Part shown: piece after piece, positions 1 to 64,000 of the stretch
Layout: every line of letters begins with the position of its first letter
How positions within the stretch are numbered: the stretch's first letter is position 1
Assembly (NCBI GenBank): GCA_945885345.1
Contig: CAMCYP010000003.1
Location: 1 to 64,000 of the forward strand
DNA from: Bordetella parapertussis
GTDB taxonomy: Bacteria > Pseudomonadota > Gammaproteobacteria > Burkholderiales > SG8-41
Length of the DNA: 64,000 nucleotides
Direction of reading: 5' to 3'
Position numbers and translations under genes: made by a program
Notes under the pieces: model-generated
The model's input: the letters and a program-made list of their open reading frames with translations, nothing else
Database searches by the model: none
Told to the model about the DNA's origin: nothing

Positions 1-22
1 CCCACAACCCGGAGGGACGGGG

Positions 23-109
23 CGATTTGGCCCCAGGGCGTTGTCGCGCCTTCGCTCATTTGCCACAGGGCAAACCACGCTCGACGCTCCTAGCCCTGAG
101 GCCAAATCG
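23..109. repeat. Imperfect long inverted repeat upstream of the ModA-like gene
   Basis: The arms at 23-39 (CGATTTGGCCCCAGGGC) and 93-109 are complementary with one mismatch in 17. A second small hairpin, TTTGCC-ACAG-GGCAAA (59-74), lies inside the loop. The element ends about 40 bases before the first gene. It could be a structured leader, a terminator of a gene left of the window, or a MITE remnant; nothing seen decides between these. Confidence 0.55.
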
Positions 110-151
110 TCGCCGTCGCACTCACGAAGTAATTGTTAACAGGCCCTAGCC

Positions 152-850
152 ATGTCACTGAACCTGCGCATCCTCACCTCCAACAGCACCCTCACCGTCC
201 TCGAAGTGCTGATTCCCGCGTACGAAAAAGCCACTGGCAACAGGGTTTCGGTCAGCGCCGATTCCGCCAAAGCGATGGTCGCGAAAATCCGTGGCGGAGA
301 ATCCGGCGACGCCATCGTGCTCGGCAGCGGCGCAGTCAAAGAACTGGCCGAAGCGGGTATCGTCATTCCGGCCAGCCGCCGCGCCTTTGCCCGCGCCATC
401 GTCGGTGTCGGTGTGCGCCACGGCACGCCGCTCCCCGACATCAGCTCGGTCGAAGCCTTCCGCGCATCGCTGCTCGCCGCAAAATCCATCGCCCATACCG
501 TGCACGGCGCCAGCGGCATGTATATCCCGACCCTGCTCGAAAAACTCGGCATCAGCGAGCAGATGAAAGCCAAAACCGTGACCCGGCCCGGCGGCTACAT
601 CGGCAAGGTGGTGGTCGCCGGCGAAGCCGAGGTCGCGCTGCAGCAGATCCCGGAACTGATGGCGGTGCCGGGACTGGATGTCGTCGGCCCGGTGCCGGAT
701 GCCGTGCAAAAAACCTTCGAAACCTCGGCCGGACTGTTCGCCGCTTCGAAAAACCCCGTTTCCGCGCAGGCCATGCTCGACTTCTTTGCAGCGCCCGCAC
801 ATGCGACACTGTTCAGCAGTAAAGGCCTGGAACAGGTCACCAAAGCATAA
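152..850 (+). CDS. ModA-like type 2 periplasmic-binding-fold protein without signal peptide
   Basis: 232 residues with the organisation of molybdate-type solute-binding proteins (ModA family): an N-terminal strand followed by 'GSGAVKELAEAG', and near residue 120 'TVHGASGMYIPTLL'. The later 'VVVAGEAEVALQQIPEL' matches the family pattern before the conserved 'VGPVP'. No signal peptide or lipobox is visible, so it may act in the cytoplasm or as an orphan sensor; no ModB/ModC partner is nearby. The ATG has only a weak ribosome site. A Bug receptor starts 23 bases downstream, suggesting co-transcription. Ligand unknown; molybdate is not assured because many relatives bind other small anions. Confidence 0.75.
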   Translation: MSLNLRILTSNSTLTVLEVLIPAYEKATGNRVSVSADSAKAMVAKIRGGESGDAIVLGSGAVKELAEAGIVIPASRRAFARAIVGVGVRHGTPLPDISSVEAFRASLLAAKSIAHTVHGASGMYIPTLLEKLGISEQMKAKTVTRPGGYIGKVVVAGEAEVALQQIPELMAVPGLDVVGPVPDAVQKTFETSAGLFAASKNPVSAQAMLDFFAAPAHATLFSSKGLEQVTKA

Positions 851-873
851 ATAAAACCGTGAGGAGAGTCGCC

Positions 874-1854
874 ATGATCCGCAGATTTGCCATTAGCTGC
901 ACCATCCTGATCGTCGCCATGCAAACCGCTGCGCCCCCGGCATACGCCGCCGACGCATACCCGACCCGACCCGTGCGTTTCATCGTGCCCTATCCGCCCG
1001 GCGGCACCACTGACATTGTCGCCCGCGGCATCGGCGCAAAACTCTCCGAGCGTTACGGCCAGCAGATCGTGGTCGACAACCGCGGTGGCGCCAGCACCAT
1101 CATCGGCGCCGAGCTGATGGCCAAGGCCGCACCCGACGGCTACACCATCCTGCTGGCAACGGCGACCACGCTGTCGATCAATCCCAACGTGGTGCACAAG
1201 CTGCCCTACAACACGCTGCGCGACTTCGCGCCGGTCACGCAGACGGTCTATGTACCTTTCGTGATCGCTGCGCACCCGTCGGTGGCGGCCAACAGCATCC
1301 CGGAACTGCTGGCACTGGCCAAGGCCAAACCGGGCAGCATCAGCTACAGCACACCGGGCACGGCATCAACCAACCACCTCGGCGGCGCGCTGCTCGAATA
1401 CGTCAGCGGCGTGAAACTGCTGCATGTACCGTTCAAGGGTTCGGGTCCGGCAGCCGCAGCCGTGGTCGGCGGACAGGTCAGCTTCGTCATCACCGGCATC
1501 GCCACCGTGCTGCCGTTTTCCAAGGCCGGCAAGCTCAAAATCCTCGCCTTTGCCGCGGAAAAACGCCACCCCAACTTCCCGGACATCCCCTCCACCGGCG
1601 AAGCCGGCCTCAAGGGTTACGAAGCCGGAACCTGGTTCAGCGTCGTCGGCCGCGCCGGCACACCGCGCCCCATCATTCATCAACTGAACCGGGACATCAT
1701 CGCTGCACTCAACTCACCCGATCTGAAAAACCGTCTGGTGGACATCGGCTTCGACATTCGCACCCAGTCGCCGGAAGAGTTCGGCAAATTCATCAAGGAG
1801 GATCTGGCGCTGTCGGCGAAGGTGATCAAGGCGGCTGGGATCAAGCTGGATTGA
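874..1854 (+). CDS. Bug family tripartite tricarboxylate transporter substrate-binding protein
   Basis: 326 residues. I chose ATG 874, not the GTG at 859 in the ORF track, because GAGGAGA lies 7 bases before it and because a normal signal peptide then starts at residue 1 and ends near 'AYAAD'. The mature protein opens 'YPTRPVRFIVPYPPGG', the hallmark of Bug/TctC receptors, and contains 'VDNRGGASTIIGAELMAKAAPDGYT'-type family sequence. Such proteins bind carboxylates or other small organic compounds in the periplasm. No TctA/TctB membrane genes are adjacent, so this is an orphan receptor, as is common in Burkholderiales. It probably shares a transcript with the ModA-like gene. Confidence 0.93.
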   Translation: MIRRFAISCTILIVAMQTAAPPAYAADAYPTRPVRFIVPYPPGGTTDIVARGIGAKLSERYGQQIVVDNRGGASTIIGAELMAKAAPDGYTILLATATTLSINPNVVHKLPYNTLRDFAPVTQTVYVPFVIAAHPSVAANSIPELLALAKAKPGSISYSTPGTASTNHLGGALLEYVSGVKLLHVPFKGSGPAAAAVVGGQVSFVITGIATVLPFSKAGKLKILAFAAEKRHPNFPDIPSTGEAGLKGYEAGTWFSVVGRAGTPRPIIHQLNRDIIAALNSPDLKNRLVDIGFDIRTQSPEEFGKFIKEDLALSAKVIKAAGIKLD

Positions 1855-2094
1855 AATATGGCGCAGCACAGATTCTTCGTAACTTATTTTTTTATTGATA
1901 TTTTAGAAATAAGCTTGAGGCCGCTACGCACAGCCCCCTTTTGCACGATGATCGACAAACCATACGCTGCACGATACGCCGCTTTTGCTGCTGATTTAAT
2001 ACTGTATGCAGACTTACAGGGCGGGAATTAAATTCATGATGCAAAACAGTTTTTTCTCGAAATTTGATAGCAGCTTAGGGAGACAGCGCGGCAG
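1855..2094. other. Intergenic region left of the attI-like site; no integrase
   Basis: Carries a degenerate copy of the AT-rich 19-mer (1879-1896) and otherwise no recognisable gene. In an intact integron the integrase gene would sit here, divergent from attI, but no tyrosine recombinase motif is present on either strand. The 70-aa minus ORF covering the right part does not resemble IntI. Confidence 0.6.
1879..1896 (-). promoter_or_regulatory. AT-rich 19-mer, degenerate copy
   Basis: On the minus strand reads AATAAAAAAATAAGTTAC, which resembles the dispersed motif but lacks the central C. It lies 25 bases after the Bug stop codon. Confidence 0.25.
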
Positions 2095-2133
2095 GTTATC
2101 CGGCAAAACTGTCGCCCTAAATTAAAGTTAGGC
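2095..2133 (+). other. attI: attI-like integron recombination site
   Basis: Reads GTTATCCGGC-N6-GTCGCCCTAAATTAAA-GTTAGGC. The remembered class 1 attI1 site ends GTCGCCCTAAAACAAA-GTTAGGC, so the last 23 bases differ at only two positions. The preceding GTTA box lies exactly 16 bases before GTCG, as in attI1. The crossover would be G2127^T2128. The cassette that follows starts TTAGGC, which is exactly complementary to the R'' box GCCTAAC of its own attC at 2512-2518. No intI gene is adjacent. Confidence 0.75.
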
Positions 2134-2175
2134 TGCAACCAGCATCTGTAACTCCCTTCCCGAAAGGAAATGGCA

Positions 2176-2496
2176 ATGAAAATCGGAATCATCCTTGAAA
2201 CAAACGAGCCAGAGAAAGCCTGGAACGGAGTGAGGTTTGCGAACACGGCCTTGTCTCAAGGCCACGAAGTCAAACTGTTCTTGATGAGTGCGGGTGTCGA
2301 GGTGGAATCTATCACGCATCCGAAATTCAACGTGCAAGAGCAACTTCATACATTCTCCGAAAAGAATGGCGTTGTCCTCGCCTGCGGCACTTGTATCAAG
2401 GGGCGAAACCAACCTGAGTCAGAGGTTTGCCCTATCTCGACAATGATTGACTGCCTCAACATGGTTGAGTGGGCGGACAAAGTTGTTACTTTCTAG
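2176..2496 (+). CDS. DsrE family protein, integron cassette gene
   Basis: 106 residues from ATG 2176; AGGAA seven bases upstream favours it over ATG 2170. The sequence 'MKIGIILETNEPEKAWNGVRFA' and the later 'LACGTCIKGR' fit the DsrE/DsrF-like fold, small sulfur-relay proteins that carry persulfide on a conserved Cys. Here the Cys pair is C-x-x-C in 'CGTC'. It lies alone between an attI-like site and an attC site, so it is a typical one-gene cassette on the same strand as the attC. No other dsr/tus genes are near. Its substrate is unknown; base composition is lower in GC than the neighbouring chromosomal genes, which fits transfer. Confidence 0.8.
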   Translation: MKIGIILETNEPEKAWNGVRFANTALSQGHEVKLFLMSAGVEVESITHPKFNVQEQLHTFSEKNGVVLACGTCIKGRNQPESEVCPISTMIDCLNMVEWADKVVTF

Positions 2497-2511
2497 CCCT
2501 GATCGCCTGCA

Positions 2512-2607
2512 GCCTAACCATCGCTTCGAGGGGGCGGACGAGATGCTGCGCTTCTCGATTCCCCGTCGCCTGCGGCGCCGGGCCGCCCCTCAAGCTAAAC
2601 GTAAGGC
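2512..2607 (+). other. attC: attC site of the DsrE cassette
   Basis: R'' is GCCTAAC (2512-2518) and L'' is GCTTCGAG (2523-2530). L' is CTCAAGC (2589-2595) and R' is a degenerate GTAAGGC (2601-2607). L'' has one extra base relative to L', as expected for the extrahelical base of attC hairpins. The inner arms GGGGCGG/CCGCCCC also pair. The T-to-A change in R' may have disabled the site. Confidence 0.78.
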
Positions 2608-2648
2608 GATGTAACACAGCATTTTCGCGCCATCACAAGTAACTCAAT

Positions 2649-3509
2649 ATGCCCAAAACCGTCATCGACACCACCAACAGCAAAGTCCGGCTCAAGGATA
2701 TTTCCGCCGAGCCACCCAAAGGCATGACCAAAGCCCGGGCGGAAAAACGTTTCGCCGTGCTGGGCCAGGAACTGTTCGATCTGCAGGACGCAATGTGGGG
2801 CGCCAAGGTGCACAGCGTACTGGTGGTGCTGCAGGGGCGCGACAGCGCGGGCAAGGACGGCACCATCAAGCATGTTGCCGGCTGCCTCAATCCGCGTGGT
2901 GTCAGCGTCACCTCCTTCGGCGTACCCACCGCCGAGGAACGCGAACATGATTTCCTGTGGCGCATCCACAAGCACACACCGCGCCGCGGCGAATTCGCGC
3001 TGTTCAACCGCTCGCATTACGAGGACGTGCTGGTGGTGCGCGTGCACGACCTCGCGCCAAAAAAACTCTGGCAGCAGCGTTACGGCCACATCCGGGATTT
3101 CGAAGAGCTGCTCGCCGAGCATGGCACCATCGTGCTCAAGTATTTCCTGCATATCGACAAGGACGAACAGGAAGAACGCCTGCTGGAACGCGAAAAGGAA
3201 GCGGAAACCGCGTGGAAGCTCAATCCGAACGACTGGAAGGAGCGCGACCACTGGGACGAATACACGGCAGCCTACGAGGACGCGATCTCCAGAACCGCGG
3301 CGCCGCATGCACCGTGGACCATCGTGCCGGCGAATTCCAAGTGGTACCGCAACCTGGTCGTCGCCGAATCGATCGTCGACGCACTGCGCGACCACCGCAA
3401 ACATTGGGAAAAAACCCTGGAAAACATGGGCAAGGCCGGACGTGCCGGACTCGCCACTTATCGCGCGCAGATCAGCGCGAAGAAAAAGGCCGGCGCCAAA
3501 CGCCGTTGA
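2649..3509 (+). CDS. Polyphosphate kinase 2 family protein (PPK2)
   Basis: 286 residues, the usual single-domain PPK2 length. The Walker A segment 'GRDSAGKDGTIK' lies at residues 63-74 and the conserved 'FNRSHYEDV' at 119-127. The basic lid region follows, and 'NDWKERDHWDEY' is typical of the family. PPK2 enzymes move phosphate between inorganic polyphosphate and nucleotides. Class (ADP- or AMP-phosphorylating) cannot be settled by eye. The gene starts about 40 bases right of the attC site but has no attC behind it, so I treat it as chromosomal. The ribosome site is weak. Confidence 0.92.
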   Translation: MPKTVIDTTNSKVRLKDISAEPPKGMTKARAEKRFAVLGQELFDLQDAMWGAKVHSVLVVLQGRDSAGKDGTIKHVAGCLNPRGVSVTSFGVPTAEEREHDFLWRIHKHTPRRGEFALFNRSHYEDVLVVRVHDLAPKKLWQQRYGHIRDFEELLAEHGTIVLKYFLHIDKDEQEERLLEREKEAETAWKLNPNDWKERDHWDEYTAAYEDAISRTAAPHAPWTIVPANSKWYRNLVVAESIVDALRDHRKHWEKTLENMGKAGRAGLATYRAQISAKKKAGAKRR

Positions 3510-3541
3510 CGGGTATCGCTGGCAGCGGAATAAAATAATGA

Positions 3542-3560
3542 TTTATAAACAAATACTTAT
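3542..3560 (+). promoter_or_regulatory. AT-rich 19-mer (IHF-like)
   Basis: TTTATAAACAAATACTTAT, 33 bases after the PPK2 stop codon and upstream of the toxin-antitoxin operator. It has one mismatch to the IHF core WATCAANNNNTTR. Confidence 0.4.
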
Positions 3561-3604
3561 TTAAATTCCCTGCGCTTCTTTTCTCAAACATCATTCCGCT
3601 TGGC

Positions 3605-3633
3605 TTGACCTATTGTAATCGATCGATTACAGT
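3605..3633 (+). promoter_or_regulatory. Toxin-antitoxin promoter with perfect 18-bp palindromic operator
   Basis: The perfect palindrome TGTAATCGATCGATTACA spans 3614-3631. It lies between a -35-like TTGACC (3605-3610) and a -10-like TACAGT (3628-3633), which are 17 bases apart. The toxin GTG start is at 3640. The layout fits autorepression by the downstream antitoxin binding within its own promoter. Confidence 0.65.
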
Positions 3634-3639
3634 AAAACC

Positions 3640-3933
3640 GTGCTCTCGATAAAGCCACTGCCCGGTTTCACCGCATGGCTGGATACCCTGCCCGATGCGG
3701 CGGTACGTGGCGTGGTAGTCGCGCGCATCCGGCGCTTGTCGCTCGGCTTGACGGGCGATGTTGCACCGGTGGGCAAGGGTGTATCGGAACTGCGGATTCA
3801 TCTTGGCTCCGGTTGGCGCATTTATTTTGCGCAGCGCGGTCAACAGGTCATCGTGCTGCTGGCTGGTGGCTCCAAGCGCACCCAGAAAACCGACATCAAA
3901 CGCGCCGTCTTGCTGGCATCGCAACTGGATTAA
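3640..3933 (+). CDS. HigB/RelE-type toxin (phage Gp49-like family)
   Basis: 97 residues from a GTG start eight bases after the operator palindrome. The order 'ARIRRLSLGLTGDVAPVGKGVSELRIHLGSGWRIYF' then 'VLLAGGSKRTQKTDIKRA' is characteristic of the RelE-superfamily toxins paired with HTH antitoxins: basic C-terminal segment, R and Y near the ribosome-dependent RNase site. The antitoxin gene starts 15 bases after it, giving a toxin-first HigBA order. The expected role is mRNA cleavage on the ribosome under stress. The ORF track also gives shifted shadows over this span, which I discard. Confidence 0.85.
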   Translation: MLSIKPLPGFTAWLDTLPDAAVRGVVVARIRRLSLGLTGDVAPVGKGVSELRIHLGSGWRIYFAQRGQQVIVLLAGGSKRTQKTDIKRAVLLASQLD

Positions 3934-3948
3934 CTGAAGGAAACGATC

Positions 3949-4254
3949 ATGGCCAAACGCATCAAAGTCGCAGACCTGCCCGAGTTCGACGCAGCCGCGT
4001 ATCTCGACAACGAAACAGCCATCGCGGCTTATCTGACGAGTATTCTGGAAGCCAACAATCCTGCATTGCTCGCGGCAGCTCTGGGCGATATTGCCCGGGC
4101 ACGTGGCATGGGCGAAATCGCCAAGGCATCGGGACTCACCCGTGAAGCCCTGTACAAGGCACTGCGTCCCGACGCACAGCCACGCTTTGACACCATCAGC
4201 CGGGTTTGTGCGGCCTTGGGTGTACGTCTGGTTGCCCAGGCTGAGGAAGTCTGA
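3949..4254 (+). CDS. Addiction-module antidote protein (HigA-like, HTH)
   Basis: 101 residues. The N-terminal 'DLPEFDAAAYLDNETAIAAYL' and the C-terminal helix-turn-helix 'GEIAKASGLTREALYKAL' followed by 'FDTISRVCAALGVRL' match the putative addiction-module antidote family. AAGGAAA lies 7-13 bases before the ATG. It should neutralise the HigB-like toxin and repress the operon through the palindrome at 3614-3631. The two genes form a complete module located between PPK2 and an ABC-F gene. Confidence 0.88.
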   Translation: MAKRIKVADLPEFDAAAYLDNETAIAAYLTSILEANNPALLAAALGDIARARGMGEIAKASGLTREALYKALRPDAQPRFDTISRVCAALGVRLVAQAEEV

Positions 4255-4284
4255 TCCAGATAGCCAACCATTGCACCCCGCGAA

Positions 4285-5901
4285 TCAAGCTGATGCGGCA
4301 GCCTTTTCCGCTGCCAGCTTGGTCTTGAACAGCCAGTCGCGGTAATCGTCCATGTCGCCGTCGAAGGGCTCCAGCTTGCCGTCGGACACGATCAGGAACT
4401 GATCCGTCGTTGCGCGCAGCAGATGGCGATCATGCGACACCAGCACCAGCGTGCCTTCAAACTGCGCCAGCGCCACCGTCAGCGCCTCGCGGGTCTCAAG
4501 GTCCAGATGGTTGGTCGGTTCGTCAAGCAGCAGCAGATTGGGCCGCTGCCAGACGATCATCGCCAGCGCCAGCCGCGCTTTTTCGCCGCCGGAGAAATAG
4601 GTGATCGGGTTCAGTGCCATTTCACCGGGGAAATTGAAGCCGCCGAGAAAACCGCGCAGTTCCTGCTCGCGCACGCGCGGCGCAATCTTCGCCAGATTCC
4701 ACAGCGGCGACTCGTCGTTGCGCAGCATTTCAACCTGGTGCTGGGCGAAATAACCGATGACCAGCCCCTTGTTGAAGTTCGCCGTGCCAGACAAGGGTGC
4801 CAGTTCGCCGGCGATGGTCTTGATCAGCGTCGACTTGCCGGCGCCATTGATGCCGAGCAGTCCGTAGCGCTGGCCGCTCTGCAGCGAAAACTTGATGCGC
4901 TTAATTACGGCTTTTTCCGTGCCATCGTCCAGTTTGTATCCGGCGGACACGTTTTCCATCACCAGCAGCGGATCGGGAGCGCGCAAAGGCTCGAGGAATT
5001 CAAACTGGAACGGCGCGGAAGCATGCAACGGCGCCAGATCCTCCATTTTTGCCAGCATTTTCATGCGGCTTTGCGCCTGGCGCGCCTTGCTCGCCTGCGC
5101 CTTGAAACGGTTGATGAAGGATTCAAGGTGCGCGCGTTCGCGCTGCTGCTTCTCGATCATGCCGGCGACCAGCACCACCGCAGCGGCGCGCTGGCGCTCG
5201 AAGTCCGAGTAGTGCCCGGCATAACGTTTCAGTTTCTTGTTGTCGATGTGCACGATGACATTGACCACGCCGTCAAGGAAATCGCGGTCATGCGAAACAA
5301 TGACCAGCGTACCCTTGTACTTCTTCAGCCACTCCTCCACCCACAGGATGGCGTCGAGGTCCAGGTGATTGGTCGGTTCATCCAGCAGCAGCAGGTCTGA
5401 CGGACACATCAGCGCCTGCGCCAGATTCAATCGCATGCGCCAGCCGCCGGAAAAACTCGCCACCGGCTGCTCCATCTGTTCATGGCTGAACCCGAGGCCG
5501 TGCAGCAACTGCTCTGCACGCGGGCGCACGGTCCATGCGTCGGCATCGGTGAGGTCGGCGTAGATCGAGCCGATGCGCTCGCCGTCGTCGGCGGTTTCGG
5601 CCGCGGCAAGTTCAGCTTCCAGCTGGCGCAGCGTGGTGTCGCCGTCAATGGCGTACTCAATCGCCGGGCGATCCAGAGCCGGGGTTTCCTGGGCCACATG
5701 CGCGACGCGCCAGCGCTGCGGAAAATCGACATCGCCCTGGTCGGCATGCAGTTCGCCGCGCAGCATGGCAAACACGCTGGACTTGCCGGTGCCGTTGGCG
5801 CCGATCAGGCCGATCTTGTCGCCGGGATTGAGCGCGACATCCGCGTCTTCAAGCAGCACTTTGGCGCCGCGCCGCAGCGTAATCCGGCTGAAACGTATCA
5901 T
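4285..5901 (-). CDS. ABC-F family ATPase (YheS-like)
   Basis: 538 residues with two ATP-binding cassettes and no membrane segments. The first has Walker A 'GANGTGKSS' near residue 35 and signature 'SFSGGWRMRL'. The second has 'GINGAGKSTLIK' and 'YFSGGEKARLALA'. Both end in 'LLLLDEPTNHLDL'. The linker between them is rich in basic and Gln residues, as in translation-associated ABC-F proteins. It is shorter than E. coli YheS because the C-terminal extension is missing. Members act on ribosomes to relieve stalling. The gene is convergent with the toxin-antitoxin pair and divergent from the M48 peptidase. Confidence 0.9.
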   Translation of the reverse strand: MIRFSRITLRRGAKVLLEDADVALNPGDKIGLIGANGTGKSSVFAMLRGELHADQGDVDFPQRWRVAHVAQETPALDRPAIEYAIDGDTTLRQLEAELAAAETADDGERIGSIYADLTDADAWTVRPRAEQLLHGLGFSHEQMEQPVASFSGGWRMRLNLAQALMCPSDLLLLDEPTNHLDLDAILWVEEWLKKYKGTLVIVSHDRDFLDGVVNVIVHIDNKKLKRYAGHYSDFERQRAAAVVLVAGMIEKQQRERAHLESFINRFKAQASKARQAQSRMKMLAKMEDLAPLHASAPFQFEFLEPLRAPDPLLVMENVSAGYKLDDGTEKAVIKRIKFSLQSGQRYGLLGINGAGKSTLIKTIAGELAPLSGTANFNKGLVIGYFAQHQVEMLRNDESPLWNLAKIAPRVREQELRGFLGGFNFPGEMALNPITYFSGGEKARLALAMIVWQRPNLLLLDEPTNHLDLETREALTVALAQFEGTLVLVSHDRHLLRATTDQFLIVSDGKLEPFDGDMDDYRDWLFKTKLAAEKAAASA

Positions 5902-6030
5902 GGGGTTCTACGGGAAATTGAATAACGAAAAAGCACGAAGGGGCGCATTCTACGCAGGTTGTCCCATCCCGTCACAAATGAAGGTCCCGGGCGCGGTAAA
6001 ATCCCGGGTATCTGAACCAGGAGCGACCCG

Positions 6031-6864
6031 ATGATTTCCCGTTACAGTCACAAACCGATTGCTCTTGTACTGGCCCTGCTCGCACTGAGCACGATGGCCG
6101 GCTGCCAGTCCACCACTACCGGCGGTGCCGTCGGCGCCGAACGTAAACAACTGCTGCTGGTATCCTCGGCCGAACTCGACCAGATGGCGGTCAAGGCTTA
6201 TTCCCAGCTGCAGGCCGACTCGAGGAAAAAAGGCACGCTGAATACCGAACCGGCACTGACCAACCGCGTGCGCGCCATTGCCAGCCGCATCACACCGCAG
6301 ACCCGCGCCTTCCGCGCCGACGCGCCGGGCTGGAAATGGGAAGTCAACACCATCAGCAGCGATGAACTCAATGCCTTCTGCATGCCCGGCGGCAAGATCA
6401 TGTTTTATACCGGGCTGATCAAACACCTGAGCCTGAGCGACGCCGAAATCGCGGTGGTGATGGGCCATGAAATCGCGCACGCGCTGCGCGAACATTCCCG
6501 TGAACAGGTATCGCAGGCCATGGCCGCACAGGCCACGATCGGCATCGGCGCTGCACTGCTCGGTCTGGGCGATGGCGCAGCCAGCCTGGCGAATGCGGGT
6601 TACGATGCGCTGATCGCCACCACCTTCAGCCGCGGCGATGAATCCGAGGCCGACCGCATCGGGCTCGAACTCTCGGCCCGCGCCGGCTACGATCCGCGTG
6701 CCGGCGTCACACTGTGGCAGAAAATGCTCAAGGCCAGCCAGAGCGGCAGTCGTCCACCGGAATTTCTCAGCACCCACCCCGCGGAAACCAGCCGCATCCA
6801 GCAGATCGAAGCGCTGCTGCCGACGGTGATGCCGCTGTACCAAGCGGCACGTCAGGGCCGTTAG
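6031..6864 (+). CDS. M48 family metallopeptidase, lipoprotein
   Basis: 277 residues. The signal peptide ends in lipobox 'TMAGC' with the lipidated Cys at 25. The zinc site is 'HEIAH' at 146-150, and the third ligand lies in 'SRGDESEADRIG' near 205-209. The conserved 'NAFCMPGGKIMFYTGLI' precedes it, as in LoiP/YcaL-type outer-membrane quality-control proteases. It probably sits in the outer membrane facing the periplasm and degrades misfolded outer-membrane proteins. GGAGCGA precedes the ATG. Confidence 0.93.
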   Translation: MISRYSHKPIALVLALLALSTMAGCQSTTTGGAVGAERKQLLLVSSAELDQMAVKAYSQLQADSRKKGTLNTEPALTNRVRAIASRITPQTRAFRADAPGWKWEVNTISSDELNAFCMPGGKIMFYTGLIKHLSLSDAEIAVVMGHEIAHALREHSREQVSQAMAAQATIGIGAALLGLGDGAASLANAGYDALIATTFSRGDESEADRIGLELSARAGYDPRAGVTLWQKMLKASQSGSRPPEFLSTHPAETSRIQQIEALLPTVMPLYQAARQGR

Positions 6865-6995
6865 CTTTCAAGTCAGGCAGCGCAATTCAGTACGGCTCGT
6901 TCACGGCCGGGCACTGGCGCACATTCGCGGCACCCCCACAAATCCGCCTTGATCTGCATCAATCTGGCCGTCCACTGCCGGCTTAGACTGATGTA

Positions 6996-7742
6996 ATGAA
7001 CAGCACAAGAAACCGCGTCCTCCTGCGGTGCCGGCAATTGCCGGCGATCCTGCTTTTCGCATGGGTGATCGCCGGTCATGCACTGACCTCTGGCGCAGCC
7101 AATATCAATGGCGTCGAAAACCTGCGCTACGAGTTTTCTGTGCGCGCGCTGCAGCCTGCCGAGCTGCCCAAGGACCGCTCGGGCGAATGGATGCAATTCT
7201 TCGCGCCCGGCATGGCCAGCGCCGCCCTCGGGTTGGTGGCAGCGCCGATGTACGCGAGCGGGTTGATCGTGGGCGGCATCATCCTCGCGCCCGGCGCACT
7301 GATTATTTCGTCAATGGAACGCCGCACATGGGAGCGCATGGTCACCGCATTGCAGGCGTCGGACTTTGAGCAATTGCTGCTGCGCGCCACGGAAGCTCGG
7401 GCCCGCACCGCGCTGCCGCCCCCCGCGCCTTCCAGCCCCACCGAGCCTGTCAGCGTCGAACTGGTCGTAAACGCCTACGGTCTTGCCCGTCAGGACCCGG
7501 GACACCTGTGTTTTATTGCGAGCATGGATCTGATCGCCAGTCGCGCCGGAAAGGTCTGGCTGCGTGACCGCCTGATCGTCTCCCCCCTCGAACGCAGTGC
7601 CGATGCCCCTCCGCCGCAATGCGCCTCCAATGAGCGCATGGCGGAAAACGACGGACAGATGGTGCGAAATACCGCGGCCATCTATGCAGAAATACTGGGC
7701 ATCATGGTCGTTGACCGGCTGCTCGCGCAGGGCACCAAGTGA
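6996..7742 (+). CDS. Hypothetical exported protein
   Basis: 248 residues, not recognised. It has a basic N terminus and a hydrophobic segment at about 15-33 that looks like a signal peptide. A second Gly/Ala-rich hydrophobic stretch at about 70-105 could be a membrane hairpin. The C-terminal half contains a few Cys residues and a Pro-rich linker. Its stop overlaps the GTG start of the next lipoprotein gene by four bases (GTGA), so the two are translationally coupled and likely act together at the envelope. Confidence 0.7.
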   Translation: MNSTRNRVLLRCRQLPAILLFAWVIAGHALTSGAANINGVENLRYEFSVRALQPAELPKDRSGEWMQFFAPGMASAALGLVAAPMYASGLIVGGIILAPGALIISSMERRTWERMVTALQASDFEQLLLRATEARARTALPPPAPSSPTEPVSVELVVNAYGLARQDPGHLCFIASMDLIASRAGKVWLRDRLIVSPLERSADAPPPQCASNERMAENDGQMVRNTAAIYAEILGIMVVDRLLAQGTK

Positions 7743-8371
7743 ACTCTTTCGCGAAATGCGCAGCCATCCTGTTATCCGTATTGCTGGCAGGCTGCGCTAC
7801 GGAATGGCGCACCGGCGAACCCGTAAAACCGACGACCTATGCCGCATCCGGCCCGGTCTCCGCAGTCTCAATCGGCCGACTTCCCCGGCTGGCGGTGATG
7901 ACGGTAACCCTGCACCGCGAAGCGGACGAGCAGGAAAAAGCGGCGCCCGAATGGCAGGCGCGCAATGAAGCCATCAAGACCGAACTACAGCAGGAAATCG
8001 TCCAGTTTCTCGTCAAACAGAAAGGCTATGACGCTCGCGCCATTGATGAAACAGCCCCCGTCGACGAGCAGGCCGCGCGTGAAACGGGACTGCGGCTGGG
8101 CGTTGACGGCATCGTCACTATCGAGCGCTGGCTTATCAAACCGTGGAGCACAGCAAAGGCGATCAGCAATGTTTTTCTGCTGAACATACCGTTGTTCTCG
8201 GCGCTGAATGCGGTCAACCTGCGGGTATCCATCCAAGAAACGGTCTCGGGCCGCACGGTGTGGATGACGGAAATGAAGGGGGAAATGCCGGATACGCCGC
8301 GCGAACCGCCCAATGTCAAAGGCGCGCTCGGCGATCTCGAAAACGCCGTGCCGGCGCAGTTGCGGCGATAA
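7739..8371 (+). CDS. Hypothetical lipoprotein
   Basis: 210 residues from a GTG that overlaps the preceding stop. The lipobox 'LLAGC' puts the lipidated Cys at residue 19. The remaining sequence has no motif I recognise; 'VDGIVTIERWLIKPW' and a later 'RTVWMTEMKGEM' resemble the alternating pattern of small periplasmic lipoproteins predicted to be beta-rich. It is coupled to the upstream exported protein. Function unknown. Confidence 0.75.
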   Translation: MNSFAKCAAILLSVLLAGCATEWRTGEPVKPTTYAASGPVSAVSIGRLPRLAVMTVTLHREADEQEKAAPEWQARNEAIKTELQQEIVQFLVKQKGYDARAIDETAPVDEQAARETGLRLGVDGIVTIERWLIKPWSTAKAISNVFLLNIPLFSALNAVNLRVSIQETVSGRTVWMTEMKGEMPDTPREPPNVKGALGDLENAVPAQLRR

Positions 8372-8385
8372 TTGGCTCGGAAGAG

Positions 8386-8404
8386 ATAACCATATGTTTT
8401 TATT
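8386..8404 (-). promoter_or_regulatory. AT-rich 19-mer (IHF-like)
   Basis: On the minus strand reads AATAAAAACATATGGTTAT. It lies 15 bases after the lipoprotein gene. The remaining 190 bases before the GST gene hold nothing I recognise. Confidence 0.35.
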
Positions 8405-8596
8405 TATATTTTTAATGATGACGCTGCTGATATGCTTTGAATTGGCGGGATTCCCAGCACAACCCCGTTTCACCAGGACTCGAAAGGCGAATGAATGCCC
8501 ATAGGTACCAGTTGAAGAAACTCGTCGAACCCGAGATCCCTGATTGACCGGATCACTTCTGGCCGCACGGATGACGACCATGGACAGCCGCCCATC

Positions 8597-9247
8597 ATGA
8601 AGCTTTACATCACCCCGGGCTCGCCCTACGCGCGCATCGCCCGCATCGTCATTCTCGAAAAAGGTTTGGAAAACCGGGTCGAGATCATCCCGGCACAGAC
8701 CAGGCTCGCCGACAGTCCGTACTACCGCATCAATCCATCAGGGCGCGTGCCCTGTCTGATCCGTGACGACGGTGTCGCGCTGGAGGAATCCGCGGTGATC
8801 TGCGCCTGGCTGGATCACCTCGACGGCAAACCGGCTTTTGATCTGCCGGCCGGTGACGAGGCATGGGAGCCGCGTCGTCTCGAATCGCTGGCACGGAGCA
8901 TCACCGACGGTCTTGCCGTGTGGAGCCGCGAAATCGCGCGGCCGCCGGCAGAACGTTCCCCCACGCTCCTCGACCACGAAGCACAGCGCAGCCGGCGCAT
9001 GGCCGCCCTGTGGGAAACCGAGATTGCACATCCGTGGATGAACGGCGCGCTGAACATGGCGCAGATCACGCTCGCCTGCGGCCTCGGGCTCGAAGCCCGC
9101 AATCCCGATCTGCACTGGCGCCACGACCACCCGAAACTGTGCGCCTGGTTTGACCGCCTTGCCGCGCGCCCGTCGTTTACAGCGACTGCACCACCGCCGC
9201 ACGCAAACGCCAGCGCAGCAGCAGCAGCAGCAGCCACAAGGCAATAA
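8597..9247 (+). CDS. Glutathione S-transferase family protein
   Basis: 216 residues. The thioredoxin-like N domain starts 'MKLYITPGSPYARIARI' and has the cis-Pro motif 'GRVPCLI' followed by 'LEESAVICAWLD', which binds glutathione. The helical C domain follows. Relatives normally end soon after 'ARPSFTATAPP'; this protein runs on through a poly-Ala tail encoded by a CAG-rich repeat. The DNA of the tail resembles the reverse of the methyltransferase 3' end at 10020-10047, so the natural terminus seems altered by a rearrangement. Confidence 0.88.
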   Translation: MKLYITPGSPYARIARIVILEKGLENRVEIIPAQTRLADSPYYRINPSGRVPCLIRDDGVALEESAVICAWLDHLDGKPAFDLPAGDEAWEPRRLESLARSITDGLAVWSREIARPPAERSPTLLDHEAQRSRRMAALWETEIAHPWMNGALNMAQITLACGLGLEARNPDLHWRHDHPKLCAWFDRLAARPSFTATAPPPHANASAAAAAAATRQ

Positions 9248-9259
9248 TCTCCGCCGAAC
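9232..9259 (+). repeat. Left copy of 28-bp direct repeat flanking a toxin-antitoxin module
   Basis: The sequence from AGCCACAAGG to CCGCCGAAC matches 10020-10047 at 24 of 28 positions in the same orientation. The pair brackets the module at 9395-9980. On the minus strand the left copy encodes 'SAEIIALW', close to 'SAEITALW' at the methyltransferase C terminus. Confidence 0.6.
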
Positions 9260-9268
9260 AATAATTAA

Positions 9269-9287
9269 CCAAGCATTTGTTTTTATT
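9269..9287 (-). promoter_or_regulatory. AT-rich 19-mer (IHF-like)
   Basis: On the minus strand reads AATAAAAACAAATGCTTGG, with the upstream ATAAAATAATTC extension shared with the copy at 16712. It lies between the GST gene and the toxin-antitoxin module. Confidence 0.4.
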
Positions 9288-9394
9288 GAATTATTTTATA
9301 TAACGGCAAGCCTCGCACCGGCGAAAATCGCAGCCCCTTCGCCACATCAGAGCGAGGTGATGACAAAAGGCACACACCAGATTAGGATGTGGCC

Positions 9395-9688
9395 ATGAAG
9401 CCGTTTCGGTGGAACCCGGAGAAGAATGAGGCTCTCTCGACTGCGCGGGGCGTGTCGTTCGAAACCATTGTCGTCGCCGTTGAGTCCGATGGCCTGCTCG
9501 ACATCCTGGCCCATCCAAATCCGGGCAAATACCCGCGACAGCGGATTCTGGTGGTAGCTGTGGACAACTATGTGTACCTGGTGCCCTTTATTGACGAACA
9601 ACAGTATTTTTTCCTGAAAACGATCATCCCCAGCCGCAAGGCCACCAGGGATTATTTGAATCAAGGTGAACCCGATGCCGAAAAATGA
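9395..9688 (+). CDS. BrnT-like type II toxin
   Basis: 97 residues from ATG 9395; TTAGGA seven bases upstream favours it over the GTG at 9389. It opens 'MKPFRWNPEKNEALSTARGVSF' and continues 'HPNPGKYPRQRILVVAVDNYVYLVPF', ending 'KTIIPSRKATRDYL'. This is the BrnT-type toxin pattern (RelE-like ribonuclease). The antitoxin gene overlaps its 3' end by 14 bases. The module has lower GC than the surrounding genes and is bracketed by 28-bp direct repeats, which suggests acquisition. Confidence 0.82.
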   Translation: MKPFRWNPEKNEALSTARGVSFETIVVAVESDGLLDILAHPNPGKYPRQRILVVAVDNYVYLVPFIDEQQYFFLKTIIPSRKATRDYLNQGEPDAEK

Positions 9689-9980
9689 CGTTTATGAGAA
9701 AGAAGTTCTCGGCGCCTATGAGAAAGGCCAACTGAAGTCAGTTGCCACCAAAGCGGAGCTTGCCAAATTCAAAGCTGCCGCTCGCGCCACCGCAGTCAAA
9801 GACCGGCGAGTCAACATCAGACTGTCATCAAGCGACCTGCAGGACGTTCAGGTCAAGGCGATGCAGGAAGGGGTGCCCTACCAGACTCTGATTGCCAGCG
9901 TGCTGCACAAGTACGTCACTGGCCGGCTAACGGAACCACAACCATTGCCAACTGAAAAAACGCCTGAATCAAAAGACTGA
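9675..9980 (+). CDS. Ribbon-helix-helix antitoxin of the BrnT-like toxin
   Basis: 101 residues from ATG 9675, with AAGGTGA five bases upstream; the track start at GTG 9666 is less likely. The middle segment 'DRRVNIRLSSSDLQDVQVKAMQEG' followed by 'PYQTLIASVLHKYV' is the strand-helix-helix pattern of CopG/Arc-type antitoxins. It should bind the upstream toxin and the module's own promoter. The gene overlaps the toxin, so translation is coupled. Confidence 0.82.
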   Translation: MPKNDVYEKEVLGAYEKGQLKSVATKAELAKFKAAARATAVKDRRVNIRLSSSDLQDVQVKAMQEGVPYQTLIASVLHKYVTGRLTEPQPLPTEKTPESKD

Positions 9981-10003
9981 AATGCCTTTGGAAGCTCTTG
10001 CTT

Positions 10004-11191
10004 TCAGCGCGCCACCAGCCGCCACAAGGCCGTAATCTCCGCCGACCGCGCCGCGTGCAGCGGATCGGTGGCGTCCTTGGCCTTGGGATGCATGGGCCGT
10101 GCTTCGCTGCGACTTTTGACTTTCAGCCCCGCCGCATCGATCAGTCCCAGCAGTTCCTCGCGCGTGCGCAGGCCCAGGTGTTCGGCGATGTCAGACAGGA
10201 TCAGCCAGCCCTCGCCTTCCGGTTCCAGGTGCTCGGCCAGCCCGGCGATAAAAGCGCGCAACATCTTGCCGCCGGCATCGTACACGGCGCGTTCAATCGG
10301 CGCGCTGGGTGTCGACGGAATCCACGGCGGATTGCAAACGATCAGCGGCGCACGACCTTCCGGAAACATGTCTTTTTCAACGATCTCCACCTGCGCGTTC
10401 AAACCCAGCCGCGAAATGTTCTCTTGTGCGCAGGCCAGTGCCCGGGGATCGGTTTCGGTGGCGATGACCCTGGCGACGCCGCGCTTTGCCAGCACCGCGG
10501 CAAGTACTCCGGTGCCGGTGCCGATGTCAAAAGCCAGCGTCATCGCGGGCAAGGTCGCCTGCGCCACCAGCTTCACGTATTCGCTGCGGATCGGCGCAAA
10601 CACGCCGTAGTAGGGATGGATGTGCGCACCCAGCGCCGGCACATCGACGCCTTTTTTGCGCCACTCATGCGCACCGATCAGCCCCAGCAGTTCGCGCAGC
10701 GAAACCACGCTGGCCATGCCTTCAGGCGTACCCCAGGCTTCGCGGCAGGCCAGCCGTACATCGGGCGCGCGGCTCAGCGGAATGCCGTAATCGGCTTCCA
10801 TCGGAATCAGCAGCATGGACAGTGTATGCGCACGCTGTGCCTGCGCCTGGCGATGGCGGTGAAAAGCCGCGCCGGGCGTGGCATCGGGCTCCTCCTGTTT
10901 ACGTCGTACTTTGCGCGGCCGGTCGATGCGCCGCATCAGCGCCTGCAGCAACTGGCGCGCGTTCTGGAAATCACTGCGCCACAGCAGCGCGGTGCCTTCT
11001 GCCGCAAGCCGATAGGCCGAGTCAGCGGTCATCGTGTCATCGGCAATCACCACGCGTTTGGGCGGCGTGGCACCGCTTTCAGAGCGCCAGCGTGCGGAAC
11101 GGTCTTCGGTGCCGTCGTTAAAATGAATTTGCGGATATTCGGTCAAGGGAAAACTTTCTGACGGTGCGACATGCGCCGTGCCCCCGAGCAT
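10004..11191 (-). CDS. Class I SAM-dependent methyltransferase
   Basis: 395 residues if started at ATG 11191. The track ORF extends to 11521, but the extra N terminus is the shadow of the neighbouring MFS gene. The SAM-binding glycine motif is 'FDIGTGTGVLAAVLA', and the catalytic-type 'VCNPPWIP' (NPPW) follows about 70 residues later. This is the arrangement of N-methyltransferases acting on Gln or on adenine/guanine in RNA (PrmC/RsmC-like). Target unknown. The C terminus 'SAEITALWRLVAR' is echoed by the direct repeat at 9232-9259. Start uncertain; no strong ribosome site is visible. Confidence 0.82.
   Translation of the reverse strand: MLGGTAHVAPSESFPLTEYPQIHFNDGTEDRSARWRSESGATPPKRVVIADDTMTADSAYRLAAEGTALLWRSDFQNARQLLQALMRRIDRPRKVRRKQEEPDATPGAAFHRHRQAQAQRAHTLSMLLIPMEADYGIPLSRAPDVRLACREAWGTPEGMASVVSLRELLGLIGAHEWRKKGVDVPALGAHIHPYYGVFAPIRSEYVKLVAQATLPAMTLAFDIGTGTGVLAAVLAKRGVARVIATETDPRALACAQENISRLGLNAQVEIVEKDMFPEGRAPLIVCNPPWIPSTPSAPIERAVYDAGGKMLRAFIAGLAEHLEPEGEGWLILSDIAEHLGLRTREELLGLIDAAGLKVKSRSEARPMHPKAKDATDPLHAARSAEITALWRLVAR
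10020..10047 (+). repeat. Right copy of 28-bp direct repeat flanking a toxin-antitoxin module
   Basis: Partner of 9232-9259 (24 of 28 identical). It lies in the last codons of the methyltransferase gene on the opposite strand. Confidence 0.6.
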
Positions 11192-11223
11192 AACAGGGAT
11201 GATGCACGGCCCATCCGTTCTGC

Positions 11224-12399
11224 TCAGCCCACCTGATCCGGCTTGTGCTCCACCGGCTTTTCCGGTTTTTGGTTCCAGTATCCACCGGCCACCAGCAACA
11301 CGGCATTCGACCAGAACACGGGAATCAATCCAAAAACCCCGCCGATGTAGCCGAATATCAGCGGCACACCGATCTGGATGATTTTGTTGGCAGTGATGCG
11401 CAGTCCCATGGCCTCTCCGGCGCGCCCTTCCGGCGAGTAGGCATGCGTCAGGATCATCGACAACGGCTGGCCGCAGCCGAGCCCCAGCCCGAGCAGGAAA
11501 GCGATCATGCCAAGAATCCACGGGTTTTCAAAAAACGGAAACAGCAGGTAAATCGCACCGGAAGCAAACAGCGAAAGCGTCAGTATTTTTTCCTCGCCCG
11601 CACGTTTGACCAATGCCGGCATGACCATGCGCACCACAAACGCCGCCGCGGCATAGGCGCCGAGGATGATGCCGATGGTGGATGCCGACAGTCCGATCGA
11701 GTGGCCATAGATCGGCAGATAAAACGACAGCAGGTCGACGCCTGAAAAAATGATGGCGCCGGTCAGCAGCGTCCTGCGCAGGGGGGCAATCCGCACCAGT
11801 TCCAGCAAATCGGTTTTGGCGGGTTTTTGTTTGCGACCTTGCGCCTCAGGCACCATCTGCGGAAACGCAAACAGCGCGAGCACCGGCAAAAACGCCAGCA
11901 GTCCGAGGAACAGATAACTGACAGCATATCCGTAATGGTCGATCGAGAATCCGACCAGTACCGGGCCCAGCAGTCCGGAAATCGACTGGCCGAGGCTGAA
12001 GGTACTGAGATTGCGCGTCCGCATCCCGACGCCGCCCATGGACGCCGCCAGGTTCTGCACTGCAACCGCGAAAAAAATGAAGGAAATGCCCGTCAGCGCC
12101 CGCGATATGTAGAGTGATGCCAGGTCCGGATAAAAATAAGGCACCAGCATCGATATGCCGGAGCCCAGGGATCCAAACAGCATCGGCAGGCGGAATCCGT
12201 AACGATCCGATATTTTCCCTGCGTAAACCCCGAGAAAAAGCTGCAGCACCGATGAAACCGCAATCAGGATACCGATCTCCAGTGCATCGGCGCCGAGCGC
12301 CAGTGCAAACAACGCCAGCACGACACGGCTGCCGCGCAGGCTGATGCCGTTCAACACATTCAACAACGTGATCAGATAGATGGACATCAGTACCGTCAA
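11224..12399 (-). CDS. MFS transporter
   Basis: 391 residues with about twelve hydrophobic segments and the MFS loop motif near residue 60 ('GKISDRYGFRLPM', a G-x-x-x-D-R-x-G-x-R variant). The pattern 'GLGLGCGQPLSMIL' recurs in the C half, fitting drug or metabolite exporters of the major facilitator type. Substrate unknown. The gene lies 33 bases upstream of the methyltransferase on the same strand, so they could be one transcript. Confidence 0.87.
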   Translation of the reverse strand: MTVLMSIYLITLLNVLNGISLRGSRVVLALFALALGADALEIGILIAVSSVLQLFLGVYAGKISDRYGFRLPMLFGSLGSGISMLVPYFYPDLASLYISRALTGISFIFFAVAVQNLAASMGGVGMRTRNLSTFSLGQSISGLLGPVLVGFSIDHYGYAVSYLFLGLLAFLPVLALFAFPQMVPEAQGRKQKPAKTDLLELVRIAPLRRTLLTGAIIFSGVDLLSFYLPIYGHSIGLSASTIGIILGAYAAAAFVVRMVMPALVKRAGEEKILTLSLFASGAIYLLFPFFENPWILGMIAFLLGLGLGCGQPLSMILTHAYSPEGRAGEAMGLRITANKIIQIGVPLIFGYIGGVFGLIPVFWSNAVLLVAGGYWNQKPEKPVEHKPDQVG

Positions 12400-12685
12400 A
12401 AAAATGAAGGATGCTACGCCCTCATGAGGATCACCACATCAAAAAAATGGGCCGGATGGCCTCTTTTATTTCCTGCAGCCGCTGGTTGATGATCAGGACG
12501 CGCTTGAGGCTGCGTGCATTTTGTCGTTACTTGTCGTTACTGTTACCCGGCGGATTGGGAACGACAGTGACGTTTTCGCCGGGTCCGGACCCGTGCGCCG
12601 GCTACGGTTGCGGCAGCGGCAGCGGCGAAACCGCGAATGACTGCTTGTGCACGATGCTTCCTTTGATTCAGCGATCATTCAGCAA
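12400..12685. other. Gene-free stretch with short tandem repeats
   Basis: Holds TGTCGTTAC repeated around 12520, a CGGCAG triplet-like run near 12608-12626, and ATTCAGC/ATCATTCAGC repeats at about 12665-12695. ORFs here are short and not conserved-looking. No promoter or terminator is clear, although the span separates two minus-strand genes. Confidence 0.5.
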
Positions 12686-13660
12686 TCATTCAGCGCGAAT
12701 GCCCGCTTCGGCGATAATTTTCGCCCATTTGGAAATTTCGGTGCGAATGAATTCGGCAAATTGCGCCGGCGTATTGCCTACCGCCTCGAATCCGTGGCCG
12801 AGCAGCAACTGTTTCACGTCAGGCTGGTTCAGCACGGCAGACAGATCCTTCTGAAACTTCTCGGTGATCGCCGTCGGCACGCCCGCCGCCGTTACCAGCC
12901 CGCCCCACTGCGTGACCTCGAAACCCGGCACCCCAGCCTCAGCCACCGTTTGCATTTCCGGAAACAGCGCCGAACGGGTGGCGGTCGTCACCGCCAGCGG
13001 CCGCAACCGGTTGGCCTTGACCTGCGGCAGCACGGAAGGAATGTTCGGGAACATCAGCTGCACCTGCCCGCTGACCAGATCGATGATCGCCGGCGGCTGA
13101 CCCTTGTAGGCGACATGGACGATGCGTGTTTTCGTCATCGACTTGAATAGCTCGGCCGCCATGTGCGCGGAAGCACCGATGCCCGAAGACGCGTAGTTCA
13201 ACTCGTCCGGGCGCGCCTTCGCCAGCGCCACCAGCTCGCGCACGCTTCTCACCGGCAGCGAGGGATGCACCACCACCATCAGCGGCGAGGACGACACCAG
13301 CGAGATCGGCGCGAAGTCCTTCACCGGATCGAACAGCGGCTTGCGGGTAAGGCTCGGATAAGTGGTGAAGGTCGCCGGCACCAGCACCACCGTGTAACCG
13401 TCAGGCGCGGCGCGCGCCGCCAACTCGGTGCCGAGGTTGCCGCCCGCGCCGGGCCGGTTGTCGATGATCACCTGCTGCCCCCAGCGTTCGGCAAGCTTCT
13501 GGCCAATCACCCGTGACGAAATATCCGCCGCGCCGCCCGGCGGAAAAGGCACGATCCAGCGCACCGGTTTGGCCGGAAACGACTGCGCAAGTGCAAACAT
13601 CGGATGCACGCACAGCCCCATCGCCAGCCCCATGATGATCTTGCCTGTTTTTCCGTACAT
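12686..13660 (-). CDS. Bug family tripartite tricarboxylate transporter substrate-binding protein
   Basis: 324 residues. The signal peptide ends near 'FALAQ', and the mature start 'FPAKPVRWIVPFPPGG' plus 'IIDNRPGAGGNLGTELAARAAPDGYT' family sequence identify a Bug receptor. GGAGGAGCCA precedes the ATG (minus strand). It follows an FAD-dependent oxidoreductase gene on the same strand and faces a TauD-type dioxygenase across an intergenic MITE. This suggests uptake and oxidation of one organic compound. No TctAB partner is adjacent. Confidence 0.93.
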   Translation of the reverse strand: MYGKTGKIIMGLAMGLCVHPMFALAQSFPAKPVRWIVPFPPGGAADISSRVIGQKLAERWGQQVIIDNRPGAGGNLGTELAARAAPDGYTVVLVPATFTTYPSLTRKPLFDPVKDFAPISLVSSSPLMVVVHPSLPVRSVRELVALAKARPDELNYASSGIGASAHMAAELFKSMTKTRIVHVAYKGQPPAIIDLVSGQVQLMFPNIPSVLPQVKANRLRPLAVTTATRSALFPEMQTVAEAGVPGFEVTQWGGLVTAAGVPTAITEKFQKDLSAVLNQPDVKQLLLGHGFEAVGNTPAQFAEFIRTEISKWAKIIAEAGIRAE

Positions 13661-13680
13661 TGGCTCCTCCGGGGATTTAT

Positions 13681-13699
13681 TTAATTATTTGTTTTATGG
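13681..13699 (-). promoter_or_regulatory. AT-rich 19-mer (IHF-like), weaker copy
   Basis: On the minus strand reads CCATAAAACAAATAATTAA, between the flavoprotein stop and the Bug start codon. Confidence 0.35.
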
Positions 13700-13718
13700 T
13701 TAAATTTTCTTCGACGCC

Positions 13719-15458
13719 CTAAGCCGCCGCCGCGACCGTCAGCACACCGGGCGGTGGCTCGGCGGCCTCGGTCCCGGGCACCGGACGCAGTTCGCCACGC
13801 ACCTGGCCATCCTCGTTCCACAACACGATGTTGGCGAGAAACTTTGCGTCGTCGCGTTCCGGAAAATCCAGGCGGAAATGCCCGCCGCGACTTTCTTCGC
13901 GCAGCAGCGCCGCCGTCGCGAGCTGGCGCGCGACCTGGATCAGGTTGCGCGTCTCAAGCGACAGGCGCAAACAGTCGAAACGCTCGCGCACCGTTTCACC
14001 GTTGACGCCGATGTCCGCAAAACGCGCTTCCAGCTGATCGAGTTTGCGCATCGCCTGCTGCAGACGGTCGGCGCGCCGCACCTGACCGACGGATTCGACC
14101 ACCAGACGCTGCACTTCGTCGCGCCATGCCTCGGGCGACTCGCCGTCGCCGCGCTGCGACCACTGTTCCAGGGCCGCCACGCCGGCACGCCACTCGCCCA
14201 TGTCGGCCGTCACCGCCGGGTGCGTTCCGGCCTCCAGCGCCGCTGCCATGCCGGCGCGATAACCGAACACATAGCTGTCGATCAGCGCAGCGCCGCCGAG
14301 ACGGTTCGCGCCATGGATGCCACCCGCCGCCTCGCCGCCGGCGTAAAGGCCGCTAACCGTGGTACGCCCCCACTCGTCGATGCGCAAGCCGCCGAGATAG
14401 GTATGCGGGCAGCTCGTCACCTCGAGGAACTCCCGGCTCATGTCGACGCCGCCGTTCATGAAGGTCTTGATGATGTCGCCGGACGCACCGTGGTTGGCCT
14501 CCTCGAAGACATGGCGGATATCGATGCGCACCGCGTTGTTGGCCGTGCCGCGTCCCTCGAATATTTCCATCGCCACCGCGCGGTTGAGCAGCGACCGCGT
14601 CGAACGCTCCATGCGCTCCGGGTCGTAGCGCTGCATGAAACGCTCGCCGTCCTTGTTGAGCAGGTAACCGCCCTCGTTGAGAAAACCGCTGGAGTGCGGC
14701 GGGTAACCGGCCATCTTCGCCGGTGCCGCGGTGATCATCTGGTAGTCGATGAACTCCATGTCGATCAGCTCGGCACCGGCACGCCAGGCCATCGCATAAC
14801 CGTCACCGGTGATGGTCGGCGGTGAATCGTTCAGCGCATGCAGCTGCGGCGCGCCACCCGTGGTCAGCACCGTCGAACGCGCATGCACCACCACCGGCGT
14901 GCCCTCGCGATAACGGAAGCCCCAGGCACCGACTACGCGGCCTTCGTGCTTCAGCAGATCAACAATCATCACGTGGTCCAGCGGCGCCACGCCGTCGCTT
15001 TTGGTTTTTTTCGACAGCGCGTTCATCAGCGGCTTGCCCATCAGCCGCCCGCAATGCACCAGTCGTGCATGGCGGTGCGGAAAAGCACCCATCTTCTGGT
15101 CGTAACGGCCGTCGGAGAGCTTGGCGAGCCCCAGCCCCCAGGCATCGAGCTCCAGCGTACGGTCGATAGACTCGGTGCACATCAGCTGCGCGAGTCGCTG
15201 GTTGTTGAGGCCGAAGCCGCCACGCAGCGTGTCTTCGAGAAACAGTTCGGGATTGTCGTCCGCGCTGGAATGGCCGATCGCCACCGAATGCCCGCCGCGC
15301 GCCATCGACGAACTGCCGGAGGCATAAGTACCCTTGGTCAGCAGCGCAGGCGTGACGCCCGCGCGCAAGGCCCCCACAGCCGCCATCATCCCGGCCACAC
15401 CGCCGCCGATGATCAATACGTCCGTTGTCAGATGCTGGACGTCGCCCAACTTCACCAT
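13719..15458 (-). CDS. FAD-binding oxidoreductase, fumarate reductase/succinate dehydrogenase flavoprotein family
   Basis: 579 residues. The FAD dinucleotide motif is 'IIGGGVAGMMAAVGALRAG' near residue 16. The family segment 'GLYAGGEAAGGIHGANRLGG' lies near 385, and the C-terminal helical domain ends with 'REESRGGHFRLDFP'. It also has 'TSCPHTYLGGLRI' where succinate dehydrogenases have the HPT segment. No iron-sulfur or membrane subunit is adjacent, so it is a soluble oxidoreductase of unknown substrate, perhaps closer to L-aspartate oxidase or adenylylsulfate-reductase-like relatives. Operon with the downstream Bug receptor. Confidence 0.87.
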   Translation of the reverse strand: MVKLGDVQHLTTDVLIIGGGVAGMMAAVGALRAGVTPALLTKGTYASGSSSMARGGHSVAIGHSSADDNPELFLEDTLRGGFGLNNQRLAQLMCTESIDRTLELDAWGLGLAKLSDGRYDQKMGAFPHRHARLVHCGRLMGKPLMNALSKKTKSDGVAPLDHVMIVDLLKHEGRVVGAWGFRYREGTPVVVHARSTVLTTGGAPQLHALNDSPPTITGDGYAMAWRAGAELIDMEFIDYQMITAAPAKMAGYPPHSSGFLNEGGYLLNKDGERFMQRYDPERMERSTRSLLNRAVAMEIFEGRGTANNAVRIDIRHVFEEANHGASGDIIKTFMNGGVDMSREFLEVTSCPHTYLGGLRIDEWGRTTVSGLYAGGEAAGGIHGANRLGGAALIDSYVFGYRAGMAAALEAGTHPAVTADMGEWRAGVAALEQWSQRGDGESPEAWRDEVQRLVVESVGQVRRADRLQQAMRKLDQLEARFADIGVNGETVRERFDCLRLSLETRNLIQVARQLATAALLREESRGGHFRLDFPERDDAKFLANIVLWNEDGQVRGELRPVPGTEAAEPPPGVLTVAAAA

Positions 15459-15493
15459 GGTGAATCTCCTCCCTGCGTTGCGCTTGCCGAGAC

Positions 15494-15583
15494 TTAGAGC
15501 ACCCTAACAAAATACTCCCTCGCCCCGCTTGCGGGGAGAGGGTTGGGGTGAGGGGCATCAATGCATTTTGTCAGGTGCTCTTA
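15494..15583. mobile_element. MITE-like palindromic element with TTA duplication
   Basis: An 84-bp core begins GAGCACCCTAACAAAAT and ends ATTTTGTCAGGTGCTC, terminal inverted repeats with two mismatches. It is flanked on both sides by TTA (15494-15496 and 15581-15583), a likely target duplication. The centre holds a further hairpin, CCCCGCTTGCGGGG. It encodes nothing and lies between the divergent flavoprotein and dioxygenase genes, where it could affect either promoter. Confidence 0.65.
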
Positions 15584-15764
15584 CGCTGCTGCGCTGGCGG
15601 CTGTTGTTATTACCCGCCGCCGCTGGCGGAATAGCCGTGATTACAGCTGCAGGTTAAGTGCGCGCTGGCGGGATGGCAAGCAGACCAGCATGTGGCCTCC
15701 GGGCAGCGCCCGGCGGTTTTATGCTCTAATGAATTTACCGGTAAAGCACCCCACGGAGGAGACC

Positions 15765-16679
15765 ATGGACACAGTGCAAGCGGCCAAGCTCGACATCCGC
15801 AACAGCGGCAAACCCGTCGGCGCGGAAGTGTGCGGCATCGACCTGTCACAGAAACTGGACGACGCCACTTTTGCCGCGATCAAGAACCTGCTCGACCGCA
15901 ACGGCATGATCTGCCTGCGCGGCCAGTCGCTGACACCGGAACAGCTGATTGCCTTCAGCGCACGCTTCGGCGCCCTCGACAAACACGTGCGCCAGGAATA
16001 CGCGCTGCCCGGCTACCCGCAGATCCACCTGATCTCCAACGTCAAGGACGGCGAGCGCTCGATCGGCTCCGCCTATGCCGGCGACGACTGGCACACCGAC
16101 CTCTGCTTCATGCGCAAGCCCGGCCACTACACCTTCCTCTACGCCGTCGAAGTGCCGGTGAAGGACGGCCGCGTGCTCGGCGACACCTGCTTCGCCAGCA
16201 CCGCACATGCCTATGACACGCTGGACGCGAAGACCCGCGGCTGGCTCGACCAACAGCGCGGCGTATTCCAGTACCACCGCGCCCAGGCCCGCAAACAGCA
16301 ACAGCGCTCGAAGGATCATGCCCGCCCTACACTGACCGCCGAACAGAAAGCGGCCACGCCCGATGTCTCGCACGACGCCGTGATCACCCATCCGGTCACC
16401 GGCCGCAAATGCATCTACGTCAACAAGACCTACACCTTCGGCTTCGAAGGCATGAACGAAGAAGATGCCGCGCCCATCCTCAAGCGCCTGCACGAACACA
16501 TCACCCGCGACGACGCGGTCTACACCCACCACTGGCAGGCCGGCGACATCATCCTCTGGGACAACTATTCGACGCAGCACATGGCGGTCGGCGACTACGC
16601 GCTGCCGCAGCGGCGGCTGATGCATAGGACAGCGATCTGCGGGACGGAGGAGTTGGGTGCGAAGGTACTTGTGGACTGA
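15765..16679 (+). CDS. TauD/TfdA family Fe(II)/2-oxoglutarate-dependent dioxygenase
   Basis: 304 residues from ATG 15765, which has GGAGGAG six bases upstream; the track start at 15561 is inside the MITE. The iron-binding 'WHTD' is present near residue 110. The distal His and 2-oxoglutarate-binding Arg lie in 'NYSTQHMAVGDY...RRLMHRT'-like sequence near the C terminus. The family hydroxylates taurine, aryloxyacetates and similar acids. It is divergent from the flavoprotein-Bug pair, so substrate import, hydroxylation and a second oxidation may form one pathway. Substrate not identifiable. Confidence 0.9.
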   Translation: MDTVQAAKLDIRNSGKPVGAEVCGIDLSQKLDDATFAAIKNLLDRNGMICLRGQSLTPEQLIAFSARFGALDKHVRQEYALPGYPQIHLISNVKDGERSIGSAYAGDDWHTDLCFMRKPGHYTFLYAVEVPVKDGRVLGDTCFASTAHAYDTLDAKTRGWLDQQRGVFQYHRAQARKQQQRSKDHARPTLTAEQKAATPDVSHDAVITHPVTGRKCIYVNKTYTFGFEGMNEEDAAPILKRLHEHITRDDAVYTHHWQAGDIILWDNYSTQHMAVGDYALPQRRLMHRTAICGTEELGAKVLVD

Positions 16680-16711
16680 ATCGCACCACCTCAGTAACTA
16701 TAAAATAATTC

Positions 16712-16730
16712 AATAAAAACAATTGGTTAT
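16712..16730 (+). promoter_or_regulatory. AT-rich 19-mer (IHF-like)
   Basis: AATAAAAACAATTGGTTAT, preceded by ATAAAATAATTC. It lies 33 bases after the dioxygenase stop and left of the second cassette array. Confidence 0.42.
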
Positions 16731-16880
16731 CTAATAGACGCCCGCAAAACAGACTCGTTGAATCAACGGCTTGGGATGCGCAGTACTGGCTTTGGTGGCG
16801 TTTATATCAACGCTAGCTGACATGCTGCACGCTGAGTTCGAAACAGAATCACTGCAGAATGCCTGTCATGTCATCCATCG

Positions 16881-16905
16881 TGCCGGAATGTTATCCGGCG
16901 TTTTT
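16881..16905 (+). terminator. Hairpin with T-run before the second cassette array
   Basis: GCCGGA-ATGTTA-TCCGGC followed by GTTTTT: a six-bp stem, six-base loop and T-run. It could end transcripts from the dioxygenase gene. It overlaps the attI-like site described next, so part of that similarity may come from this hairpin. Confidence 0.45.
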
Positions 16906-16926
16906 GTCGTATAAAACTAGTTATGC
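16890..16926 (+). other. Second attI-like junction, left end of cassette array 2
   Basis: Reads GTTATCCGGC-N6-GTCG-TATAAAACTA-GTTATGC. The GTTATCCGGC-N6-GTCG part is identical in sequence and spacing to the attI-like site at 2095. The crossover G16920^T16921 is well supported: the cassette starts TTATGC, and its own attC R'' box at 18570-18576 is GCATAAC, an exact complement. The spacing from GTCG to the crossover is two bases shorter than in site 1, and no integrase is adjacent. It is either attI-like or a secondary integration site. Confidence 0.5.
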
Positions 16927-16952
16927 ATTCATGGAAAAGTTAGAGGTGCTAC

Positions 16953-18089
16953 ATGGCAAGTACTAAGGATGTAATTCAGCACATTCGAGATGAGGACAAC
17001 GACGCATACTCCGATGACAGCTTGTTCAACATTAAGCCGTGGGGCGCCGATCTTTCGTTTAGAGAGCTGATCCAGCGATATGAGGATGAGGAGTTAGTAA
17101 AGCCTGAGCTTCAGCGAATGTACGTTTGGGATCGCGCTGAAGCATCACGATTTATTGACTCGCTTCTGCTGGGCTTGCCCGTGCCAAGCATTTTCTTGGC
17201 TCAGACGCATGACGAGAAGCTTCTCATCATCGACGGCTATCAGCGGATAATGACTGTATATGATTTTGTGCGTGGCGTGTTTTCAAAAGATGCGAAAGGA
17301 TTTTCCCTTTCTCGTTCCGAGAAAATTCACTCCAGATGGCGCGGGAAAAGATTTGTCGAGTTGAGCGACTCCGAGCAGCGCCGCGTGAGAAACACAACTA
17401 TTCATGCGATCATTTTCTCGCAGCAACAGCCAAGCGCGGAAGACACCAGCCTGTTTCAGGTGTTTGAGCGGATCAATACGTCTGGAAGAACGCTTCTTCC
17501 TCAGGAAATACGAAATTGCGTAGCTCAAGGAAGCCTTAACTCCTTGCTTTTTACGCTCAATGAATATGGGGCATGGAGAGAGCTCTTTGGTTTGGGCGAA
17601 CCAGATTCGCGAATGCGTGATATGGAGTACATATTAAGGTTTTTCGCTCTAACGTCGAATGCATACCGCATCGATACGCGAGAGAAGATATCGCTCAGAA
17701 GATTCCTTGATGTTTACATGAAGGCCAATGCTGACTTGGCTCAAGATCAGCTAACCGAGCTTCGCGGGAGATTTGTAGCGGCGATCGACTTGGTTAAAGC
17801 CTCCTTTGGGCAAGGTGCGTTCCACAACATTTCACCAACCGACGCAGAGAAATTTGTTCCGAAATTCAGTCCAACTATATTTGACTCAACAATTATTGCG
17901 GCGGATTACGTTAATAGAGTTGGTGGCAGTCATCTGCCAGCGAATATGCATGAGGCACGCAGAGCACTGCTACTAGATCCCGCATACAAGTCGGCTATAA
18001 GCCAAGAAACGATGAAAAGAGACAGCATAAATACGCGTGTCTCTTTGGTTTGCCGTCACTTGTTTGGGGTGGAGTATGAACAACAGTGA
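16953..18089 (+). CDS. DUF262 domain protein (GmrSD-N/ParB-like), cassette gene
   Basis: 378 residues. The DUF262 hallmarks are visible. 'PELQRMYVWDRAEASRFIDSLL' lies near residue 50, 'LLIIDGYQRIMTVYDF' near 90 is the DGQQR-type motif, and 'FERINTSGRTLLPQEIRNC' lies near 170. This fold is a ParB/sulfiredoxin-like NTP-using domain found in GmrSD-type restriction and other defence systems. The downstream HEPN gene overlaps it by 14 bases. Both lie in an integron cassette whose GC is clearly lower than the flanking chromosome. The likely job is antiviral or stress-induced abortive response; targets unknown. Confidence 0.88.
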   Translation: MASTKDVIQHIRDEDNDAYSDDSLFNIKPWGADLSFRELIQRYEDEELVKPELQRMYVWDRAEASRFIDSLLLGLPVPSIFLAQTHDEKLLIIDGYQRIMTVYDFVRGVFSKDAKGFSLSRSEKIHSRWRGKRFVELSDSEQRRVRNTTIHAIIFSQQQPSAEDTSLFQVFERINTSGRTLLPQEIRNCVAQGSLNSLLFTLNEYGAWRELFGLGEPDSRMRDMEYILRFFALTSNAYRIDTREKISLRRFLDVYMKANADLAQDQLTELRGRFVAAIDLVKASFGQGAFHNISPTDAEKFVPKFSPTIFDSTIIAADYVNRVGGSHLPANMHEARRALLLDPAYKSAISQETMKRDSINTRVSLVCRHLFGVEYEQQ

Positions 18090-18567
18090 CGTTGCAAATG
18101 TAATAGCGCAATGTGATGCGGAGATAGCGCACATTCAAACCATAATTGCAGCTACCGGTGCTACGGGCCTCGTTGTTCCCTACCTTACAAAGTACGCTGT
18201 CGTCAGAACATGTGGGTGCATTGAAACTTCATTCAAGTCTGTAATTGCTGATTATTGCTCGCATAGAAGCAAGAAGCAGGTAAAGAGGTTCATTGACAGA
18301 CGTATCCGTGAAGGGTCAGCGAATCCAACAATCAAAAACATGCATAACTTCCTGTTGGATTTTGACAAGTCTTGGCAGTTGGCATTCAAGACCAATCTCG
18401 GCGCTGAACCAAATAACCAGCAGTTACTTACCTCGTTACAGTCATTGGTTGATGCGCGCAATGATTTTTCACATGGCGGAAACCCCACAGTCTCCTTGGC
18501 CGATGTTGTCTCCTATTACACGCATGCAAAAAGAATCATCGAAATAATGGATGCTGTTGTGGCGTGA
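18076..18567 (+). CDS. HEPN-domain protein (MAE_28990/MAE_18760-like), cassette gene
   Basis: 163 residues from ATG 18076, overlapping the DUF262 stop, with GGAG just upstream; the track start at 18037 is a shadow. The R-x4-H motif of HEPN ribonucleases is present as 'RNDFSHG' near residue 132, preceded by a helical region. DUF262 proteins commonly pair with such HEPN proteins, so I read this as the RNase effector. Translational coupling implies fixed stoichiometry. The gene ends three bases before its attC site. Confidence 0.72.
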   Translation: MNNSDVANVIAQCDAEIAHIQTIIAATGATGLVVPYLTKYAVVRTCGCIETSFKSVIADYCSHRSKKQVKRFIDRRIREGSANPTIKNMHNFLLDFDKSWQLAFKTNLGAEPNNQQLLTSLQSLVDARNDFSHGGNPTVSLADVVSYYTHAKRIIEIMDAVVA

Positions 18568-18569
18568 AT

Positions 18570-18633
18570 GCATAACCATTCGCCGCAGGTGCGACGACCT
18601 TGACGGGCCGCGGCCTGAGCTCAAACGTTAAGC
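18570..18633 (+). other. attC: attC site of the DUF262-HEPN cassette
   Basis: R'' is GCATAAC (18570-18576) and R' is GTTAAGC (18627-18633), with a GC-rich imperfect hairpin between and CTCAAAC before R'. R'' matches the cassette's own left end TTATGC perfectly. The crossover is G18627^T18628. Short attC of 64 bases. Confidence 0.75.
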
Positions 18634-18644
18634 AAGGAAAATAT

Positions 18645-19187
18645 ATGAGCGATTGGGACTTTCTGCACGATATGCAAAATGACGGCTATAGCCCAGAGCA
18701 AATAGCTGATGCCGCTGCTTGTGGATATAACCCTTGGGAGTGGGGGCCTGTACACGAGAAAGAATTGCCGACGTTGTGCCCACAGGATGATCCTGAGCTG
18801 GTTATGATTTTCGAGAGCCTGGTCAAGAATGCAATGTCTTACCACGAACTCACAGGGCGCTACCTGCAAATTTGGGGCGAGCTAGGCGAGTTATATGCTG
18901 AAATAAAATATGGCATTAAGCGCCACAAACCACATACCAGAGGTTCAGATGGCAAATTTGGAAATGACTTTGTAGAAATAAAAACCATCTCCCCAGAAAA
19001 AAATGGGGGGCAAGTTCAAGTCAAACGCGCCGGAAATTTCAATAAGCTATTAGTAATCAAAATCAGCGAGAAGTTTGAGTTTGAGGGTCGCATCATTGAA
19101 CGTAAGCGTCTATCAAAGAGCGAAGGAACATATGCGAGGGTGTCTTGGTCGACTCTCACCCCCACAAAGGAGGAGCCTCAAACATGA
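18645..19187 (+). CDS. PD-(D/E)XK-like hypothetical protein, cassette gene
   Basis: 180 residues from ATG 18645 (AAGGAAAA upstream). It begins with an acidic segment, 'MSDWDFLHDMQNDGYSPEQIADAA', of unknown role. The C half has 'GSDGKFGNDFVEIKTIS' followed by 'QVQVKRAGNFNKLLVIKI'. This D...E-x-K arrangement with a following Lys strand resembles a PD-(D/E)XK nuclease core, as in DUF6998-type proteins. It fills the second cassette of the array alone. Low GC and the attC flanks show recent mobility. Function is inferred only from fold-like pattern. Confidence 0.6.
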   Translation: MSDWDFLHDMQNDGYSPEQIADAAACGYNPWEWGPVHEKELPTLCPQDDPELVMIFESLVKNAMSYHELTGRYLQIWGELGELYAEIKYGIKRHKPHTRGSDGKFGNDFVEIKTISPEKNGGQVQVKRAGNFNKLLVIKISEKFEFEGRIIERKRLSKSEGTYARVSWSTLTPTKEEPQT

Positions 19188-19194
19188 ACTGTAC

Positions 19195-19276
19195 GCCTAA
19201 CAAACGCTTCGAGTGGGACCGAGTGGGACGCTCCGCCGGAAAGCCGGCTCCGCGCCCCTCAAGCTGCACGTTAAGA
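19195..19276 (+). other. attC: attC site ending cassette array 2
   Basis: R'' is GCCTAAC (19195-19201), L'' is GCTTCGAG, L' is CTCAAGC, and R' is GTTAAGA (19270-19276). L'' carries the extra base relative to L'. The sequence closely resembles the attC at 2512-2607 in its outer boxes, so the two arrays probably come from the same integron lineage. Confidence 0.82.
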
Positions 19277-19306
19277 CAAAAAAAGGGGCCTCTCGGCCCC
19301 TTTTCC
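19277..19306. terminator. Bidirectional rho-independent terminator
   Basis: AAAAGGGGCC-TCTC-GGCCCCTTTT, ten-bp stem with T-run on both strands (seven T on the minus strand). It separates the cassette array (plus strand) from the UGSC gene (minus strand). Confidence 0.9.
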
Positions 19307-19327
19307 TTTCCCGCAGCTTGCTGACGA

Positions 19328-19867
19328 TTAAGCCGCCTGCTGCCCCTTCAACAACAGATCCACCACCTGCGGCGTAATTTCCGCCGCACGCTGGTCCATC
19401 TGCTCCGGCGTCAGGTTGGCAATCGGATGCGGCAGCACCAGGAATTTAAAATCCGGCACGCCCCAGGTCCTTGCCATCGCCTTGCCCGTCACCGTGAACA
19501 CATGCGTCACGATCGACGCCGACGGAACTCCTTGCTGCTCAAATACTATGCTGTCGAGCACACTGCCCGAGCTGCATGACCCTCAATCGCCGACGCCTGC
19601 GACGATGATGTCGCAGTTGGCTTTGTATTCTTCGATCATTTCCGGGCTGGGTGCCGAGCCGGAGCTTTTCTTTTTGCGGATCACATGCGTTTTCGCGCCG
19701 TGTTCACGCTCGAGGATGCCGGCGACGCGCAGCAGGATCTGGTCGGAGTTGTGTTTGGTGTTGTCGACCAGGCCGATGCGCAGGCCCTTCAGCGACTTCG
19801 GTCGCGCCGCATAGGAAATCGTGCGGCCTTTCACTTCAGTGGTTGGATCGTAGATTTGCAATGACAT
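19328..19867 (-). CDS. UGSC-motif selenoprotein with in-frame UGA (Sec95)
   Basis: The track shows two ORFs (19583-19867 and 19328-19561). They are one frame interrupted by a single TGA at 19583-19585. Reading it as selenocysteine gives 179 residues with '...IVAGVGD-U-GSCSSGSV...', the U-G-S-C motif that names a known bacterial (seleno)protein family. AAGGAG lies eight bases before the ATG. A hairpin sits at 19554-19570, 12 bases after UGA. The N half is a compact alpha/beta domain, 'KGLRIGLVDNTKHNSDQILLRV'. Family function is unknown; redox use of U/C is likely. It follows a 345-aa gene on the same strand. Confidence 0.9.
19554..19570 (-). promoter_or_regulatory. Candidate bacterial SECIS hairpin of the UGSC gene
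   Basis: On the minus strand TCGGGCA-GTG-TGCTCGA: seven pairs including one G-U, triloop GTG, starting 12 bases after the UGA. Position and GU-bearing loop fit the SelB-binding apical stem-loop. Confidence 0.7.
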
Positions 19868-19896
19868 CGCTCACTCCTTCGGTTGTTAAAAATAAC

Positions 19897-19915
19897 AACA
19901 AAATCAAACACTTAC
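19897..19915 (+). promoter_or_regulatory. AT-rich 19-mer, exact IHF core
   Basis: AACAAAATCAAACACTTAC contains AATCAA-N4-TTA, an exact WATCAANNNNTTR match. It lies 30 bases upstream of the UGSC start codon. Confidence 0.45.
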
Positions 19916-19922
19916 TATATAC

Positions 19923-20006
19923 GTCATTCCGGACGTGCATCGCACGATCCGGAATCCAGTGGTCTCGCTGGCTCTGTTGCTGGATTCCGGCGTTCGCCGG
20001 AATGAC
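19923..20006. repeat. REP-like composite palindrome
   Basis: Two hairpins: GTCATTCCGG...CCGGAATCCAG, then CTGGATTCCGG-CGTTCG-CCGGAATGAC; the outer arms also pair with each other. It is the same family as 24339-24421. A remnant of the CACAGAG-type repeat follows at 20023-20041. The ORF over it ('VIPANAGIQ') is a shadow of the palindrome. Confidence 0.8.
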
Positions 20007-20087
20007 GGGGTATCGGGGACTTTCTCTGTGGTCTCTGTGCACCCCTCAAGGGGGTATTGTGAAGAATCCTCTGCGGCAATAAGGTTT

Positions 20088-21125
20088 TCAGTACTTTTTA
20101 ATTTCCCGCGTCACGCTCTGCGAACCGTTTTTGCCACCCCAGCCGGGAATATAGGCTGACTGCACACCGGCACGACCTCCGGCAGCGATCACCAATAAAT
20201 CCTGCGGCGTTTCGACCAGCGAAAAAAAAGTCTTTTCGGTTTCGGCGGTAATCGGGCCCGGGCGGATGTTCGCGCGCTGCAGGTCGGCCATTTTCGACTG
20301 GGTGTTTTCGAACACGTACTTCTGCACGTCTTCGCGCGACCAGCCGCCCTTTTTCATGATCTCCTGATGTTCGCCGGCAAACACCATCGCGTACTGCGGT
20401 TGGCGGTTGGTGCTGGCGGAGATACGCATCTGCGCACAGGCTGTGGTCAGCACGCCTTCGGGTGTGGCGCTGAGGCCGTTCGAATACTGGTGTGGTGCGT
20501 AGGCAGCGAAGATCGTCACGGCATTCTGCTCGGGACGGAAACCGCGCGTGGTGTGGAACGCCGGCCACGGGCTGTCCTGCTCGTTCTCGGCAATGCAGAA
20601 GGTGTATTTGCCGGCGTGTCCCAGGCTGCTGCGGTCCAGGATGCCGGGCGTGGTGCCGATCACGTTTTGCATCATCAGGCGGATGGCGCGGCCGATGGTG
20701 GCATTGGCGCGCCAGCCCTGACCGAACAGGTTGTCGCCGTTGTTGATATCGAGCTGTTTGGCGATCGGGCCGTTGACCAGCATGAACACCGCCGCACCGC
20801 CGGTGCTGGTGGCCGGACCGTGATAACCGTATTTGGCATCGGCCAGCGCTTCAACCGTGGCCGCAATCACCGGCATGTATTCCGGTTTGCAGCCGGCCAT
20901 CACCGCGTTGATCGCGACTTTCTCCGCGGTCACCGAGACCTGGCGGTTTTCGATGAACGCGAGCTGGTGTTCAGGCTTGAGGTTCGCCGCTTCGAGCATC
21001 GCGGTGATGCGCTCCGCGGTCGGCGGAATTACCGGCAGGCCGTCGGTCCAGCCATTGGCATAGCAAAGGTCGATGGCACTGCCGAGGTCTTCGACGGTGT
21101 GCGTTCTTGATTTCAGTGCGAGCAT
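20088..21125 (-). CDS. Conserved hypothetical protein paired with the UGSC selenoprotein
   Basis: 345 residues from ATG 21125, which has GGAGGAG five bases upstream; the track start at 21161 lacks this. I do not recognise an enzyme family. Visible features are 'CYANGWTDGLPVIPPT' near the N terminus, 'MAGCKPEYMPVIAATVEAL' in the first third, a Gly-rich 'STGGAAVFMLVNGP', and 'LLVIAAGGRAGVQS' near the end. No signal peptide. The gene precedes the UGSC gene on the same strand, about 220 bases away, with a REP-like palindrome between. I infer a joint pathway; the selenoprotein may supply the redox centre. Confidence 0.75.
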   Translation of the reverse strand: MLALKSRTHTVEDLGSAIDLCYANGWTDGLPVIPPTAERITAMLEAANLKPEHQLAFIENRQVSVTAEKVAINAVMAGCKPEYMPVIAATVEALADAKYGYHGPATSTGGAAVFMLVNGPIAKQLDINNGDNLFGQGWRANATIGRAIRLMMQNVIGTTPGILDRSSLGHAGKYTFCIAENEQDSPWPAFHTTRGFRPEQNAVTIFAAYAPHQYSNGLSATPEGVLTTACAQMRISASTNRQPQYAMVFAGEHQEIMKKGGWSREDVQKYVFENTQSKMADLQRANIRPGPITAETEKTFFSLVETPQDLLVIAAGGRAGVQSAYIPGWGGKNGSQSVTREIKKY

Positions 21126-21342
21126 GCTGCTCCTCCGGGTGATTCCGGTCTTGTCCCCCAAAGGGACTTCCTTCGGGGCGTGCCGGGAATGATGTGGATC
21201 AGTCTAACCCAATCCCGAAGCGCCGCTCCCTGCTGTTCCAGATGGTGATGCCTCGCCATGGCCGTCGCGCCGTTGTGACCGTCCGGGGCCGACTGTTCAA
21301 GTCTGGTAAGGTGATGACCGCAGATCACCATCAAGCACAGCC

Positions 21343-21669
21343 ATGACCGAAATCTTTTTCCTGATCCTGTTTGTCGCACTCGGCTGGTTGTGGTGGGACA
21401 GCATGCAGGCGCGTGAAGCTGCGGTCGCCGCGGCACGCGCCGCCTGCGACGCCGAGGGCCTGCTGTTCCTTGATGACACGGTCGGCATTGCCAGCCTCAA
21501 ACCGGCGCGCAATGCCGACGGCCGGCTGCTGCTGCAACGGGCCTACGATTTCGAATTCAGCGATACCGGCGACAACCGCGTCAAAGGCAGTGTGGTGATG
21601 CTCGGGCGCCGGGTCATGCTGCTGAATCTGCTGCCCCGTACCCTGGCCACGATCACCACGCTGCACTGA
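21343..21669 (+). CDS. DUF3301 family protein
   Basis: 108 residues. An N-terminal membrane segment, 'MTEIFFLILFVALGWLWWDSM', is followed by 'EAAVAAARAACDAEGLLFLDDTV' and 'LQRAYDFEFSDTGDNRVKG', the DUF3301 pattern. The Cys in 'AACDAEGLLFLD' is conserved in the family as I remember it. Function unknown; single-spanning inner-membrane protein with cytoplasmic or periplasmic domain. It is divergent from the 345-aa gene. Confidence 0.85.
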   Translation: MTEIFFLILFVALGWLWWDSMQAREAAVAAARAACDAEGLLFLDDTVGIASLKPARNADGRLLLQRAYDFEFSDTGDNRVKGSVVMLGRRVMLLNLLPRTLATITTLH

Positions 21670-21782
21670 GCCACACTTCTCCGGGGCGCCCCGCCATAGT
21701 GCATCTGCACCGGCGCCGTGCACTATTGGTCTGGAACAACTTATGCTTGGGTTAAGGCAGCCATTTCGACAGGAGGCTGACC

Positions 21783-22205
21783 ATGCTCGACCGAACCGTC
21801 ACCAAGTTTTCACACGTCAAACCCGGAGATACCGATTTCCGGTCTGACGGACTGCGGGATTTTTTCATTTACCGTGATCTCGGCGTCGCCGATGCCACCG
21901 CCGGCAAGGTCATCGCCCAGATGGTACGGGCCAACAAGGCGCCCGAAAAGGGTACCGGCTGGCACCGTCATGAGGCGCAATTTCATATCGTCATCATGAC
22001 CAGGGGCTGGGCCAAGTTCATGTATGAGGACAAGGAAACCCTGGTCAGCGCCGGCGACTGCGTGCACCAGCGTCCGGGCATCGTGCACTACCTGTTCGAT
22101 TACTCGCCGGACATGGAATACCTGGAAATCGTCGGCCCGGCGGATTTCAAGACCATCGACATGCCGGCGCCAGCTGCGGTACCTGCACCCAAGCCCTGGA
22201 AGTAA
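21783..22205 (+). CDS. Cupin domain protein
   Basis: 140 residues with a strong AGGAGG six bases before the ATG. The cupin metal motif is 'GTGWHRHEAQFHIVIMTRGWAKF' (two His plus Glu/Gln and a further His), and the second motif 'GDCVHQRPGIVHYLFDYS' follows. Single-domain cupins of this size include small dioxygenases, isomerases and sensors. No substrate can be assigned. A hairpin at 22225-22245 ends the transcript. Confidence 0.85.
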   Translation: MLDRTVTKFSHVKPGDTDFRSDGLRDFFIYRDLGVADATAGKVIAQMVRANKAPEKGTGWHRHEAQFHIVIMTRGWAKFMYEDKETLVSAGDCVHQRPGIVHYLFDYSPDMEYLEIVGPADFKTIDMPAPAAVPAPKPWK

Positions 22206-22224
22206 TCAGCCTCGAAGCCGGAAT

Positions 22225-22245
22225 CTGAGGAGCGTGACTCCTCAG
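22225..22245. terminator. Hairpin between convergent cupin and GST genes
   Basis: CTGAGGAG-CGTGA-CTCCTCAG, a perfect eight-bp stem that overlaps the GST stop codon. There is no T-run, so its terminator role is only probable. Confidence 0.45.
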
Positions 22246-22898
22246 AACTCCATATCGAGTTCTTCGATGTCGTCGTGTTCGAGCTTGGCGGCGGCTATCC
22301 ACTCCGCCATTTCCGCCATACCCATGATCGTGTCACCGTAAGCGGCACATTCCTTGTCCAGCGTAACGTGGTAAGTGCGGAAACGCGTCACTACCGGCGC
22401 ATACATCGCGTCCGCCAGGCAGCGCTTTTTGCCGAACAGGAAGGGGCCGCCGTACTCGTCCAGACATTCGTGCCAGATCGCGGTGATGCGCTCGATGTCG
22501 CCGCGCGCCTTGGACCACACCTTGTAGTTCGGGAAATCCCCCTTCAGGTTCATCGGCAGCGCCGCACGCAGGCTGCTGAAACCGGAATGCATTTCGCCGG
22601 ATACCGCACGGCAATGCGCACGGGCCGCGCGGGTCGCCGGCAGCAAGCCGCTTTTGGGTTTGATTTCATTGAGATATTCGGCGATCGCCAAGGTGTCCCA
22701 AACCTTGATGCCGGCATGGGTCAGACAGGGCACGAGGATCGACGGCGAGATCAGCAGCAGTTCACGCCGGGCATCGGCATCGTCGGGAGAAACCACCACT
22801 TCCTTGAACTCCAGGCCGGCAAAACGCGCCAGCAGCCAGCCGCGCAGCGACCACGACGAGTAATTTTTGCTGCTGATGCTCAAGGTGGCTTGCGCCAT
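22242..22898 (-). CDS. Glutathione S-transferase family protein
   Basis: 218 residues from ATG 22898, which has GGAGG about nine bases upstream; the track ORF begins earlier at 22979. The N-terminal thioredoxin-like domain opens 'ATLSISSKNYSSWSLRGWLL', the pattern of GST relatives with S-x-x-SWR-like active site, and 'PCLTHAGIKVWDTLAIAEYLNE' holds the glutathione-binding segment. The helical C domain has 'LADAMYAPVVTRFRTY'. Probable detoxification or thiol role; substrate unknown. It is divergent from the PHA depolymerase gene. Confidence 0.88.
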   Translation of the reverse strand: MAQATLSISSKNYSSWSLRGWLLARFAGLEFKEVVVSPDDADARRELLLISPSILVPCLTHAGIKVWDTLAIAEYLNEIKPKSGLLPATRAARAHCRAVSGEMHSGFSSLRAALPMNLKGDFPNYKVWSKARGDIERITAIWHECLDEYGGPFLFGKKRCLADAMYAPVVTRFRTYHVTLDKECAAYGDTIMGMAEMAEWIAAAKLEHDDIEELDMEF

Positions 22899-23069
22899 GA
22901 TGCCCAACCTCCATGCAAAGGCACACCCGGATGCACCCATAGGGTGCCTTCCTGCGTACACGGGGATAATCTTTAGCACGAGTCATGCCATGCAAAAATT
23001 CCCACTGGCGCAGATATTGCGTAAGAATACCGGCAAACCGGGCGGCCGGAACCAAGGATCGAATGACCC

Positions 23070-24287
23070 ATGATCTACAGTGCCTACCAGACGCAGGAAT
23101 ACGTACTGAACCCGATGCGGGAAGCCGCGATGATGGCGGCACCGATGTTCCTCGGTTACGGCGCCATTGCCGGCGGATTCCAGCCGCTGCGCCGCATGGC
23201 TGCAGTCTGTGAAGTCTTCACACTCGCCCGACTGACCCACAAACGCCCGGCGTTCGGCATCGAATCCATCATCTCCGGCAACCGGGAACTGGCGGTCACC
23301 GAAGAAGTTGTCCACGCCACGCCGTTCGCGACCCTGCTCCGCTTTCGCAAGGACACACCGGTACCGCAGCCGCGGGTGCTGATCGTCGCGCCGATGTCCG
23401 GACATTTTGCAACGCTGCTGCGTGAAACCGCGCGCACCATGCTGCGCGACCATGACGTTTACATCACCGACTGGCACAACGCGCGCGATGTGCCGATGGA
23501 AGCCGGCCGCTTCGGCATCGACGAATACATCGACCACATCATCGATTTCCTCAACGTGATGGGGCCGGGATCGCACCTGGTCTCGATCTGCCAGCCCTGT
23601 GTCGAAGCGCTTGCGGCAGTGGCGGTGATGTCCGAGGACAAACACCCGGCAACACCGGCCAGCCTGACGCTGATGGCGGGGCCGATCGACTGCCGCATCA
23701 ATCCGACCGGGGTCAACGAACTGGCCGCCAGCAAGCCCATCGACTGGTTCGAGCACAACCTGATTGAACATGTGCCGGTGCAATATGCCGGCGGGCGGCG
23801 GCGGGTCTATCCCGGCTTCGTGCAGCTCTCCGCCTTCCTCAACATGAATCTGCAACGCCACATCAAGTCGTTCAAGGACTACTACCAGCAGATCGTTGAC
23901 GGCGACCATGAAAAAGCTGCCGCAACGCGGCGTTTCTACGAAGAATATTTTGCGGTGTCGGATCTGCACGCCGATTTCTACCTGGAAACCGTAAAACTGG
24001 TATTCCAGGAACACGCGCTGGCGCTGGGCAAGCTGGCCTACCGTGGCCGCGTCATCAACCCGAAGACCATCCGCCGCACCGCGCTGCTGACGGTCGAAGG
24101 TGAACGCGATGACATCTGCGCGCTGGGCCAGACGCTGGCGGCGCAGGATCTGTGTTCACGGCTGCCGCAATATCTGCGCACCCACTATGTGCAGGCGGGT
24201 GTCGGTCACTACGGCGTATTCAGCGGCAAGCGCTGGGAGCGGCAGGTGTATCCGACGGTGCGGGACGTCATCTACTCGTCAGAATAG
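23070..24287 (+). CDS. phaZ: Intracellular polyhydroxyalkanoate depolymerase
   Basis: 405 residues, the normal length of short-chain intracellular PHB depolymerases. The catalytic Cys lies in 'VSICQPCVEALAAVAVM' near residue 180 (Cys replaces Ser of the lipase box). The catalytic Asp and His are expected in 'EGERDDICALGQT' and 'GVGHYGVFSGKRW'. Substrate is the storage polymer in granules; products are 3-hydroxybutyrate oligomers. The 3-hydroxybutyrate dehydrogenase gene lies convergent just downstream, which would complete PHB degradation. No phaC or phasin is in the window. Confidence 0.92.
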   Translation: MIYSAYQTQEYVLNPMREAAMMAAPMFLGYGAIAGGFQPLRRMAAVCEVFTLARLTHKRPAFGIESIISGNRELAVTEEVVHATPFATLLRFRKDTPVPQPRVLIVAPMSGHFATLLRETARTMLRDHDVYITDWHNARDVPMEAGRFGIDEYIDHIIDFLNVMGPGSHLVSICQPCVEALAAVAVMSEDKHPATPASLTLMAGPIDCRINPTGVNELAASKPIDWFEHNLIEHVPVQYAGGRRRVYPGFVQLSAFLNMNLQRHIKSFKDYYQQIVDGDHEKAAATRRFYEEYFAVSDLHADFYLETVKLVFQEHALALGKLAYRGRVINPKTIRRTALLTVEGERDDICALGQTLAAQDLCSRLPQYLRTHYVQAGVGHYGVFSGKRWERQVYPTVRDVIYSSE

Positions 24288-24338
24288 CTAGGACGAGCCG
24301 CTTGAGGCTCGCGGCACACTGAATCCCCGCCATATCCT

Positions 24339-24421
24339 GTCATTCCGGCGAAAGCCGGAATCCAGAACGGTAATCACAAATATGAAGTTGGTTACTGGAC
24401 CCCGGCTTTCGCCGGGGTGAC
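24339..24421. repeat. REP-like composite palindrome
   Basis: GTCATTCCGGCGAAAGCCGGAATCC and GGACCCCGGCTTTCGCCGGGGTGAC form two hairpins with mutually complementary outer arms. Same family as 19923-20006. It lies between the convergent phaZ and dehydrogenase genes, where it may help end transcription. Confidence 0.82.
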
Positions 24422-24437
24422 GAATATTTTTTGGTAA

Positions 24438-25220
24438 CTATTGTGCCGTCCACCCGCCGTCAATCGCCTGCAACGTGCCGGTAATCGACGCCGCATCATC
24501 GCTCGCCAGGAAACACGCCAGCGCCGCCACCTGCTCCACGGTCACAAATTTTTTGGTCGGCTGCGCCGCGAGCAGCACATCACTCACCACCTGCGCTTCG
24601 GTGATGCCGCGCGCCCTCGCGGTATCCGGAATCTGCTTTTCCACCAGCGGCGTCAGCACGTAACCCGGGCAGATCGCGTTGCAGGTGATGCCGAAGGTCG
24701 CGGTTTCCAGCGCAACGGTTTTGGTCAGGCCGGCAACGCCGTGCTTGGCCGCGACATAGGCAGACTTGAAGGGAGAGGCCACCAGCGCGTGCGCCGACGC
24801 GATGTTGATGATGCGCCCCCACTTTTTCTGCTTCATGCCCGGCACCGTGTGGCGGATGGTATGGAACAGTGCCACCAGGTTGATGGCGATGATGGCATCC
24901 CATTTTTCCGGGGGAAAATCCTCAATGGGTGAGACAAACTGGATGCCGGCATTGTTGACCAGGATATCCACCGTGCCGAAAGCGGCCGTGGCCTTGACGA
25001 TCATCGCAGCGATGGCCGCGGGTTTGCTCATGTCGGCGCCGTCATAAAGCACCGTAACGCCGTGCTCGCGCGCAATGCGGCTGCGCAGGGCTTCAATCTC
25101 GGTGCCGTTGCCGAGACCATTGAGCATGATGTTGACGCCGCGCGCGGCCAAAGCCTCGGCCACGCCCAGCCCGATGCTGCTGGTGGATCCGGTGACGACA
25201 GCGCTTTTACCTTTCAGCAT
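24438..25220 (-). CDS. 3-hydroxybutyrate dehydrogenase (SDR family)
   Basis: 260 residues. The Rossmann motif reads 'TGSTSSIGLG', with Ser where almost all family members have Gly (TGxxxGIG). The remaining motifs are normal: 'NNAGIQFV', catalytic Ser in 'NIASAHAL', Tyr and Lys in 'YVAAKHG', and the C-terminal 'GGWTAQ' typical of BdhA. It should oxidise 3-hydroxybutyrate to acetoacetate with NAD+, downstream of PhaZ. The Gly-to-Ser change may affect cofactor binding but the fold looks intact. GGAGGGAT precedes the start. Confidence 0.88.
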   Translation of the reverse strand: MLKGKSAVVTGSTSSIGLGVAEALAARGVNIMLNGLGNGTEIEALRSRIAREHGVTVLYDGADMSKPAAIAAMIVKATAAFGTVDILVNNAGIQFVSPIEDFPPEKWDAIIAINLVALFHTIRHTVPGMKQKKWGRIINIASAHALVASPFKSAYVAAKHGVAGLTKTVALETATFGITCNAICPGYVLTPLVEKQIPDTARARGITEAQVVSDVLLAAQPTKKFVTVEQVAALACFLASDDAASITGTLQAIDGGWTAQ

Positions 25221-25303
25221 GACGATCCCTCCAATGGACGCGGACAGGTCAATAAATACGCAAAGCTACGCAAAATACGGGCCAGCCGCCAGCGACCGGA
25301 AAC

Positions 25304-25348
25304 AAAAAGGCCGGCAGGCCGCTCCGTTATGGGAGCCGCCTGCCGGCC
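25304..25348 (-). terminator. Rho-independent terminator of the peroxiredoxin gene
   Basis: On the minus strand GGCCGGCAGGC...GCCTGCCGGCC forms an 11-bp stem followed by TTTTTG, ending the transcript about 20 bases after the stop codon. Confidence 0.88.
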
Positions 25349-25365
25349 GGAGCCACAGCCTTCAC

Positions 25366-25827
25366 TCAGAGCTTGCGCAATTCGGCCAGCAGTTCGTCGC
25401 TGGTCGGAATGGTGCCCTGCGGATAGACCTTGGCGTAACGCACCACGCCTTTGGCATCAATCACGTAGGCCGCGCGTTTGTCCATGCCGCGCTCATCGTT
25501 GAAAATGCCAAAGGCCTTGCCAACCGCGCCATGCGGCCAGTAGTCGGACAGCAGCGGAAACGGCACCCCGCCGAGATGGTCAGACCAGGCCTTGAGGGAC
25601 GGCAGCGGATCAGCGCTGAGTTGCAGGATTTCACAGTTCAGCTTCTTGAATTCTTCGTAGTTCGCACGGAACCCGTTGACTTGGTTCGTTCATCCGCCGG
25701 TGAAGGCAAAGGGCATGAACGCAACCACGATCGGCCGTCCCTTGAAACCGGACAACGCGACCTTCTGGTCAGAATTGTGCGCGGCCAGAGCAAAATCCGG
25801 CGCGGCGCTGCCTGCTTGAATTTCCAT
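25366..25827 (-). CDS. Selenocysteine peroxiredoxin with in-frame UGA (Sec46)
   Basis: The frame from ATG 25827 (GGAGAACCTCC upstream) is broken once by TGA at 25690-25692. It then continues in the same frame to 25366, giving 153 residues. The UGA lies in 'FMPFAFTGG-U-TNQV', exactly where AhpC/TSA peroxiredoxins have the peroxidatic Cys ('FTPVCTTE'). The C half has 'LLSDYWPHGAVGKAFG' and 'AAYVIDAKGVVRYAKVY', as in one-Cys-type AhpE/BCP-like members. Sec would act as the peroxidatic residue reducing peroxides. A SECIS-like hairpin follows the UGA. The track lists only a 66-aa C-terminal piece. Confidence 0.92.
25666..25676 (-). promoter_or_regulatory. Candidate SECIS hairpin of the peroxiredoxin gene
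   Basis: On the minus strand ACGG-GTT-CCGT, a four-bp stem with a GTT triloop starting 13 bases after the UGA. A further C-G pair can form across a bulged A. It is weaker than the other two candidates. Confidence 0.5.
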
Positions 25828-25889
25828 GGAGGTTCTCCTGATGATTGTTGAACTGCGGCAACAGGATATCACCGCGCCGCACAAACCGG

Positions 25890-27044
25890 TCAGGCGTGTC
25901 GCGCGTCCAGTTGCAGCATGACTGCCGATGCCGCCAGCAAAGCCCCGGCCAGCAGCAGGCCGCTGGAAAAACCAAAACCCGCGGCCAGCAAAGCGCTCGC
26001 CGCCAGCGGGCCGAGAATCTGCCCCAGGGCAAAGGACGCGGTCATCGCCGCAGTCAGCGGCACAACATGGACACCCGCCACTGCACGCGCCTCCTGGATG
26101 CTCAGCATGGTGATCACCATGAACGTGCCGCCGACACACAGCGCGGCAACCATGATCGCCGCCAGGCCGCTGCAGAACGCCGGCAACACCACACCCACGG
26201 CCATCACCAGATGGCAGGCCGCCCACACGCGGCGCGGTGCATGGCCGCGCAACAGCCCCGCCGCAAAAATCGTCGAGATCATCGCCGCAGCGCCGAACAC
26301 CGGCCATGCCCAGCCGAAAATTGCCGGATCGCGGATGATCCCGCGCGCCATCGCCGGCAGGAAAGTCGCCGGGATGATGTAGCCAAATCCTGCAACGCCG
26401 AAACAGAAAATCAGCAATGTCGCGTCACGGCTCCACGGTACGCGGCCGGCGGGCGCACGCAGCGCTTGGGATTGCACGGCACCGCGACCGCTGCGGTAGG
26501 TGGGCCATACCGCCGCAGTGGCCGCCAGTGCCAGCGCGCCCATGACAATCCATACCGTCGCTGAATGCACAGACCATTGCATCAACACGACACAGAATAT
26601 GCCGACCACCATCGTGCCGGCCCCGACACCGGCAAAAATCAGGCTGCTCAATACCGGCCGCTGCAGCGCCGCCAGCCGGTCAAGGCACCAGGAAAACGCA
26701 AAAATCGCAATCCACGCATTGGCAATACCCGCAACCAGCCGCAGTACCAGCCACAACAGATAGTGATCGACCACGCCCATGGCCAGCGTGGCCGCACCGA
26801 TCAGCAGCATGCTGCCGAGTACAGCCTTGTCGTCGCGCACGCGTAACCGCATCGCAAACAATGAACCGAGCAGGTAACCCAGATAGTTGGCCGAAGCCAG
26901 CCAGCCGCCGGCAACGATGCTGAGGCCGGCATCGTCCTGCATCATCGGCAGGATCGGCGTGAATGCAAAACGGCCGATGCCCATGGCCACCGCCAGCGCC
27001 AGCGCGCCGGCGAGTGCTATGCGTAAAGCAGAAACCTGTGCCAT
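25890..27044 (-). CDS. YbfB/YjiJ family MFS transporter
   Basis: 384 residues from ATG 27044 (track start 27080 lacks a ribosome site). Twelve hydrophobic segments are visible. The first, 'ALAVAMGIGRFAFTPILPMM', carries the G-I-G-R-F-x-(F/Y)-T-P-I-L-P motif that marks this family, and 'GGWLASANYLGYLLGS' follows. The family is a set of uncharacterised exporters often near Bug genes and LysR regulators. The gene starts 63 bases upstream of the peroxiredoxin gene on the same strand, so co-expression is possible. Confidence 0.9.
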   Translation of the reverse strand: MAQVSALRIALAGALALAVAMGIGRFAFTPILPMMQDDAGLSIVAGGWLASANYLGYLLGSLFAMRLRVRDDKAVLGSMLLIGAATLAMGVVDHYLLWLVLRLVAGIANAWIAIFAFSWCLDRLAALQRPVLSSLIFAGVGAGTMVVGIFCVVLMQWSVHSATVWIVMGALALAATAAVWPTYRSGRGAVQSQALRAPAGRVPWSRDATLLIFCFGVAGFGYIIPATFLPAMARGIIRDPAIFGWAWPVFGAAAMISTIFAAGLLRGHAPRRVWAACHLVMAVGVVLPAFCSGLAAIMVAALCVGGTFMVITMLSIQEARAVAGVHVVPLTAAMTASFALGQILGPLAASALLAAGFGFSSGLLLAGALLAASAVMLQLDARHA

Positions 27045-27087
27045 GGAGCCCGGAATATAACTGATCTGGCGAAATGTCAATTAATTC

Positions 27088-27106
27088 AATAAAAACAACA
27101 AGTTAT
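27088..27106 (+). promoter_or_regulatory. AT-rich 19-mer (IHF-like)
   Basis: AATAAAAACAACAAGTTAT, preceded by TTAATTC. It lies in the divergent intergenic region between the MFS gene and the DUF1653 gene. Confidence 0.42.
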
Positions 27107-27217
27107 GATATAACCATGGCATGATGCAATTAACTGACACGATTGTACTGGCGGCCATGCTGGTAACTTCCGCGCCAGTCACGTAAAAAGCACTCCCTGC
27201 AATCCACTGAAACCACC

Positions 27218-27439
27218 ATGGCATCAGCACCCGCAATGATCGAACCCGGCCGTTACCGCCACTACAAAGGCAATGAATACGAAGTGATCGGCATCGCCAG
27301 CCATTCGGAAACACTGGAGCCGATGGTGGTCTATCGCAAACTTTACGACGACGGCGGCATGTGGGTGCGACCGGCAGCGATGTTCGCCGAAGACGTCGTC
27401 ATCAACGGCAGAACCCAGCCGCGTTTCACGCGGCTGTAA
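27218..27439 (+). CDS. DUF1653 family protein
   Basis: 73 residues. 'GRYRHYKGNEYEVIGIASHSETLEPMVVY' and 'GMWVRPAAMFAEDVVINGRTQPRF' match the small DUF1653 fold, a compact beta barrel of unknown function that often appears alone or fused to nucleotide-related enzymes. The YlqF-like GTPase gene starts 13 bases later, so the two are probably one operon. Confidence 0.9.
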   Translation: MASAPAMIEPGRYRHYKGNEYEVIGIASHSETLEPMVVYRKLYDDGGMWVRPAAMFAEDVVINGRTQPRFTRL

Positions 27440-27452
27440 CAGGTCACACAAC

Positions 27453-28361
27453 ATGAGCATCAACTGGTTCCCCGGCCACATGGCCGTCGCGGTCAAAAAA
27501 ATCCAGGACGCGATGGCCGATCACGACGTGGTGATCGAAATCCTCGACGCGCGCTGCCCGATGGCCAGCGCCAATCCGCTGATCGAATCGCTGCGCCTCC
27601 ACCGCCAGCGACCGTGCCTGAAGGTGCTGAACAAAATGGACGTGGCGGATGCGGCGGTTACGCCGCAGTGGCTGTCATTGTTCAACGCTCAGAAAAATGT
27701 GCATGCGATTGCACTGTCGGCGAAAAAACCGGGCGATGCCCAAAAAATCGTCGCCGCCGCGAAAAAACTGGCGCCGCACCGCAACGACAATTTCAAACCG
27801 CTGCGCATGCTGGTCATGGGCGTTCCCAACGTCGGCAAATCGACGCTGATCAATGCGCTGCTCAAACAGCGCAAGGCCAAGGTCGGCGATGAACCGGCAG
27901 TGACCAAGGCGCTGGCGCGTTACGACCTGTCACCTACGGTCAGCCTCACCGACTCGCCGGGACTGATGTGGCCGAAAATTGAACACCCGGACGACGGCCT
28001 GATGCTCGCCGCCAGCCACATCATCGGCAGCAAGGCCTATATCGAATCCGAAGTCGCAATCCGTCTGGCGGAAATCCTGCTGGAACGCTACCCCAAAGCG
28101 CTGGCGGTGCGTTACGGCCTGGCGGGTGATGGCCAATCGCTGGATGGTGTCGGCGTGATTGAAGCGGTTGCCGCCAAGCGTGGCTTCAAGCTCAAGGGCG
28201 GGGATTTTGATTTCGACAAGGCCGCGCTGGCGCTGCTGGGGGATTACCGCAGTGGCGCGCTGGGAAAAGTAAGCCTGGAGACGCCGGCATCACGAACTGC
28301 CAGGCTGCCGGCCAGCGGCAAGAACAAGGATGCGATCGAGGATGCGACAGACGCGGAATAA
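27453..28361 (+). CDS. Ribosome biogenesis GTPase YlqF/RbgA family
   Basis: 302 residues with the circularly permuted GTPase order: G4 'NKMD' at 60-63 comes before G1 'GVPNVGKST' at 123-131 and G3 'DSPG' at 167-170. The N terminus 'MSINWFPGHMAVAVKKIQ' is the family signature. YlqF-type proteins assist maturation of the 50S subunit. The C-terminal domain is the usual length. The gene is coupled to DUF1653. Confidence 0.93.
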   Translation: MSINWFPGHMAVAVKKIQDAMADHDVVIEILDARCPMASANPLIESLRLHRQRPCLKVLNKMDVADAAVTPQWLSLFNAQKNVHAIALSAKKPGDAQKIVAAAKKLAPHRNDNFKPLRMLVMGVPNVGKSTLINALLKQRKAKVGDEPAVTKALARYDLSPTVSLTDSPGLMWPKIEHPDDGLMLAASHIIGSKAYIESEVAIRLAEILLERYPKALAVRYGLAGDGQSLDGVGVIEAVAAKRGFKLKGGDFDFDKAALALLGDYRSGALGKVSLETPASRTARLPASGKNKDAIEDATDAE

Positions 28362-28440
28362 ACCGCATGTCCAGCCGCCCGATGCAGAGCGAAGCGCGTA
28401 TAGTGGATCGATACGCAAAATGCGCGTTTAAGGACACATC

Positions 28441-28596
28441 ATGACCGACCCGGACTACATCGCCGCCTATCAAAAAATCGCCAGCAAATACGAGAACAAC
28501 CAGTCCACGATGGAAGACTATCTGGAAGCAATGAAAAAGCTGAAAGAGAAGTACCTGAAGGACAACACCGCCGGCGTGTTGCCAGTCGTACCCTGA
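28441..28596 (+). CDS. Small hypothetical protein, 51 aa
   Basis: Too short for the ORF track. ATG 28441 has AAGGACA about five bases upstream and the frame runs to TGA 28594-28596. The product begins 'MTDPDYIAAYQKIASKYE' and continues 'MEDYLEAMKKLKEKYLKDN', which looks like a charged, mostly helical protein. No signal peptide or family recognised. It lies 79 bases after the YlqF gene and convergent with a Bug receptor. Confidence 0.6.
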   Translation: MTDPDYIAAYQKIASKYENNQSTMEDYLEAMKKLKEKYLKDNTAGVLPVVP

Positions 28597-28613
28597 CCCC
28601 AGGGCCGCAGGCC

Positions 28614-29627
28614 CTATTTCTGTAAACCCAGATCTCCAAGTATGGCTTGGTGCGCCGCGAGTTGCTGTTCCAGAAACGCCTTGGTATCACGGTTATTCAG
28701 GTACTCGTCAATCCAGTAGTTGCGCTCCAGCGCCGTCTTCCATTCTGGCATGGTCGCGAGTTTCGCAAACACACCTTCCCAGTAACTGATTTGTCCCGTG
28801 CTCATGCCCTGCGGGCCGACCACAACGCGCCAGGCCGTGTAGGAGGCCTCGATGCCCTGTTCCCGCCAGGTTGGTATCCCTGCGAGGGAGCCCGACAACC
28901 GCTGCGGGGAAGTAACAGCAATCGCGCGCACCCGGCCTGATTGCAGTTGCGACACCGCAGCTGGTGCCGCAACAGGCACCACGTCAACATGTCCGCCGAG
29001 CAAATCCGATACGGCATTGGCGCCTGATTTGTACACCACGTTCAGCGTGTTTTTGACATCGACGCCGCCAGCCTTCAATGCGGAAGCGAGTGCGATGTGA
29101 TTGGCACCGCCCAGCGCGGTAGCAATCCCTAGAGACAGGCTCTGTGGATCCCGGCGCAGGCGCGCCATCAGATCCCGCGCATCTTTCAACGGCGAATCCG
29201 CCTTGACGATCACAACCACATTGTCCGAATACAGTCTGGAGATCGGCGTCAGGTCTCGGTAATCGATCTTGCCGATGCCCATCAGCCGGTTGGTGACGAT
29301 GCCCGGTGACGACAGTGAAATGTAATTTCCGTTGCCGGCGTACTGGTTCAAGTACTGGTATGCGACGGTGCCGCCGGCACCGGGTTTGTTGATGACCACG
29401 CTGCCGGCAGACAGTAGTTGCCCCTGATCAAAAAGACTTTTGATCATCCGGCCCGCCGTGTCAAGGCCAGCCCCGGCGCCCGACGGAATCACTATTTCCA
29501 CAGCATTGGCCGTCGGTTTCCAGTCTGCACCATTAGCTACTGCAGCCGCCATCAGCGCACTCGCACAAACCGTACGGACGAAGGCCTGAGCAAGCGCCGC
29601 CGGCGTTACTTTAAATTTCAGCTGCAT
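28614..29627 (-). CDS. Bug-like tripartite tricarboxylate receptor, divergent member
   Basis: 337 residues with a signal peptide ('ALMAAAVANGAD') and GGAGGAG-type ribosome site. The mature start 'VEIVIPSGAGAGLDTAGRMI' replaces the usual 'PVRxIVPFPPGG' but keeps the fold pattern; 'VVINKPGAGGTVAYQYLNQYAGNGNYI' is the family's ligand-proximal segment. It is the last gene of an operon after a GrdB-like selenoprotein and a dioxygenase, so it probably binds the compound that these enzymes act on. Confidence 0.88.
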   Translation of the reverse strand: MQLKFKVTPAALAQAFVRTVCASALMAAAVANGADWKPTANAVEIVIPSGAGAGLDTAGRMIKSLFDQGQLLSAGSVVINKPGAGGTVAYQYLNQYAGNGNYISLSSPGIVTNRLMGIGKIDYRDLTPISRLYSDNVVVIVKADSPLKDARDLMARLRRDPQSLSLGIATALGGANHIALASALKAGGVDVKNTLNVVYKSGANAVSDLLGGHVDVVPVAAPAAVSQLQSGRVRAIAVTSPQRLSGSLAGIPTWREQGIEASYTAWRVVVGPQGMSTGQISYWEGVFAKLATMPEWKTALERNYWIDEYLNNRDTKAFLEQQLAAHQAILGDLGLQK

Positions 29628-29698
29628 GGTGTTCTCCTCCAGTACGCCCGTGATCCGGGTTTTTTTTGTGAACTGGTTGCTTACCGTATTACTGCATA

Positions 29699-30931
29699 TC
29701 AGCCGCTGCCAATCGTATGGCGAATCCGCCGCGGTACCAGATTGTTCACGGCGAAGTGCTTTTCCAGCGTGTCCTGGCTTTGCAGTGTCCGCGCATGCAA
29801 CTCAAACAGCAGTTCGCCTGCTGCGGTCTGCCCCCAGAACCAGTCCTGGATGCTTTCCACGGTGTGCACACCTGGTTGAGCCATCACGGATTCCGAGTAA
29901 AACGTTTTCAGTTCATCACAGGCAAGGCGCAACGCGTCGATAGGCAGGATATCGTCGCGAAATGCCGGTGCCGGTCTGCCCGCCGCCCAGGCTGCGATGA
30001 ATGCCGCCGACTCTTCGAACGAAACACCGGCAACACCGGTAGCAGTCCGACCACGCTGCTGCACGGCAAGATCATGCCAGGCCCGCAACTGGGAAAGTTC
30101 TGCTTCCACCTTCTGCAGCAGCGTAGCGTTGACCATGTCAGTCGCAAAACTGATCGGGCAGGCCATGCCTTCCTGGCCCTCTTCGACATTGATGGCTGGA
30201 GCCTCTTCCGGATAATCCTCAAGCACCGGCCCCGAAGGCAGCTCCAGAAGACTGAGTGCTGCCTTGACTACCCGACGCTGAAATGCCGGCTCGTTCGGCA
30301 CCCCAAGCGGCCGCCCGAGCACAAAAGGCACCCACAGCGAACGCGGCGGACGGATGGCCTCGGCATGTTCACGCACCAGACTGATGTTGACGGTGGCGAT
30401 GCCCTCTTCTTCGATATACAGGGATAGTGCGCAGACTGCGCACGTGCAGTTGGGTCAAACCGGCGTCAGCAGAACCGCATCGACCTTGTCTTTCTTCAGC
30501 AGCCCAGCGACCTCACGGGCCTTGGCTTCCATGCGGGTCACCGGCGACCCCGCGCCCATGAATGAATAATGGAAGTCGGCCACAGATCCGATGAAACCTT
30601 CGACCGCCAGTTCGTGCAGGCGATCGATCGGGAAAGCGACATTAAGGTCCTGCTGAAAACCGCTGCGGTCGAAATTCGTCGATAACTGGCTCATTACGAT
30701 ATCCGCGCTGCCCGCACCGCCCGGCAGTACGCGGTAGTCGCAGCGCGCGTTGCCCTGCCCGAACGGACGGTCACTGCGCAAATGCAGTCCGGCCGTGGTC
30801 ACAATAGCAACCCGCCGCTGCGACAGCTCTGGCCCGGAAGCCCAAGCCTTGATGCCGAACCGGGGCAGGTTCGGAATCTTTTCCAGCATGTGTGCACGCT
30901 CCCATTCCGGGAGATCGGCAAGCCTCACCAT
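29699..30931 (-). CDS. GrdB/PrdB-family selenoprotein with in-frame UGA (Sec159)
   Basis: Two track ORFs (30455-30931 and the frame ending at 29699) join through one TGA at 30455-30457, giving 410 residues. The site reads 'VDAVLLTPV-U-PNCTCAVCAL', i.e. U-x2-C-x-C-x2-C, in the position where glycine/sarcosine/betaine/D-proline reductase B subunits carry Sec. The N half contains 'GLHLRSDRPFG' and 'DLNVAFPIDRLHELAVEGFIG', typical of the family. In anaerobes the partner subunits and thioredoxin are nearby; here the neighbours are a TauD-type dioxygenase and a Bug receptor. A perfect SECIS hairpin follows the UGA. The substrate is unknown. Confidence 0.92.
30427..30443 (-). promoter_or_regulatory. 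Candidate SECIS hairpin of the GrdB-like gene
   Basis: On the minus strand GTGCGCA-GTC-TGCGCAC: a perfect seven-bp stem with triloop GTC, starting exactly 11 bases after the UGA. This is the clearest of the three SECIS candidates. Confidence 0.8.
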
Positions 30932-30996
30932 CAGTTACTCCTCCTCGCCTGCAGCGCGGTCTCAGCCAGTTCGCCGGCCGCGCGGATGTTGTTTTT

Positions 30997-31899
30997 TCAG
31001 GCTGCCTGCGGCTTCACACCTTTGATCTGCGTACGGAAAAGCAACCGGCGCTCGTTGGCATCAAACGCCGTGCGCTTGTGCATCACACAGCGGTTGTCCC
31101 AGATCAGCAGGTCGCCAACTTTCCATTTCTGGAACCAGCCGAGATCCTCCTGTGAAGCATGCGCCCACAGACGGTTAAGCAGCGCTTCGCTGTCTTCCAG
31201 GCTCATGCCCACCACATAACCGAAGGGCCGGCGGCCGAGGAACAGCGCCTTGCGGCCGGTCACCGGATGACGCACGACTATCGGATGTACCGCGCCCGGC
31301 GCGTCGCGCGGATCAGTGACGTCCTTGAAACCCGCGCGCAGTTCACCAGCGCTGTTGCGGCTGGCATCGTGCTTGATGGATTTGCCTTCGATCGCGGCCT
31401 TGAGGTCAGCCGGCAGGGTTTCGTAGGCGTGGTACATGTTGAGGAAACCGGTTTCGCCGCCGGCTTTGGTGACTTCGACGCCGTAGAGCAAGGCGCCCGA
31501 CGGCGTGATGTCGTTGTATGACATGTCGGTATGCCACACCGCCTCACCGTAACCGAGGCTGCCGATGGATTGGCCGTCGACCTTGATATTGGACATCACC
31601 GCCATGTCGGGAAAGCCCTCGACCCAGGGCTTGCCACGGGTGTTGATCGGCGCCTTGTCGAGTTCACCGAACATGCGGCTGAAAGTCTGCAGTTGTTCCT
31701 TGGTCATGTTCTGGCCGCGGAAACGCAGCACCTGATGCTGCATCCACGCGTCATGGATCTGCGCGAACTGGGCATCGGTAATCGGCTGCGTCAGGTCGAT
31801 GCCGGCGATGTCGGCACCGATGTGTTTGGTGATGGGTGTCACGGTGATGCCGGATTGGGTAGCGGGTTTTGCAGAATGGGCAGCGGCAGTTGCGGACAT
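30997..31899 (-). CDS. TauD/TfdA family Fe(II)/2-oxoglutarate dioxygenase
   Basis: 300 residues. The iron motif is 'AVWHTDMSYND' near residue 120 (H-x-D). The distal His and Arg lie in 'DNRCVMHKRTAFDANERRLLFRTQ' near the C terminus. It differs from the copy at 15765 but belongs to the same family. It is the first gene of an operon with the GrdB-like selenoprotein (66 bases downstream) and a Bug receptor, divergent from a GntR regulator. GGAGGAT precedes the ATG. An oxygen-dependent enzyme beside a GrdB-like subunit argues for an aerobic pathway. Confidence 0.92.
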   Translation of the reverse strand: MSATAAAHSAKPATQSGITVTPITKHIGADIAGIDLTQPITDAQFAQIHDAWMQHQVLRFRGQNMTKEQLQTFSRMFGELDKAPINTRGKPWVEGFPDMAVMSNIKVDGQSIGSLGYGEAVWHTDMSYNDITPSGALLYGVEVTKAGGETGFLNMYHAYETLPADLKAAIEGKSIKHDASRNSAGELRAGFKDVTDPRDAPGAVHPIVVRHPVTGRKALFLGRRPFGYVVGMSLEDSEALLNRLWAHASQEDLGWFQKWKVGDLLIWDNRCVMHKRTAFDANERRLLFRTQIKGVKPQAA

Positions 31900-32056
31900 G
31901 GGTGATCCTCCTCTGGGGTATGACTGGTCGTCGAGCGTGTGCCGGGATTATACGCGCAGATTATTAATAATCAATAATTATTCCTTTTACCCGGCCCGGA
32001 CGGTATACTGCCGCCGTTACTCTGCGGCTTTATGCCATTGAATACATGAAGAAAAC

Positions 32057-32761
32057 ATGTCGCCTCCCGCCATTGAGCTGACCCAGACCCTGCCGGAAAA
32101 AGTCGCCGCGACACTGGCCGAACGCATAGTCGATGGCAGCTACCCGCCGGGTTCGCGGCTGATTGAAGCACTGCTGTCCAGGGAATTCGGCTTGAGCCAC
32201 GGCCCGATCCGCGACGCGCTGCGTTCGCTGCAGCACGCGGGGCTGGTCACCATCCTGCCCTATCGCGGCGCCGTGGTCACCGATGTCACGGTGCGTGAAA
32301 TCAAGGAGCTCTATCAGGTCCGTGCCGCGCTGGTCGGATTGCGCGCGCGCTGGATCGCCGAAGACCCGCAGCGCGAAGCACTGGTCGCCAAGGTCAAGGC
32401 GCCGATTGCACTCATGCAGCAGCTCGCCGGCAGGGACCGCGCCGAATACACGCGGGTGGCGTTGCTGGTCAACCGCACGCTGACCGAAAGCCTGTCCAAT
32501 CACTGGCTGCGCTCGACGCTGGCTTCACTGATGCTGCAGACCAGCCGTTACACGCGGCTCGCACTGGCCTCGGCTGCGCACCAGCGGTTTTCAGCAAAAC
32601 AATGGCAGGCTTTGCTTGAGGCTATCGAGTCCGGCAACGGGGATGTCGCCGAAAAAATCGCCGCCACACTGTCACAGGCAACGCGGGACGAAGCCATCAG
32701 ATTCCTCGAAAAAAACCCGGCAGGCGCAGCGCCGCGCACCCGCAACAAACCGGCGGCCTGA
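32057..32761 (+). CDS. GntR family transcriptional regulator
   Basis: 234 residues. The N-terminal winged helix reads 'LAERIVDGSYPPGSRLIEALLSREFGLSHGPIRDALRSLQ', a normal GntR DNA-binding domain. The C-terminal all-helical domain resembles FCD-type ligand sensors ('VREIKELYQVRAALVGLRAR'). It lies divergent from the dioxygenase-selenoprotein-Bug operon, 157 bases away, so it most likely controls that operon in response to the imported substrate. Confidence 0.9.
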   Translation: MSPPAIELTQTLPEKVAATLAERIVDGSYPPGSRLIEALLSREFGLSHGPIRDALRSLQHAGLVTILPYRGAVVTDVTVREIKELYQVRAALVGLRARWIAEDPQREALVAKVKAPIALMQQLAGRDRAEYTRVALLVNRTLTESLSNHWLRSTLASLMLQTSRYTRLALASAAHQRFSAKQWQALLEAIESGNGDVAEKIAATLSQATRDEAIRFLEKNPAGAAPRTRNKPAA

Positions 32762-32770
32762 CGCAGCTCG

Positions 32771-33229
32771 TCAGCGTACGCGCCAGAAGCGTTCCATTTC
32801 AAGGTAAGTGAATGACGCCGACCAGCCGATCAGCAGCAGGCCGATCAGGCTTTCCGTGCCGGCGAGCAGGCGAATAGGCCCAATCGGCAGGACATCGCCG
32901 AAACCCACGGTGGAATACGTCATCGCCGAAAAATAGACTGAATCCAGCAATCCGAGTGCACCCGATCCAGGCAGCACGCTGACGATATGGCCACAGGCCG
33001 GCCATTGCAGCAGCAACCACAGCACAACCCCGAAAATCCAGATTTCGATGACATGCAGTGCGAGCACCGAGAGGATGGCGTACAGCACCTTGACGTGCTG
33101 GGTGCCGCCGATCCTGGGCAGATTTCTCGACGCAAACCACAGCCCTTCGTAATGCACCAGTACCGACAGCGTTACCGCCGTCAGCGTCGAAAAGACCACC
33201 GTCGCATTAACCAACCAGTTGTCGTACAT
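32771..33229 (-). CDS. Two-TM potassium channel family protein
   Basis: 152 residues with hydrophobic segments near the N terminus and around 52-75 and 115-140. The selectivity filter is 'TYSTVGFGDVLP', the T-V-G-F-G-D variant of K+ channels, in the pore loop between the last two helices. No RCK or cyclic-nucleotide domain is present. The gene lies 70 bases downstream of NrsF on the same strand and could share its transcript, though a separate role is equally possible. Confidence 0.85.
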   Translation of the reverse strand: MYDNWLVNATVVFSTLTAVTLSVLVHYEGLWFASRNLPRIGGTQHVKVLYAILSVLALHVIEIWIFGVVLWLLLQWPACGHIVSVLPGSGALGLLDSVYFSAMTYSTVGFGDVLPIGPIRLLAGTESLIGLLLIGWSASFTYLEMERFWRVR

Positions 33230-33298
33230 GAGAATTACCGCCCCCTTGCGGCCTGCGGGATCGCCGACAAGGGCAGCATACAGGTGCCGTCGGCAGAT

Positions 33299-33940
33299 TT
33301 ACCAGCGCAGCAGTCGTGGCCCGATCACCGCACCCAGTGCCGCCGGGATCAGCATACCGAGCAGGTACCAGATGCCGATGAACGGCGCCGCCAGTTCCGG
33401 ACAGTGCAGCGCATAAAGGGTTGCGCCCGTCGCGCCCGCCAGCAAACCGGCTGCCGCGCCCGCCAGCACGGGACGCACCGGCGCCAGCGATTTCATGACC
33501 CACAGCAGCACCACGAACGCCGGCATCGACAGCAGCGTGATATTGAACGGGCAAGACGCCCAGGTTTCGCCCCAGATCAGCATGCCGCGGTCTTCCGGCG
33601 CGGCGCGCAGCAGGGCAATGATTGCCAGCAACCAGATCGCCAGCACCGGCGCAGCCACCACTGACCCGGCACGACCGATGGCCACGCCGGGACGCGACAG
33701 GCGCATCGCGGCCAGCAACGCCGCCGCGGCCAGCGTCAGCGGAAACAGCAGCTTCACCCAGAACATCGGCAGGCGCACGGCATCGGCGATGTCCGGCCGC
33801 ACACCAAGCAGCGTCGCCATCAGCAGCGCGGCACCGAGCAGGCCGGCGCCCAGCGCCAGCGCATAACGCTGCCGCCAGACCTGAGGCGCAACAGCGCCCG
33901 CGTCGCTCGCCAGCATCGTGATCAGCTCATCCGTTTTCAT
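33299..33940 (-). CDS. nrsF: NrsF-like anti-sigma factor (DUF1109)
   Basis: 213 residues with about six membrane segments, the DUF1109 layout. Two Cys stand out at residues 130 ('WASCPFN') and 180 ('ALHCPEL'), matching by position the pair reported as important for heavy-metal sensing in Caulobacter NrsF, as I remember it. It overlaps the sigma gene by 14 bases, the usual sigma/anti-sigma coupling. It should hold SigF inactive at the inner membrane until metal or oxidative stress releases it. Confidence 0.87.
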
Positions 33941-34481
33941 CCGTACTCCTTATCAGCAGCGCCAGTGCCTTCAGTCCGCGATGCACGCCGACCTTGACCG
34001 CCGCTTCCGACATGCCGGTGGCACGCGCGGCCTCGGCCACAGACAGTCCTTCCAGCTTCATGTGCACGATCGGCAGGCGTTGCCGGTCGGGCAGTTGTTC
34101 CAGCAGCTTGCCGAGGTCACGCCGGGCATCGACTGCGTCATGATCGGAAATCGCAAACACCGCCAGTTCATCATCCAGCGGATCGTTCAGCATCTCGCGC
34201 CCCGCGCGCCGCCGCATCAGATCCACCAGCTTGTAGCGTGCAATGGCATGGATCCACGCCGTCAGCGGCTGGGCGGAATCGTAGGTATGGCGCTGGTTGT
34301 GCACGGCGAGCAGAGTCTCCTGTACCAAATCTTCCACATCATCCGGCAGCCGGGCGAGACGCCCGCGCAGGAATCCCCGCAGGTGCGCACTCAGCTCCCG
34401 CAGAAACCCGTGGTAGGCCGCGGCATCGCCGGCCATGCCGCGGATCAGCAGGTCCCTGAGTCGTGTTTCGCTGGCGCTCAC
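33927..34481 (-). CDS. sigF: ECF sigma factor of the SigF type
   Basis: 184 residues from a GTG start with AAGG five bases upstream. Region 2 is '[24 protein letters not shown]...[18 protein letters not shown]'-like and region 4 is '[40 protein letters not shown]'-like, both complete. No other domain. Its own promoter carries GTAACC-N16-CGAA, and the same element lies before bufA. This supports autoregulation together with control of the bufferin operon. Gene symbol by analogy with the Caulobacter SigF-NrsF pair. Confidence 0.9.
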
Positions 34482-34498
34482 GCGGCCTTGTCTTTCTA

Positions 34499-34524
34499 TT
34501 CGTTGGAAACGTGGATTTGGTTAC
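34499..34524 (-). promoter_or_regulatory. SigF-type promoter of sigF-nrsF (GTAACC-N16-CGAA)
   Basis: On the minus strand GTAACC (34524-34519), 16 bases, CGAA (34502-34499), 18 bases before the sigF start codon. Identical boxes and spacing occur at 34569-34594. It matches the SigF-dependent motif reported in Caulobacter, from memory. Confidence 0.82.
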
Positions 34525-34568
34525 AGACAGACACACAAAGATTTACCGGACGCATTTTGCCCGACCCT

Positions 34569-34594
34569 GTAACCAATCGCCAAGCAATGACGAA
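34569..34594 (+). promoter_or_regulatory. SigF-type promoter of the bufferin operon (GTAACC-N16-CGAA)
   Basis: GTAACC (34569-34574), 16 bases, CGAA (34591-34594), about 64 bases before the bufA start codon. It faces away from the sigF promoter, so the two divergent units share one regulator. Confidence 0.82.
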
Positions 34595-34657
34595 CTACAC
34601 TGCAGACCGCGCAAATGCACGGTTGCCTACCCAAACATCATCAAAGGAGCTTTGCAC

Positions 34658-34936
34658 ATGAACTCGAAATCCATCGCCATCACCGCCGTCACCCTCGCAG
34701 CCCTCATTTCCGGCGCCGCCATGGCCCAGAACAAGGATGCGGCCATGAAAGGCGACAAGGAAAAATGCTACGGCGTGTCGATGGCCGGCAAAAACGACTG
34801 CGCCGCGGGTCCGGGCACCACCTGCGCCGGCACCTCCAAAACCGACTATGACGCCAAAGCCTGGAAATTTGTTGCAAAAGGCAGCTGCACCGGCATCAAG
34901 ACCCCCAAGGGCGCCGGCTCACTGAAAGCGATGTAA
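34658..34936 (+). CDS. bufA: Bufferin-type precursor (BufA1, DUF2282)
   Basis: 92 residues from ATG 34658 (AAAGGAG upstream); the track ORF starts 195 bases too early. A signal peptide ends 'AMAQ' at 23/24. The mature part has four Cys at 37, 48, 56 and 77 in '[18 protein letters not shown]', 'TTCAG' and 'GSCTG'. This is the DUF2282/bufferin pattern, whose Cys are modified by the DUF692 enzyme to bind copper. It is first in a bufA-bufB-bufC-doxX operon under a SigF-type promoter. Confidence 0.9.
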
Positions 34937-34966
34937 TCCGGTTTTTGCCGAAAAGTCCTGCACCTC

Positions 34967-35812
34967 ATGACCATGACCAACTCCCTCACCGCCGGACTCG
35001 GGCTCAAACCGCAGCATTACGATGCGGCGCTGGCCTGCAGTACGGCGGGGTTGTGGTTTGAGGTGCACCCGGAGAATTACATGGTGGCCGGCGGCCCGCG
35101 ACTGGCATGGCTGGAAGCAATTCGCGGCAAACATCCCATTTCACTGCATGGAGTGGCGCTGTCACTGGCCGCTGATGCTGAACCCGATGCAGCCCATCTT
35201 GAAAGACTGACCGAACTCGCGCGGCGTGTTGAGCCCGCTCTCATTTCCGAACACCTTGCCTGGTCCACCTGGCGTGGCGCCTACCACCCCGACTTGCTGC
35301 CCTTCCCGCGCACGTCGGATGCACTCACACGCATTGCCGACAATGTTTCGCGCACCCAGGATGCCCTGCAGCGACGCATTGCCGTGGAAAACCCCTCGCA
35401 TTACCTGAAACTCGACGGCCACGAATGGAGCGAAACCGAATTCCTGCGCGAACTCGCACGCCGCACCGGCTGCGGACTGTTGCTCGACGTCAATAATGTC
35501 TATGTCAGCGCGCGCAACATGGGCTATTCCGCGGAAGACTACATCGACGCTTTCCCCGGCAAACCGGTGATGGAAATCCATCTCGCCGGTCATACACCGG
35601 ATCCGAAGCTGGGCCATGGCTTGCTGGTGGATTCGCACGACGCGCCTGTCGCACCGGCGGTGTGGGCGCTGTACGAACGCCTGATCCGGCGCATCGGCGC
35701 ACGGCCGACGCTGATTGAGCGCGACGACAATTTGCCCGCATTCGATGTGTTGCTGGCCGAGCGCGACCAGGCTGACCGCGTGCTGCGCAACCCGCTGGCG
35801 GAGGCTGCGTAA
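34967..35812 (+). CDS. bufB: BufB multinuclear non-haem iron enzyme (MNIO, DUF692)
   Basis: 281 residues. Conserved metal-binding segments of the DUF692 TIM-barrel family are visible: 'ISLHGVALSLAADAEP', 'LISEHLAWSTW', 'RIAVENPSHYLKL', 'GLLLDVNNVYVSARNMGY', 'MEIHLAGHT' and 'VDSHDAPV'. The family uses a di- or tri-iron centre and O2 to modify Cys residues of a partner peptide, here presumably BufA. The stop overlaps the BufC start by one base. The ribosome site before ATG 34967 is poor, suggesting coupling to bufA. Confidence 0.93.
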   Translation: MTMTNSLTAGLGLKPQHYDAALACSTAGLWFEVHPENYMVAGGPRLAWLEAIRGKHPISLHGVALSLAADAEPDAAHLERLTELARRVEPALISEHLAWSTWRGAYHPDLLPFPRTSDALTRIADNVSRTQDALQRRIAVENPSHYLKLDGHEWSETEFLRELARRTGCGLLLDVNNVYVSARNMGYSAEDYIDAFPGKPVMEIHLAGHTPDPKLGHGLLVDSHDAPVAPAVWALYERLIRRIGARPTLIERDDNLPAFDVLLAERDQADRVLRNPLAEAA

Positions 35813-36585
35813 TGATTGCACCCGGCGCTCTCACCCGTTTTCAGGATGATTTTGTGCGCGCGTTATTGGCGACTGACGATGTCCCCTCGACCGCGTTGGC
35901 AACGCTGACAGCGCAACCGGCGTTTGCGATTTACCGCAATACCGTACTCAAAGGCTGCATCGACGCATTGCAGGCCAATTATCCCGCCATCAACCGCCTG
36001 GTCGGCGAAGAATGGTTGCGCGCCGCGGCAGCCATGTACGCGCGCGATGCGCTGCCGGGACAACCGATGCTGCTGCACTATGGCGCGGACTTTGCTGAGT
36101 TCCTCGCCCGATTCGAACCCGCCGCGGAATTGCCGTATCTGCCCGGCGTCGCACGCCTCGACCGCTTCTGGACCGAAGCCCATGCTGCGGCATCTGAGGA
36201 AACACTGGCTCCCGCGGCCATCACACCACTCGCTGCGGATCATTTATTCAAGGCACGGCTGCAAGTGCATGCTGCAACGCGCTGGGCATGGTTTGCCGAC
36301 GCGCCGGTCTACACCATCTGGTCACGCAACCGCAGTGACACCGCTGTTGACGGCGACATCGACTGGCAGTCTGAAGGCGCCCTGCTGACACGGCCCCGGG
36401 ACGGCGTGCAATGGCAGGCCCTCGACAAAGCCGGCTGCGCATTCCTCGATAGCTGCGCGACAGGCGGCACGGTTGCCGATGCCGCACAGGCTGCGCTCGA
36501 AGCGCAGGCCGATGCCGATCTCGGTCAACTGATGGCCAGGCTGCTCGAAGCCGGTGCGTTCAGCCGGCTTGATCTGAATACTTAA
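35812..36585 (+). CDS. bufC: BufC partner protein (DUF2063)
   Basis: 257 residues starting at ATG 35812 (TAATG overlap). The N-terminal domain '[12 protein letters not shown]' and '[40 protein letters not shown]' is the DUF2063 pattern, sometimes called a putative DNA-binding domain but acting as the peptide-recognition partner of MNIO enzymes. The C half is beta-rich. It should deliver BufA to BufB. The DoxX gene follows 19 bases later. Confidence 0.9.
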
Positions 36586-36604
36586 CGAACACAAAGGAAC
36601 ACGC

Positions 36605-37078
36605 ATGAATCCCGCAACCGCCATGACCGACACGCCCGCCACCGGCATCATCGGCCGCTGGAACCGCAGCGCCGAAAAATTGCAGGAATACATCAGCCAC
36701 AATCTCATTGCGTTGGCCGCGCGCATTGCTGTCGCAGCGATTTTCTTTTTGTCGGCGCGCACCAAAGTCGAGGGCCTGCTGAGCATCAAGGACACGACCT
36801 TCCTGCTGTTCGAAGAGGAATACAAGCTGCCGCTGCTGCCGCCGGAATTCGCCGCGCACATGGCGACTTATGCCGAGCACCTGTTTCCGATCCTGCTGGT
36901 GCTGGGCTTGTGCACGCGACTGTCGGCACTGGCGCTGCTCGGCATGACCGCGACCATCCAGATTTTTGTGTATCCCGATGCCTGGCCGACGCATCTGACC
37001 TGGGCCGTGCCGATGCTGTACCTGATCGGCCGCGGCGGCGGCGACTGGACCGTCGACCACCGTCTGGGTATCAAATAA
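36605..37078 (+). CDS. DoxX family membrane protein of the bufferin operon
   Basis: 157 residues with about four membrane helices. '[23 protein letters not shown]' near residue 40 and '[25 protein letters not shown]' in the middle are typical of DoxX. The C terminus '[25 protein letters not shown]' is also family-like. Last of the SigF-controlled operon; gold-induced gigPABT operons of Cupriavidus have the same gene set. Probable redox or quinone-linked role in metal stress. Confidence 0.9.
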
Positions 37079-37091
37079 AATTTAAAATATA

Positions 37092-37110
37092 AATAAAATC
37101 AATTATTTAC
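37092..37110 (+). promoter_or_regulatory. AT-rich 19-mer, exact IHF core
   Basis: AATAAAATCAATTATTTAC contains AATCAA-TTAT-TTA, an exact WATCAANNNNTTR match. It lies between the convergent DoxX gene and a quinone oxidoreductase gene. Confidence 0.45.
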
Positions 37111-38092
37111 TGATGATATCCAGCACCGGCTTGCCAACCATGCGGCGTTCTTCATAAGCCGCATGCGCCTGCTCCACGTTATCCAGGGTGTAACGCCCGG
37201 CGATGCTGATTTTCAGCGACCCGTCGAGCAGCGCGCCGAAAATATCAGCAGCACGGCGCTGGATTTCCGCCGCATCACGCAAATGATCGGCGAGACGCGG
37301 CCGCGTCAGATACAGGGAACCGGATTCACCGAGTTCCAGCGGATCGAGATCCCGCACCGAACCCGAGACGTTGCCGTAATTGACGATCAGGCCGCGGGTA
37401 CGCGCGGCGCGGAAACTGTCGCGCAGCGAAGTCTTGCCGATCGAGTCATAGACCACATCCACGCCCTGCCCACCGGTGGCCTCACGCACCGCTTCGACAA
37501 AACCGTCATACAGCAGCACCAGATCTGCGCCGCGCTCCCGCGCAACGGCAGCCTTGTCTGCCGAACTGGTGGTGGCAATCACGCGTGCACCACTGCGTTT
37601 CGCGAGTTGAATCAGCACCTGGCCGATACCACCGGATGCCGCATGCACCAGACAGCTCTTGCCCGGACCCAGTTGACCGACATCATGCGCAAGGTAATGC
37701 GCGGTGTAGCCCTGGAATACCGACACCGCGGCGAGATCCAGCGGCAGCGCATCCGGGACTTTCACCGCCTGCCACGCCGGCACCACCGCGTACTCGGCAT
37801 AACTGCCCCAGACGATGCACCAGGCCACGCGATCACCCGCCGCATGTGTACTCACGCCCTCACCAACAGCCACCACCACGCCGGCACCTTCCATCCCCAG
37901 CGTGCACGGCAGGCGCACCGGATAAGTCCGCGATTTTTCGTACTTGCCCTGCCGCGTATGGATGTCCATGAAATTGATGCCGGCATGATGCACACGCACC
38001 AGCAGCGTGCCGGGCGAGGCCACCGGCACGGGAGCATCAATGCGCTGCAGGACTTCGGGACCGCCGTATTGATGAATCTGGATACTTTTCAT
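37103..38092 (-). CDS. Quinone oxidoreductase (zinc-type alcohol dehydrogenase superfamily)
   Basis: 329 residues. The N-terminal 'MKSIQIHQYGGPEVLQRIDAPVP' is the QOR signature. The nucleotide-binding motif is 'CLVHAASGGIGQVLIQLAKRSGARVIATTSS' near residue 140, followed by 'VVYDSIGKTSLRDSFRAARTRGLIVNYGN'. No zinc-binding Cys cluster is present, as in NADPH:quinone reductases. It probably reduces quinones or enones. The last bases overlap the AT-rich motif at 37092. Confidence 0.92.
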   Translation of the reverse strand: MKSIQIHQYGGPEVLQRIDAPVPVASPGTLLVRVHHAGINFMDIHTRQGKYEKSRTYPVRLPCTLGMEGAGVVVAVGEGVSTHAAGDRVAWCIVWGSYAEYAVVPAWQAVKVPDALPLDLAAVSVFQGYTAHYLAHDVGQLGPGKSCLVHAASGGIGQVLIQLAKRSGARVIATTSSADKAAVARERGADLVLLYDGFVEAVREATGGQGVDVVYDSIGKTSLRDSFRAARTRGLIVNYGNVSGSVRDLDPLELGESGSLYLTRPRLADHLRDAAEIQRRAADIFGALLDGSLKISIAGRYTLDNVEQAHAAYEERRMVGKPVLDIISK

Positions 38093-38189
38093 TACAGTGC
38101 ACTTTTATCGGCCAAGGCGGGAATTATCGCGCATCCGGCCGGTCTCTTTCATGCTGCAGAAACTCTCGACATCCACAAGGAAAATTGAC

Positions 38190-38747
38190 ATGGAACGACG
38201 CGGATTTTTACAGGGACTGACACTGGCAGCGTTCGGCGCATCGCTGTTCAGGACAGTGCAGGCTGCCCAGGTCAGCTCAATGAATGACATTGAGGCACTG
38301 CAGAAAAACTGGCGCACGCTGCTGGCAGCGAATTTCAAGGCGCCTGCCGCCACCGAACCACTGAAGCTTTCCAATGACGAATGGCGCAAGCGTCTCGACG
38401 CTGCGCAATTCAACGTGCTGCGCGAAGAAGGTACCGAACGTCCCGGCACCAGCCCGCTGAACGGCGAAAAACGTCCGGGCGTGTTTGCCTGCGCCGGCTG
38501 CGACCTGCCGCTGTTCACCTCCGGGATGAAATATGAGTCCGGCACCGGCTGGCCGAGTTTTTTCACCACCATTCCCGGCGCGTTCGCCACCAAAAAAGAT
38601 TTCGGGCTGTTTCTGCCGCGCACCGAGTACCACTGCGCGCGCTGCGGTGGGCACCACGGCCATGTGTTCGATGACGGCCCGGCGCCGACGCGGCAGCGCT
38701 GGTGCAACAACGGTGTGGCGCTGAAGTTCATTCCAAAACAAGCCTGA
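38190..38747 (+). CDS. msrB: Peptide-methionine (R)-S-oxide reductase with Tat-like signal
   Basis: 185 residues from ATG 38190; AAGGAAAA upstream supports it over the track start. The N terminus 'MERRGFLQGLTLAAFGASL' has the twin-Arg and hydrophobic core of a Tat signal. The MsrB domain follows: zinc Cys pairs 'CAGC' and 'CARC', 'YESGTGWPSFF', and the catalytic Cys in 'RWCNNGVALKF'. It should repair methionine-R-sulfoxide in periplasmic proteins. The catalytic residue is Cys, not Sec. Confidence 0.93.
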   Translation: MERRGFLQGLTLAAFGASLFRTVQAAQVSSMNDIEALQKNWRTLLAANFKAPAATEPLKLSNDEWRKRLDAAQFNVLREEGTERPGTSPLNGEKRPGVFACAGCDLPLFTSGMKYESGTGWPSFFTTIPGAFATKKDFGLFLPRTEYHCARCGGHHGHVFDDGPAPTRQRWCNNGVALKFIPKQA

Positions 38748-38763
38748 CCGCACATGCTGGCAA

Positions 38764-39288
38764 TTGCGCTACACTGCCAGCACAGTGTCCTTAACCCCTT
38801 ATCGATTGCGACTGGCCGAGGGCGGCGATATCCAGGAAATCGCCGTGATGTCGCGCTGCCTGATCGAAGTCGGCCTGCGCGGCTGGACCTGGCATCCGAC
38901 CCGCGTGGCGCGCGCATTGCGCGCCCGCGAAACCTGCGTGCTTGCGGCAGAAACACCGTTTGAGAACACTCCAAACCATCTGGCCGGATTCGCGATTGCC
39001 GAATTCGGCGATGCCAAAATGCATCTGTCGCTGCTCGCCGTCAAACCGGCGTACCAGCGCAGCGGCATCGGTCTGGCGATGATCGAGTGGCTGATGGAAT
39101 CGGCGCTGACCGCGGGCATCGACCACATCACCGTTGAAATGCGCGCCAACAATTTTGCCGCGCGCAGCTTTTACGAAGCGCTGGGTTTCCGCCACAACCA
39201 GTACATCGCCGGTTACTACCAGAACATCGAACCGGCGATCCGCATGCGCCGCGATCTGCATCAGACCGTCGCCCTGCGTGAGCCATAA
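38764..39288 (+). CDS. GNAT family N-acetyltransferase
   Basis: 174 residues if the TTG at 38764 is used; a GTG at 38785 is an alternative start. The acetyl-CoA motif is 'LLAVKPAYQRSGIGLAMIEWLME' (Q-x-x-G-x-G/A), followed by 'ITVEMRANNFAARSFYEALGFR', the RimI-like end pattern. Probable substrate is an N terminus or small amine. It lies between msrB and a haloacid dehalogenase gene and uses an unusual start, so its exact beginning is uncertain. Confidence 0.82.
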   Translation: MRYTASTVSLTPYRLRLAEGGDIQEIAVMSRCLIEVGLRGWTWHPTRVARALRARETCVLAAETPFENTPNHLAGFAIAEFGDAKMHLSLLAVKPAYQRSGIGLAMIEWLMESALTAGIDHITVEMRANNFAARSFYEALGFRHNQYIAGYYQNIEPAIRMRRDLHQTVALREP

Positions 39289-39304
39289 TGATCCATTAAA
39301 TTTA

Positions 39305-39323
39305 TTTAAAATCAAATACTTAT
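39305..39323 (+). promoter_or_regulatory. AT-rich 19-mer, exact IHF core
   Basis: TTTAAAATCAAATACTTAT contains AATCAA-N4-TTA, exact. It ends three bases before the ATG of the haloacid dehalogenase gene, in the place of a Shine-Dalgarno sequence. Confidence 0.42.
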
Positions 39324-39325
39324 AA

Positions 39326-40036
39326 ATGATCTCCGGCATCAAGGCACTGACCTTCGACACCTTCGGCACCGTCGTCGACTGGCGCAACAGCATCATCAAC
39401 GATCTCTCGGCATTCGGCCGCACGCGCGGACTCAACACCGACTGGACCGCCTTCGTCGATGAATGGAAAACCGCGTACAAGCCGGGCATGGACAAGGTGC
39501 GCAAGGGGGAATGGCCGTGGACCACCGTCGACGGCATCTACCGCAAGGCACTGGACGAGATGGCGCCGCGTTACGGACTCGATAAACTCGACGAAGCCTC
39601 ACTGCACCACATCAACCGCGTCTGGCACCGGCTGCTGCCCTGGCCCGACGTCGTGCCCGGCCTGACGCGGCTGAAGAAAAAATTCCTGATCTCCACGCTG
39701 TCCAACGGTGACGTCGACATGCTCGCCAATATGGCCAAACACGGCGGTTTGCCGTGGGACACGATCCTCTGCGGCCAGGTGTTCCGCCATTTCAAGCCGG
39801 ATCCCGAAATCTATCTCGGTGCAATCGAAATGCTCGGCTGCAAACCGCATGAAGTGATGATGGTCGCCGCGCATAATGACGACCTGAAACACGCGCGCAG
39901 CCACGGCATGCGCACCGGCTTCGTGCTGCGCACGACCGAATACGGACCGGCGCAAAAAACCAATCTCAAGCCCAGTGAACAGTGGGATGTCGTCGCCAAT
40001 GATTTCGACGGCCTGGCGACCGCGCTGGGCGCCTGA
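39326..40036 (+). CDS. Haloacid dehalogenase, type II
   Basis: 236 residues of the HAD superfamily with the L-2-haloacid-dehalogenase layout. The nucleophile Asp is D11 in 'ALTFDTFGTVVDWR'. Motif II is 'ISTLSNGDVD', and 'FKPDPEIYLGAIEML' followed by 'MVAAHNDDLKHARSHG' holds the Lys and the two Asp. It should hydrolyse 2-haloalkanoates or a related ester bond. The ATG has no Shine-Dalgarno sequence; an AT-rich 19-mer lies directly upstream. Substrate range is unknown. Confidence 0.9.
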   Translation: MISGIKALTFDTFGTVVDWRNSIINDLSAFGRTRGLNTDWTAFVDEWKTAYKPGMDKVRKGEWPWTTVDGIYRKALDEMAPRYGLDKLDEASLHHINRVWHRLLPWPDVVPGLTRLKKKFLISTLSNGDVDMLANMAKHGGLPWDTILCGQVFRHFKPDPEIYLGAIEMLGCKPHEVMMVAAHNDDLKHARSHGMRTGFVLRTTEYGPAQKTNLKPSEQWDVVANDFDGLATALGA

Positions 40037-40070
40037 CCGCCCCCGCTGGCCGCAGAACCCGGGAAGCGCC

Positions 40071-40874
40071 ATGCGGTGTTCTGCACTGCTTGCCGGCTTG
40101 ATTCTGGCCAGTGCTGCGACGCTTGCGGTTCCGGCTATCGTGAACGCCGAACCACTGAGCGCCGACCGCCCAGATTTCCTGACCGGGCCCGATGTTGTCG
40201 GCAAAGGGCGCTACCAGATCGAAACAGGACCACAGGTCGAGCGCGACGAGGCGGCGGGCTTGCGCACACGCACGCTGACCCTGCCGGCGCTGCTGCGCAT
40301 CGGTATCAGTGACCGGCTTGAATTGCGTTTGGAGACCGACGGACGCGTCAAGGCGCGGGAAACTGATCTTGTCACGCAAACCACGACCGACACCTGGGGC
40401 TGGGGCGACGGCACCATCGGCGTCAAATGGAAAACTCATGAAGGTGACCCAACGCGGGGGACGCCTGACATCGGCTGGGTAGTGCAGGCCACCACCGCTA
40501 CAGGATCGGCGGCGTTTCGCGGGCACGGGCTGCGCCCGGCAGTGCTGGGTGCATTCTCCTGGGAACTGCCGGAAGACACCGGTTTCGCGATCACCGCCGG
40601 CATCTCACGTGATCACTCCGGCACCAGTTGGTTCACGTCCGGCCTGCTCGGCGCCGGCTTCAGCAAGAGCATCAATGACAGGCTGACTTTTGCCGTTGAA
40701 GTCGTCGCACAACAGCTTGCCGGCAAACGCCACGGAGGCAACGTCGTCACCACCGACCTCAGTGCAACTTATGCCATCACCGACAATCTGCAGGTCGATG
40801 CGCTGCTCGGCAAGGGGCTCACCAGCGAAGCGCCGGATCTTTTTTTCACCGTAGGGATATCGGTGCGGTTCTGA
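40071..40874 (+). CDS. Outer-membrane transporter-like protein (PF13557-like)
   Basis: 267 residues from ATG 40071 (GGGAAG upstream). A signal peptide ends 'AIVNAEP'. The mature part opens 'LSADRPDFLTGPDVVGKGRYQIETG' and continues with alternating beta strands, such as 'RLELRLETDGRVK' and 'GTIGVKWKTHEGD', to a final 'FFTVGISVRF' ending in Phe, as in outer-membrane barrels. This looks like the phenol-degradation MetA-type transporter family. Substrate unknown. It is convergent with queG. Confidence 0.82.
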   Translation: MRCSALLAGLILASAATLAVPAIVNAEPLSADRPDFLTGPDVVGKGRYQIETGPQVERDEAAGLRTRTLTLPALLRIGISDRLELRLETDGRVKARETDLVTQTTTDTWGWGDGTIGVKWKTHEGDPTRGTPDIGWVVQATTATGSAAFRGHGLRPAVLGAFSWELPEDTGFAITAGISRDHSGTSWFTSGLLGAGFSKSINDRLTFAVEVVAQQLAGKRHGGNVVTTDLSATYAITDNLQVDALLGKGLTSEAPDLFFTVGISVRF

Positions 40875-40875
40875 C

Positions 40876-41940
40876 TCACGCCGGCACGTGGCGCGACAGC
40901 GCCCAGGCCACATGCTCCCGTACCAGCGCCGACGGATGATCGGCGCGCGCCTGCAGCGCGGCGATGATTTCCGGTGAACCTCGTGCCGCAGTTTGAACAT
41001 TCCCCAGCCCCACCGCCAGATTGCGCAACCAGCGCTCGTGGCCGATACGGTGAATCGCGCTGCCGGCAAGTCGCGCCGAAAACGTTGCCGCATCCCAGGC
41101 AAACAGTTCAACCAGCGTCACATCATCGAGGCCGTTGCGCACGGCAAAGTCGTCTTCCTCCGTGACCTGCGCAAAACGGTTCCACGGACACACCAGCTGG
41201 CAGTCATCGCAGCCATAGACGCGGTTGCCGATCAGCGGCCGCAGCGCCTCCGGGATGCTGCCCTTCAGTTCAATCGTCAGATAGGAGATGCAGCGCCGGG
41301 CATCGAGCTGGTACGGCGCAACGATCGCCTGGGTCGGACAGATGGCTATGCACTTGTTGCAGGTCCCGCAATGTTCCTGCTGCGCGGCATCCACCGGCAG
41401 CGGCAGGTCGGTGTAAATTTCACCGAGAAAAAACGCCGAGCCGCCTTCGCGATTGAGCAGCAGCGTGTGTTTGCCGCGCCAGCCGAGGCCGGCTTTTTCA
41501 GCTAGTGCCACTTCCATCACCGGCGCGCTGTCGGTGAACACGCGGTAACGGTGCGGACCGACGACTGCCTCGATACGTGTCGCCAGCTGCTGCAGCTTGC
41601 CGCGCAGCACCTTGTGGTAATCGCGCCCTGTCGCATAGCGTGAAATGAAGGCTCGCGAGTCATCGTTGATCACCGCCCAGCTCTCGCGCGCGACGGGCGG
41701 CGTGTAATTCAAGCGGGCGAGAATTACACGCAAAGTACCGGGCACCAGTTCAGCAGGACGACTGCGTTTGACGCCGTGGCGTGCCATATAATCCATGTCG
41801 CCGTGCCAGCCGCGTGCCAGCCAGTCCGCGAGGCGCGGCTCGGCCTGCGCCAGATCGCAGTCAGCGACCGCCAGCTGCTGGAAACCGAGTTCGACGCCCC
41901 AGCGGCGGATATCGGCGAGCAGAGTAGTGTAGTCAGTCAT
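40876..41940 (-). CDS. queG: Epoxyqueuosine reductase
   Basis: 354 residues. Two iron-sulfur motifs are present: 'CGTCNKCIAICPTQAI' near residue 195 and 'CDDCQLVCPWNRF' near 245. The C-terminal HEAT-like repeats include 'LRNLAVGLGNVQ' and 'ADHPSALVREHVAWALSRH'. It catalyses the last step of queuosine formation in tRNA, reducing epoxyqueuosine with cobalamin. Its position divergent from tsaE is common in proteobacteria. Confidence 0.96.
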   Translation of the reverse strand: MTDYTTLLADIRRWGVELGFQQLAVADCDLAQAEPRLADWLARGWHGDMDYMARHGVKRSRPAELVPGTLRVILARLNYTPPVARESWAVINDDSRAFISRYATGRDYHKVLRGKLQQLATRIEAVVGPHRYRVFTDSAPVMEVALAEKAGLGWRGKHTLLLNREGGSAFFLGEIYTDLPLPVDAAQQEHCGTCNKCIAICPTQAIVAPYQLDARRCISYLTIELKGSIPEALRPLIGNRVYGCDDCQLVCPWNRFAQVTEEDDFAVRNGLDDVTLVELFAWDAATFSARLAGSAIHRIGHERWLRNLAVGLGNVQTAARGSPEIIAALQARADHPSALVREHVAWALSRHVPA

Positions 41941-41962
41941 TACAAATCAAATTCAAAACCTT

Positions 41963-42081
41963 GCCACAGAGGGCACAGAGTTCACAGAGAAAAATTACTG
42001 CCGGGCAGTGCACAATACCGATGCCATGTGTCGGGTGCGCGCAGCTTTGACTTCCTCTGTGTTCTCTGTGAACTCTGTGGC
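41963..42081. repeat. CACAGAG-type palindromic element
   Basis: GCCACAGAGGGCACAGAG...TTCACAGAG on the left and CTCTGTGAACTCTGTGGC on the right are inverted copies about 70 bases apart. The element fills the divergent queG-tsaE interval. A short piece of the same repeat (TTCTCTGTGGTCTCTGTG) lies at 20023-20040. Confidence 0.7.
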
Positions 42082-42102
42082 TAAAGCTTTTCGCCTTTAA
42101 TC

Positions 42103-42561
42103 ATGCCCAAGATTACCCGCTTTCTCGCAACCGAAGACGACACCCTGGCACTGGGTCGCGCGCTCGCGCCGCTGTTGGTGCCGGGCATGGTGATCCATCT
42201 CTGCGGCGACCTCGGTGCCGGCAAAACCACGCTGGCCCGCGGCATCCTGCGTGGCCTGGGTTATGAGGGCCGGGTCAAAAGCCCGACTTTTACCCTGCTT
42301 GAACCTTATAAGTTTTCTAAGTTATACTTGTATCACTTTGATTTTTATCGGTTCCTTGATCCGCAGGAACTGGAGGAAGCCGGCTTCCGGGAATACTTCA
42401 ATCCGGAATCCGTATGCCTGGTCGAGTGGCCGGAAAAAGCGCCCGACCTGCCCGCCGCGGATCTGCAAATCGATATGCGTGCCGAAGCGCAGGGCCGCAG
42501 CACTGTAATCACTGCGCACACGGAGGTTGGCCGGCGTTGTCTCGACAAGCTGACATACTGA
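42103..42561 (+). CDS. tsaE: tRNA threonylcarbamoyladenosine biosynthesis protein TsaE
   Basis: 152 residues, normal for the family. Walker A is 'GDLGAGKTTLARGILR' at residues 35-50, and 'SPTFTLLEPY' plus 'LYHFDFYRFLDPQELEEAGFREY' are diagnostic. TsaE is the ATPase that cycles the TsaBD complex in t6A modification of tRNA. The amidase gene follows, as in most Beta- and Gammaproteobacteria. Confidence 0.96.
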   Translation: MPKITRFLATEDDTLALGRALAPLLVPGMVIHLCGDLGAGKTTLARGILRGLGYEGRVKSPTFTLLEPYKFSKLYLYHFDFYRFLDPQELEEAGFREYFNPESVCLVEWPEKAPDLPAADLQIDMRAEAQGRSTVITAHTEVGRRCLDKLTY

Positions 42562-42608
42562 GACCCGTCCTCTGCCTGAAGGCATGCCGCCCTTCTATAC
42601 CCTGCGTT

Positions 42609-43955
42609 TTGAGTCCCTGCTTCCGTAAGTTGCAACGCCTGCTGCAGGGCCTGGCCGCAATGCTGGCGTTCTGCCTGTCCGCGCCTTGTTTGCCCGCTTT
42701 TGCCGCCGATGTGCTGGTGACTTCGACGCGGGTCTGGCCGGCGCCCGATTACACGCGGGTCACCATCGAATCGCAGCAGCCGGTGAAACACGCGCTGTTC
42801 AGCCTCGACAATCCTGACCGGCTGGTGCTCGACCTTGAAGACGTCGTGCTGGGCGCAACGCTCAACGAACTCGCCGGCAAGATCAGCGCCAACGATCCCT
42901 ATATCAAGGGCGTGCGCGTCGGCCGTTTCAAGCCGGGTACCGTGCGACTGGTGTTCGACTTGAAGGCGCGCATCAAACCCGAAGTGTTTGCACTGGCGCC
43001 GGTCGGCGAATACGGCCACCGGCTGGTACTCGACGTCTATCCGCTGGAGCCCCCGGATCCGCTGATCGCCTTCCTGAAAAACCGCGAGGCACCGGCAGCA
43101 ACGGCGGCGCCTCCGGCCGCCGCACCCGTTCCTGCGCCCGCCCCCGCAGCGGAAAGCGCGGCACCGCCCGTAGTCGCCAAAAGTGAGCCGCCGGTCGCGC
43201 CCAGGCCCGCAGCACGTACAGCACGCCCGCCTTCGGAACGGCTGATCACCATCGCCATCGACGCCGGCCACGGTGGCGAGGATCCGGGCGCACGCGGCCG
43301 CAAGGGCACGCTGGAAAAAGACGTCACACTGGAAATTGCAAAAAAACTCAAGGACCGCATCGACAACGAACCCAATATGCGAGCAGTGCTGACGCGCGAC
43401 GGCGACTTCTTCATTCCGCTGCATGTCCGTGTCGAAAAAGCGCGGCGCATACGCGCCGACCTGTTCGTGTCGATCCACGCCGATGCCTTCATCAAACCCT
43501 CGGCCAACGGCTCGTCGGTATTCGCGCTGTCGGAACGCGGTGCGACTTCGGTGGCCGCGCGCTGGCTGGCCAAGCAGGAAAACGATGCCGACCTGATCGG
43601 CGGCGTCAATCTTGGCATCAAAGATCCGTACCTGAAGCAGACATTGCTCGATCTCTCGCAGACTGCGTCGATCAACGACAGCCTGAAACTGGGCAAGGCC
43701 GTGCTCAATGAAATGGGCAGCATCAACCGGCTGCACAAGAGCTATGTCGAGCAGGCCGGTTTTGCCGTGCTCAAGGCGCCGGACATTCCGTCAATCCTGA
43801 TCGAGACCGCGTTCATCAGCAATCCGGACGAGGAAAAGAAACTGAAAAACCCCGCCCACCAGAACAAGATGGCCGATGCGATTTTTACCGGCATCAAGCG
43901 TTATTTCTCGAAAAATCCGCCTCTTGCACCGCCGCAAATCGCGGTAAACCCCTGA
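42609..43955 (+). CDS. N-acetylmuramoyl-L-alanine amidase (AmiC-type)
   Basis: 448 residues if the TTG at 42609 is used. The track ORF begins inside tsaE, and ATG 42660 would remove the charged part of the signal peptide. The N-terminal AMIN domain lies at about 35-150 ('VTIESQQPVKHALFSLDNPDRLVLDLE'). A Pro/Ala linker follows at about 165-210. The zinc amidase starts 'ITIAIDAGHGGEDPGARG', and later 'FVSIHADAF' and 'SILIETAFISNPDEE' provide zinc ligands and the catalytic Glu. It cleaves septal peptidoglycan in the periplasm. Confidence 0.9.
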   Translation: MSPCFRKLQRLLQGLAAMLAFCLSAPCLPAFAADVLVTSTRVWPAPDYTRVTIESQQPVKHALFSLDNPDRLVLDLEDVVLGATLNELAGKISANDPYIKGVRVGRFKPGTVRLVFDLKARIKPEVFALAPVGEYGHRLVLDVYPLEPPDPLIAFLKNREAPAATAAPPAAAPVPAPAPAAESAAPPVVAKSEPPVAPRPAARTARPPSERLITIAIDAGHGGEDPGARGRKGTLEKDVTLEIAKKLKDRIDNEPNMRAVLTRDGDFFIPLHVRVEKARRIRADLFVSIHADAFIKPSANGSSVFALSERGATSVAARWLAKQENDADLIGGVNLGIKDPYLKQTLLDLSQTASINDSLKLGKAVLNEMGSINRLHKSYVEQAGFAVLKAPDIPSILIETAFISNPDEEKKLKNPAHQNKMADAIFTGIKRYFSKNPPLAPPQIAVNP

Positions 43956-44037
43956 ACGTCCCGCCTGAGCAGGCCGTTTTGATCTGATATGCTGCCGTCC
44001 AAGATGCGCCGTTCAGCGCACGGACCGGAGGAGATTG

Positions 44038-44817
44038 ATGTCGAAGTATTGGTACATGCCGCTGCTTGCGGCCGCACTGCTGGCTGCAGGTTGCGCAACT
44101 GCGCCGGGAGACGGGGTGCCGGACACGGTGGCGCTGTCCAACGTCCGCAGTTTTTCCGGCCAGCCTCCGGGCGAAGCCCTGCCGCAGGGCTGGCAGCCAT
44201 GGATACTGTCCGCCTTCAAACGTCCTACGTCATACCAACTGGTCAGCCGCGAAGGAAAAACCGTAATACGTGCCGAAGCCCGATCATCGGCCTCCGGCCT
44301 GATCCATCCGCTGGCGCTGAATCCCGGCACCTATCCGCGGCTGCAATGGCGCTGGAAAGTCGATGAACTGATCGCCAGGGCCGACAACACGCAAAAACAC
44401 CTGGAGGACGCGCCGGCACGGCTGGTGGTCAGCTTCGACGGCGACATGGAGAAGCTCACGCCGCAGGACCGCATGCTATTCGACAACGTGCGCATCCTCA
44501 CCGGGCAACAGATGCCCTATGCCACGCTGATGTACATCTGGGGCAACCGTTCGCCGCGGGAAACGGTGATTATCAACAAGCACACCTCGCGCGTGCGCAT
44601 GATCGTCGTTGAATCGGGACGCGACAAACTCGGAAACTGGCAAGATGTAACGCGCAACGTGATCGAGGATTACCGCCGCGCCTTCGGTGAAGAACCGGGC
44701 CGGATCAGCGCAGTGGGCATCATGACTGACACCGACAATACCGGCGGCAACGCGCAGGCATACTACGGCGACATTCTGTTCCGCAAGCCGCCAGCCACTA
44801 CGGTCGCGGTCGACTGA
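44038..44817 (+). CDS. DUF3047 family lipoprotein
   Basis: 259 residues from ATG 44038, with GGAGGAG upstream. The lipobox 'LLAAGC' puts the lipidated Cys near residue 19. The DUF3047 domain follows with 'LNPGTYPRLQWRWKVDELIARADNTQKHLEDAPARLVVSF'-type sequence and 'GIMTDTDNTGGNAQAYYGDI' near the end. It should be a periplasmic or outer-membrane beta-sandwich protein of unknown ligand, perhaps carbohydrate-binding. Convergent with a c-di-GMP signalling gene. Confidence 0.88.
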   Translation: MSKYWYMPLLAAALLAAGCATAPGDGVPDTVALSNVRSFSGQPPGEALPQGWQPWILSAFKRPTSYQLVSREGKTVIRAEARSSASGLIHPLALNPGTYPRLQWRWKVDELIARADNTQKHLEDAPARLVVSFDGDMEKLTPQDRMLFDNVRILTGQQMPYATLMYIWGNRSPRETVIINKHTSRVRMIVVESGRDKLGNWQDVTRNVIEDYRRAFGEEPGRISAVGIMTDTDNTGGNAQAYYGDILFRKPPATTVAVD

Positions 44818-44827
44818 AAAAGGGTCG

Positions 44828-47425
44828 CTACCCAGCGCCTGCCCTTGCCAGAAATTTTTCCTCAAAGATTTCCGCCGGCACTGCTTTGCTGAACAGGTAG
44901 CCCTGCATCTCGTCGCAATGCATCGTCTGCAGCAGCCGTGACTGTTCCGCCGTTTCGACGCCCTCCGCCACCACCTTGAGTTGCAGTGAATGCGCCAGAT
45001 TGATAATGGTCGAGACCAGCGCCTGACCCTCCGGCGCAAGCGTCATCTCGATAATGAAAGAACGATCGATTTTCAGCGTATCCAGCGGCAGCTTGGACAG
45101 GTAATTGAGTGAAGAAAAACCGGTGCCGAAGTCGTCGACGGCTATCGTGATGCCCATGGCGCGGATCAGATTCAGGCTGGAAATGCTGCGCTCGACGTTC
45201 TCCATCAGCAGGCTTTCGGTGATTTCCAGTTCCAGACCTTCCGTCGCATGCTCGTCGACCTCAATCAAGCGCTTGATTTCGTCGATGAAATCGCGATGGC
45301 GCAATTGCAGGGGGGAGACATTCACCGCAATGCGCACAACCGCCAGCCCCGCATTGCGCCAGCACAGATAGTCATCAATAGCCTGGCGCAACGCCCAGCG
45401 CCCGACCTCATAGATCAGCCCGGTTTCCTCCAGGCTTGGAATGAAGTCGCCCGGCGGGATCAAACCTGAGCGCGGATCATTCCACCGGATCAATGCCTCC
45501 GCACCAGTGAGTTTTCCGCTCGCGATGTTCACTTTGGGCTGGTAATGGAGTACAAACTCCCCGTTATCCACGGCACGGCGCAGTCGATTTTCCAGCGTAA
45601 GCGTTTCAGCAACACGCGCGTTCATGCTTTGCGTGTAGAACAGATAGGGATCGCCGCCTTCCTTGGCTTTTTTGAGTGCAGCCTCGGCATTCTTGAACAC
45701 GGTATTGGCATCATCACCATCGGCTGGAAACAGCGCAACCCCGACCTTAGCCGCAACCCGGAAAACAGCATCATTCAGCAGAAATGGATGCCCCAGAAAA
45801 GCCTGCAGCGTTTTCTCCAGGGCCCGCGCCATGCCCTCTTCATTTTTCGCTTCCGGCAGCACCACGGCAAAATGATCCGCCCCAACCCGCGCCACCAGAT
45901 TGGTGTCCCCGGCATTGCTTACAAGCCAGTCCGCCACCTGCTTCAGCAGCGCATCGCCGGCAGACTGGCCGAGACTGTCATTGATGTTCTTGAAGCGCTC
46001 GAGATCGATCAGGAACACGGCGAGTTTGTGCCCTCCCCTGACAGCGCTGCGCATGTACTGCGCCACCCGGTCGAGGAACAGCTTGTGGTTCGCGAGTCCG
46101 GTCAGCACGTCGTAGTAAGCGAGATAATCGAGCCGCTCCTGCTTGTCGATGTGATCGATTGCGAACGCGACATCACGGGCAAGCCCCGTCAACAGCTTCA
46201 ATTCTTCTTCCAGGAAAAACTGGCTTTCTGTCGCGTATAACGCCAATACCCCAACCGCCTCATCGTTGACGATCAGCGGCAGAATGGCGACCGACTGAAT
46301 TCCGGCTTTGGCATATTGTTTGCCGAGCACCAGCGCCGGCCCTCCCGGCAAGTCGTTGGTGACCACGGTCCTTTTTCCCGAAATCGCCTGGGCAGCCAGA
46401 GAGTTTCCCAGCGGTGAATCGCCGCTCAATAAAAGCCGGTCTTTAATTGCCGTCAGAAGCGCCTCACTCACACCCGCGGAAGCAACCGGAACAATCTTCC
46501 CTGTGTCCGGGTCAATCATGGCTATCCAGGCCATATGGAACGAGCCGGCGTCAATTGCAATCCGGCATGCGCCGCTGAATAACGCATCGCGGTCATACAC
46601 GCGTGCGCTCAGTGCATTGATGCCGCTCAACATGGCATATACGCGATTGAGTCGCCTGATCGTGCGCTCTGCTGCTTTTCGAATGGTAATTTCACGGATT
46701 GCGACAGTCACCAGAACCCCATCGGAACTCTTGATCGGACTCAGCATGATTTCGATCGGAAATTCGCTGCCGCTTTTGCGTTGCCCGATGAGTTCAATCC
46801 CCGAGCCGATCTGCTGCGCCAGCGCATCAGCCGTCGAACGCAAGGCATCAGCCAGCAGGCGTTCTGCGAAGCCCTCGGGAATAATGCGCTTTACATTTTG
46901 ACCAAGCAGCTCATCGCGCGGATAGCCAAAGCGTTTTTCCGCCTGCACATTCAGCATGATGATTTCACCGGCTTCATTCACCACCACCATCGCATCCGGA
47001 GCCGCCTCCAGCAACCCGCGGTACCGGCCCTCCATCTGCGCCAGCTGTATTTCCGCCTGCTTGCGGATGGTGATGTCACGGATTGCCGCGATAACCAGAA
47101 TTTCTTCCATGTTATTGAGCGGACTCAGCATGATTTCGATGGGAAATGTACTGCCGTTCTTGCGCTGTCCGATGAGTTCGATGCCCGCCCCCATCTGCTG
47201 AGCCAATGCCTCGGCAGCAGGTCGAAGGGCATCAGCCAGCAGGCGTTCCGCGAAACCCTCCGGAATAAGGCTAGTGACCTGTTGCCCGGCAAGATCGCCG
47301 CCGAGCCAACCGAATAAATTAACAGCCCGGGAGTTGAACAGTAAAATCTTGCCATTGCTGTTGACAATGACCATCGCGTCGGGAGCCGATTCGAGCAACT
47401 CTTCGAATGTATGGTTCTTGAACAT
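44828..47425 (-). CDS. PAS-PAS-GAF-GGDEF-EAL c-di-GMP signalling protein with degenerate GGDEF
   Basis: 865 residues from ATG 47425 (a start at 47488 is also open). Two PAS domains occupy about 1-240, both with 'ESAPDAMVIVN'/'EAAPDAMVVVN' openings. A GAF-like domain follows at about 265-415, then GGDEF (430-590) and EAL (610-860). The GGDEF signature reads 'VGADHF' instead of GGDEF, so cyclase activity is doubtful. The EAL motifs are intact: 'EALIRW', 'NVSPLQLR', 'EITES', 'DDFGTGFSSLNYL', 'AEGVE', 'GYLFS'. I read it as a sensor-controlled c-di-GMP phosphodiesterase. No membrane segments. Confidence 0.9.
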   Translation of the reverse strand: MFKNHTFEELLESAPDAMVIVNSNGKILLFNSRAVNLFGWLGGDLAGQQVTSLIPEGFAERLLADALRPAAEALAQQMGAGIELIGQRKNGSTFPIEIMLSPLNNMEEILVIAAIRDITIRKQAEIQLAQMEGRYRGLLEAAPDAMVVVNEAGEIIMLNVQAEKRFGYPRDELLGQNVKRIIPEGFAERLLADALRSTADALAQQIGSGIELIGQRKSGSEFPIEIMLSPIKSSDGVLVTVAIREITIRKAAERTIRRLNRVYAMLSGINALSARVYDRDALFSGACRIAIDAGSFHMAWIAMIDPDTGKIVPVASAGVSEALLTAIKDRLLLSGDSPLGNSLAAQAISGKRTVVTNDLPGGPALVLGKQYAKAGIQSVAILPLIVNDEAVGVLALYATESQFFLEEELKLLTGLARDVAFAIDHIDKQERLDYLAYYDVLTGLANHKLFLDRVAQYMRSAVRGGHKLAVFLIDLERFKNINDSLGQSAGDALLKQVADWLVSNAGDTNLVARVGADHFAVVLPEAKNEEGMARALEKTLQAFLGHPFLLNDAVFRVAAKVGVALFPADGDDANTVFKNAEAALKKAKEGGDPYLFYTQSMNARVAETLTLENRLRRAVDNGEFVLHYQPKVNIASGKLTGAEALIRWNDPRSGLIPPGDFIPSLEETGLIYEVGRWALRQAIDDYLCWRNAGLAVVRIAVNVSPLQLRHRDFIDEIKRLIEVDEHATEGLELEITESLLMENVERSISSLNLIRAMGITIAVDDFGTGFSSLNYLSKLPLDTLKIDRSFIIEMTLAPEGQALVSTIINLAHSLQLKVVAEGVETAEQSRLLQTMHCDEMQGYLFSKAVPAEIFEEKFLARAGAG

Positions 47426-47642
47426 TAAATGGTTCTTTTCTGCTCTCGGGGTAGTTACCGTTTCAGTAACACAGGGCCCCAATGGCACACGGCGAGAATA
47501 CGTACTCCTGTCGATCTATATCGGGACTAGGGTCAAATATGGCCCAACCAGTGCGCAGGGGTTACGCAAGATTACCCGCTCACACCTTCAAATCGGACCA
47601 CCTTTTTACAATGCGGACGTCCATATCCGCAAAAATCGGGAA

Positions 47643-48797
47643 TCAAGCAGGCCCTGACAACTCCCGCACCAGTGCCGCCAGCAGACGATCAATGTCTTCT
47701 TCGTTATTGAAAAAACTCAGCGAAACACGGATTGCACCGTCCTTGACGTTGACGATGATGCGGTGTTTTTCGCGCAGCATATCCATCAGCCCGCCGGCTT
47801 CCGGCACCACAAAACTGACAATCTGCGCGCGTTCCTCCCAGGGTTCCGGTGTCAACACCGGCAGTCCCGAAGCCTGCAACTGCGCCATGCAATAGGTGGA
47901 CAGTTCACGCACGCGATCCTCGATGTTCTGCAAGCCGATGGATGCAATGAACGCGGCACTGTCGCGCAACACGCGAAGACCGAGAAAGTTGGGGTTGCCG
48001 CCTTCGAAACGGTGCGCGGTCCGCACATAGTCGAACTGGCTTTTCAGGTGGGCACTGGCCTGCGCTGAACCTTTGGCCGCCGGCGCCTTCAGGAAGGGGG
48101 TGCGGATTTCATCGACCAGTTCCTCGCGGCAGTACAGCAAACCCAGCCCGGTCAGACCGAACAGATTCTTGTGCCCGCCAATGGCTACCATGTCCGCACC
48201 CAGACTGTGCAGGGGTGCTGCGAGAATACCCGCAGCCTGCACGCCATCAACCACCAGGCGCGCGCCGCGCGTGCGGCAGGCCGCACCGAGTTCCGGCAAA
48301 TTGACGCGATACCCGTTACCGTAGGTGATGTATGCGGTTGATACCACCCGGGTGCGACCATCCATCTGCTCGAGAAACGCCTCCAGCGGCAGACGTCCGT
48401 CGCGGTTTTTCGCATAGCGGATTTCCACACCGCGTCCCTCCCAGTGCTTCCATACCCAGACATTGGCCACATGCTCCATGTCGGTGAGCACGATGTTGTC
48501 GCCGGGTCGCAGATCGAAAGCATGCGCAGCGATGTTGAGGCCTTCTGTGGTGTTCTTGGTGAAGGCGATCTCGGCAGGCTTTGCCCCGAGCAGACGCGCC
48601 ATGACCTCGCGCGTTTCTGCAACCTGGGCTGCGGACCAGGCCTCGACACCCGCCGTTTCACGAACGTCACGGCAATAATCCTGCATCGCCAGTTCCTGGC
48701 AGCGCGGCGGCACGGTCTTGCGCGCGGTATCAAGGTAAGTCCAGTTGGCGAGGGTCGGGAATTCGTCCCGCAGTTGTGTCCAGTTGACGGCCGTCAT
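47643..48797 (-). CDS. Class V aminotransferase
   Basis: 384 residues of the PLP-dependent NifS/CsdA-like fold. 'FTKNTTEGLNIAAHAF' near residue 85 and 'VDGVQAAGILAAPLHSLGADMVAIGGHKNLFG' near 195-225 contain the cofactor Asp-x-x-Gln and the Schiff-base Lys. The C-terminal 'HRFEGGNPNFLGLRVL' is family-typical. No conserved desulfurase Cys loop is apparent, so isopenicillin-epimerase-like or aminotransferase functions are likely. It is divergent from a Bug gene. Confidence 0.88.
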   Translation of the reverse strand: MTAVNWTQLRDEFPTLANWTYLDTARKTVPPRCQELAMQDYCRDVRETAGVEAWSAAQVAETREVMARLLGAKPAEIAFTKNTTEGLNIAAHAFDLRPGDNIVLTDMEHVANVWVWKHWEGRGVEIRYAKNRDGRLPLEAFLEQMDGRTRVVSTAYITYGNGYRVNLPELGAACRTRGARLVVDGVQAAGILAAPLHSLGADMVAIGGHKNLFGLTGLGLLYCREELVDEIRTPFLKAPAAKGSAQASAHLKSQFDYVRTAHRFEGGNPNFLGLRVLRDSAAFIASIGLQNIEDRVRELSTYCMAQLQASGLPVLTPEPWEERAQIVSFVVPEAGGLMDMLREKHRIIVNVKDGAIRVSLSFFNNEEDIDRLLAALVRELSGPA

Positions 48798-48959
48798 GCA
48801 GTTTCCTGTTTTTTGCTCAAGTATTGTTACGGCTAATGGTAGTCGAATCCCGCTGTCATGCGGACGCCGGCTTCCACGCGACGCGGCTTGCTGCTAATCT
48901 GCAACGCAATATCGCTACTGCAGTGCGTTGTTTGCAATACCCTTCCAAGGAGCATCACC

Positions 48960-49931
48960 ATGCGCCACCTGCTGCCCGCATTCGCCGCCCTGATCGCCCT
49001 TGCGCCGGCGCAAGCACTGTTCGCTGCGGACAGCGCCTATCCGACGCGCCCGGTGCGCCTGATCGTGCCCTACCCGCCCGGCGGCGGTTCGGACATTACC
49101 GGCCGCGCCATCGGCAACAAACTCACCGAATACCTCGGCCAGACCTTTGTCATCGACAACCGGCCCGGTGCCACCGGCCTGATCGGGACCGTCATTGCCG
49201 CACGCGCGCCGGCCGACGGCTACTCCATCATCCTCGCCGATGCACCGCACACCATCAATTCACTGGTCTATGCCAAGGCGCCCTATGACGCGATTCGCGA
49301 CTTCACACCGCTGAACCTGGTGGCCACTTCGCCGCAGGCGCTGCTCGCCAATCCGAAGTTCAGCGCCAACACCTTGAAGGAACTGCTGGCGATGCCGCGC
49401 GCGCAAACCGAAAAACTGGCGATGGGCAGCAGTGGCCTCGCCAGCGGCCCTCATCTGGTTTATGAATGGCTGCGCCTGCGCTCCGGCCTGACGCTGAACC
49501 ACGTGCCGTACAAAGGCGGCGGCCCTTCGCTGGCCGATGGCGCAGCAGGACAGATCCCGCTGGTGATGAATGCGGTGCCGGCCGCCATGCCCTACGTCAA
49601 ATCCGGTCGCCTGAAAGTCCTCGCCATCACCAGTCCGAAGCGTCACCCGCTGCTGCCGAACGTGCAGACCTTCATCGAAGCCGGGGTCAAGGATTTTGTG
49701 ACTTTCCAGTGGTACGGCATGCTCGGCCCGGCCGGCATGCCCAAGGACATCATCACCACGCTGAACCAGGCGATCAACAAGGCGCTGGACGCACCCGACG
49801 TCAAGGAACGCTTTACCGCGCTGACTTTTGATTCCCACACCGGCAGCCCGGAAGACTTCCGCAAACTGCTGGTGTCGGAAGACAAGCGCTGGAAAGACGT
49901 GCTGAAGCAGGTGAAGATCCGTCTCGACTGA
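48960..49931 (+). CDS. Bug family tripartite tricarboxylate transporter substrate-binding protein
   Basis: 323 residues from ATG 48960 (AAGGAG upstream); the track start at 48858 is earlier. The signal peptide ends 'ALFAADS', and 'YPTRPVRLIVPYPPGGGSDITGRAIG' opens the mature protein. Family segments 'IDNRPGATGLIGTVIAARAPADGYS' and 'LNHVPYKGGGPSLADGAAGQI' are present. It is an orphan periplasmic receptor divergent from an aminotransferase gene; substrate unknown. A hairpin shared with pntB lies behind it. Confidence 0.94.
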   Translation: MRHLLPAFAALIALAPAQALFAADSAYPTRPVRLIVPYPPGGGSDITGRAIGNKLTEYLGQTFVIDNRPGATGLIGTVIAARAPADGYSIILADAPHTINSLVYAKAPYDAIRDFTPLNLVATSPQALLANPKFSANTLKELLAMPRAQTEKLAMGSSGLASGPHLVYEWLRLRSGLTLNHVPYKGGGPSLADGAAGQIPLVMNAVPAAMPYVKSGRLKVLAITSPKRHPLLPNVQTFIEAGVKDFVTFQWYGMLGPAGMPKDIITTLNQAINKALDAPDVKERFTALTFDSHTGSPEDFRKLLVSEDKRWKDVLKQVKIRLD

Positions 49932-49950
49932 ACGGCCGTGATGCCTGCAT

Positions 49951-49985
49951 GAAAACGGCCGCACCCGAAAGGATGCGGCCGTTGA
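49951..49985 (-). terminator. Terminator of the pntAB operon
   Basis: AACGGCCGCA-N10-TGCGGCCGTT, a ten-bp stem at 49954-49983. On the minus strand it is followed by TTTTC, so it ends the pntAB transcript and may also act weakly on the Bug gene from the other side. Confidence 0.82.
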
Positions 49986-50003
49986 CCTGACAGTCACCCG
50001 CAA

Positions 50004-51422
50004 TCAGGACTTCAGCGCGACCAATACCTCTTCCAGCATTTTCTTCGCATCGCCGAAGAGCATGCGGTTATTTTCTTTATAAAACAATGGGTTATCAACC
50101 CCCGCGTAACCCGAGGCCATGCTGCGCTTCATGACGATGGAAGTCTTGGCTTTCCACACTTCGAGCACCGGCATGCCGGCGATCGGGCTGCCCGGATCTT
50201 CCTGCGCCGCCGGATTCACGATGTCGTTGGCACCGATGACCATTGAAACGTCGGTATCCGGGAAGTCTTCGTTCAACTCATCCATTTCCATCACGATGTC
50301 GTAAGGCACCCTGGCTTCGGCCAGCAGCACATTCATGTGCCCGGGCATGCGACCCGCAACCGGGTGGATGCCGAAACGTACATTGACGCCCTTTTCGCGC
50401 AGCAGCTTGGTGATTTCGTACACCGTGTGCTGTGCCTGTGCCACCGCCATGCCGTAACCCGGCACGATAATCACGTTTTTCGCATCGCGCAGCAGCTCGG
50501 CAGTTTCGACGGCACTGATCGAAGTCACTTCGCCGGCGGGCTGTGCTTCGCCCTTGGCTTTCGCCGGCGCACCACCGCCAGTACCGAAGCCGCCGGCAAT
50601 GACGCTGATGAAATTGCGGTTCATCGCGCGGCACATGATGTAGGACAGGATCGCACCGCTGGAACCGACCAGTGCGCCGGTAACGATCAGCAAATCATTG
50701 GATAACATGAACCCGGTGGCCGCCGCAGCCCAGCCGGAATAACTGTTCAGCATCGACACCACCACCGGCATGTCGGCGCCACCGATGGCCATGACCATGT
50801 GGATGCCGAACAGCAGCGACACCACCGTCATGATGATCAGCGGCTTCATGCCGGCATCCACCGATTCGGCATGAATGAACTCGCGGCCGAAATAAAGTAT
50901 GACCAGCAGGCCCAACAGGTTGAGCCAGTGCCGTCCCGGCAGCAGCAGCGGTTTGCCACCGATGCGGCCCGAGAGCTTGCAGAACGCGATGATCGAACCG
51001 GAGAAGGTCACCGCGCCGATCAGGATGCCGACGTAAATCTCGACTTCATGGATGATCTTTTCCGCACCCTGCAGATGGCCGGATGCGGCCGGGTCAATGT
51101 AGTTGGCGTAACCGACCAGTGCTGCGGCGAGGCCGACCAGGCTGTGCATCAGCGCGACCAGCTCCGGCATCTGGGTCATTTTCACGGTGCGCGCTGCGTA
51201 AAGGCCGATTGATGCGCCGACGACCATGGCGCCGATGATCCAGGCATAACCGTGCGCAGTGACCTGCGGCCCGAATACCGTCGCCAGCACGGCGATGGTC
51301 ATGCCGATCATGCCGTAGAGATTGCCGCGCCGTGACGACTCCGGATGCGACAGTCCGCCGAGGCTGAGGATGAAAAGAATCGTGGCTCCGATGTAGGAGA
51401 CGGTGGCGATGCTTGAAGACAT
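50004..51422 (-). CDS. pntB: NAD(P) transhydrogenase subunit beta
   Basis: 472 residues. About nine membrane helices occupy the first 270 residues. The NADP(H) domain follows with '[16 protein letters not shown]' and '[22 protein letters not shown]' and ends 'SSGYAG/NPLF'-like '[10 protein letters not shown]'. PntB forms the NADPH-binding and proton-translocating part of the transhydrogenase in the inner membrane. It is 15 bases downstream of pntA. A copy of the AT-rich 19-mer (50077-50095) lies inside the coding region. Confidence 0.96.
50077..50095 (+). promoter_or_regulatory. AT-rich 19-mer inside pntB
   Basis: TTATAAAACAATGGGTTAT on the plus strand, the only copy in a coding region. It encodes part of '[11 protein letters not shown]' on the minus strand, so it may be chance. 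Confidence 0.2.
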
Positions 51423-51437
51423 TTTTCCGTCTCTCCT

Positions 51438-53024
51438 TTATTTGCGGAACATGTCGAGCATGCGACGGGTCACTGCGAATCCGCCGAACATGTTGATGGT
51501 GGTCAAGCCAATGCTGACCACCGCGAGGCCGAGGATCCAGGTCTCCGGCCGTTCGATTCCGCCCGTCATCGGCGGCGCGACCTGCACCAGCGCACCGATG
51601 GCGATGATGCTGCTGATGGCGTTGGTCACGCTCATCAGCGGCGTGTGCAGTGCAGGCGTGACGTTCCATACCACCATGTAGCCGATGAAGCAGGCCAGCA
51701 CGAACACCGTGAAGTGGCCGAGGAAGGCCGCCGGCGCATAGGCACCGATGAACCAGAACAGCAGGGCTGCGACCAGAAAGGTGATCGCGGTGCTCTTCGC
51801 CGATGCCGGCGCGCCGCTACCATGGCCATGGCCTTTCTTTTCGTCCGACTTGGCCGCCCCTGCAGCGGGCTTGGGCGGTGCGGCCGGCAACTTGATCGGC
51901 GGCGGCGGCCAGGTGATGCCGCCTTCCTTGATCACTGTCAGGCCGCGAATCGCGTCGTCTTCCATATTGACGTTGATGACGCCGTCCTTGGTCTTGCACA
52001 GTTCCTCGGCAAGACGGAACAGGTTGGTGGCGTACAGCGTCGATGACTGCTTGGCCAGGCGCGAGTTCAAATCGGTATAGCCGACGATGGTCACGCCGTG
52101 TTTCACCACCGCCTTGCCGGGCTCGGTCAGTTCGCAGTTGCCGCCGCGCTCCGCCGCCATGTCGACGATGACGCTGCCCGGTTTCATGCTTTGTACCATC
52201 TCGGCGGTGATCAGTCTGGGGGCGGGCTTGCCGGGAATCAGCGCCGTGGTAATGATGATGTCCACTTCCCTGGCCTGCTTCGCGTACATCTCGCGCTGGG
52301 CCTGCTGGAAGCCCTCGCTCATCACCTTGGCGTAACCGCCGCCGCCGGACCCTTCTTCCTCGTAATCAACCTTGACGAATTCGCCGCCCAGCGAAACCAC
52401 CTGGTCAGCTACTTCGGCGCGCGTGTCGTTGGCGCGCACGATGGCGCCCAGACCGGCTGCCGTGCCGATCGCCGCGAGACCCGCGACGCCGGCGCCGGCG
52501 ATGAAAACCTTGGCCGGCGGAACCTTGCCCGCGGCGGTAATCTGGCCGTTGAAAAAACGGCCGAAGGCGTTGGCGGCCTCGATGACGGCGCGATAGCCGG
52601 CAACGCCGGCCTGGGAAGTCAGCGCGTCCATTTTCTGGGCGCGGGACAGCACGCGCGGCAGCGAGTCGATCGCCAGCACGGTGGTTTTTTTCGCCGCCAG
52701 TTGCTGCATCAATTCCGGGTTTTGTGCCGGCCAGATAAAACCGATCAGGGTGCCGCCTTCACGCAGCAGACCGACATCCTCGGCCGTCGGAACACCAACC
52801 TTGAATACGATGTCGGAGCCGGACCACAACTGGGCTGCAGTCGCTGCAATCTCCGCACCCGCAGCACGATAGGTGTCATCGCTGCAATTTGCCGCATCGC
52901 CCGCGCCAGACTGCACCATGACCTTGAAGCCCAGCTTGATCAGCTTTTCAACGACCTCAGGAACCGTTGCGACGCGCTTTTCGCCCGCGGCTGTTTCCTT
53001 GGGCACTCCGATGGTCTGAGGCAT
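51438..53024 (-). CDS. pntA: NAD(P) transhydrogenase subunit alpha (fused)
   Basis: 528 residues from ATG 53024, which has AAGGGGA upstream; the track extends it to 53087. The NAD-binding domain has '[31 protein letters not shown]'-type sequence. A Gly/His-rich linker ('GHGHGSG') separates it from a C-terminal membrane part with three or four helices. This is the fused alpha form (alpha1 and alpha2 together), as in E. coli. With PntB it makes NADPH from NADH using the proton gradient. Confidence 0.96.
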
Positions 53025-53223
53025 GAATTCCCCTTCTTTGGTGCTGGATATTGAGGGTCTATGTGTAAGGCGGCAGCGACGCCACAAGAGACGTACGCAA
53101 TGTGGCCTGATTATAAGACAAAAAAACTGCGTGCCCCCGACTTGGATCGCACGATTTTGCGGTTCTGTTTATACCGTTATGCAAGCGTCTTATAACCGTG
53201 CGCGCACCGCTTATAATTCCCGC

Positions 53224-55002
53224 ATGTCCGCGATCCGCCTCCTGCCCGAACTCCTGATCAACCAGATCGCCGCAGGCGAAGTCATCGAACGCCCGGCGTC
53301 TGCGCTGAAAGAATTACTGGAAAACAGCCTCGACGCCGGTGCACAGGCGATCAGCGTCGAACTCGCGGCCGGCGGCGTGAAGCAAGTCTCTGTGATCGAT
53401 GACGGCAGCGGTATCGGCCGCGACGAACTCAAACTCGCGCTGGCCCGCCATGCCACCAGCAAGATCACATCGCTCGACGACCTCGAACATGTCGCCAGCC
53501 TCGGTTTTCGCGGCGAAGCATTGGCCAGCATTGCCTCGGTGTCGCGCATGGAACTGACCAGCCGCCGCACTGAAGACCGTCATGCCTACAAGGTGACTGC
53601 CGAAGGCCCGACGCTGGGCGCACCGGAACCGGCGACTCTCGCGCGCGGTACGCGCATCGATGTGCGCGAGCTGTATTTCAACACCCCGGCGCGGCGCAAA
53701 TTCCTCAAATCCGAACAGACCGAATTCGCGCATTGCGAGGAAGCCTTCCGTCGCATTGCGCTGTCGCGGCCCGATGTCGCGTTTGTGCTGACCCACAACG
53801 GCCGCGTCCGGCTGCAGGTCAAGCCACAGCCGCTGGCCGCGCGCGTTGCCGCCGTACTCGGTGAGGAGTTCGCCGACGGCGCACTGCCGGTCGAGGAATC
53901 CGGCGGCCAGATCGCCATCCGCGGCGCCATCAGCTCACCTTCGCATGCCAAGGGCACGCGCGATGCGCAGTATTTTTTCGTCAATGGCCGCTGCATTCGC
54001 GACAAGGTGGTGGCGCATGCCATCCGCCAGGCCTATGCCGATGTACTGCACCACGACCGCCATCCTTCCTTTGTGCTGTTCCTCGACATCGATCCGCAAC
54101 TGGTCGACGTCAATGTGCATCCGGCCAAGGCCGAAGTGCGCTTCCGTGATTCACGCGCCGTGCACCAGTTCATTTTCCACGCGCTGCACAAGACCTTGTC
54201 GCGCTCCGCCGGTGATGCCGCGCCTGCAATGGCCGCGCCTTCTGCATCGCCGCCAACAACACCTGCCGCGCCGTTCTACCGCAGCCAGGGCGCAATGACT
54301 CTTGGCATCGCCCAGCCCGCCGGCGCTTACGCCACGCTATTCGCGCCACGTCCCGCCGCAGATACCGCTACCTTGCCGCAAGCAGCACCGATCCCAGCGC
54401 TGCCGCCCTCCGGCGATGAACATCCGCTGGGATTCGCGCTGGCACAGCTCGCCGGCATTTACATCCTTGCCGAAAACCGCAACGGCCTGATCATCATCGA
54501 CATGCATGCCGCGCACGAACGCATCATGTATGAAAAACTCAAGACCGCACTCGACGGCCGGACGATACCGATGCAGCCGCTGCTGGTACCGGTGCATTTC
54601 GCCGCCGAAGCGCTGGATGTCGCCACCACCGAGGATGAACGCGAAGGATTACAGGCCCTCGGCTTCGACATCGCGCCCGCCGGCCCCGGCGCATTGATCG
54701 TGCGCGGAGTGCCGGCTTTGCTCGCCGATGCCGATGCGCAGGCACTGGCGCTGGATGTATTGCATGAAGTGCGCGAATACGGCGCCAGCCGCATCGCCAC
54801 CGAACGCGGCAACGAACTCCTCGGCACCATGGCCTGCCATGCCGCGGTGCGCGCCAACCGCAAACTGACCGTACCCGAAATGAATGCACTGCTGCGCGAC
54901 ATGGAAGCCACAGAACGTTCGGGCCAGTGCAACCACGGCCGCCCGACCTGGCACCAATTCTCGGTCGCTGACCTCGACCGCCTGTTCCGTCGCGGGGAGT
55001 GA
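53224..55002 (+). CDS. mutL: DNA mismatch repair protein MutL
   Basis: 592 residues from ATG 53224; the track start at 53023 overlaps pntA. The GHKL ATPase motifs are 'LLENSLDAGA', 'IDDGSGIGRDEL' and 'GFRGEALASIASV'. After a Pro/Ala-rich linker the C-terminal domain carries 'DMHAAHERIMYE', close to the endonuclease motif DQHA-x2-E-x4-E with Met for Gln. It also has 'ACHAAVRAN' and 'CNHGRPTW', which support a metal-dependent endonuclease MutL. The miaA gene follows. Confidence 0.96.
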   Translation: MSAIRLLPELLINQIAAGEVIERPASALKELLENSLDAGAQAISVELAAGGVKQVSVIDDGSGIGRDELKLALARHATSKITSLDDLEHVASLGFRGEALASIASVSRMELTSRRTEDRHAYKVTAEGPTLGAPEPATLARGTRIDVRELYFNTPARRKFLKSEQTEFAHCEEAFRRIALSRPDVAFVLTHNGRVRLQVKPQPLAARVAAVLGEEFADGALPVEESGGQIAIRGAISSPSHAKGTRDAQYFFVNGRCIRDKVVAHAIRQAYADVLHHDRHPSFVLFLDIDPQLVDVNVHPAKAEVRFRDSRAVHQFIFHALHKTLSRSAGDAAPAMAAPSASPPTTPAAPFYRSQGAMTLGIAQPAGAYATLFAPRPAADTATLPQAAPIPALPPSGDEHPLGFALAQLAGIYILAENRNGLIIIDMHAAHERIMYEKLKTALDGRTIPMQPLLVPVHFAAEALDVATTEDEREGLQALGFDIAPAGPGALIVRGVPALLADADAQALALDVLHEVREYGASRIATERGNELLGTMACHAAVRANRKLTVPEMNALLRDMEATERSGQCNHGRPTWHQFSVADLDRLFRRGE

Positions 55003-55018
55003 CCCGCCATGATAAATA

Positions 55019-55037
55019 GTAACTAATTGTTTTTATT
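55019..55037 (-). promoter_or_regulatory. AT-rich 19-mer (IHF-like)
   Basis: On the minus strand reads AATAAAAACAATTAGTTAC. It lies between mutL and the miaA start codon, which has no Shine-Dalgarno sequence. Confidence 0.42.
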
Positions 55038-55046
55038 GATAATTTT

Positions 55047-56012
55047 ATGGCCACCACTGCACATCCCCCCGCCATCCTGCTGATGGGCCCCACGGCCAGC
55101 GGCAAAACCGCGGTCGCCGTGCAACTGGCATCGACCCTCCCCTGCGAAATCATCAGTGTCGATTCCGCGCTGGTCTACAAGGACATGGACATCGGCACCG
55201 CCAAGCCCGATGCCGAAACCCTGAAACGCGCGCCGCACCACCTGATCAATGTCATCGAGCCGCATGAAAGTTATTCCGCGGCGCGTTTCCGTGACGACGC
55301 ACTGACCTTGATGCGCGAAATCACCGAACGCGGCAACATTCCGCTGCTGGTCGGCGGCACGATGCTCTACTTCAAGGCGCTGGTCGAAGGCCTCAATGAC
55401 CTGCCGGAAGCGGACTCGACGATCCGCCTCATCATAGAAACCATGGCAGAAGAAGACGGCTGGCCGGGAGTGCACGACAAACTGCGCAAGGTCGATCCTG
55501 AAACCGCGGCACGGCTGGAACCCAACGACTCGCAACGCATCCAGCGTGCGCTGGAAATCTACTACATCACCGGCAAGTCGATGACCGACCTGCTGAAAAA
55601 ACCCAAATACGTTTACTTCCCCTACACCCCCATCCGCATCGCGCTGCTGCCCGCCGACCGCGCAATGCTGCACCAGCGCATCGAGCAGCGTTTTGATGCC
55701 ATGCTCGCTGCAGGACTGGTCGATGAACTGCGCCAACTGCGTGAGGATTATTCACTGGAACCCGACACGCCAGCCATGCGCTGCGTCGGTTATCGCCAGG
55801 CCTGGGATCACATTACCGGAAAAATCAGCCTTGATGAGCTGCGCGAACAGGGTATCGCCGCGACACGCCAGCTCGCCAAACGGCAACTGACCTGGCTGCG
55901 CTCGACGGAAGGTTTCACGGAATTTGACTGCTTGTCCGGGAATGTCGGGGATATGGTGCTGGAATATATCCGGCAGGAACTGGAGGCGATGGTGATCGCC
56001 GGAGAGTCGTAA
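55047..56012 (+). CDS. miaA: tRNA dimethylallyltransferase
   Basis: 321 residues. The P-loop 'GPTASGKTAVAVQLA' lies at about 13-27, followed by 'ISVDSALVYKDMDIGTAKP' with the catalytic Asp. 'GGTMLYFKALVEGLNDLPEAD' and 'RCVGYRQAWDHI' are family signatures. It adds the isopentenyl group to A37 of tRNAs reading UNN codons. The order mutL-miaA is widely conserved. The upstream AT-rich motif replaces a normal ribosome site. Confidence 0.96.
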   Translation: MATTAHPPAILLMGPTASGKTAVAVQLASTLPCEIISVDSALVYKDMDIGTAKPDAETLKRAPHHLINVIEPHESYSAARFRDDALTLMREITERGNIPLLVGGTMLYFKALVEGLNDLPEADSTIRLIIETMAEEDGWPGVHDKLRKVDPETAARLEPNDSQRIQRALEIYYITGKSMTDLLKKPKYVYFPYTPIRIALLPADRAMLHQRIEQRFDAMLAAGLVDELRQLREDYSLEPDTPAMRCVGYRQAWDHITGKISLDELREQGIAATRQLAKRQLTWLRSTEGFTEFDCLSGNVGDMVLEYIRQELEAMVIAGES

Positions 56013-56016
56013 GGCT

Positions 56017-56847
56017 TTACTTCCGCCCTGTATTCCGCAAGCGGTTAGCCAGCGCCCGCAACAGTGAATTGCCGAACACAGGATTGGTCTTGATCAGCTT
56101 CAAGAAATCGTTGCGGTTGATCGACAGCAGGTTGGAATCCGCCGCCGCCGAGGCCGAGGCCGCGCGCTTCGACTGGTCAACCAGCGCCATCTCGCCGAAT
56201 ACGCCGCCGGGCCGCACCAGTTCAACGACCTTGTCCTTGACGGTAATGCGCACCGAACCATCGATCACCACGTACATGAATATGCCGCCCTCGCCCTCGC
56301 GCATGATCACGCCGTTTTTCGGGTGATAGACCGGCGGCTGGCCGGGGAAATTCGACGTCAGCTGGCTGAGCAACTCCTTGTCGAACACTTCCCCCGACAC
56401 CGGTATGGTTTCCGGAATCTGGTTCTGGTTTTTGCCCAGCATCTGCATTGCCAGCGCCAGGCGCAGGCGCTTGATCAGGATCGCCAGCAGCATCAGCGCA
56501 AAGTCCGGGGTTTTCTGGATTGCGCCGGCAAACGCACTGCCGTCGAGCTCAATCACTTCGCAGGCGAGGCGCGCCGTGGCGGTTGCGCTGCGCGGCTCGC
56601 CGGTCAGCACCGACATCTCGCCCAGCACTTCACCGGCCTTGATCACGTCCAGCGGCTTGCCGCCACGCGTCAGTGCGACCTCACCGGCGTCGATGAAATA
56701 CATGGTCTTGCCAGCGGTGTTCTCGGCAAACAACGGACTGCCGGCGGCAACATTGCGCGCCTTGCCGTTGGCATGAAAAAACAGCCGCGCCACATTGGCG
56801 TTGTAAACATCGCTCTGCGCCGGCCGGGTGAAATCGAGTTCGCTCAT
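56017..56847 (-). CDS. Protein with two cyclic-nucleotide-binding domains
   Basis: 276 residues. The first cNMP domain lies at about 14-125 with 'GEVLGEMSVLTGEPRSATATA'. The second lies at about 150-265 with 'GGVFGEMALVDQSKRAASASA'. Both have the phosphate-binding-cassette shape 'G-E-x-(S/A)-L' and a hydrophobic helix after it. No DNA-binding domain or effector domain is visible, so it may be a ligand-dependent adaptor. It is convergent with miaA. Ligand unproven. Confidence 0.87.
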   Translation of the reverse strand: MSELDFTRPAQSDVYNANVARLFFHANGKARNVAAGSPLFAENTAGKTMYFIDAGEVALTRGGKPLDVIKAGEVLGEMSVLTGEPRSATATARLACEVIELDGSAFAGAIQKTPDFALMLLAILIKRLRLALAMQMLGKNQNQIPETIPVSGEVFDKELLSQLTSNFPGQPPVYHPKNGVIMREGEGGIFMYVVIDGSVRITVKDKVVELVRPGGVFGEMALVDQSKRAASASAAADSNLLSINRNDFLKLIKTNPVFGNSLLRALANRLRNTGRK

Positions 56848-57082
56848 GGCATCAAACCTCGGGATATTTATTGACGGGTTTTATTGACTGCGTTTTGTGG
56901 CTTCCCTGGAACGCCGCCGGTTGTGTGGTTCAAATTCGGCTGTCCGGCCCGCGTTGCTGCCCACATGGAGGTTATAGGCAGGCTCCGTCCGGACGTCAAG
57001 CCAAGCACATCACATGGCGTGAATTTACGGTGCCATTTTATGGACGCAGGCCGTTAATCAGGCAAACAACAAAACCCGTATT

Positions 57083-58423
57083 TCAGCCTGTCTTTTTGAC
57101 GCGCACGCCCGCCCAGCCCTTAGCCAGCGTGACTTTCAGTTCCTGCTCTTCGCGCAGTTGTGCACTGTCGCGAATGATCGCACCGTCGATCGTTTCGGTG
57201 ATGCTGTAGCCGCGCTCCAGTACACGCTGCGGGTTCAGGTGCAGCAGGTGCGAACGGACGCCCGTCACCCGCTCCGCCGCTGCCGTCATGTGTACACTGA
57301 CCGCGCCGCGCAGGCGACGCGCCAGTTCCTGTTGCTGCTGCACCAGCATTCCGGTATCCGGCGCCGCAGCGCGCAGCCGCTGCGCCGCATCACGCAAGGC
57401 CCAGGATTGCTCGTCCGTGCCGCGCCGCCATTCGCCGCGCAAGCGACTGGCAAGGTGCTGCAGGTGAATCACCTGGTTGCGGATGCGTTCTCCCGGATGG
57501 GTCAACCGCCGCGACAGGTAATCCAGGCGCTGCATGCGATCCTCGATACCGCGCGCGAATACCCGCGCAAACTGCTGGCCCAGCAGCAGCACATCGCGCT
57601 TGAGTTGCACGCCGTCCGGGCTGACCAGCTCGGCTGCCGCAGTCGGCGTCGGCGCGCGCATGTCGGCAGCAAAATCGGCAATCGTGAAATCGGTTTCATG
57701 TCCCACGCCCGACACCACCGGCAGCGGACAGGCGCGGATCGCCCGCGCCACGACTTCTTCATTGAATGCCCACAGGTCTTCAATGCTGCCGCCGCCACGA
57801 CAGACGATCAACACATCACATTCAGCGCGCGCGCCAGCCAGTGCGATGGCTTCAGCGATTTTGGCGCCCGCACCCTCACCCTGCACGGGAGTCGGATAAA
57901 TGATCACACCGATGCCCGGCATGCGCCGGCGCAATGCGGTAATCACGTCACGCAAAGCCGCGGCCTGTGGCGAAGTCACCACGCCGATGCTGCGCGGAAA
58001 CGGCGGCAGTTCACGTTTGATATCCGCATCGAACAGGCCTTCTTTTTCCAGCCTGGCCTTGAGTTTCTCGAAAGCCGCATACAGTGCACCCAGCCCGGCG
58101 CGGCGCATCGCATCCACCGCCAGCTGGAATTTGCCGCGCGCCTCGTACACCGTCGCCGTCGCCCGCACCTCCACCTGCATGCCGTTCTCCGGCGTCCAGT
58201 CCAGGTGCTGCGCCTTGTGGCGGAACATCACTGCATCGACCTGCGCAACCTCGTCCTTCAGCGTGAAATAGCAATGGCCGCTGTCGTAGCGTTTGAAATT
58301 GGAGATTTCACCAGCGACCCAAAGCAAAGGCACACCGCGTTCAATGGCCGTACGCGCGAGCCGGTTCAGCTCGGCAACGGAGATCACGGTTTGCTGGGTG
58401 GCTTGGTCTAGCAGATCGGGCAT
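57083..58423 (-). CDS. xseA: Exodeoxyribonuclease VII large subunit
   Basis: 446 residues from ATG 58423; the track start at 58540 lies in the upstream gap. The N-terminal OB domain includes 'LWVAGEISNFKRYDSGHCYFTLKD', and the catalytic domain has 'IGVVTSPQAAALRDVITALRRR', 'VLIVCRGGGSIEDLWAFNEE' and 'VSGVGHETDFTIAD'. The C-terminal helical part ends 'QRVLERGYSIT'. With the small subunit XseB (not in this window) it degrades single-stranded DNA. It is downstream of uup on the same strand. Confidence 0.96.
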   Translation of the reverse strand: MPDLLDQATQQTVISVAELNRLARTAIERGVPLLWVAGEISNFKRYDSGHCYFTLKDEVAQVDAVMFRHKAQHLDWTPENGMQVEVRATATVYEARGKFQLAVDAMRRAGLGALYAAFEKLKARLEKEGLFDADIKRELPPFPRSIGVVTSPQAAALRDVITALRRRMPGIGVIIYPTPVQGEGAGAKIAEAIALAGARAECDVLIVCRGGGSIEDLWAFNEEVVARAIRACPLPVVSGVGHETDFTIADFAADMRAPTPTAAAELVSPDGVQLKRDVLLLGQQFARVFARGIEDRMQRLDYLSRRLTHPGERIRNQVIHLQHLASRLRGEWRRGTDEQSWALRDAAQRLRAAAPDTGMLVQQQQELARRLRGAVSVHMTAAAERVTGVRSHLLHLNPQRVLERGYSITETIDGAIIRDSAQLREEQELKVTLAKGWAGVRVKKTG

Positions 58424-58463
58424 GGTGTGATTGTAACGAGTGCGCGCCCGCCAGAGAAACGTC

Positions 58464-60275
58464 TTACGCGCCGGCGACCTGCCCCGCCCGCTGATCCAGT
58501 TCTTCCCAGCGTTCAAACTTGGTCGCCAGCAGTTTCTCAATCGCCGCGGCCCGCTCGCGGTCGGCCTTCAGCTGCGCTGCGGTCTGTTTATGGTAATCAG
58601 CGCTGCTCATGCGCTGCGCCAGCGCCGTCTGCTCCCGCTCCAGCACTTCCAGTTCACCCGGCAACTGCTCCAGTTCGCGCTGTTCCTTGAAGCCGAGTTT
58701 TTTCACCGGTGCGTTACGCACCGGATTTTTTGCCGGTGCCGCAGCTTTACCCTCGGGCGCAACCGTCACCGAGCGTTGCACCAGCCAGTCGCTGTAACCG
58801 CCGACGTATTCCTTCCACCGTCCTTCGCCCTCGGCGACCAGCGTCTGTGTCACCACGTTGTCGAGAAAGGCCCGGTCATGGCTGACGAGCAGGAGAGTAC
58901 CTTTATAGCCCTGCAGCGTGTCTTCGAGCAGTTCCAGCGATTCGATATCCAGATCATTCGTTGGTTCATCCAGCACCAGCACGTTGGCAGGCTGCGCAAA
59001 CAGCCGCGCCAGCAGCAGCCGGTTGCGTTCGCCGCCGGACAGCATGCTGACCTTGGCCTGGGCGCGCTGCGGCGGGAACAGGAAATCCGACAAATAACTC
59101 ATCACGTGTTTGCGGCCGTCCGCGGTTTCCACCCATTCCGAGCCGGGGCTGATGGTTTCGACCAGGGTCTTTTCCGGATCCAGCTGTTCGCGCAACTGGT
59201 CAAAATAGGCAATCTCCTGTTTCGTGCCGAGCCGCACTTCGCCGCTGTCGGGCGCCAGTTCACCGAGGATGATTTTGATCAGCGTCGATTTGCCCGCGCC
59301 GTTGGTGCCGATCAGGCCGATGCGGTCGCCGCGCAGGATGCGCAGGTCGAGATCCTTGATCAGCGTTTTTTCACCATAGGCTTTGCTGACGTTCGTCAGT
59401 TCAGCCACCAGCTTGCCGGAGCGTTCGCCGGCATCCAGCGCGAGTTTGACGTTACCGATGCGATCACGCCGCTCGGCGCGTTCAACACGCAGCGACTCCA
59501 GCCGCCGCACCCGGCCTTCGTTGCGGGTACGCCGCGCCTTCACACCCTGGCGGATCCACACCTCTTCCTGCGCCCAGAATTTGTCGAAACGGCGGCTGGC
59601 TTTTTCTTCTTCGGCAAGCTGGTCGGCCTTGCGTGCCTCGTACGCAGCGAAATTGCCCGGGTAAGAACGCAGCAGGCCGCGATCGAGTTCGACAATGCGC
59701 GTCGCCACACGGTCGAGGAAAGCGCGATCGTGGGTGATGATGATCATGGACTTGATCTGGCCCTTGATCAGCAGATCTTCAAGCAGCGTGATGCCACCGA
59801 TGTCGAGATGGTTGGTCGGTTCATCGAGCAGCAGCAGGTCGGGTTGCAGCGCCAGCGCCAATGCCAGCGCGGCGCGTTTGCGTTCGCCGCCGGAAGCAGT
59901 CTGCGGCGGACGCGATTCATCCAGCCCGAACCGGTGCAGATATTCAAACAGCCGCGCATCGGCGCGCCAGCGTTCGCGTTCATCATGCATGTCCTCCAGC
60001 CCACCGCGTGCAGTCAGGCTGGCATGCAGGTTGTCGGCATCGGGCAACAAGGGTTCCTGTTCGACCGTGACCACGCGCAAGCCGTCCTGGCGGCGAATTT
60101 CGCCGTCGTCGAGCGCGCCGTGGCCGGCGATGATGCCGAGCAGCGAGGATTTGCCGGTGCCGTTGCGGCCGATGAAGCCGATGCGTTCGCCGTCATGGAC
60201 GGTCAGGTTGGCACGGTCGAGCAGTGGATGCAGGCCGAAAGCGAGTTCGGCGGAATCAATAGTGAGTAAGGCCAT
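58464..60275 (-). CDS. uup: ABC-F family ATPase Uup
   Basis: 603 residues from ATG 60275; the track start at 60398 is earlier. Two ATP cassettes are seen with 'GRNGTGKSSLLGI' and 'GTNGAGKSTLIKII' Walker A motifs and 'SGGERKRAALA'/'SGGERNRLLLA' signatures. The C-terminal 60-70 residues form the charged coiled coil that marks Uup. It acts on branched DNA or on ribosomes and is cytosolic. It lies 40 bases upstream of xseA on the same strand. Confidence 0.93.
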   Translation of the reverse strand: MALLTIDSAELAFGLHPLLDRANLTVHDGERIGFIGRNGTGKSSLLGIIAGHGALDDGEIRRQDGLRVVTVEQEPLLPDADNLHASLTARGGLEDMHDERERWRADARLFEYLHRFGLDESRPPQTASGGERKRAALALALALQPDLLLLDEPTNHLDIGGITLLEDLLIKGQIKSMIIITHDRAFLDRVATRIVELDRGLLRSYPGNFAAYEARKADQLAEEEKASRRFDKFWAQEEVWIRQGVKARRTRNEGRVRRLESLRVERAERRDRIGNVKLALDAGERSGKLVAELTNVSKAYGEKTLIKDLDLRILRGDRIGLIGTNGAGKSTLIKIILGELAPDSGEVRLGTKQEIAYFDQLREQLDPEKTLVETISPGSEWVETADGRKHVMSYLSDFLFPPQRAQAKVSMLSGGERNRLLLARLFAQPANVLVLDEPTNDLDIESLELLEDTLQGYKGTLLLVSHDRAFLDNVVTQTLVAEGEGRWKEYVGGYSDWLVQRSVTVAPEGKAAAPAKNPVRNAPVKKLGFKEQRELEQLPGELEVLEREQTALAQRMSSADYHKQTAAQLKADRERAAAIEKLLATKFERWEELDQRAGQVAGA

Positions 60276-60430
60276 CTCCCGAGTATAGCTGGTGAATTTT
60301 TTAGACTGCGTCCGCCAACAGGCGCAACTCACGGACGCATAACGGTTTTTCCCGACCTCGGCCATCCACAGCATCTGGCAGCAGCGGCGACATATCACAT
60401 CCTTCCGAATGCCATCATAGGGATATATTC

Positions 60431-60449
60431 ATAACTACTTGATTTTATT
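60431..60449 (-). promoter_or_regulatory. AT-rich 19-mer, exact IHF core
   Basis: On the minus strand reads AATAAAATCAAGTAGTTAT, containing AATCAA-GTAG-TTA, an exact WATCAANNNNTTR match. Confidence 0.45.
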
Positions 60450-60541
60450 AATATTTTTAACGAGTTTAACAAATAGGCAATAAGCAAAAAACCTAGGCAG
60501 GTGTACCACTTACAGCTTCCGTTTACAGGCTGTGCACAGGC

Positions 60542-60564
60542 TTATCCACAGCAATTGTGGACAA
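60542..60564. promoter_or_regulatory. Head-to-head DnaA-box pair
   Basis: TTATCCACA at 60542-60550 is the consensus DnaA box. TGTGGACAA at 60556-60564 is its inverted near-copy (TTGTCCACA) five bases away. It may be a DnaA regulatory site; the region has no other origin hallmarks. Confidence 0.5.
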
Positions 60565-60699
60565 GCGGAAAAATGCGTTGTGACTCAATGGCTTTGCGCC
60601 ATCCGTCGTACCACCACGCTTGCCGATCCGGCGCATGGCGGATACAGTTACGCCACTTTTTTGCAACTTGATTCTTAACCCTTTTCCGGAAAATCCCGC

Positions 60700-61314
60700 G
60701 TGTTATCCATCATTGAAGCTGCCGGCTGGCCGATCTGGCCCCTGATCCTGTGTTCCGTCATCTCGCTGGCCATCATCTGCGAACGTCTGTGGTCACTGCG
60801 CCAGAACGTGGTGCTGCCGAAAAACATGCTGGTGCATGCCGTGCAGGCCTACCGCCAGAACGGCGTGACGCCGCAACTGCTGACACAGCTCGCCGCGAGC
60901 GCGCCGCTCGGCCAGATCCTTGCCGCCGGTCTGCGCAACGAGAAACATGCCCCTGCCGTGATGAAGGAAGCCATCGAGGAGGCCGGCCACGTGGTCGCCA
61001 TCGACCTTGAACGTTTCCTGACCACGCTCGGCACCATTGCCTCCATTGCGCCGCTGCTTGGCCTGTTCGGCACGGTGATCGGCATGATCGAAATCTTCGG
61101 CTCGCAATCACCCACGGGCGGTGGTGGCAACCCGCTGGTGCTGGCACACGGCATTTCGATCGCGCTCTATAACACCGCTTTCGGCCTGGTGGTCGCTGTG
61201 CCGAGCATGGTGCTCTACCGCTACTTCCGCACCAAGGTCGATACGCTGCTGGTTGAAATGCAGATGCAGGCGGTCAAGCTGGTTGAAATCATCCACGGCG
61301 AACGGGACGCCTGA
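60700..61314 (+). CDS. exbB: MotA/TolQ/ExbB proton channel family protein
   Basis: 204 residues from GTG 60700. Three membrane helices are seen: one near 10-30, then a pair at about 105-140 and 155-185. 'FLTTLGTIASIAPLLGLFGTVIGMIEIF' is the conserved second-helix motif. ExbB and ExbD form the proton-driven motor for TonB-dependent uptake or envelope integrity. exbD follows 16 bases later, and the block runs on into lpxK, as in Burkholderia. Confidence 0.93.
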   Translation: MLSIIEAAGWPIWPLILCSVISLAIICERLWSLRQNVVLPKNMLVHAVQAYRQNGVTPQLLTQLAASAPLGQILAAGLRNEKHAPAVMKEAIEEAGHVVAIDLERFLTTLGTIASIAPLLGLFGTVIGMIEIFGSQSPTGGGGNPLVLAHGISIALYNTAFGLVVAVPSMVLYRYFRTKVDTLLVEMQMQAVKLVEIIHGERDA

Positions 61315-61330
61315 GGCGGAGCCGACACAG

Positions 61331-61750
61331 ATGCGATTCCGCACCCGCGCCTTCCGTGAAGATCCAGAGATCAACTTCATTCCCTTGATCGACGTACTGC
61401 TGGTGATCCTGATTTTCCTGATGGTCACCACTACCTATTCGCGCTTTGCCGAACTGCAGATCAATCTGCCAACCGCAGAATCCGGCAAACCGCCGGATCA
61501 TCCGGCGCAGGTCGACGTAGCCGTCGATGCCAAGGGCAATTACACGATCAACAAGACCGCAGTACCGGGCAACAACTCCGCTGCGCTGAATGCGGCACTG
61601 AAAAGTGCTGCCAGCGATATGAAAGACCCGGTGGTAGTGATCAATGCCGATGCCAACGCCGCCCACCAGTCGGTGGTGCGGGTAATGGAAGCCGCGCAGC
61701 TCGCCGGTCTGGCCAGGATCACTTTCACCACGCAGGCCCCGCGCAAGTAG
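61331..61750 (+). CDS. exbD: ExbD/TolR biopolymer transport protein
   Basis: 139 residues from ATG 61331. A single N-terminal membrane helix carries the proton-relay Asp in 'INFIPLIDVLLVILIFLMVTTTY'. The periplasmic domain has 'VVVINADANAAHQSVVRVMEAAQLAGLARITFTTQ', typical of the family. It works with ExbB in the same operon. lpxK begins 42 bases after it. Confidence 0.94.
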   Translation: MRFRTRAFREDPEINFIPLIDVLLVILIFLMVTTTYSRFAELQINLPTAESGKPPDHPAQVDVAVDAKGNYTINKTAVPGNNSAALNAALKSAASDMKDPVVVINADANAAHQSVVRVMEAAQLAGLARITFTTQAPRK

Positions 61751-61792
61751 TTTCTCGACTGGCCGGGGTAAACGGGCTACGCTTCGCCGGTC

Positions 61793-62803
61793 ATGCCCGC
61801 CTCCGCCACAACATCGCCCCGTCACTGGCAAACCCGCGGCCTGCTGGCCGTGTTGCTGCTACCCATCGCCGCGCTGTTTGCAACGGTGGCGGCAATACGA
61901 CGCTGTGCCTGGCGCTGCAAACTGCTGCACCGTGAACAGATTGGCGTGCCGGTCATCGTCGTCGGCAATATCACCGCCGGCGGCACCGGCAAAACGCCGC
62001 TGGTGCTGTGGCTGGCGCAATTCCTCGCTGCACGCGGCAAACGACCGGGCATCATCAGCCGCGGTTACGGCGCAACGCGCACTGATCCGCGCGCCGTGCC
62101 GGCAAACGGCAGCGCGGCGGATTACGGCGACGAGCCCTGCCTGCTGGCGCAACGCGCCGGCTGCCCGATGTGGGTCGGCACCGACCGCGCGGCCACCGCG
62201 CGGGCACTGCGCGCGGCGCACCCTGACGTTGACGTCATCATCAGCGACGATGGCCTGCAGCATTACCGGCTGGCGCGCGATGTCGAAATCGCGGTCATCG
62301 ACGGCGCAAGCGGCCTCGGCAACGGCTGGCCGCTGCCCGCCGGGCCATTGCGCGAACCGGCATCACGCCTGACCACGGTTGATGCAGTAGTCGTCAACGG
62401 CGGCGATGCAACAGGTGCCTTCCCGCATTCAATTGCAATGCAACTGCAAGGCGATACCTTTCGTAACCTGCGCGATCCGCAACAAACCGTCACCGCCGCG
62501 CATTTCCGCGGCCGGCAGGTTTATGCCATTGCCGGCATCGGCAATCCGCCGCGGTTTTTTGCCCAGTTGCAGCGCCTCGGACTGGACTGCATCACCCGCG
62601 CATTCCCCGACCATCACGCCTACACCGCGCAGGACCTGCAGTTCACCGGCGATCACCCGCTCGTGATGACCGAAAAGGATGCGGTAAAATGCACGGCATT
62701 CGCCACCACGCGCCACTGGGCGCTGGTCGTCAACGCCGTACCCGATGAATCACTGGGCGATACCATAATCGCCCGGCTCGCACAGGCCCACCGCCATGGA
62801 TGA
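61793..62803 (+). CDS. lpxK: Tetraacyldisaccharide 4'-kinase
   Basis: 336 residues. An N-terminal membrane helix ('[20 protein letters not shown]') anchors it. The P-loop '[19 protein letters not shown]' follows, with '[11 protein letters not shown]' and '[23 protein letters not shown]'. It phosphorylates the lipid A disaccharide at the 4' position. It overlaps the Trm112-like gene by eight bases, so both are co-translated. Confidence 0.96.
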
Positions 62804-62975
62804 CAAGCTGCTCGACATACTGGTCTGCCCGATCTGCAAGGGGCCGCTGCTCTACCGCAAGACGGCCAATGAACTGATCTGTAAACCCTGCCGCCTCGGT
62901 TATCCGATACAGGATGGCATCCCGGTGATGCTGGAAGAGGATGCGCGCAAAGTTCCTGCGGAAGAAGAGTTGTGA
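62796..62975 (+). CDS. Trm112 family zinc protein
   Basis: 59 residues, too short for the ORF track. It starts '[20 protein letters not shown]' and has the pair 'LVCPICKG' and '[12 protein letters not shown]', four Cys for one zinc. It ends '[15 protein letters not shown]', the normal family end. Bacterial members sit between lpxK and kdsB throughout Betaproteobacteria. The partner methyltransferase is not known for most bacteria. Confidence 0.93.
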
Positions 62976-62983
62976 TGTGATGA

Positions 62984-63066
62984 CTAGTAATTGGTAACTG
63001 GTAATTAGTAAAAAACTGGTTGCCCCTCACCAATCACCAATTACCAGTCACCAGTTACAAGTCACC
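62984..63066. repeat. Inverted heptamer arrays before kdsB
   Basis: The right arm (63030-63066) is a tandem array ACCAATC-ACCAATT-ACCAGTC-ACCAGTT-ACAAGTC-ACC, period seven. The left arm (62984-63009), TAATTGG-TAACTGG-TAATTAG, is its inverted counterpart. The arms can pair across about 20 bases. The array touches the kdsB start codon and replaces its ribosome site. Confidence 0.72.
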
Positions 63067-63825
63067 ATGAAATTCACCGTAGTAATCCCCGCCCGCTACG
63101 CGTCCTCGCGTTTCCCCGGCAAACCGCTGGCCGACATCGGTGGCAAGCCGATGGTGGTGCGTGTTGCCGAACGCGCAGCCAGGAGCGGCGCGGCACAGGT
63201 GATCGTCGCCACCGATGACGCGCGCATCGCCACCGCGGTCGACAACCATGGTTACCAGGCACTGATGACGCGGCGCGACCACGCTTCCGGCACCGACCGG
63301 CTGGCCGAAATTGCGGAAAAACTTGGTCTTGCTGCGAACGCCATCGTCGTCAACGTGCAGGGCGACGAACCACTGATCGCGCCGGCGCTGATCCGCCGTG
63401 TTGCCGAAAACCTCGCCGCGCACCGCGCCGCTGCCATCGCCACCGCCGCCTGCCGCATCCGTGATGCGCGCGACATGGCTAATCCGAATGTGGTCAAGGT
63501 GGTGCTCGACAACCAGGGTTACGCGCTGTATTTCAGTCGCGCACCGATTCCATACGCACGCGATCACTTTGCCAATGGTATTCGTACGCTGCCCGCGACC
63601 CTGCCCGCATTGCGCCATCTCGGCATCTACGCCTACCGCTGCAGCTTCCTGCGCGCCTATGCCAAACTCAAACCGGCGGCCATCGAGCGCGCGGAAGCGC
63701 TGGAACAGTTGCGGGCGCTGGCCCACGGTTACCGCATCAGCGTCGCCGTCAGTGCCGCAGTGCCACATCCCGGCGTAGACACTCCCGCGGATTTACGCAA
63801 AGTGCAATCGTTGTTTCGCCGCTAA
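63067..63825 (+). CDS. kdsB: 3-deoxy-manno-octulosonate cytidylyltransferase
   Basis: 252 residues. The nucleotide-binding start is '[31 protein letters not shown]', followed by '[20 protein letters not shown]' and '[11 protein letters not shown]'. '[11 protein letters not shown]' and '[15 protein letters not shown]' complete the family pattern. It activates Kdo with CTP for lipopolysaccharide core synthesis. Translation may be influenced by the heptamer hairpin directly upstream. Confidence 0.96.
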
Positions 63826-63859
63826 TAAAGCAAAATGCCACACTGATTATGCGTGTTGA

Positions 63860-64000
<141 letters not shown>

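Follow-up and report, generated by a model that had tools for sequence, protein, structure and literature searches.

A direct repeat beside a BrnT/BrnA-like toxin-antitoxin module reads as a relic of a methyltransferase gene end in a variable gene interval

A small toxin-antitoxin module lies between two direct repeats in the 64,000-nucleotide stretch of DNA analyzed in this study (the window). The right repeat belongs to a methyltransferase (MTase) gene and the left repeat overlaps the end of a glutathione S-transferase (GST) gene. The arrangement raises the question of whether the repeats mark an insertion of the module or arose in another way. The features of the locus are as follows.

4285-5901, minus strand: ABC-F-type ATPase gene, conserved left boundary (Pfam ABC_tran, ABC_tran_Xtn); congener orthologues are mostly 90-97% identical beside the same interval
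8387-8415, plus strand: AT-rich intergenic motif, weaker copy (PWM score 35.3), between the 7739-8371 gene and the GST gene
8597-9247, plus strand: GST gene (Pfam GST_N); the last about 12 codons and TAA (9245-9247) lie inside the MTase-derived stub
9210-9259 (firmly 9225-9257), minus strand: left repeat, a relic of the 3' end of the MTase gene that carries a CAG expansion and reads SAEIIALWLLLLLLRW in antisense
9270-9298, plus strand: intergenic AT-rich motif (consensus TAAGTAATTGTTTTTATTGATTTATTTTA), which forms the left border of the module block in each of the four congeners that carry the module
9360-9388, plus strand: probable module promoter, read from sequence (ATGACA, 17 nt, TAGGAT), overlapping a conserved AAAAGGCACAC element
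9395-9688, plus strand: BrnT-like toxin gene (Pfam BrnT_toxin, 27.5 bits, below the cut-off of 34.5; Lys-His pair of BrnT missing)
9672-9980, plus strand: CopG/BrnA-like antitoxin gene (Pfam CopG_antitoxin, 27.7 bits, cut-off 28), overlapping the toxin gene
10004-11146, minus strand: MTS-domain MTase gene, conserved right boundary (Pfam MTS)
10013-10045, plus strand: right repeat, intact MTase 3' coding end

Comparison of positions 9232-9259 with 10020-10047 revealed 24 identical positions out of 28 in the same orientation, which reproduces the match described in an earlier note on this DNA. The ungapped direct repeat comprises 33 nt (9225-9257 and 10013-10045, 88% identity) and is lengthened to about 42 nt by a gapped alignment. 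The match is not due to chance, since the best local score between the left and right flanks was 47, whereas 5,000 first-order Markov resamplings of the left flank never scored above 31, and a search of the 64-kb window with up to three mismatches found the repeat at these two sites only (0.00 expected). In antisense the left repeat reads CSAEIIALW, closely similar to the C-terminus SAEITALW of the MTase, as the earlier note had pointed out; MTase C-termini across the genus end in SAEITALWRLVLR or a similar sequence. The left repeat spans the last 15-17 MTase codons (about 9210-9259), with an expanded CAG run. Judged by its alignment and its antisense reading, the left repeat is a relic copy of the 3' end of the neighbouring MTase gene, an origin that the same note had proposed, and is hereafter called the stub. 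The stub aligned to the MTase end of G007 with a score of 52, to that of G005 with 48 and to the window's own with 47, the advantage of the G007 end depending on a few bases only. With the ends of G007 and G005 scoring higher than the window's own, descent of the stub from the right-hand copy is not required.

The stub has also altered the GST gene. GSTs of congeners stop two to nine residues past the TAPP motif, whereas the window GST runs on as PHANASAAAAAAATRQ and terminates at a TAA within the stub, giving the C-terminus TAPPPHANASAAAAAAATRQ with a 16-residue tail that contains a poly-Ala run. Since the protein overruns the stop point of its congeners and its stop codon lies in the left repeat, the tail and the stop were supplied by the left repeat. 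The comparison of C-termini thus agrees with the earlier claim that the GST end, poly-Ala tail included, had been changed by the repeat. In this way a 50-bp relic of one gene end has given a neighbouring gene a new C-terminus and a new stop codon. A first quick tree hinted at a foreign origin of this GST. In a careful tree with more rows the window genome (G000) stood apart from G005, but because a native position as sister of G005 was not rejected (p-AU 0.325), the tree does not demonstrate that the GST side is foreign. Between an M48 peptidase gene and the GST gene (6996-8371) lie two further genes, encoding a 248-aa protein and a 210-aa probable lipoprotein, for which no Pfam match was found and no counterpart near the locus in the congeners examined.

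The GST gene and the module lie in an interval bounded by the ABC-F and MTase genes. Near full-length MTase orthologues (at least 58% identity) were found in 33 of the 61 genomes searched, and the interval was compared across 15 congeneric intervals. It measures 85 bp without genes in G011, 119 bp in G018, less than 1 kb with a GST gene only in G014 and G008, 4.1 kb in the window and 5.9 kb in G020. Its contents include GST, TspO, a UDG-superfamily protein, M48 peptidase, ankyrin-repeat genes (read from sequence) and the module, in varying combination. The interval is a small gene-exchange hotspot. No integrase or transposase family was found among the interval proteins tested, which represent part of the interval ORFs. 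In trees of both boundary genes the window genome groups with G019, G007, G005 and G010, as expected if exchange occurs between them; ABC-F served as the species marker, rpoB not being found in G000, G005 and G019. Many hotspots that lack mobile elements show recombination at flanking core genes (PMC5635113). The present interval, with conserved flanks, rapid gene turnover and lengths from 85 bp to 5.9 kb, resembles them as far as 15 congeneric intervals show.

Analysis of the 21 genomes of the genus revealed two copies of the MTase end only in the window genome, also when regional sequence was used; every other congener with a match has one. GST-MTase alleles without the module, each with a single MTase end, are present in six congeners (G005, G001, G020, G012, G014 and G008), and in these module-free alleles the distance from the GST stop to the MTase stop ranges from 32 to about 550 bp. 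In G007, G019 and G004 the module adjoins the same MTase end, again with a single repeat, while its left neighbour differs: an ankyrin-repeat gene in G007, TspO in G019 and an M48 peptidase gene in G004. An extra gene lies between antitoxin and MTase in G007 and G019. Identity to the window follows the same order for both parts, at 86-87% (G007, G019) and 76% (G004) for the module and at 88-89% and 83% for the MTase, and this agreement makes it plausible that the module occupied a common ancestral location beside the MTase, with later losses. Since the three carriers with one repeat span two clades, the module probably adjoined the MTase before the second repeat existed.

These observations separate two parts of the earlier proposal that a segment with the module had been inserted at, or duplicated from, the MTase 3' end. 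The empty site with a single repeat that the note had asked for is present in the module-free congeners, as shown by GST-MTase spacing, and module-free relatives with both repeats, named there as contrary evidence, were absent from the 21 congeners. The MTase origin of the repeat stands. Insertion of the module is not supported, since two copies would be expected in G007, G019 and G004 if an insertion had made the repeat, and one is found; the repeat pair is thus not the insertion footprint of the module. For the same reason, site-specific insertion or target duplication was rejected as a general mechanism. The second repeat came from a later or separate rearrangement in the variable interval, private to the window genome among the 21 congeners. 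When repeats surround a toxin-antitoxin pair, occupied and empty relatives should therefore be compared before insertion is inferred.

The left edge of the module block carries a 29-bp directional AT-rich motif, TAAGTAATTGTTTTTATTGATTTATTTTA, with about nine copies in 64 kb. The copies lie at 9270-9298, 55020, 60432 and 8387 and, on the minus strand, at 16701-16729, 27077, 37081, 3531 and 19886. Nearly all of them are outside called ORFs, and for several the nearest gene end is no more than about 30 bp away. The motif occurs throughout the genus (21 of 21 genomes) and, in the family, in G025, G026, G028 and G034; the reversed control pattern gave no match. Its strings were not found in the papers of the literature searched. 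The TAAGTAATTG part of the motif resembles the IHF consensus.

For the origin of the stub we lean, with roughly even confidence, towards one-sided illegitimate recombination, anchored by homology at its other end, in which a GST-MTase allele would have been joined to an allele carrying AT motif, BrnTA and MTase, with the 50-bp stub left behind. The mechanism, the order of events and the direction of transfer that we infer would be the following. The genus swaps small accessory gene blocks between the conserved ABC-F and MTase genes, and in the window lineage a GST-MTase allele would have been joined to a module-bearing one. One crossover would have taken place by homology in a flanking conserved gene; at the other end an illegitimate join would have fallen within the final 50 bp of the MTase gene on the GST allele, a few bases before the AT motif of the module allele. 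The product would be GST, MTase 3' stub, AT motif, BrnTA and intact MTase in this order. The GST gene would have lost its own stop, its frame becoming fused into the antisense stub, and CAG slippage may afterwards have extended the poly-Ala run.

One-sided recombination is supported by the match of the stub to an MTase end, slightly better to those of G007 and G005 than to the window's own, and by the existence of both kinds of parental allele, namely GST-MTase without the module and the module with other left neighbours. The anatomy of the stub is consistent with homology at one flank, a non-homologous junction at the other and a remnant of the recipient allele. Against it, the GST-stub junction requires an extra deletion or fusion beyond the joining, and neither a donor nor a parental allele showing these exact junctions was found. 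The event would be of an already known kind. Homology-facilitated illegitimate recombination is defined in PMC3240628 and occurs in E. coli conjugation; it has been proposed for remnants of displaced genes in Vibrio T6SS effector-immunity arrays (PMC5361080). As in those arrays, homology would have anchored one side but played no part in the join at the other, and part of the displaced allele persists; the remnant there is an orphan immunity gene, whereas here a core gene has left 50 bp of its end and the mechanism is read from anatomy only. The stub would then be a clean footprint of accessory gene turnover between core genes without a mobile element.

The main rival is a head-to-tail tandem duplication of AT motif, BrnTA and the last 50 bp of the MTase, followed by deletion of the first BrnTA together with the spacer after the GST gene, leaving the stub. 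This course needs no donor, the ancestor of G000, G019 and G007 probably already had the module next to its MTase gene, and AGCGCAGCA-type microhomology is present at the GST-stub junction. It is nevertheless rather unlikely: both events would have to be placed precisely, the intermediate would carry two modules and was not seen in the 21 genomes, and other MTase ends match the stub better than the window's own does. The two direct repeats also resemble attL and attR sites at the 3' end of a gene, which the right copy would make whole again, and module-free relatives have one repeat; the module could on these grounds be an element inserted in the MTase 3' end, which it duplicated as a target-site duplication or as the att repeat of a small integrative element. 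That origin is improbable, since every occupied site should then have two repeats, and the sites of G007, G019 and G004, which hold the module in the same position, have one. Furthermore, the 788-bp segment has no integrase or transposase gene, only the BrnT/BrnA-like pair lying between the repeats, and module copies elsewhere in the genome were not found. A duplication of 30-50 bp is also long for a transposase.

An artefact of metagenome assembly, in which the end of a GST-MTase contig of one congener was joined to a module-MTase contig of another, would fit a genome that is incomplete and slightly contaminated (69 contigs, 3.59 Mb, 93.6% complete, 5.49% contamination) and whose closest named relatives are Burkholderiales and Betaproteobacteria MAGs. 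The chance of such a chimera is nonetheless slight: the junctions lie inside a 150-kb contig and share no long k-mer, the repeats differ at 12% of positions and therefore cannot collapse, and the CAG expansion and base changes of the stub look like decay in situ. Most improbable of all is that the AT-rich motif and the MTase 3' end are the paired sites of an unrecognized small cassette-exchange system, of which the stub would be the footprint; were this true, gene blocks between ABC-F and MTase would be swapped by way of these sites.

Irrespective of how the stub arose, sequence comparison supports a BrnT/CopG-antitoxin-like identity of the pair. The toxin gene comes first and overlaps an RHH/CopG-type antitoxin gene, the arrangement by which BrnT/BrnA is recognized, and the antitoxin is the constant partner of the toxin in all homologous modules. 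The match of the toxin to PF04365 (27.5 bits, E 4e-6) does not reach the gathering score of 34.5, and both Pfam scores of the module are under the curated cut-offs. In the profile alignment to the toxin 7vd7, RKHGVRFE stands opposite TARGVSFE, so that the Lys-His pair of BrnT is replaced by Ala-Arg in the window toxin; nine homologues all have arginine in place of the His. The Lys-His residues are reported to be important for BrnT RNase activity (PMC10714953). With this pair missing, BrnT names a relationship and not a demonstrated function, and the toxin is called BrnT-like. A solved-structure search with the toxin gave only a marginal match, to the same 7vd7 toxin (E 0.039). The AF2 model of the toxin (pLDDT 91) matched RelE/ParE/YafQ toxins best in the PDB, although weakly (E 0.03-0.1, TM about 0.35-0.5), and BrnT 3u97 was absent among the best 50 PDB matches listed. 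The NCBIfam search of the module returned no match, and PADLOC gave only a weak match of the antitoxin to JetA (E 0.0023). The toxin was not found in the phages searched.

The module thus resembles BrnT/BrnA type II systems in its toxin-first overlapping order, in Pfam similarity to BrnT and CopG antitoxin and in a RelE/ParE-like fold as the best, though weak, structural match; it differs in the Ala-Arg pair and in the sub-cut-off scores. It may work, toxicity included, as a type II toxin-antitoxin pair of the BrnTA-like kind. The probable promoter is sigma-70-like and overlaps a AAGGCACA-type element that, in aligned upstream sequences, is retained in distant homologues. By analogy with BrnA autoregulation, this element is a candidate operator.

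Homologous BrnT/BrnA-like pairs occur elsewhere in the family at L049, L050, L051, L053 and L056 (G025, G035, G010, G021 and G019). Downstream of them lie attC-like ends whose boundaries are GTTRRRY-like, so that the pairs look like integron gene cassettes. DNA folding of these ends was not significant for two of three, support being weak except for L049. The cassette pairs share with the window module about 51-59% identity in toxin and antitoxin and a similar AAGGCACA-type element upstream. They differ in having attC-like ends, none of which could be recognized by eye in the window module, where 9980-10020 after the antitoxin was inspected, or in its three MTase-adjoining orthologues. Second, broken BrnT-like toxin genes are present at L054/L056 (G019:C20:24766-25036), with a TAG and a split frame, and at L052 (G039:C3:318-598), with an in-frame TGA; the antitoxins beside them still match over most of their length. 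Relatives of the toxin at 47-49% identity are found on plasmids of Piscirickettsia salmonis (H3-H15) and Candidatus Megaera (H1, L253), the pair on the latter plasmid being annotated as BrnT/BrnA and lying near a traD gene.
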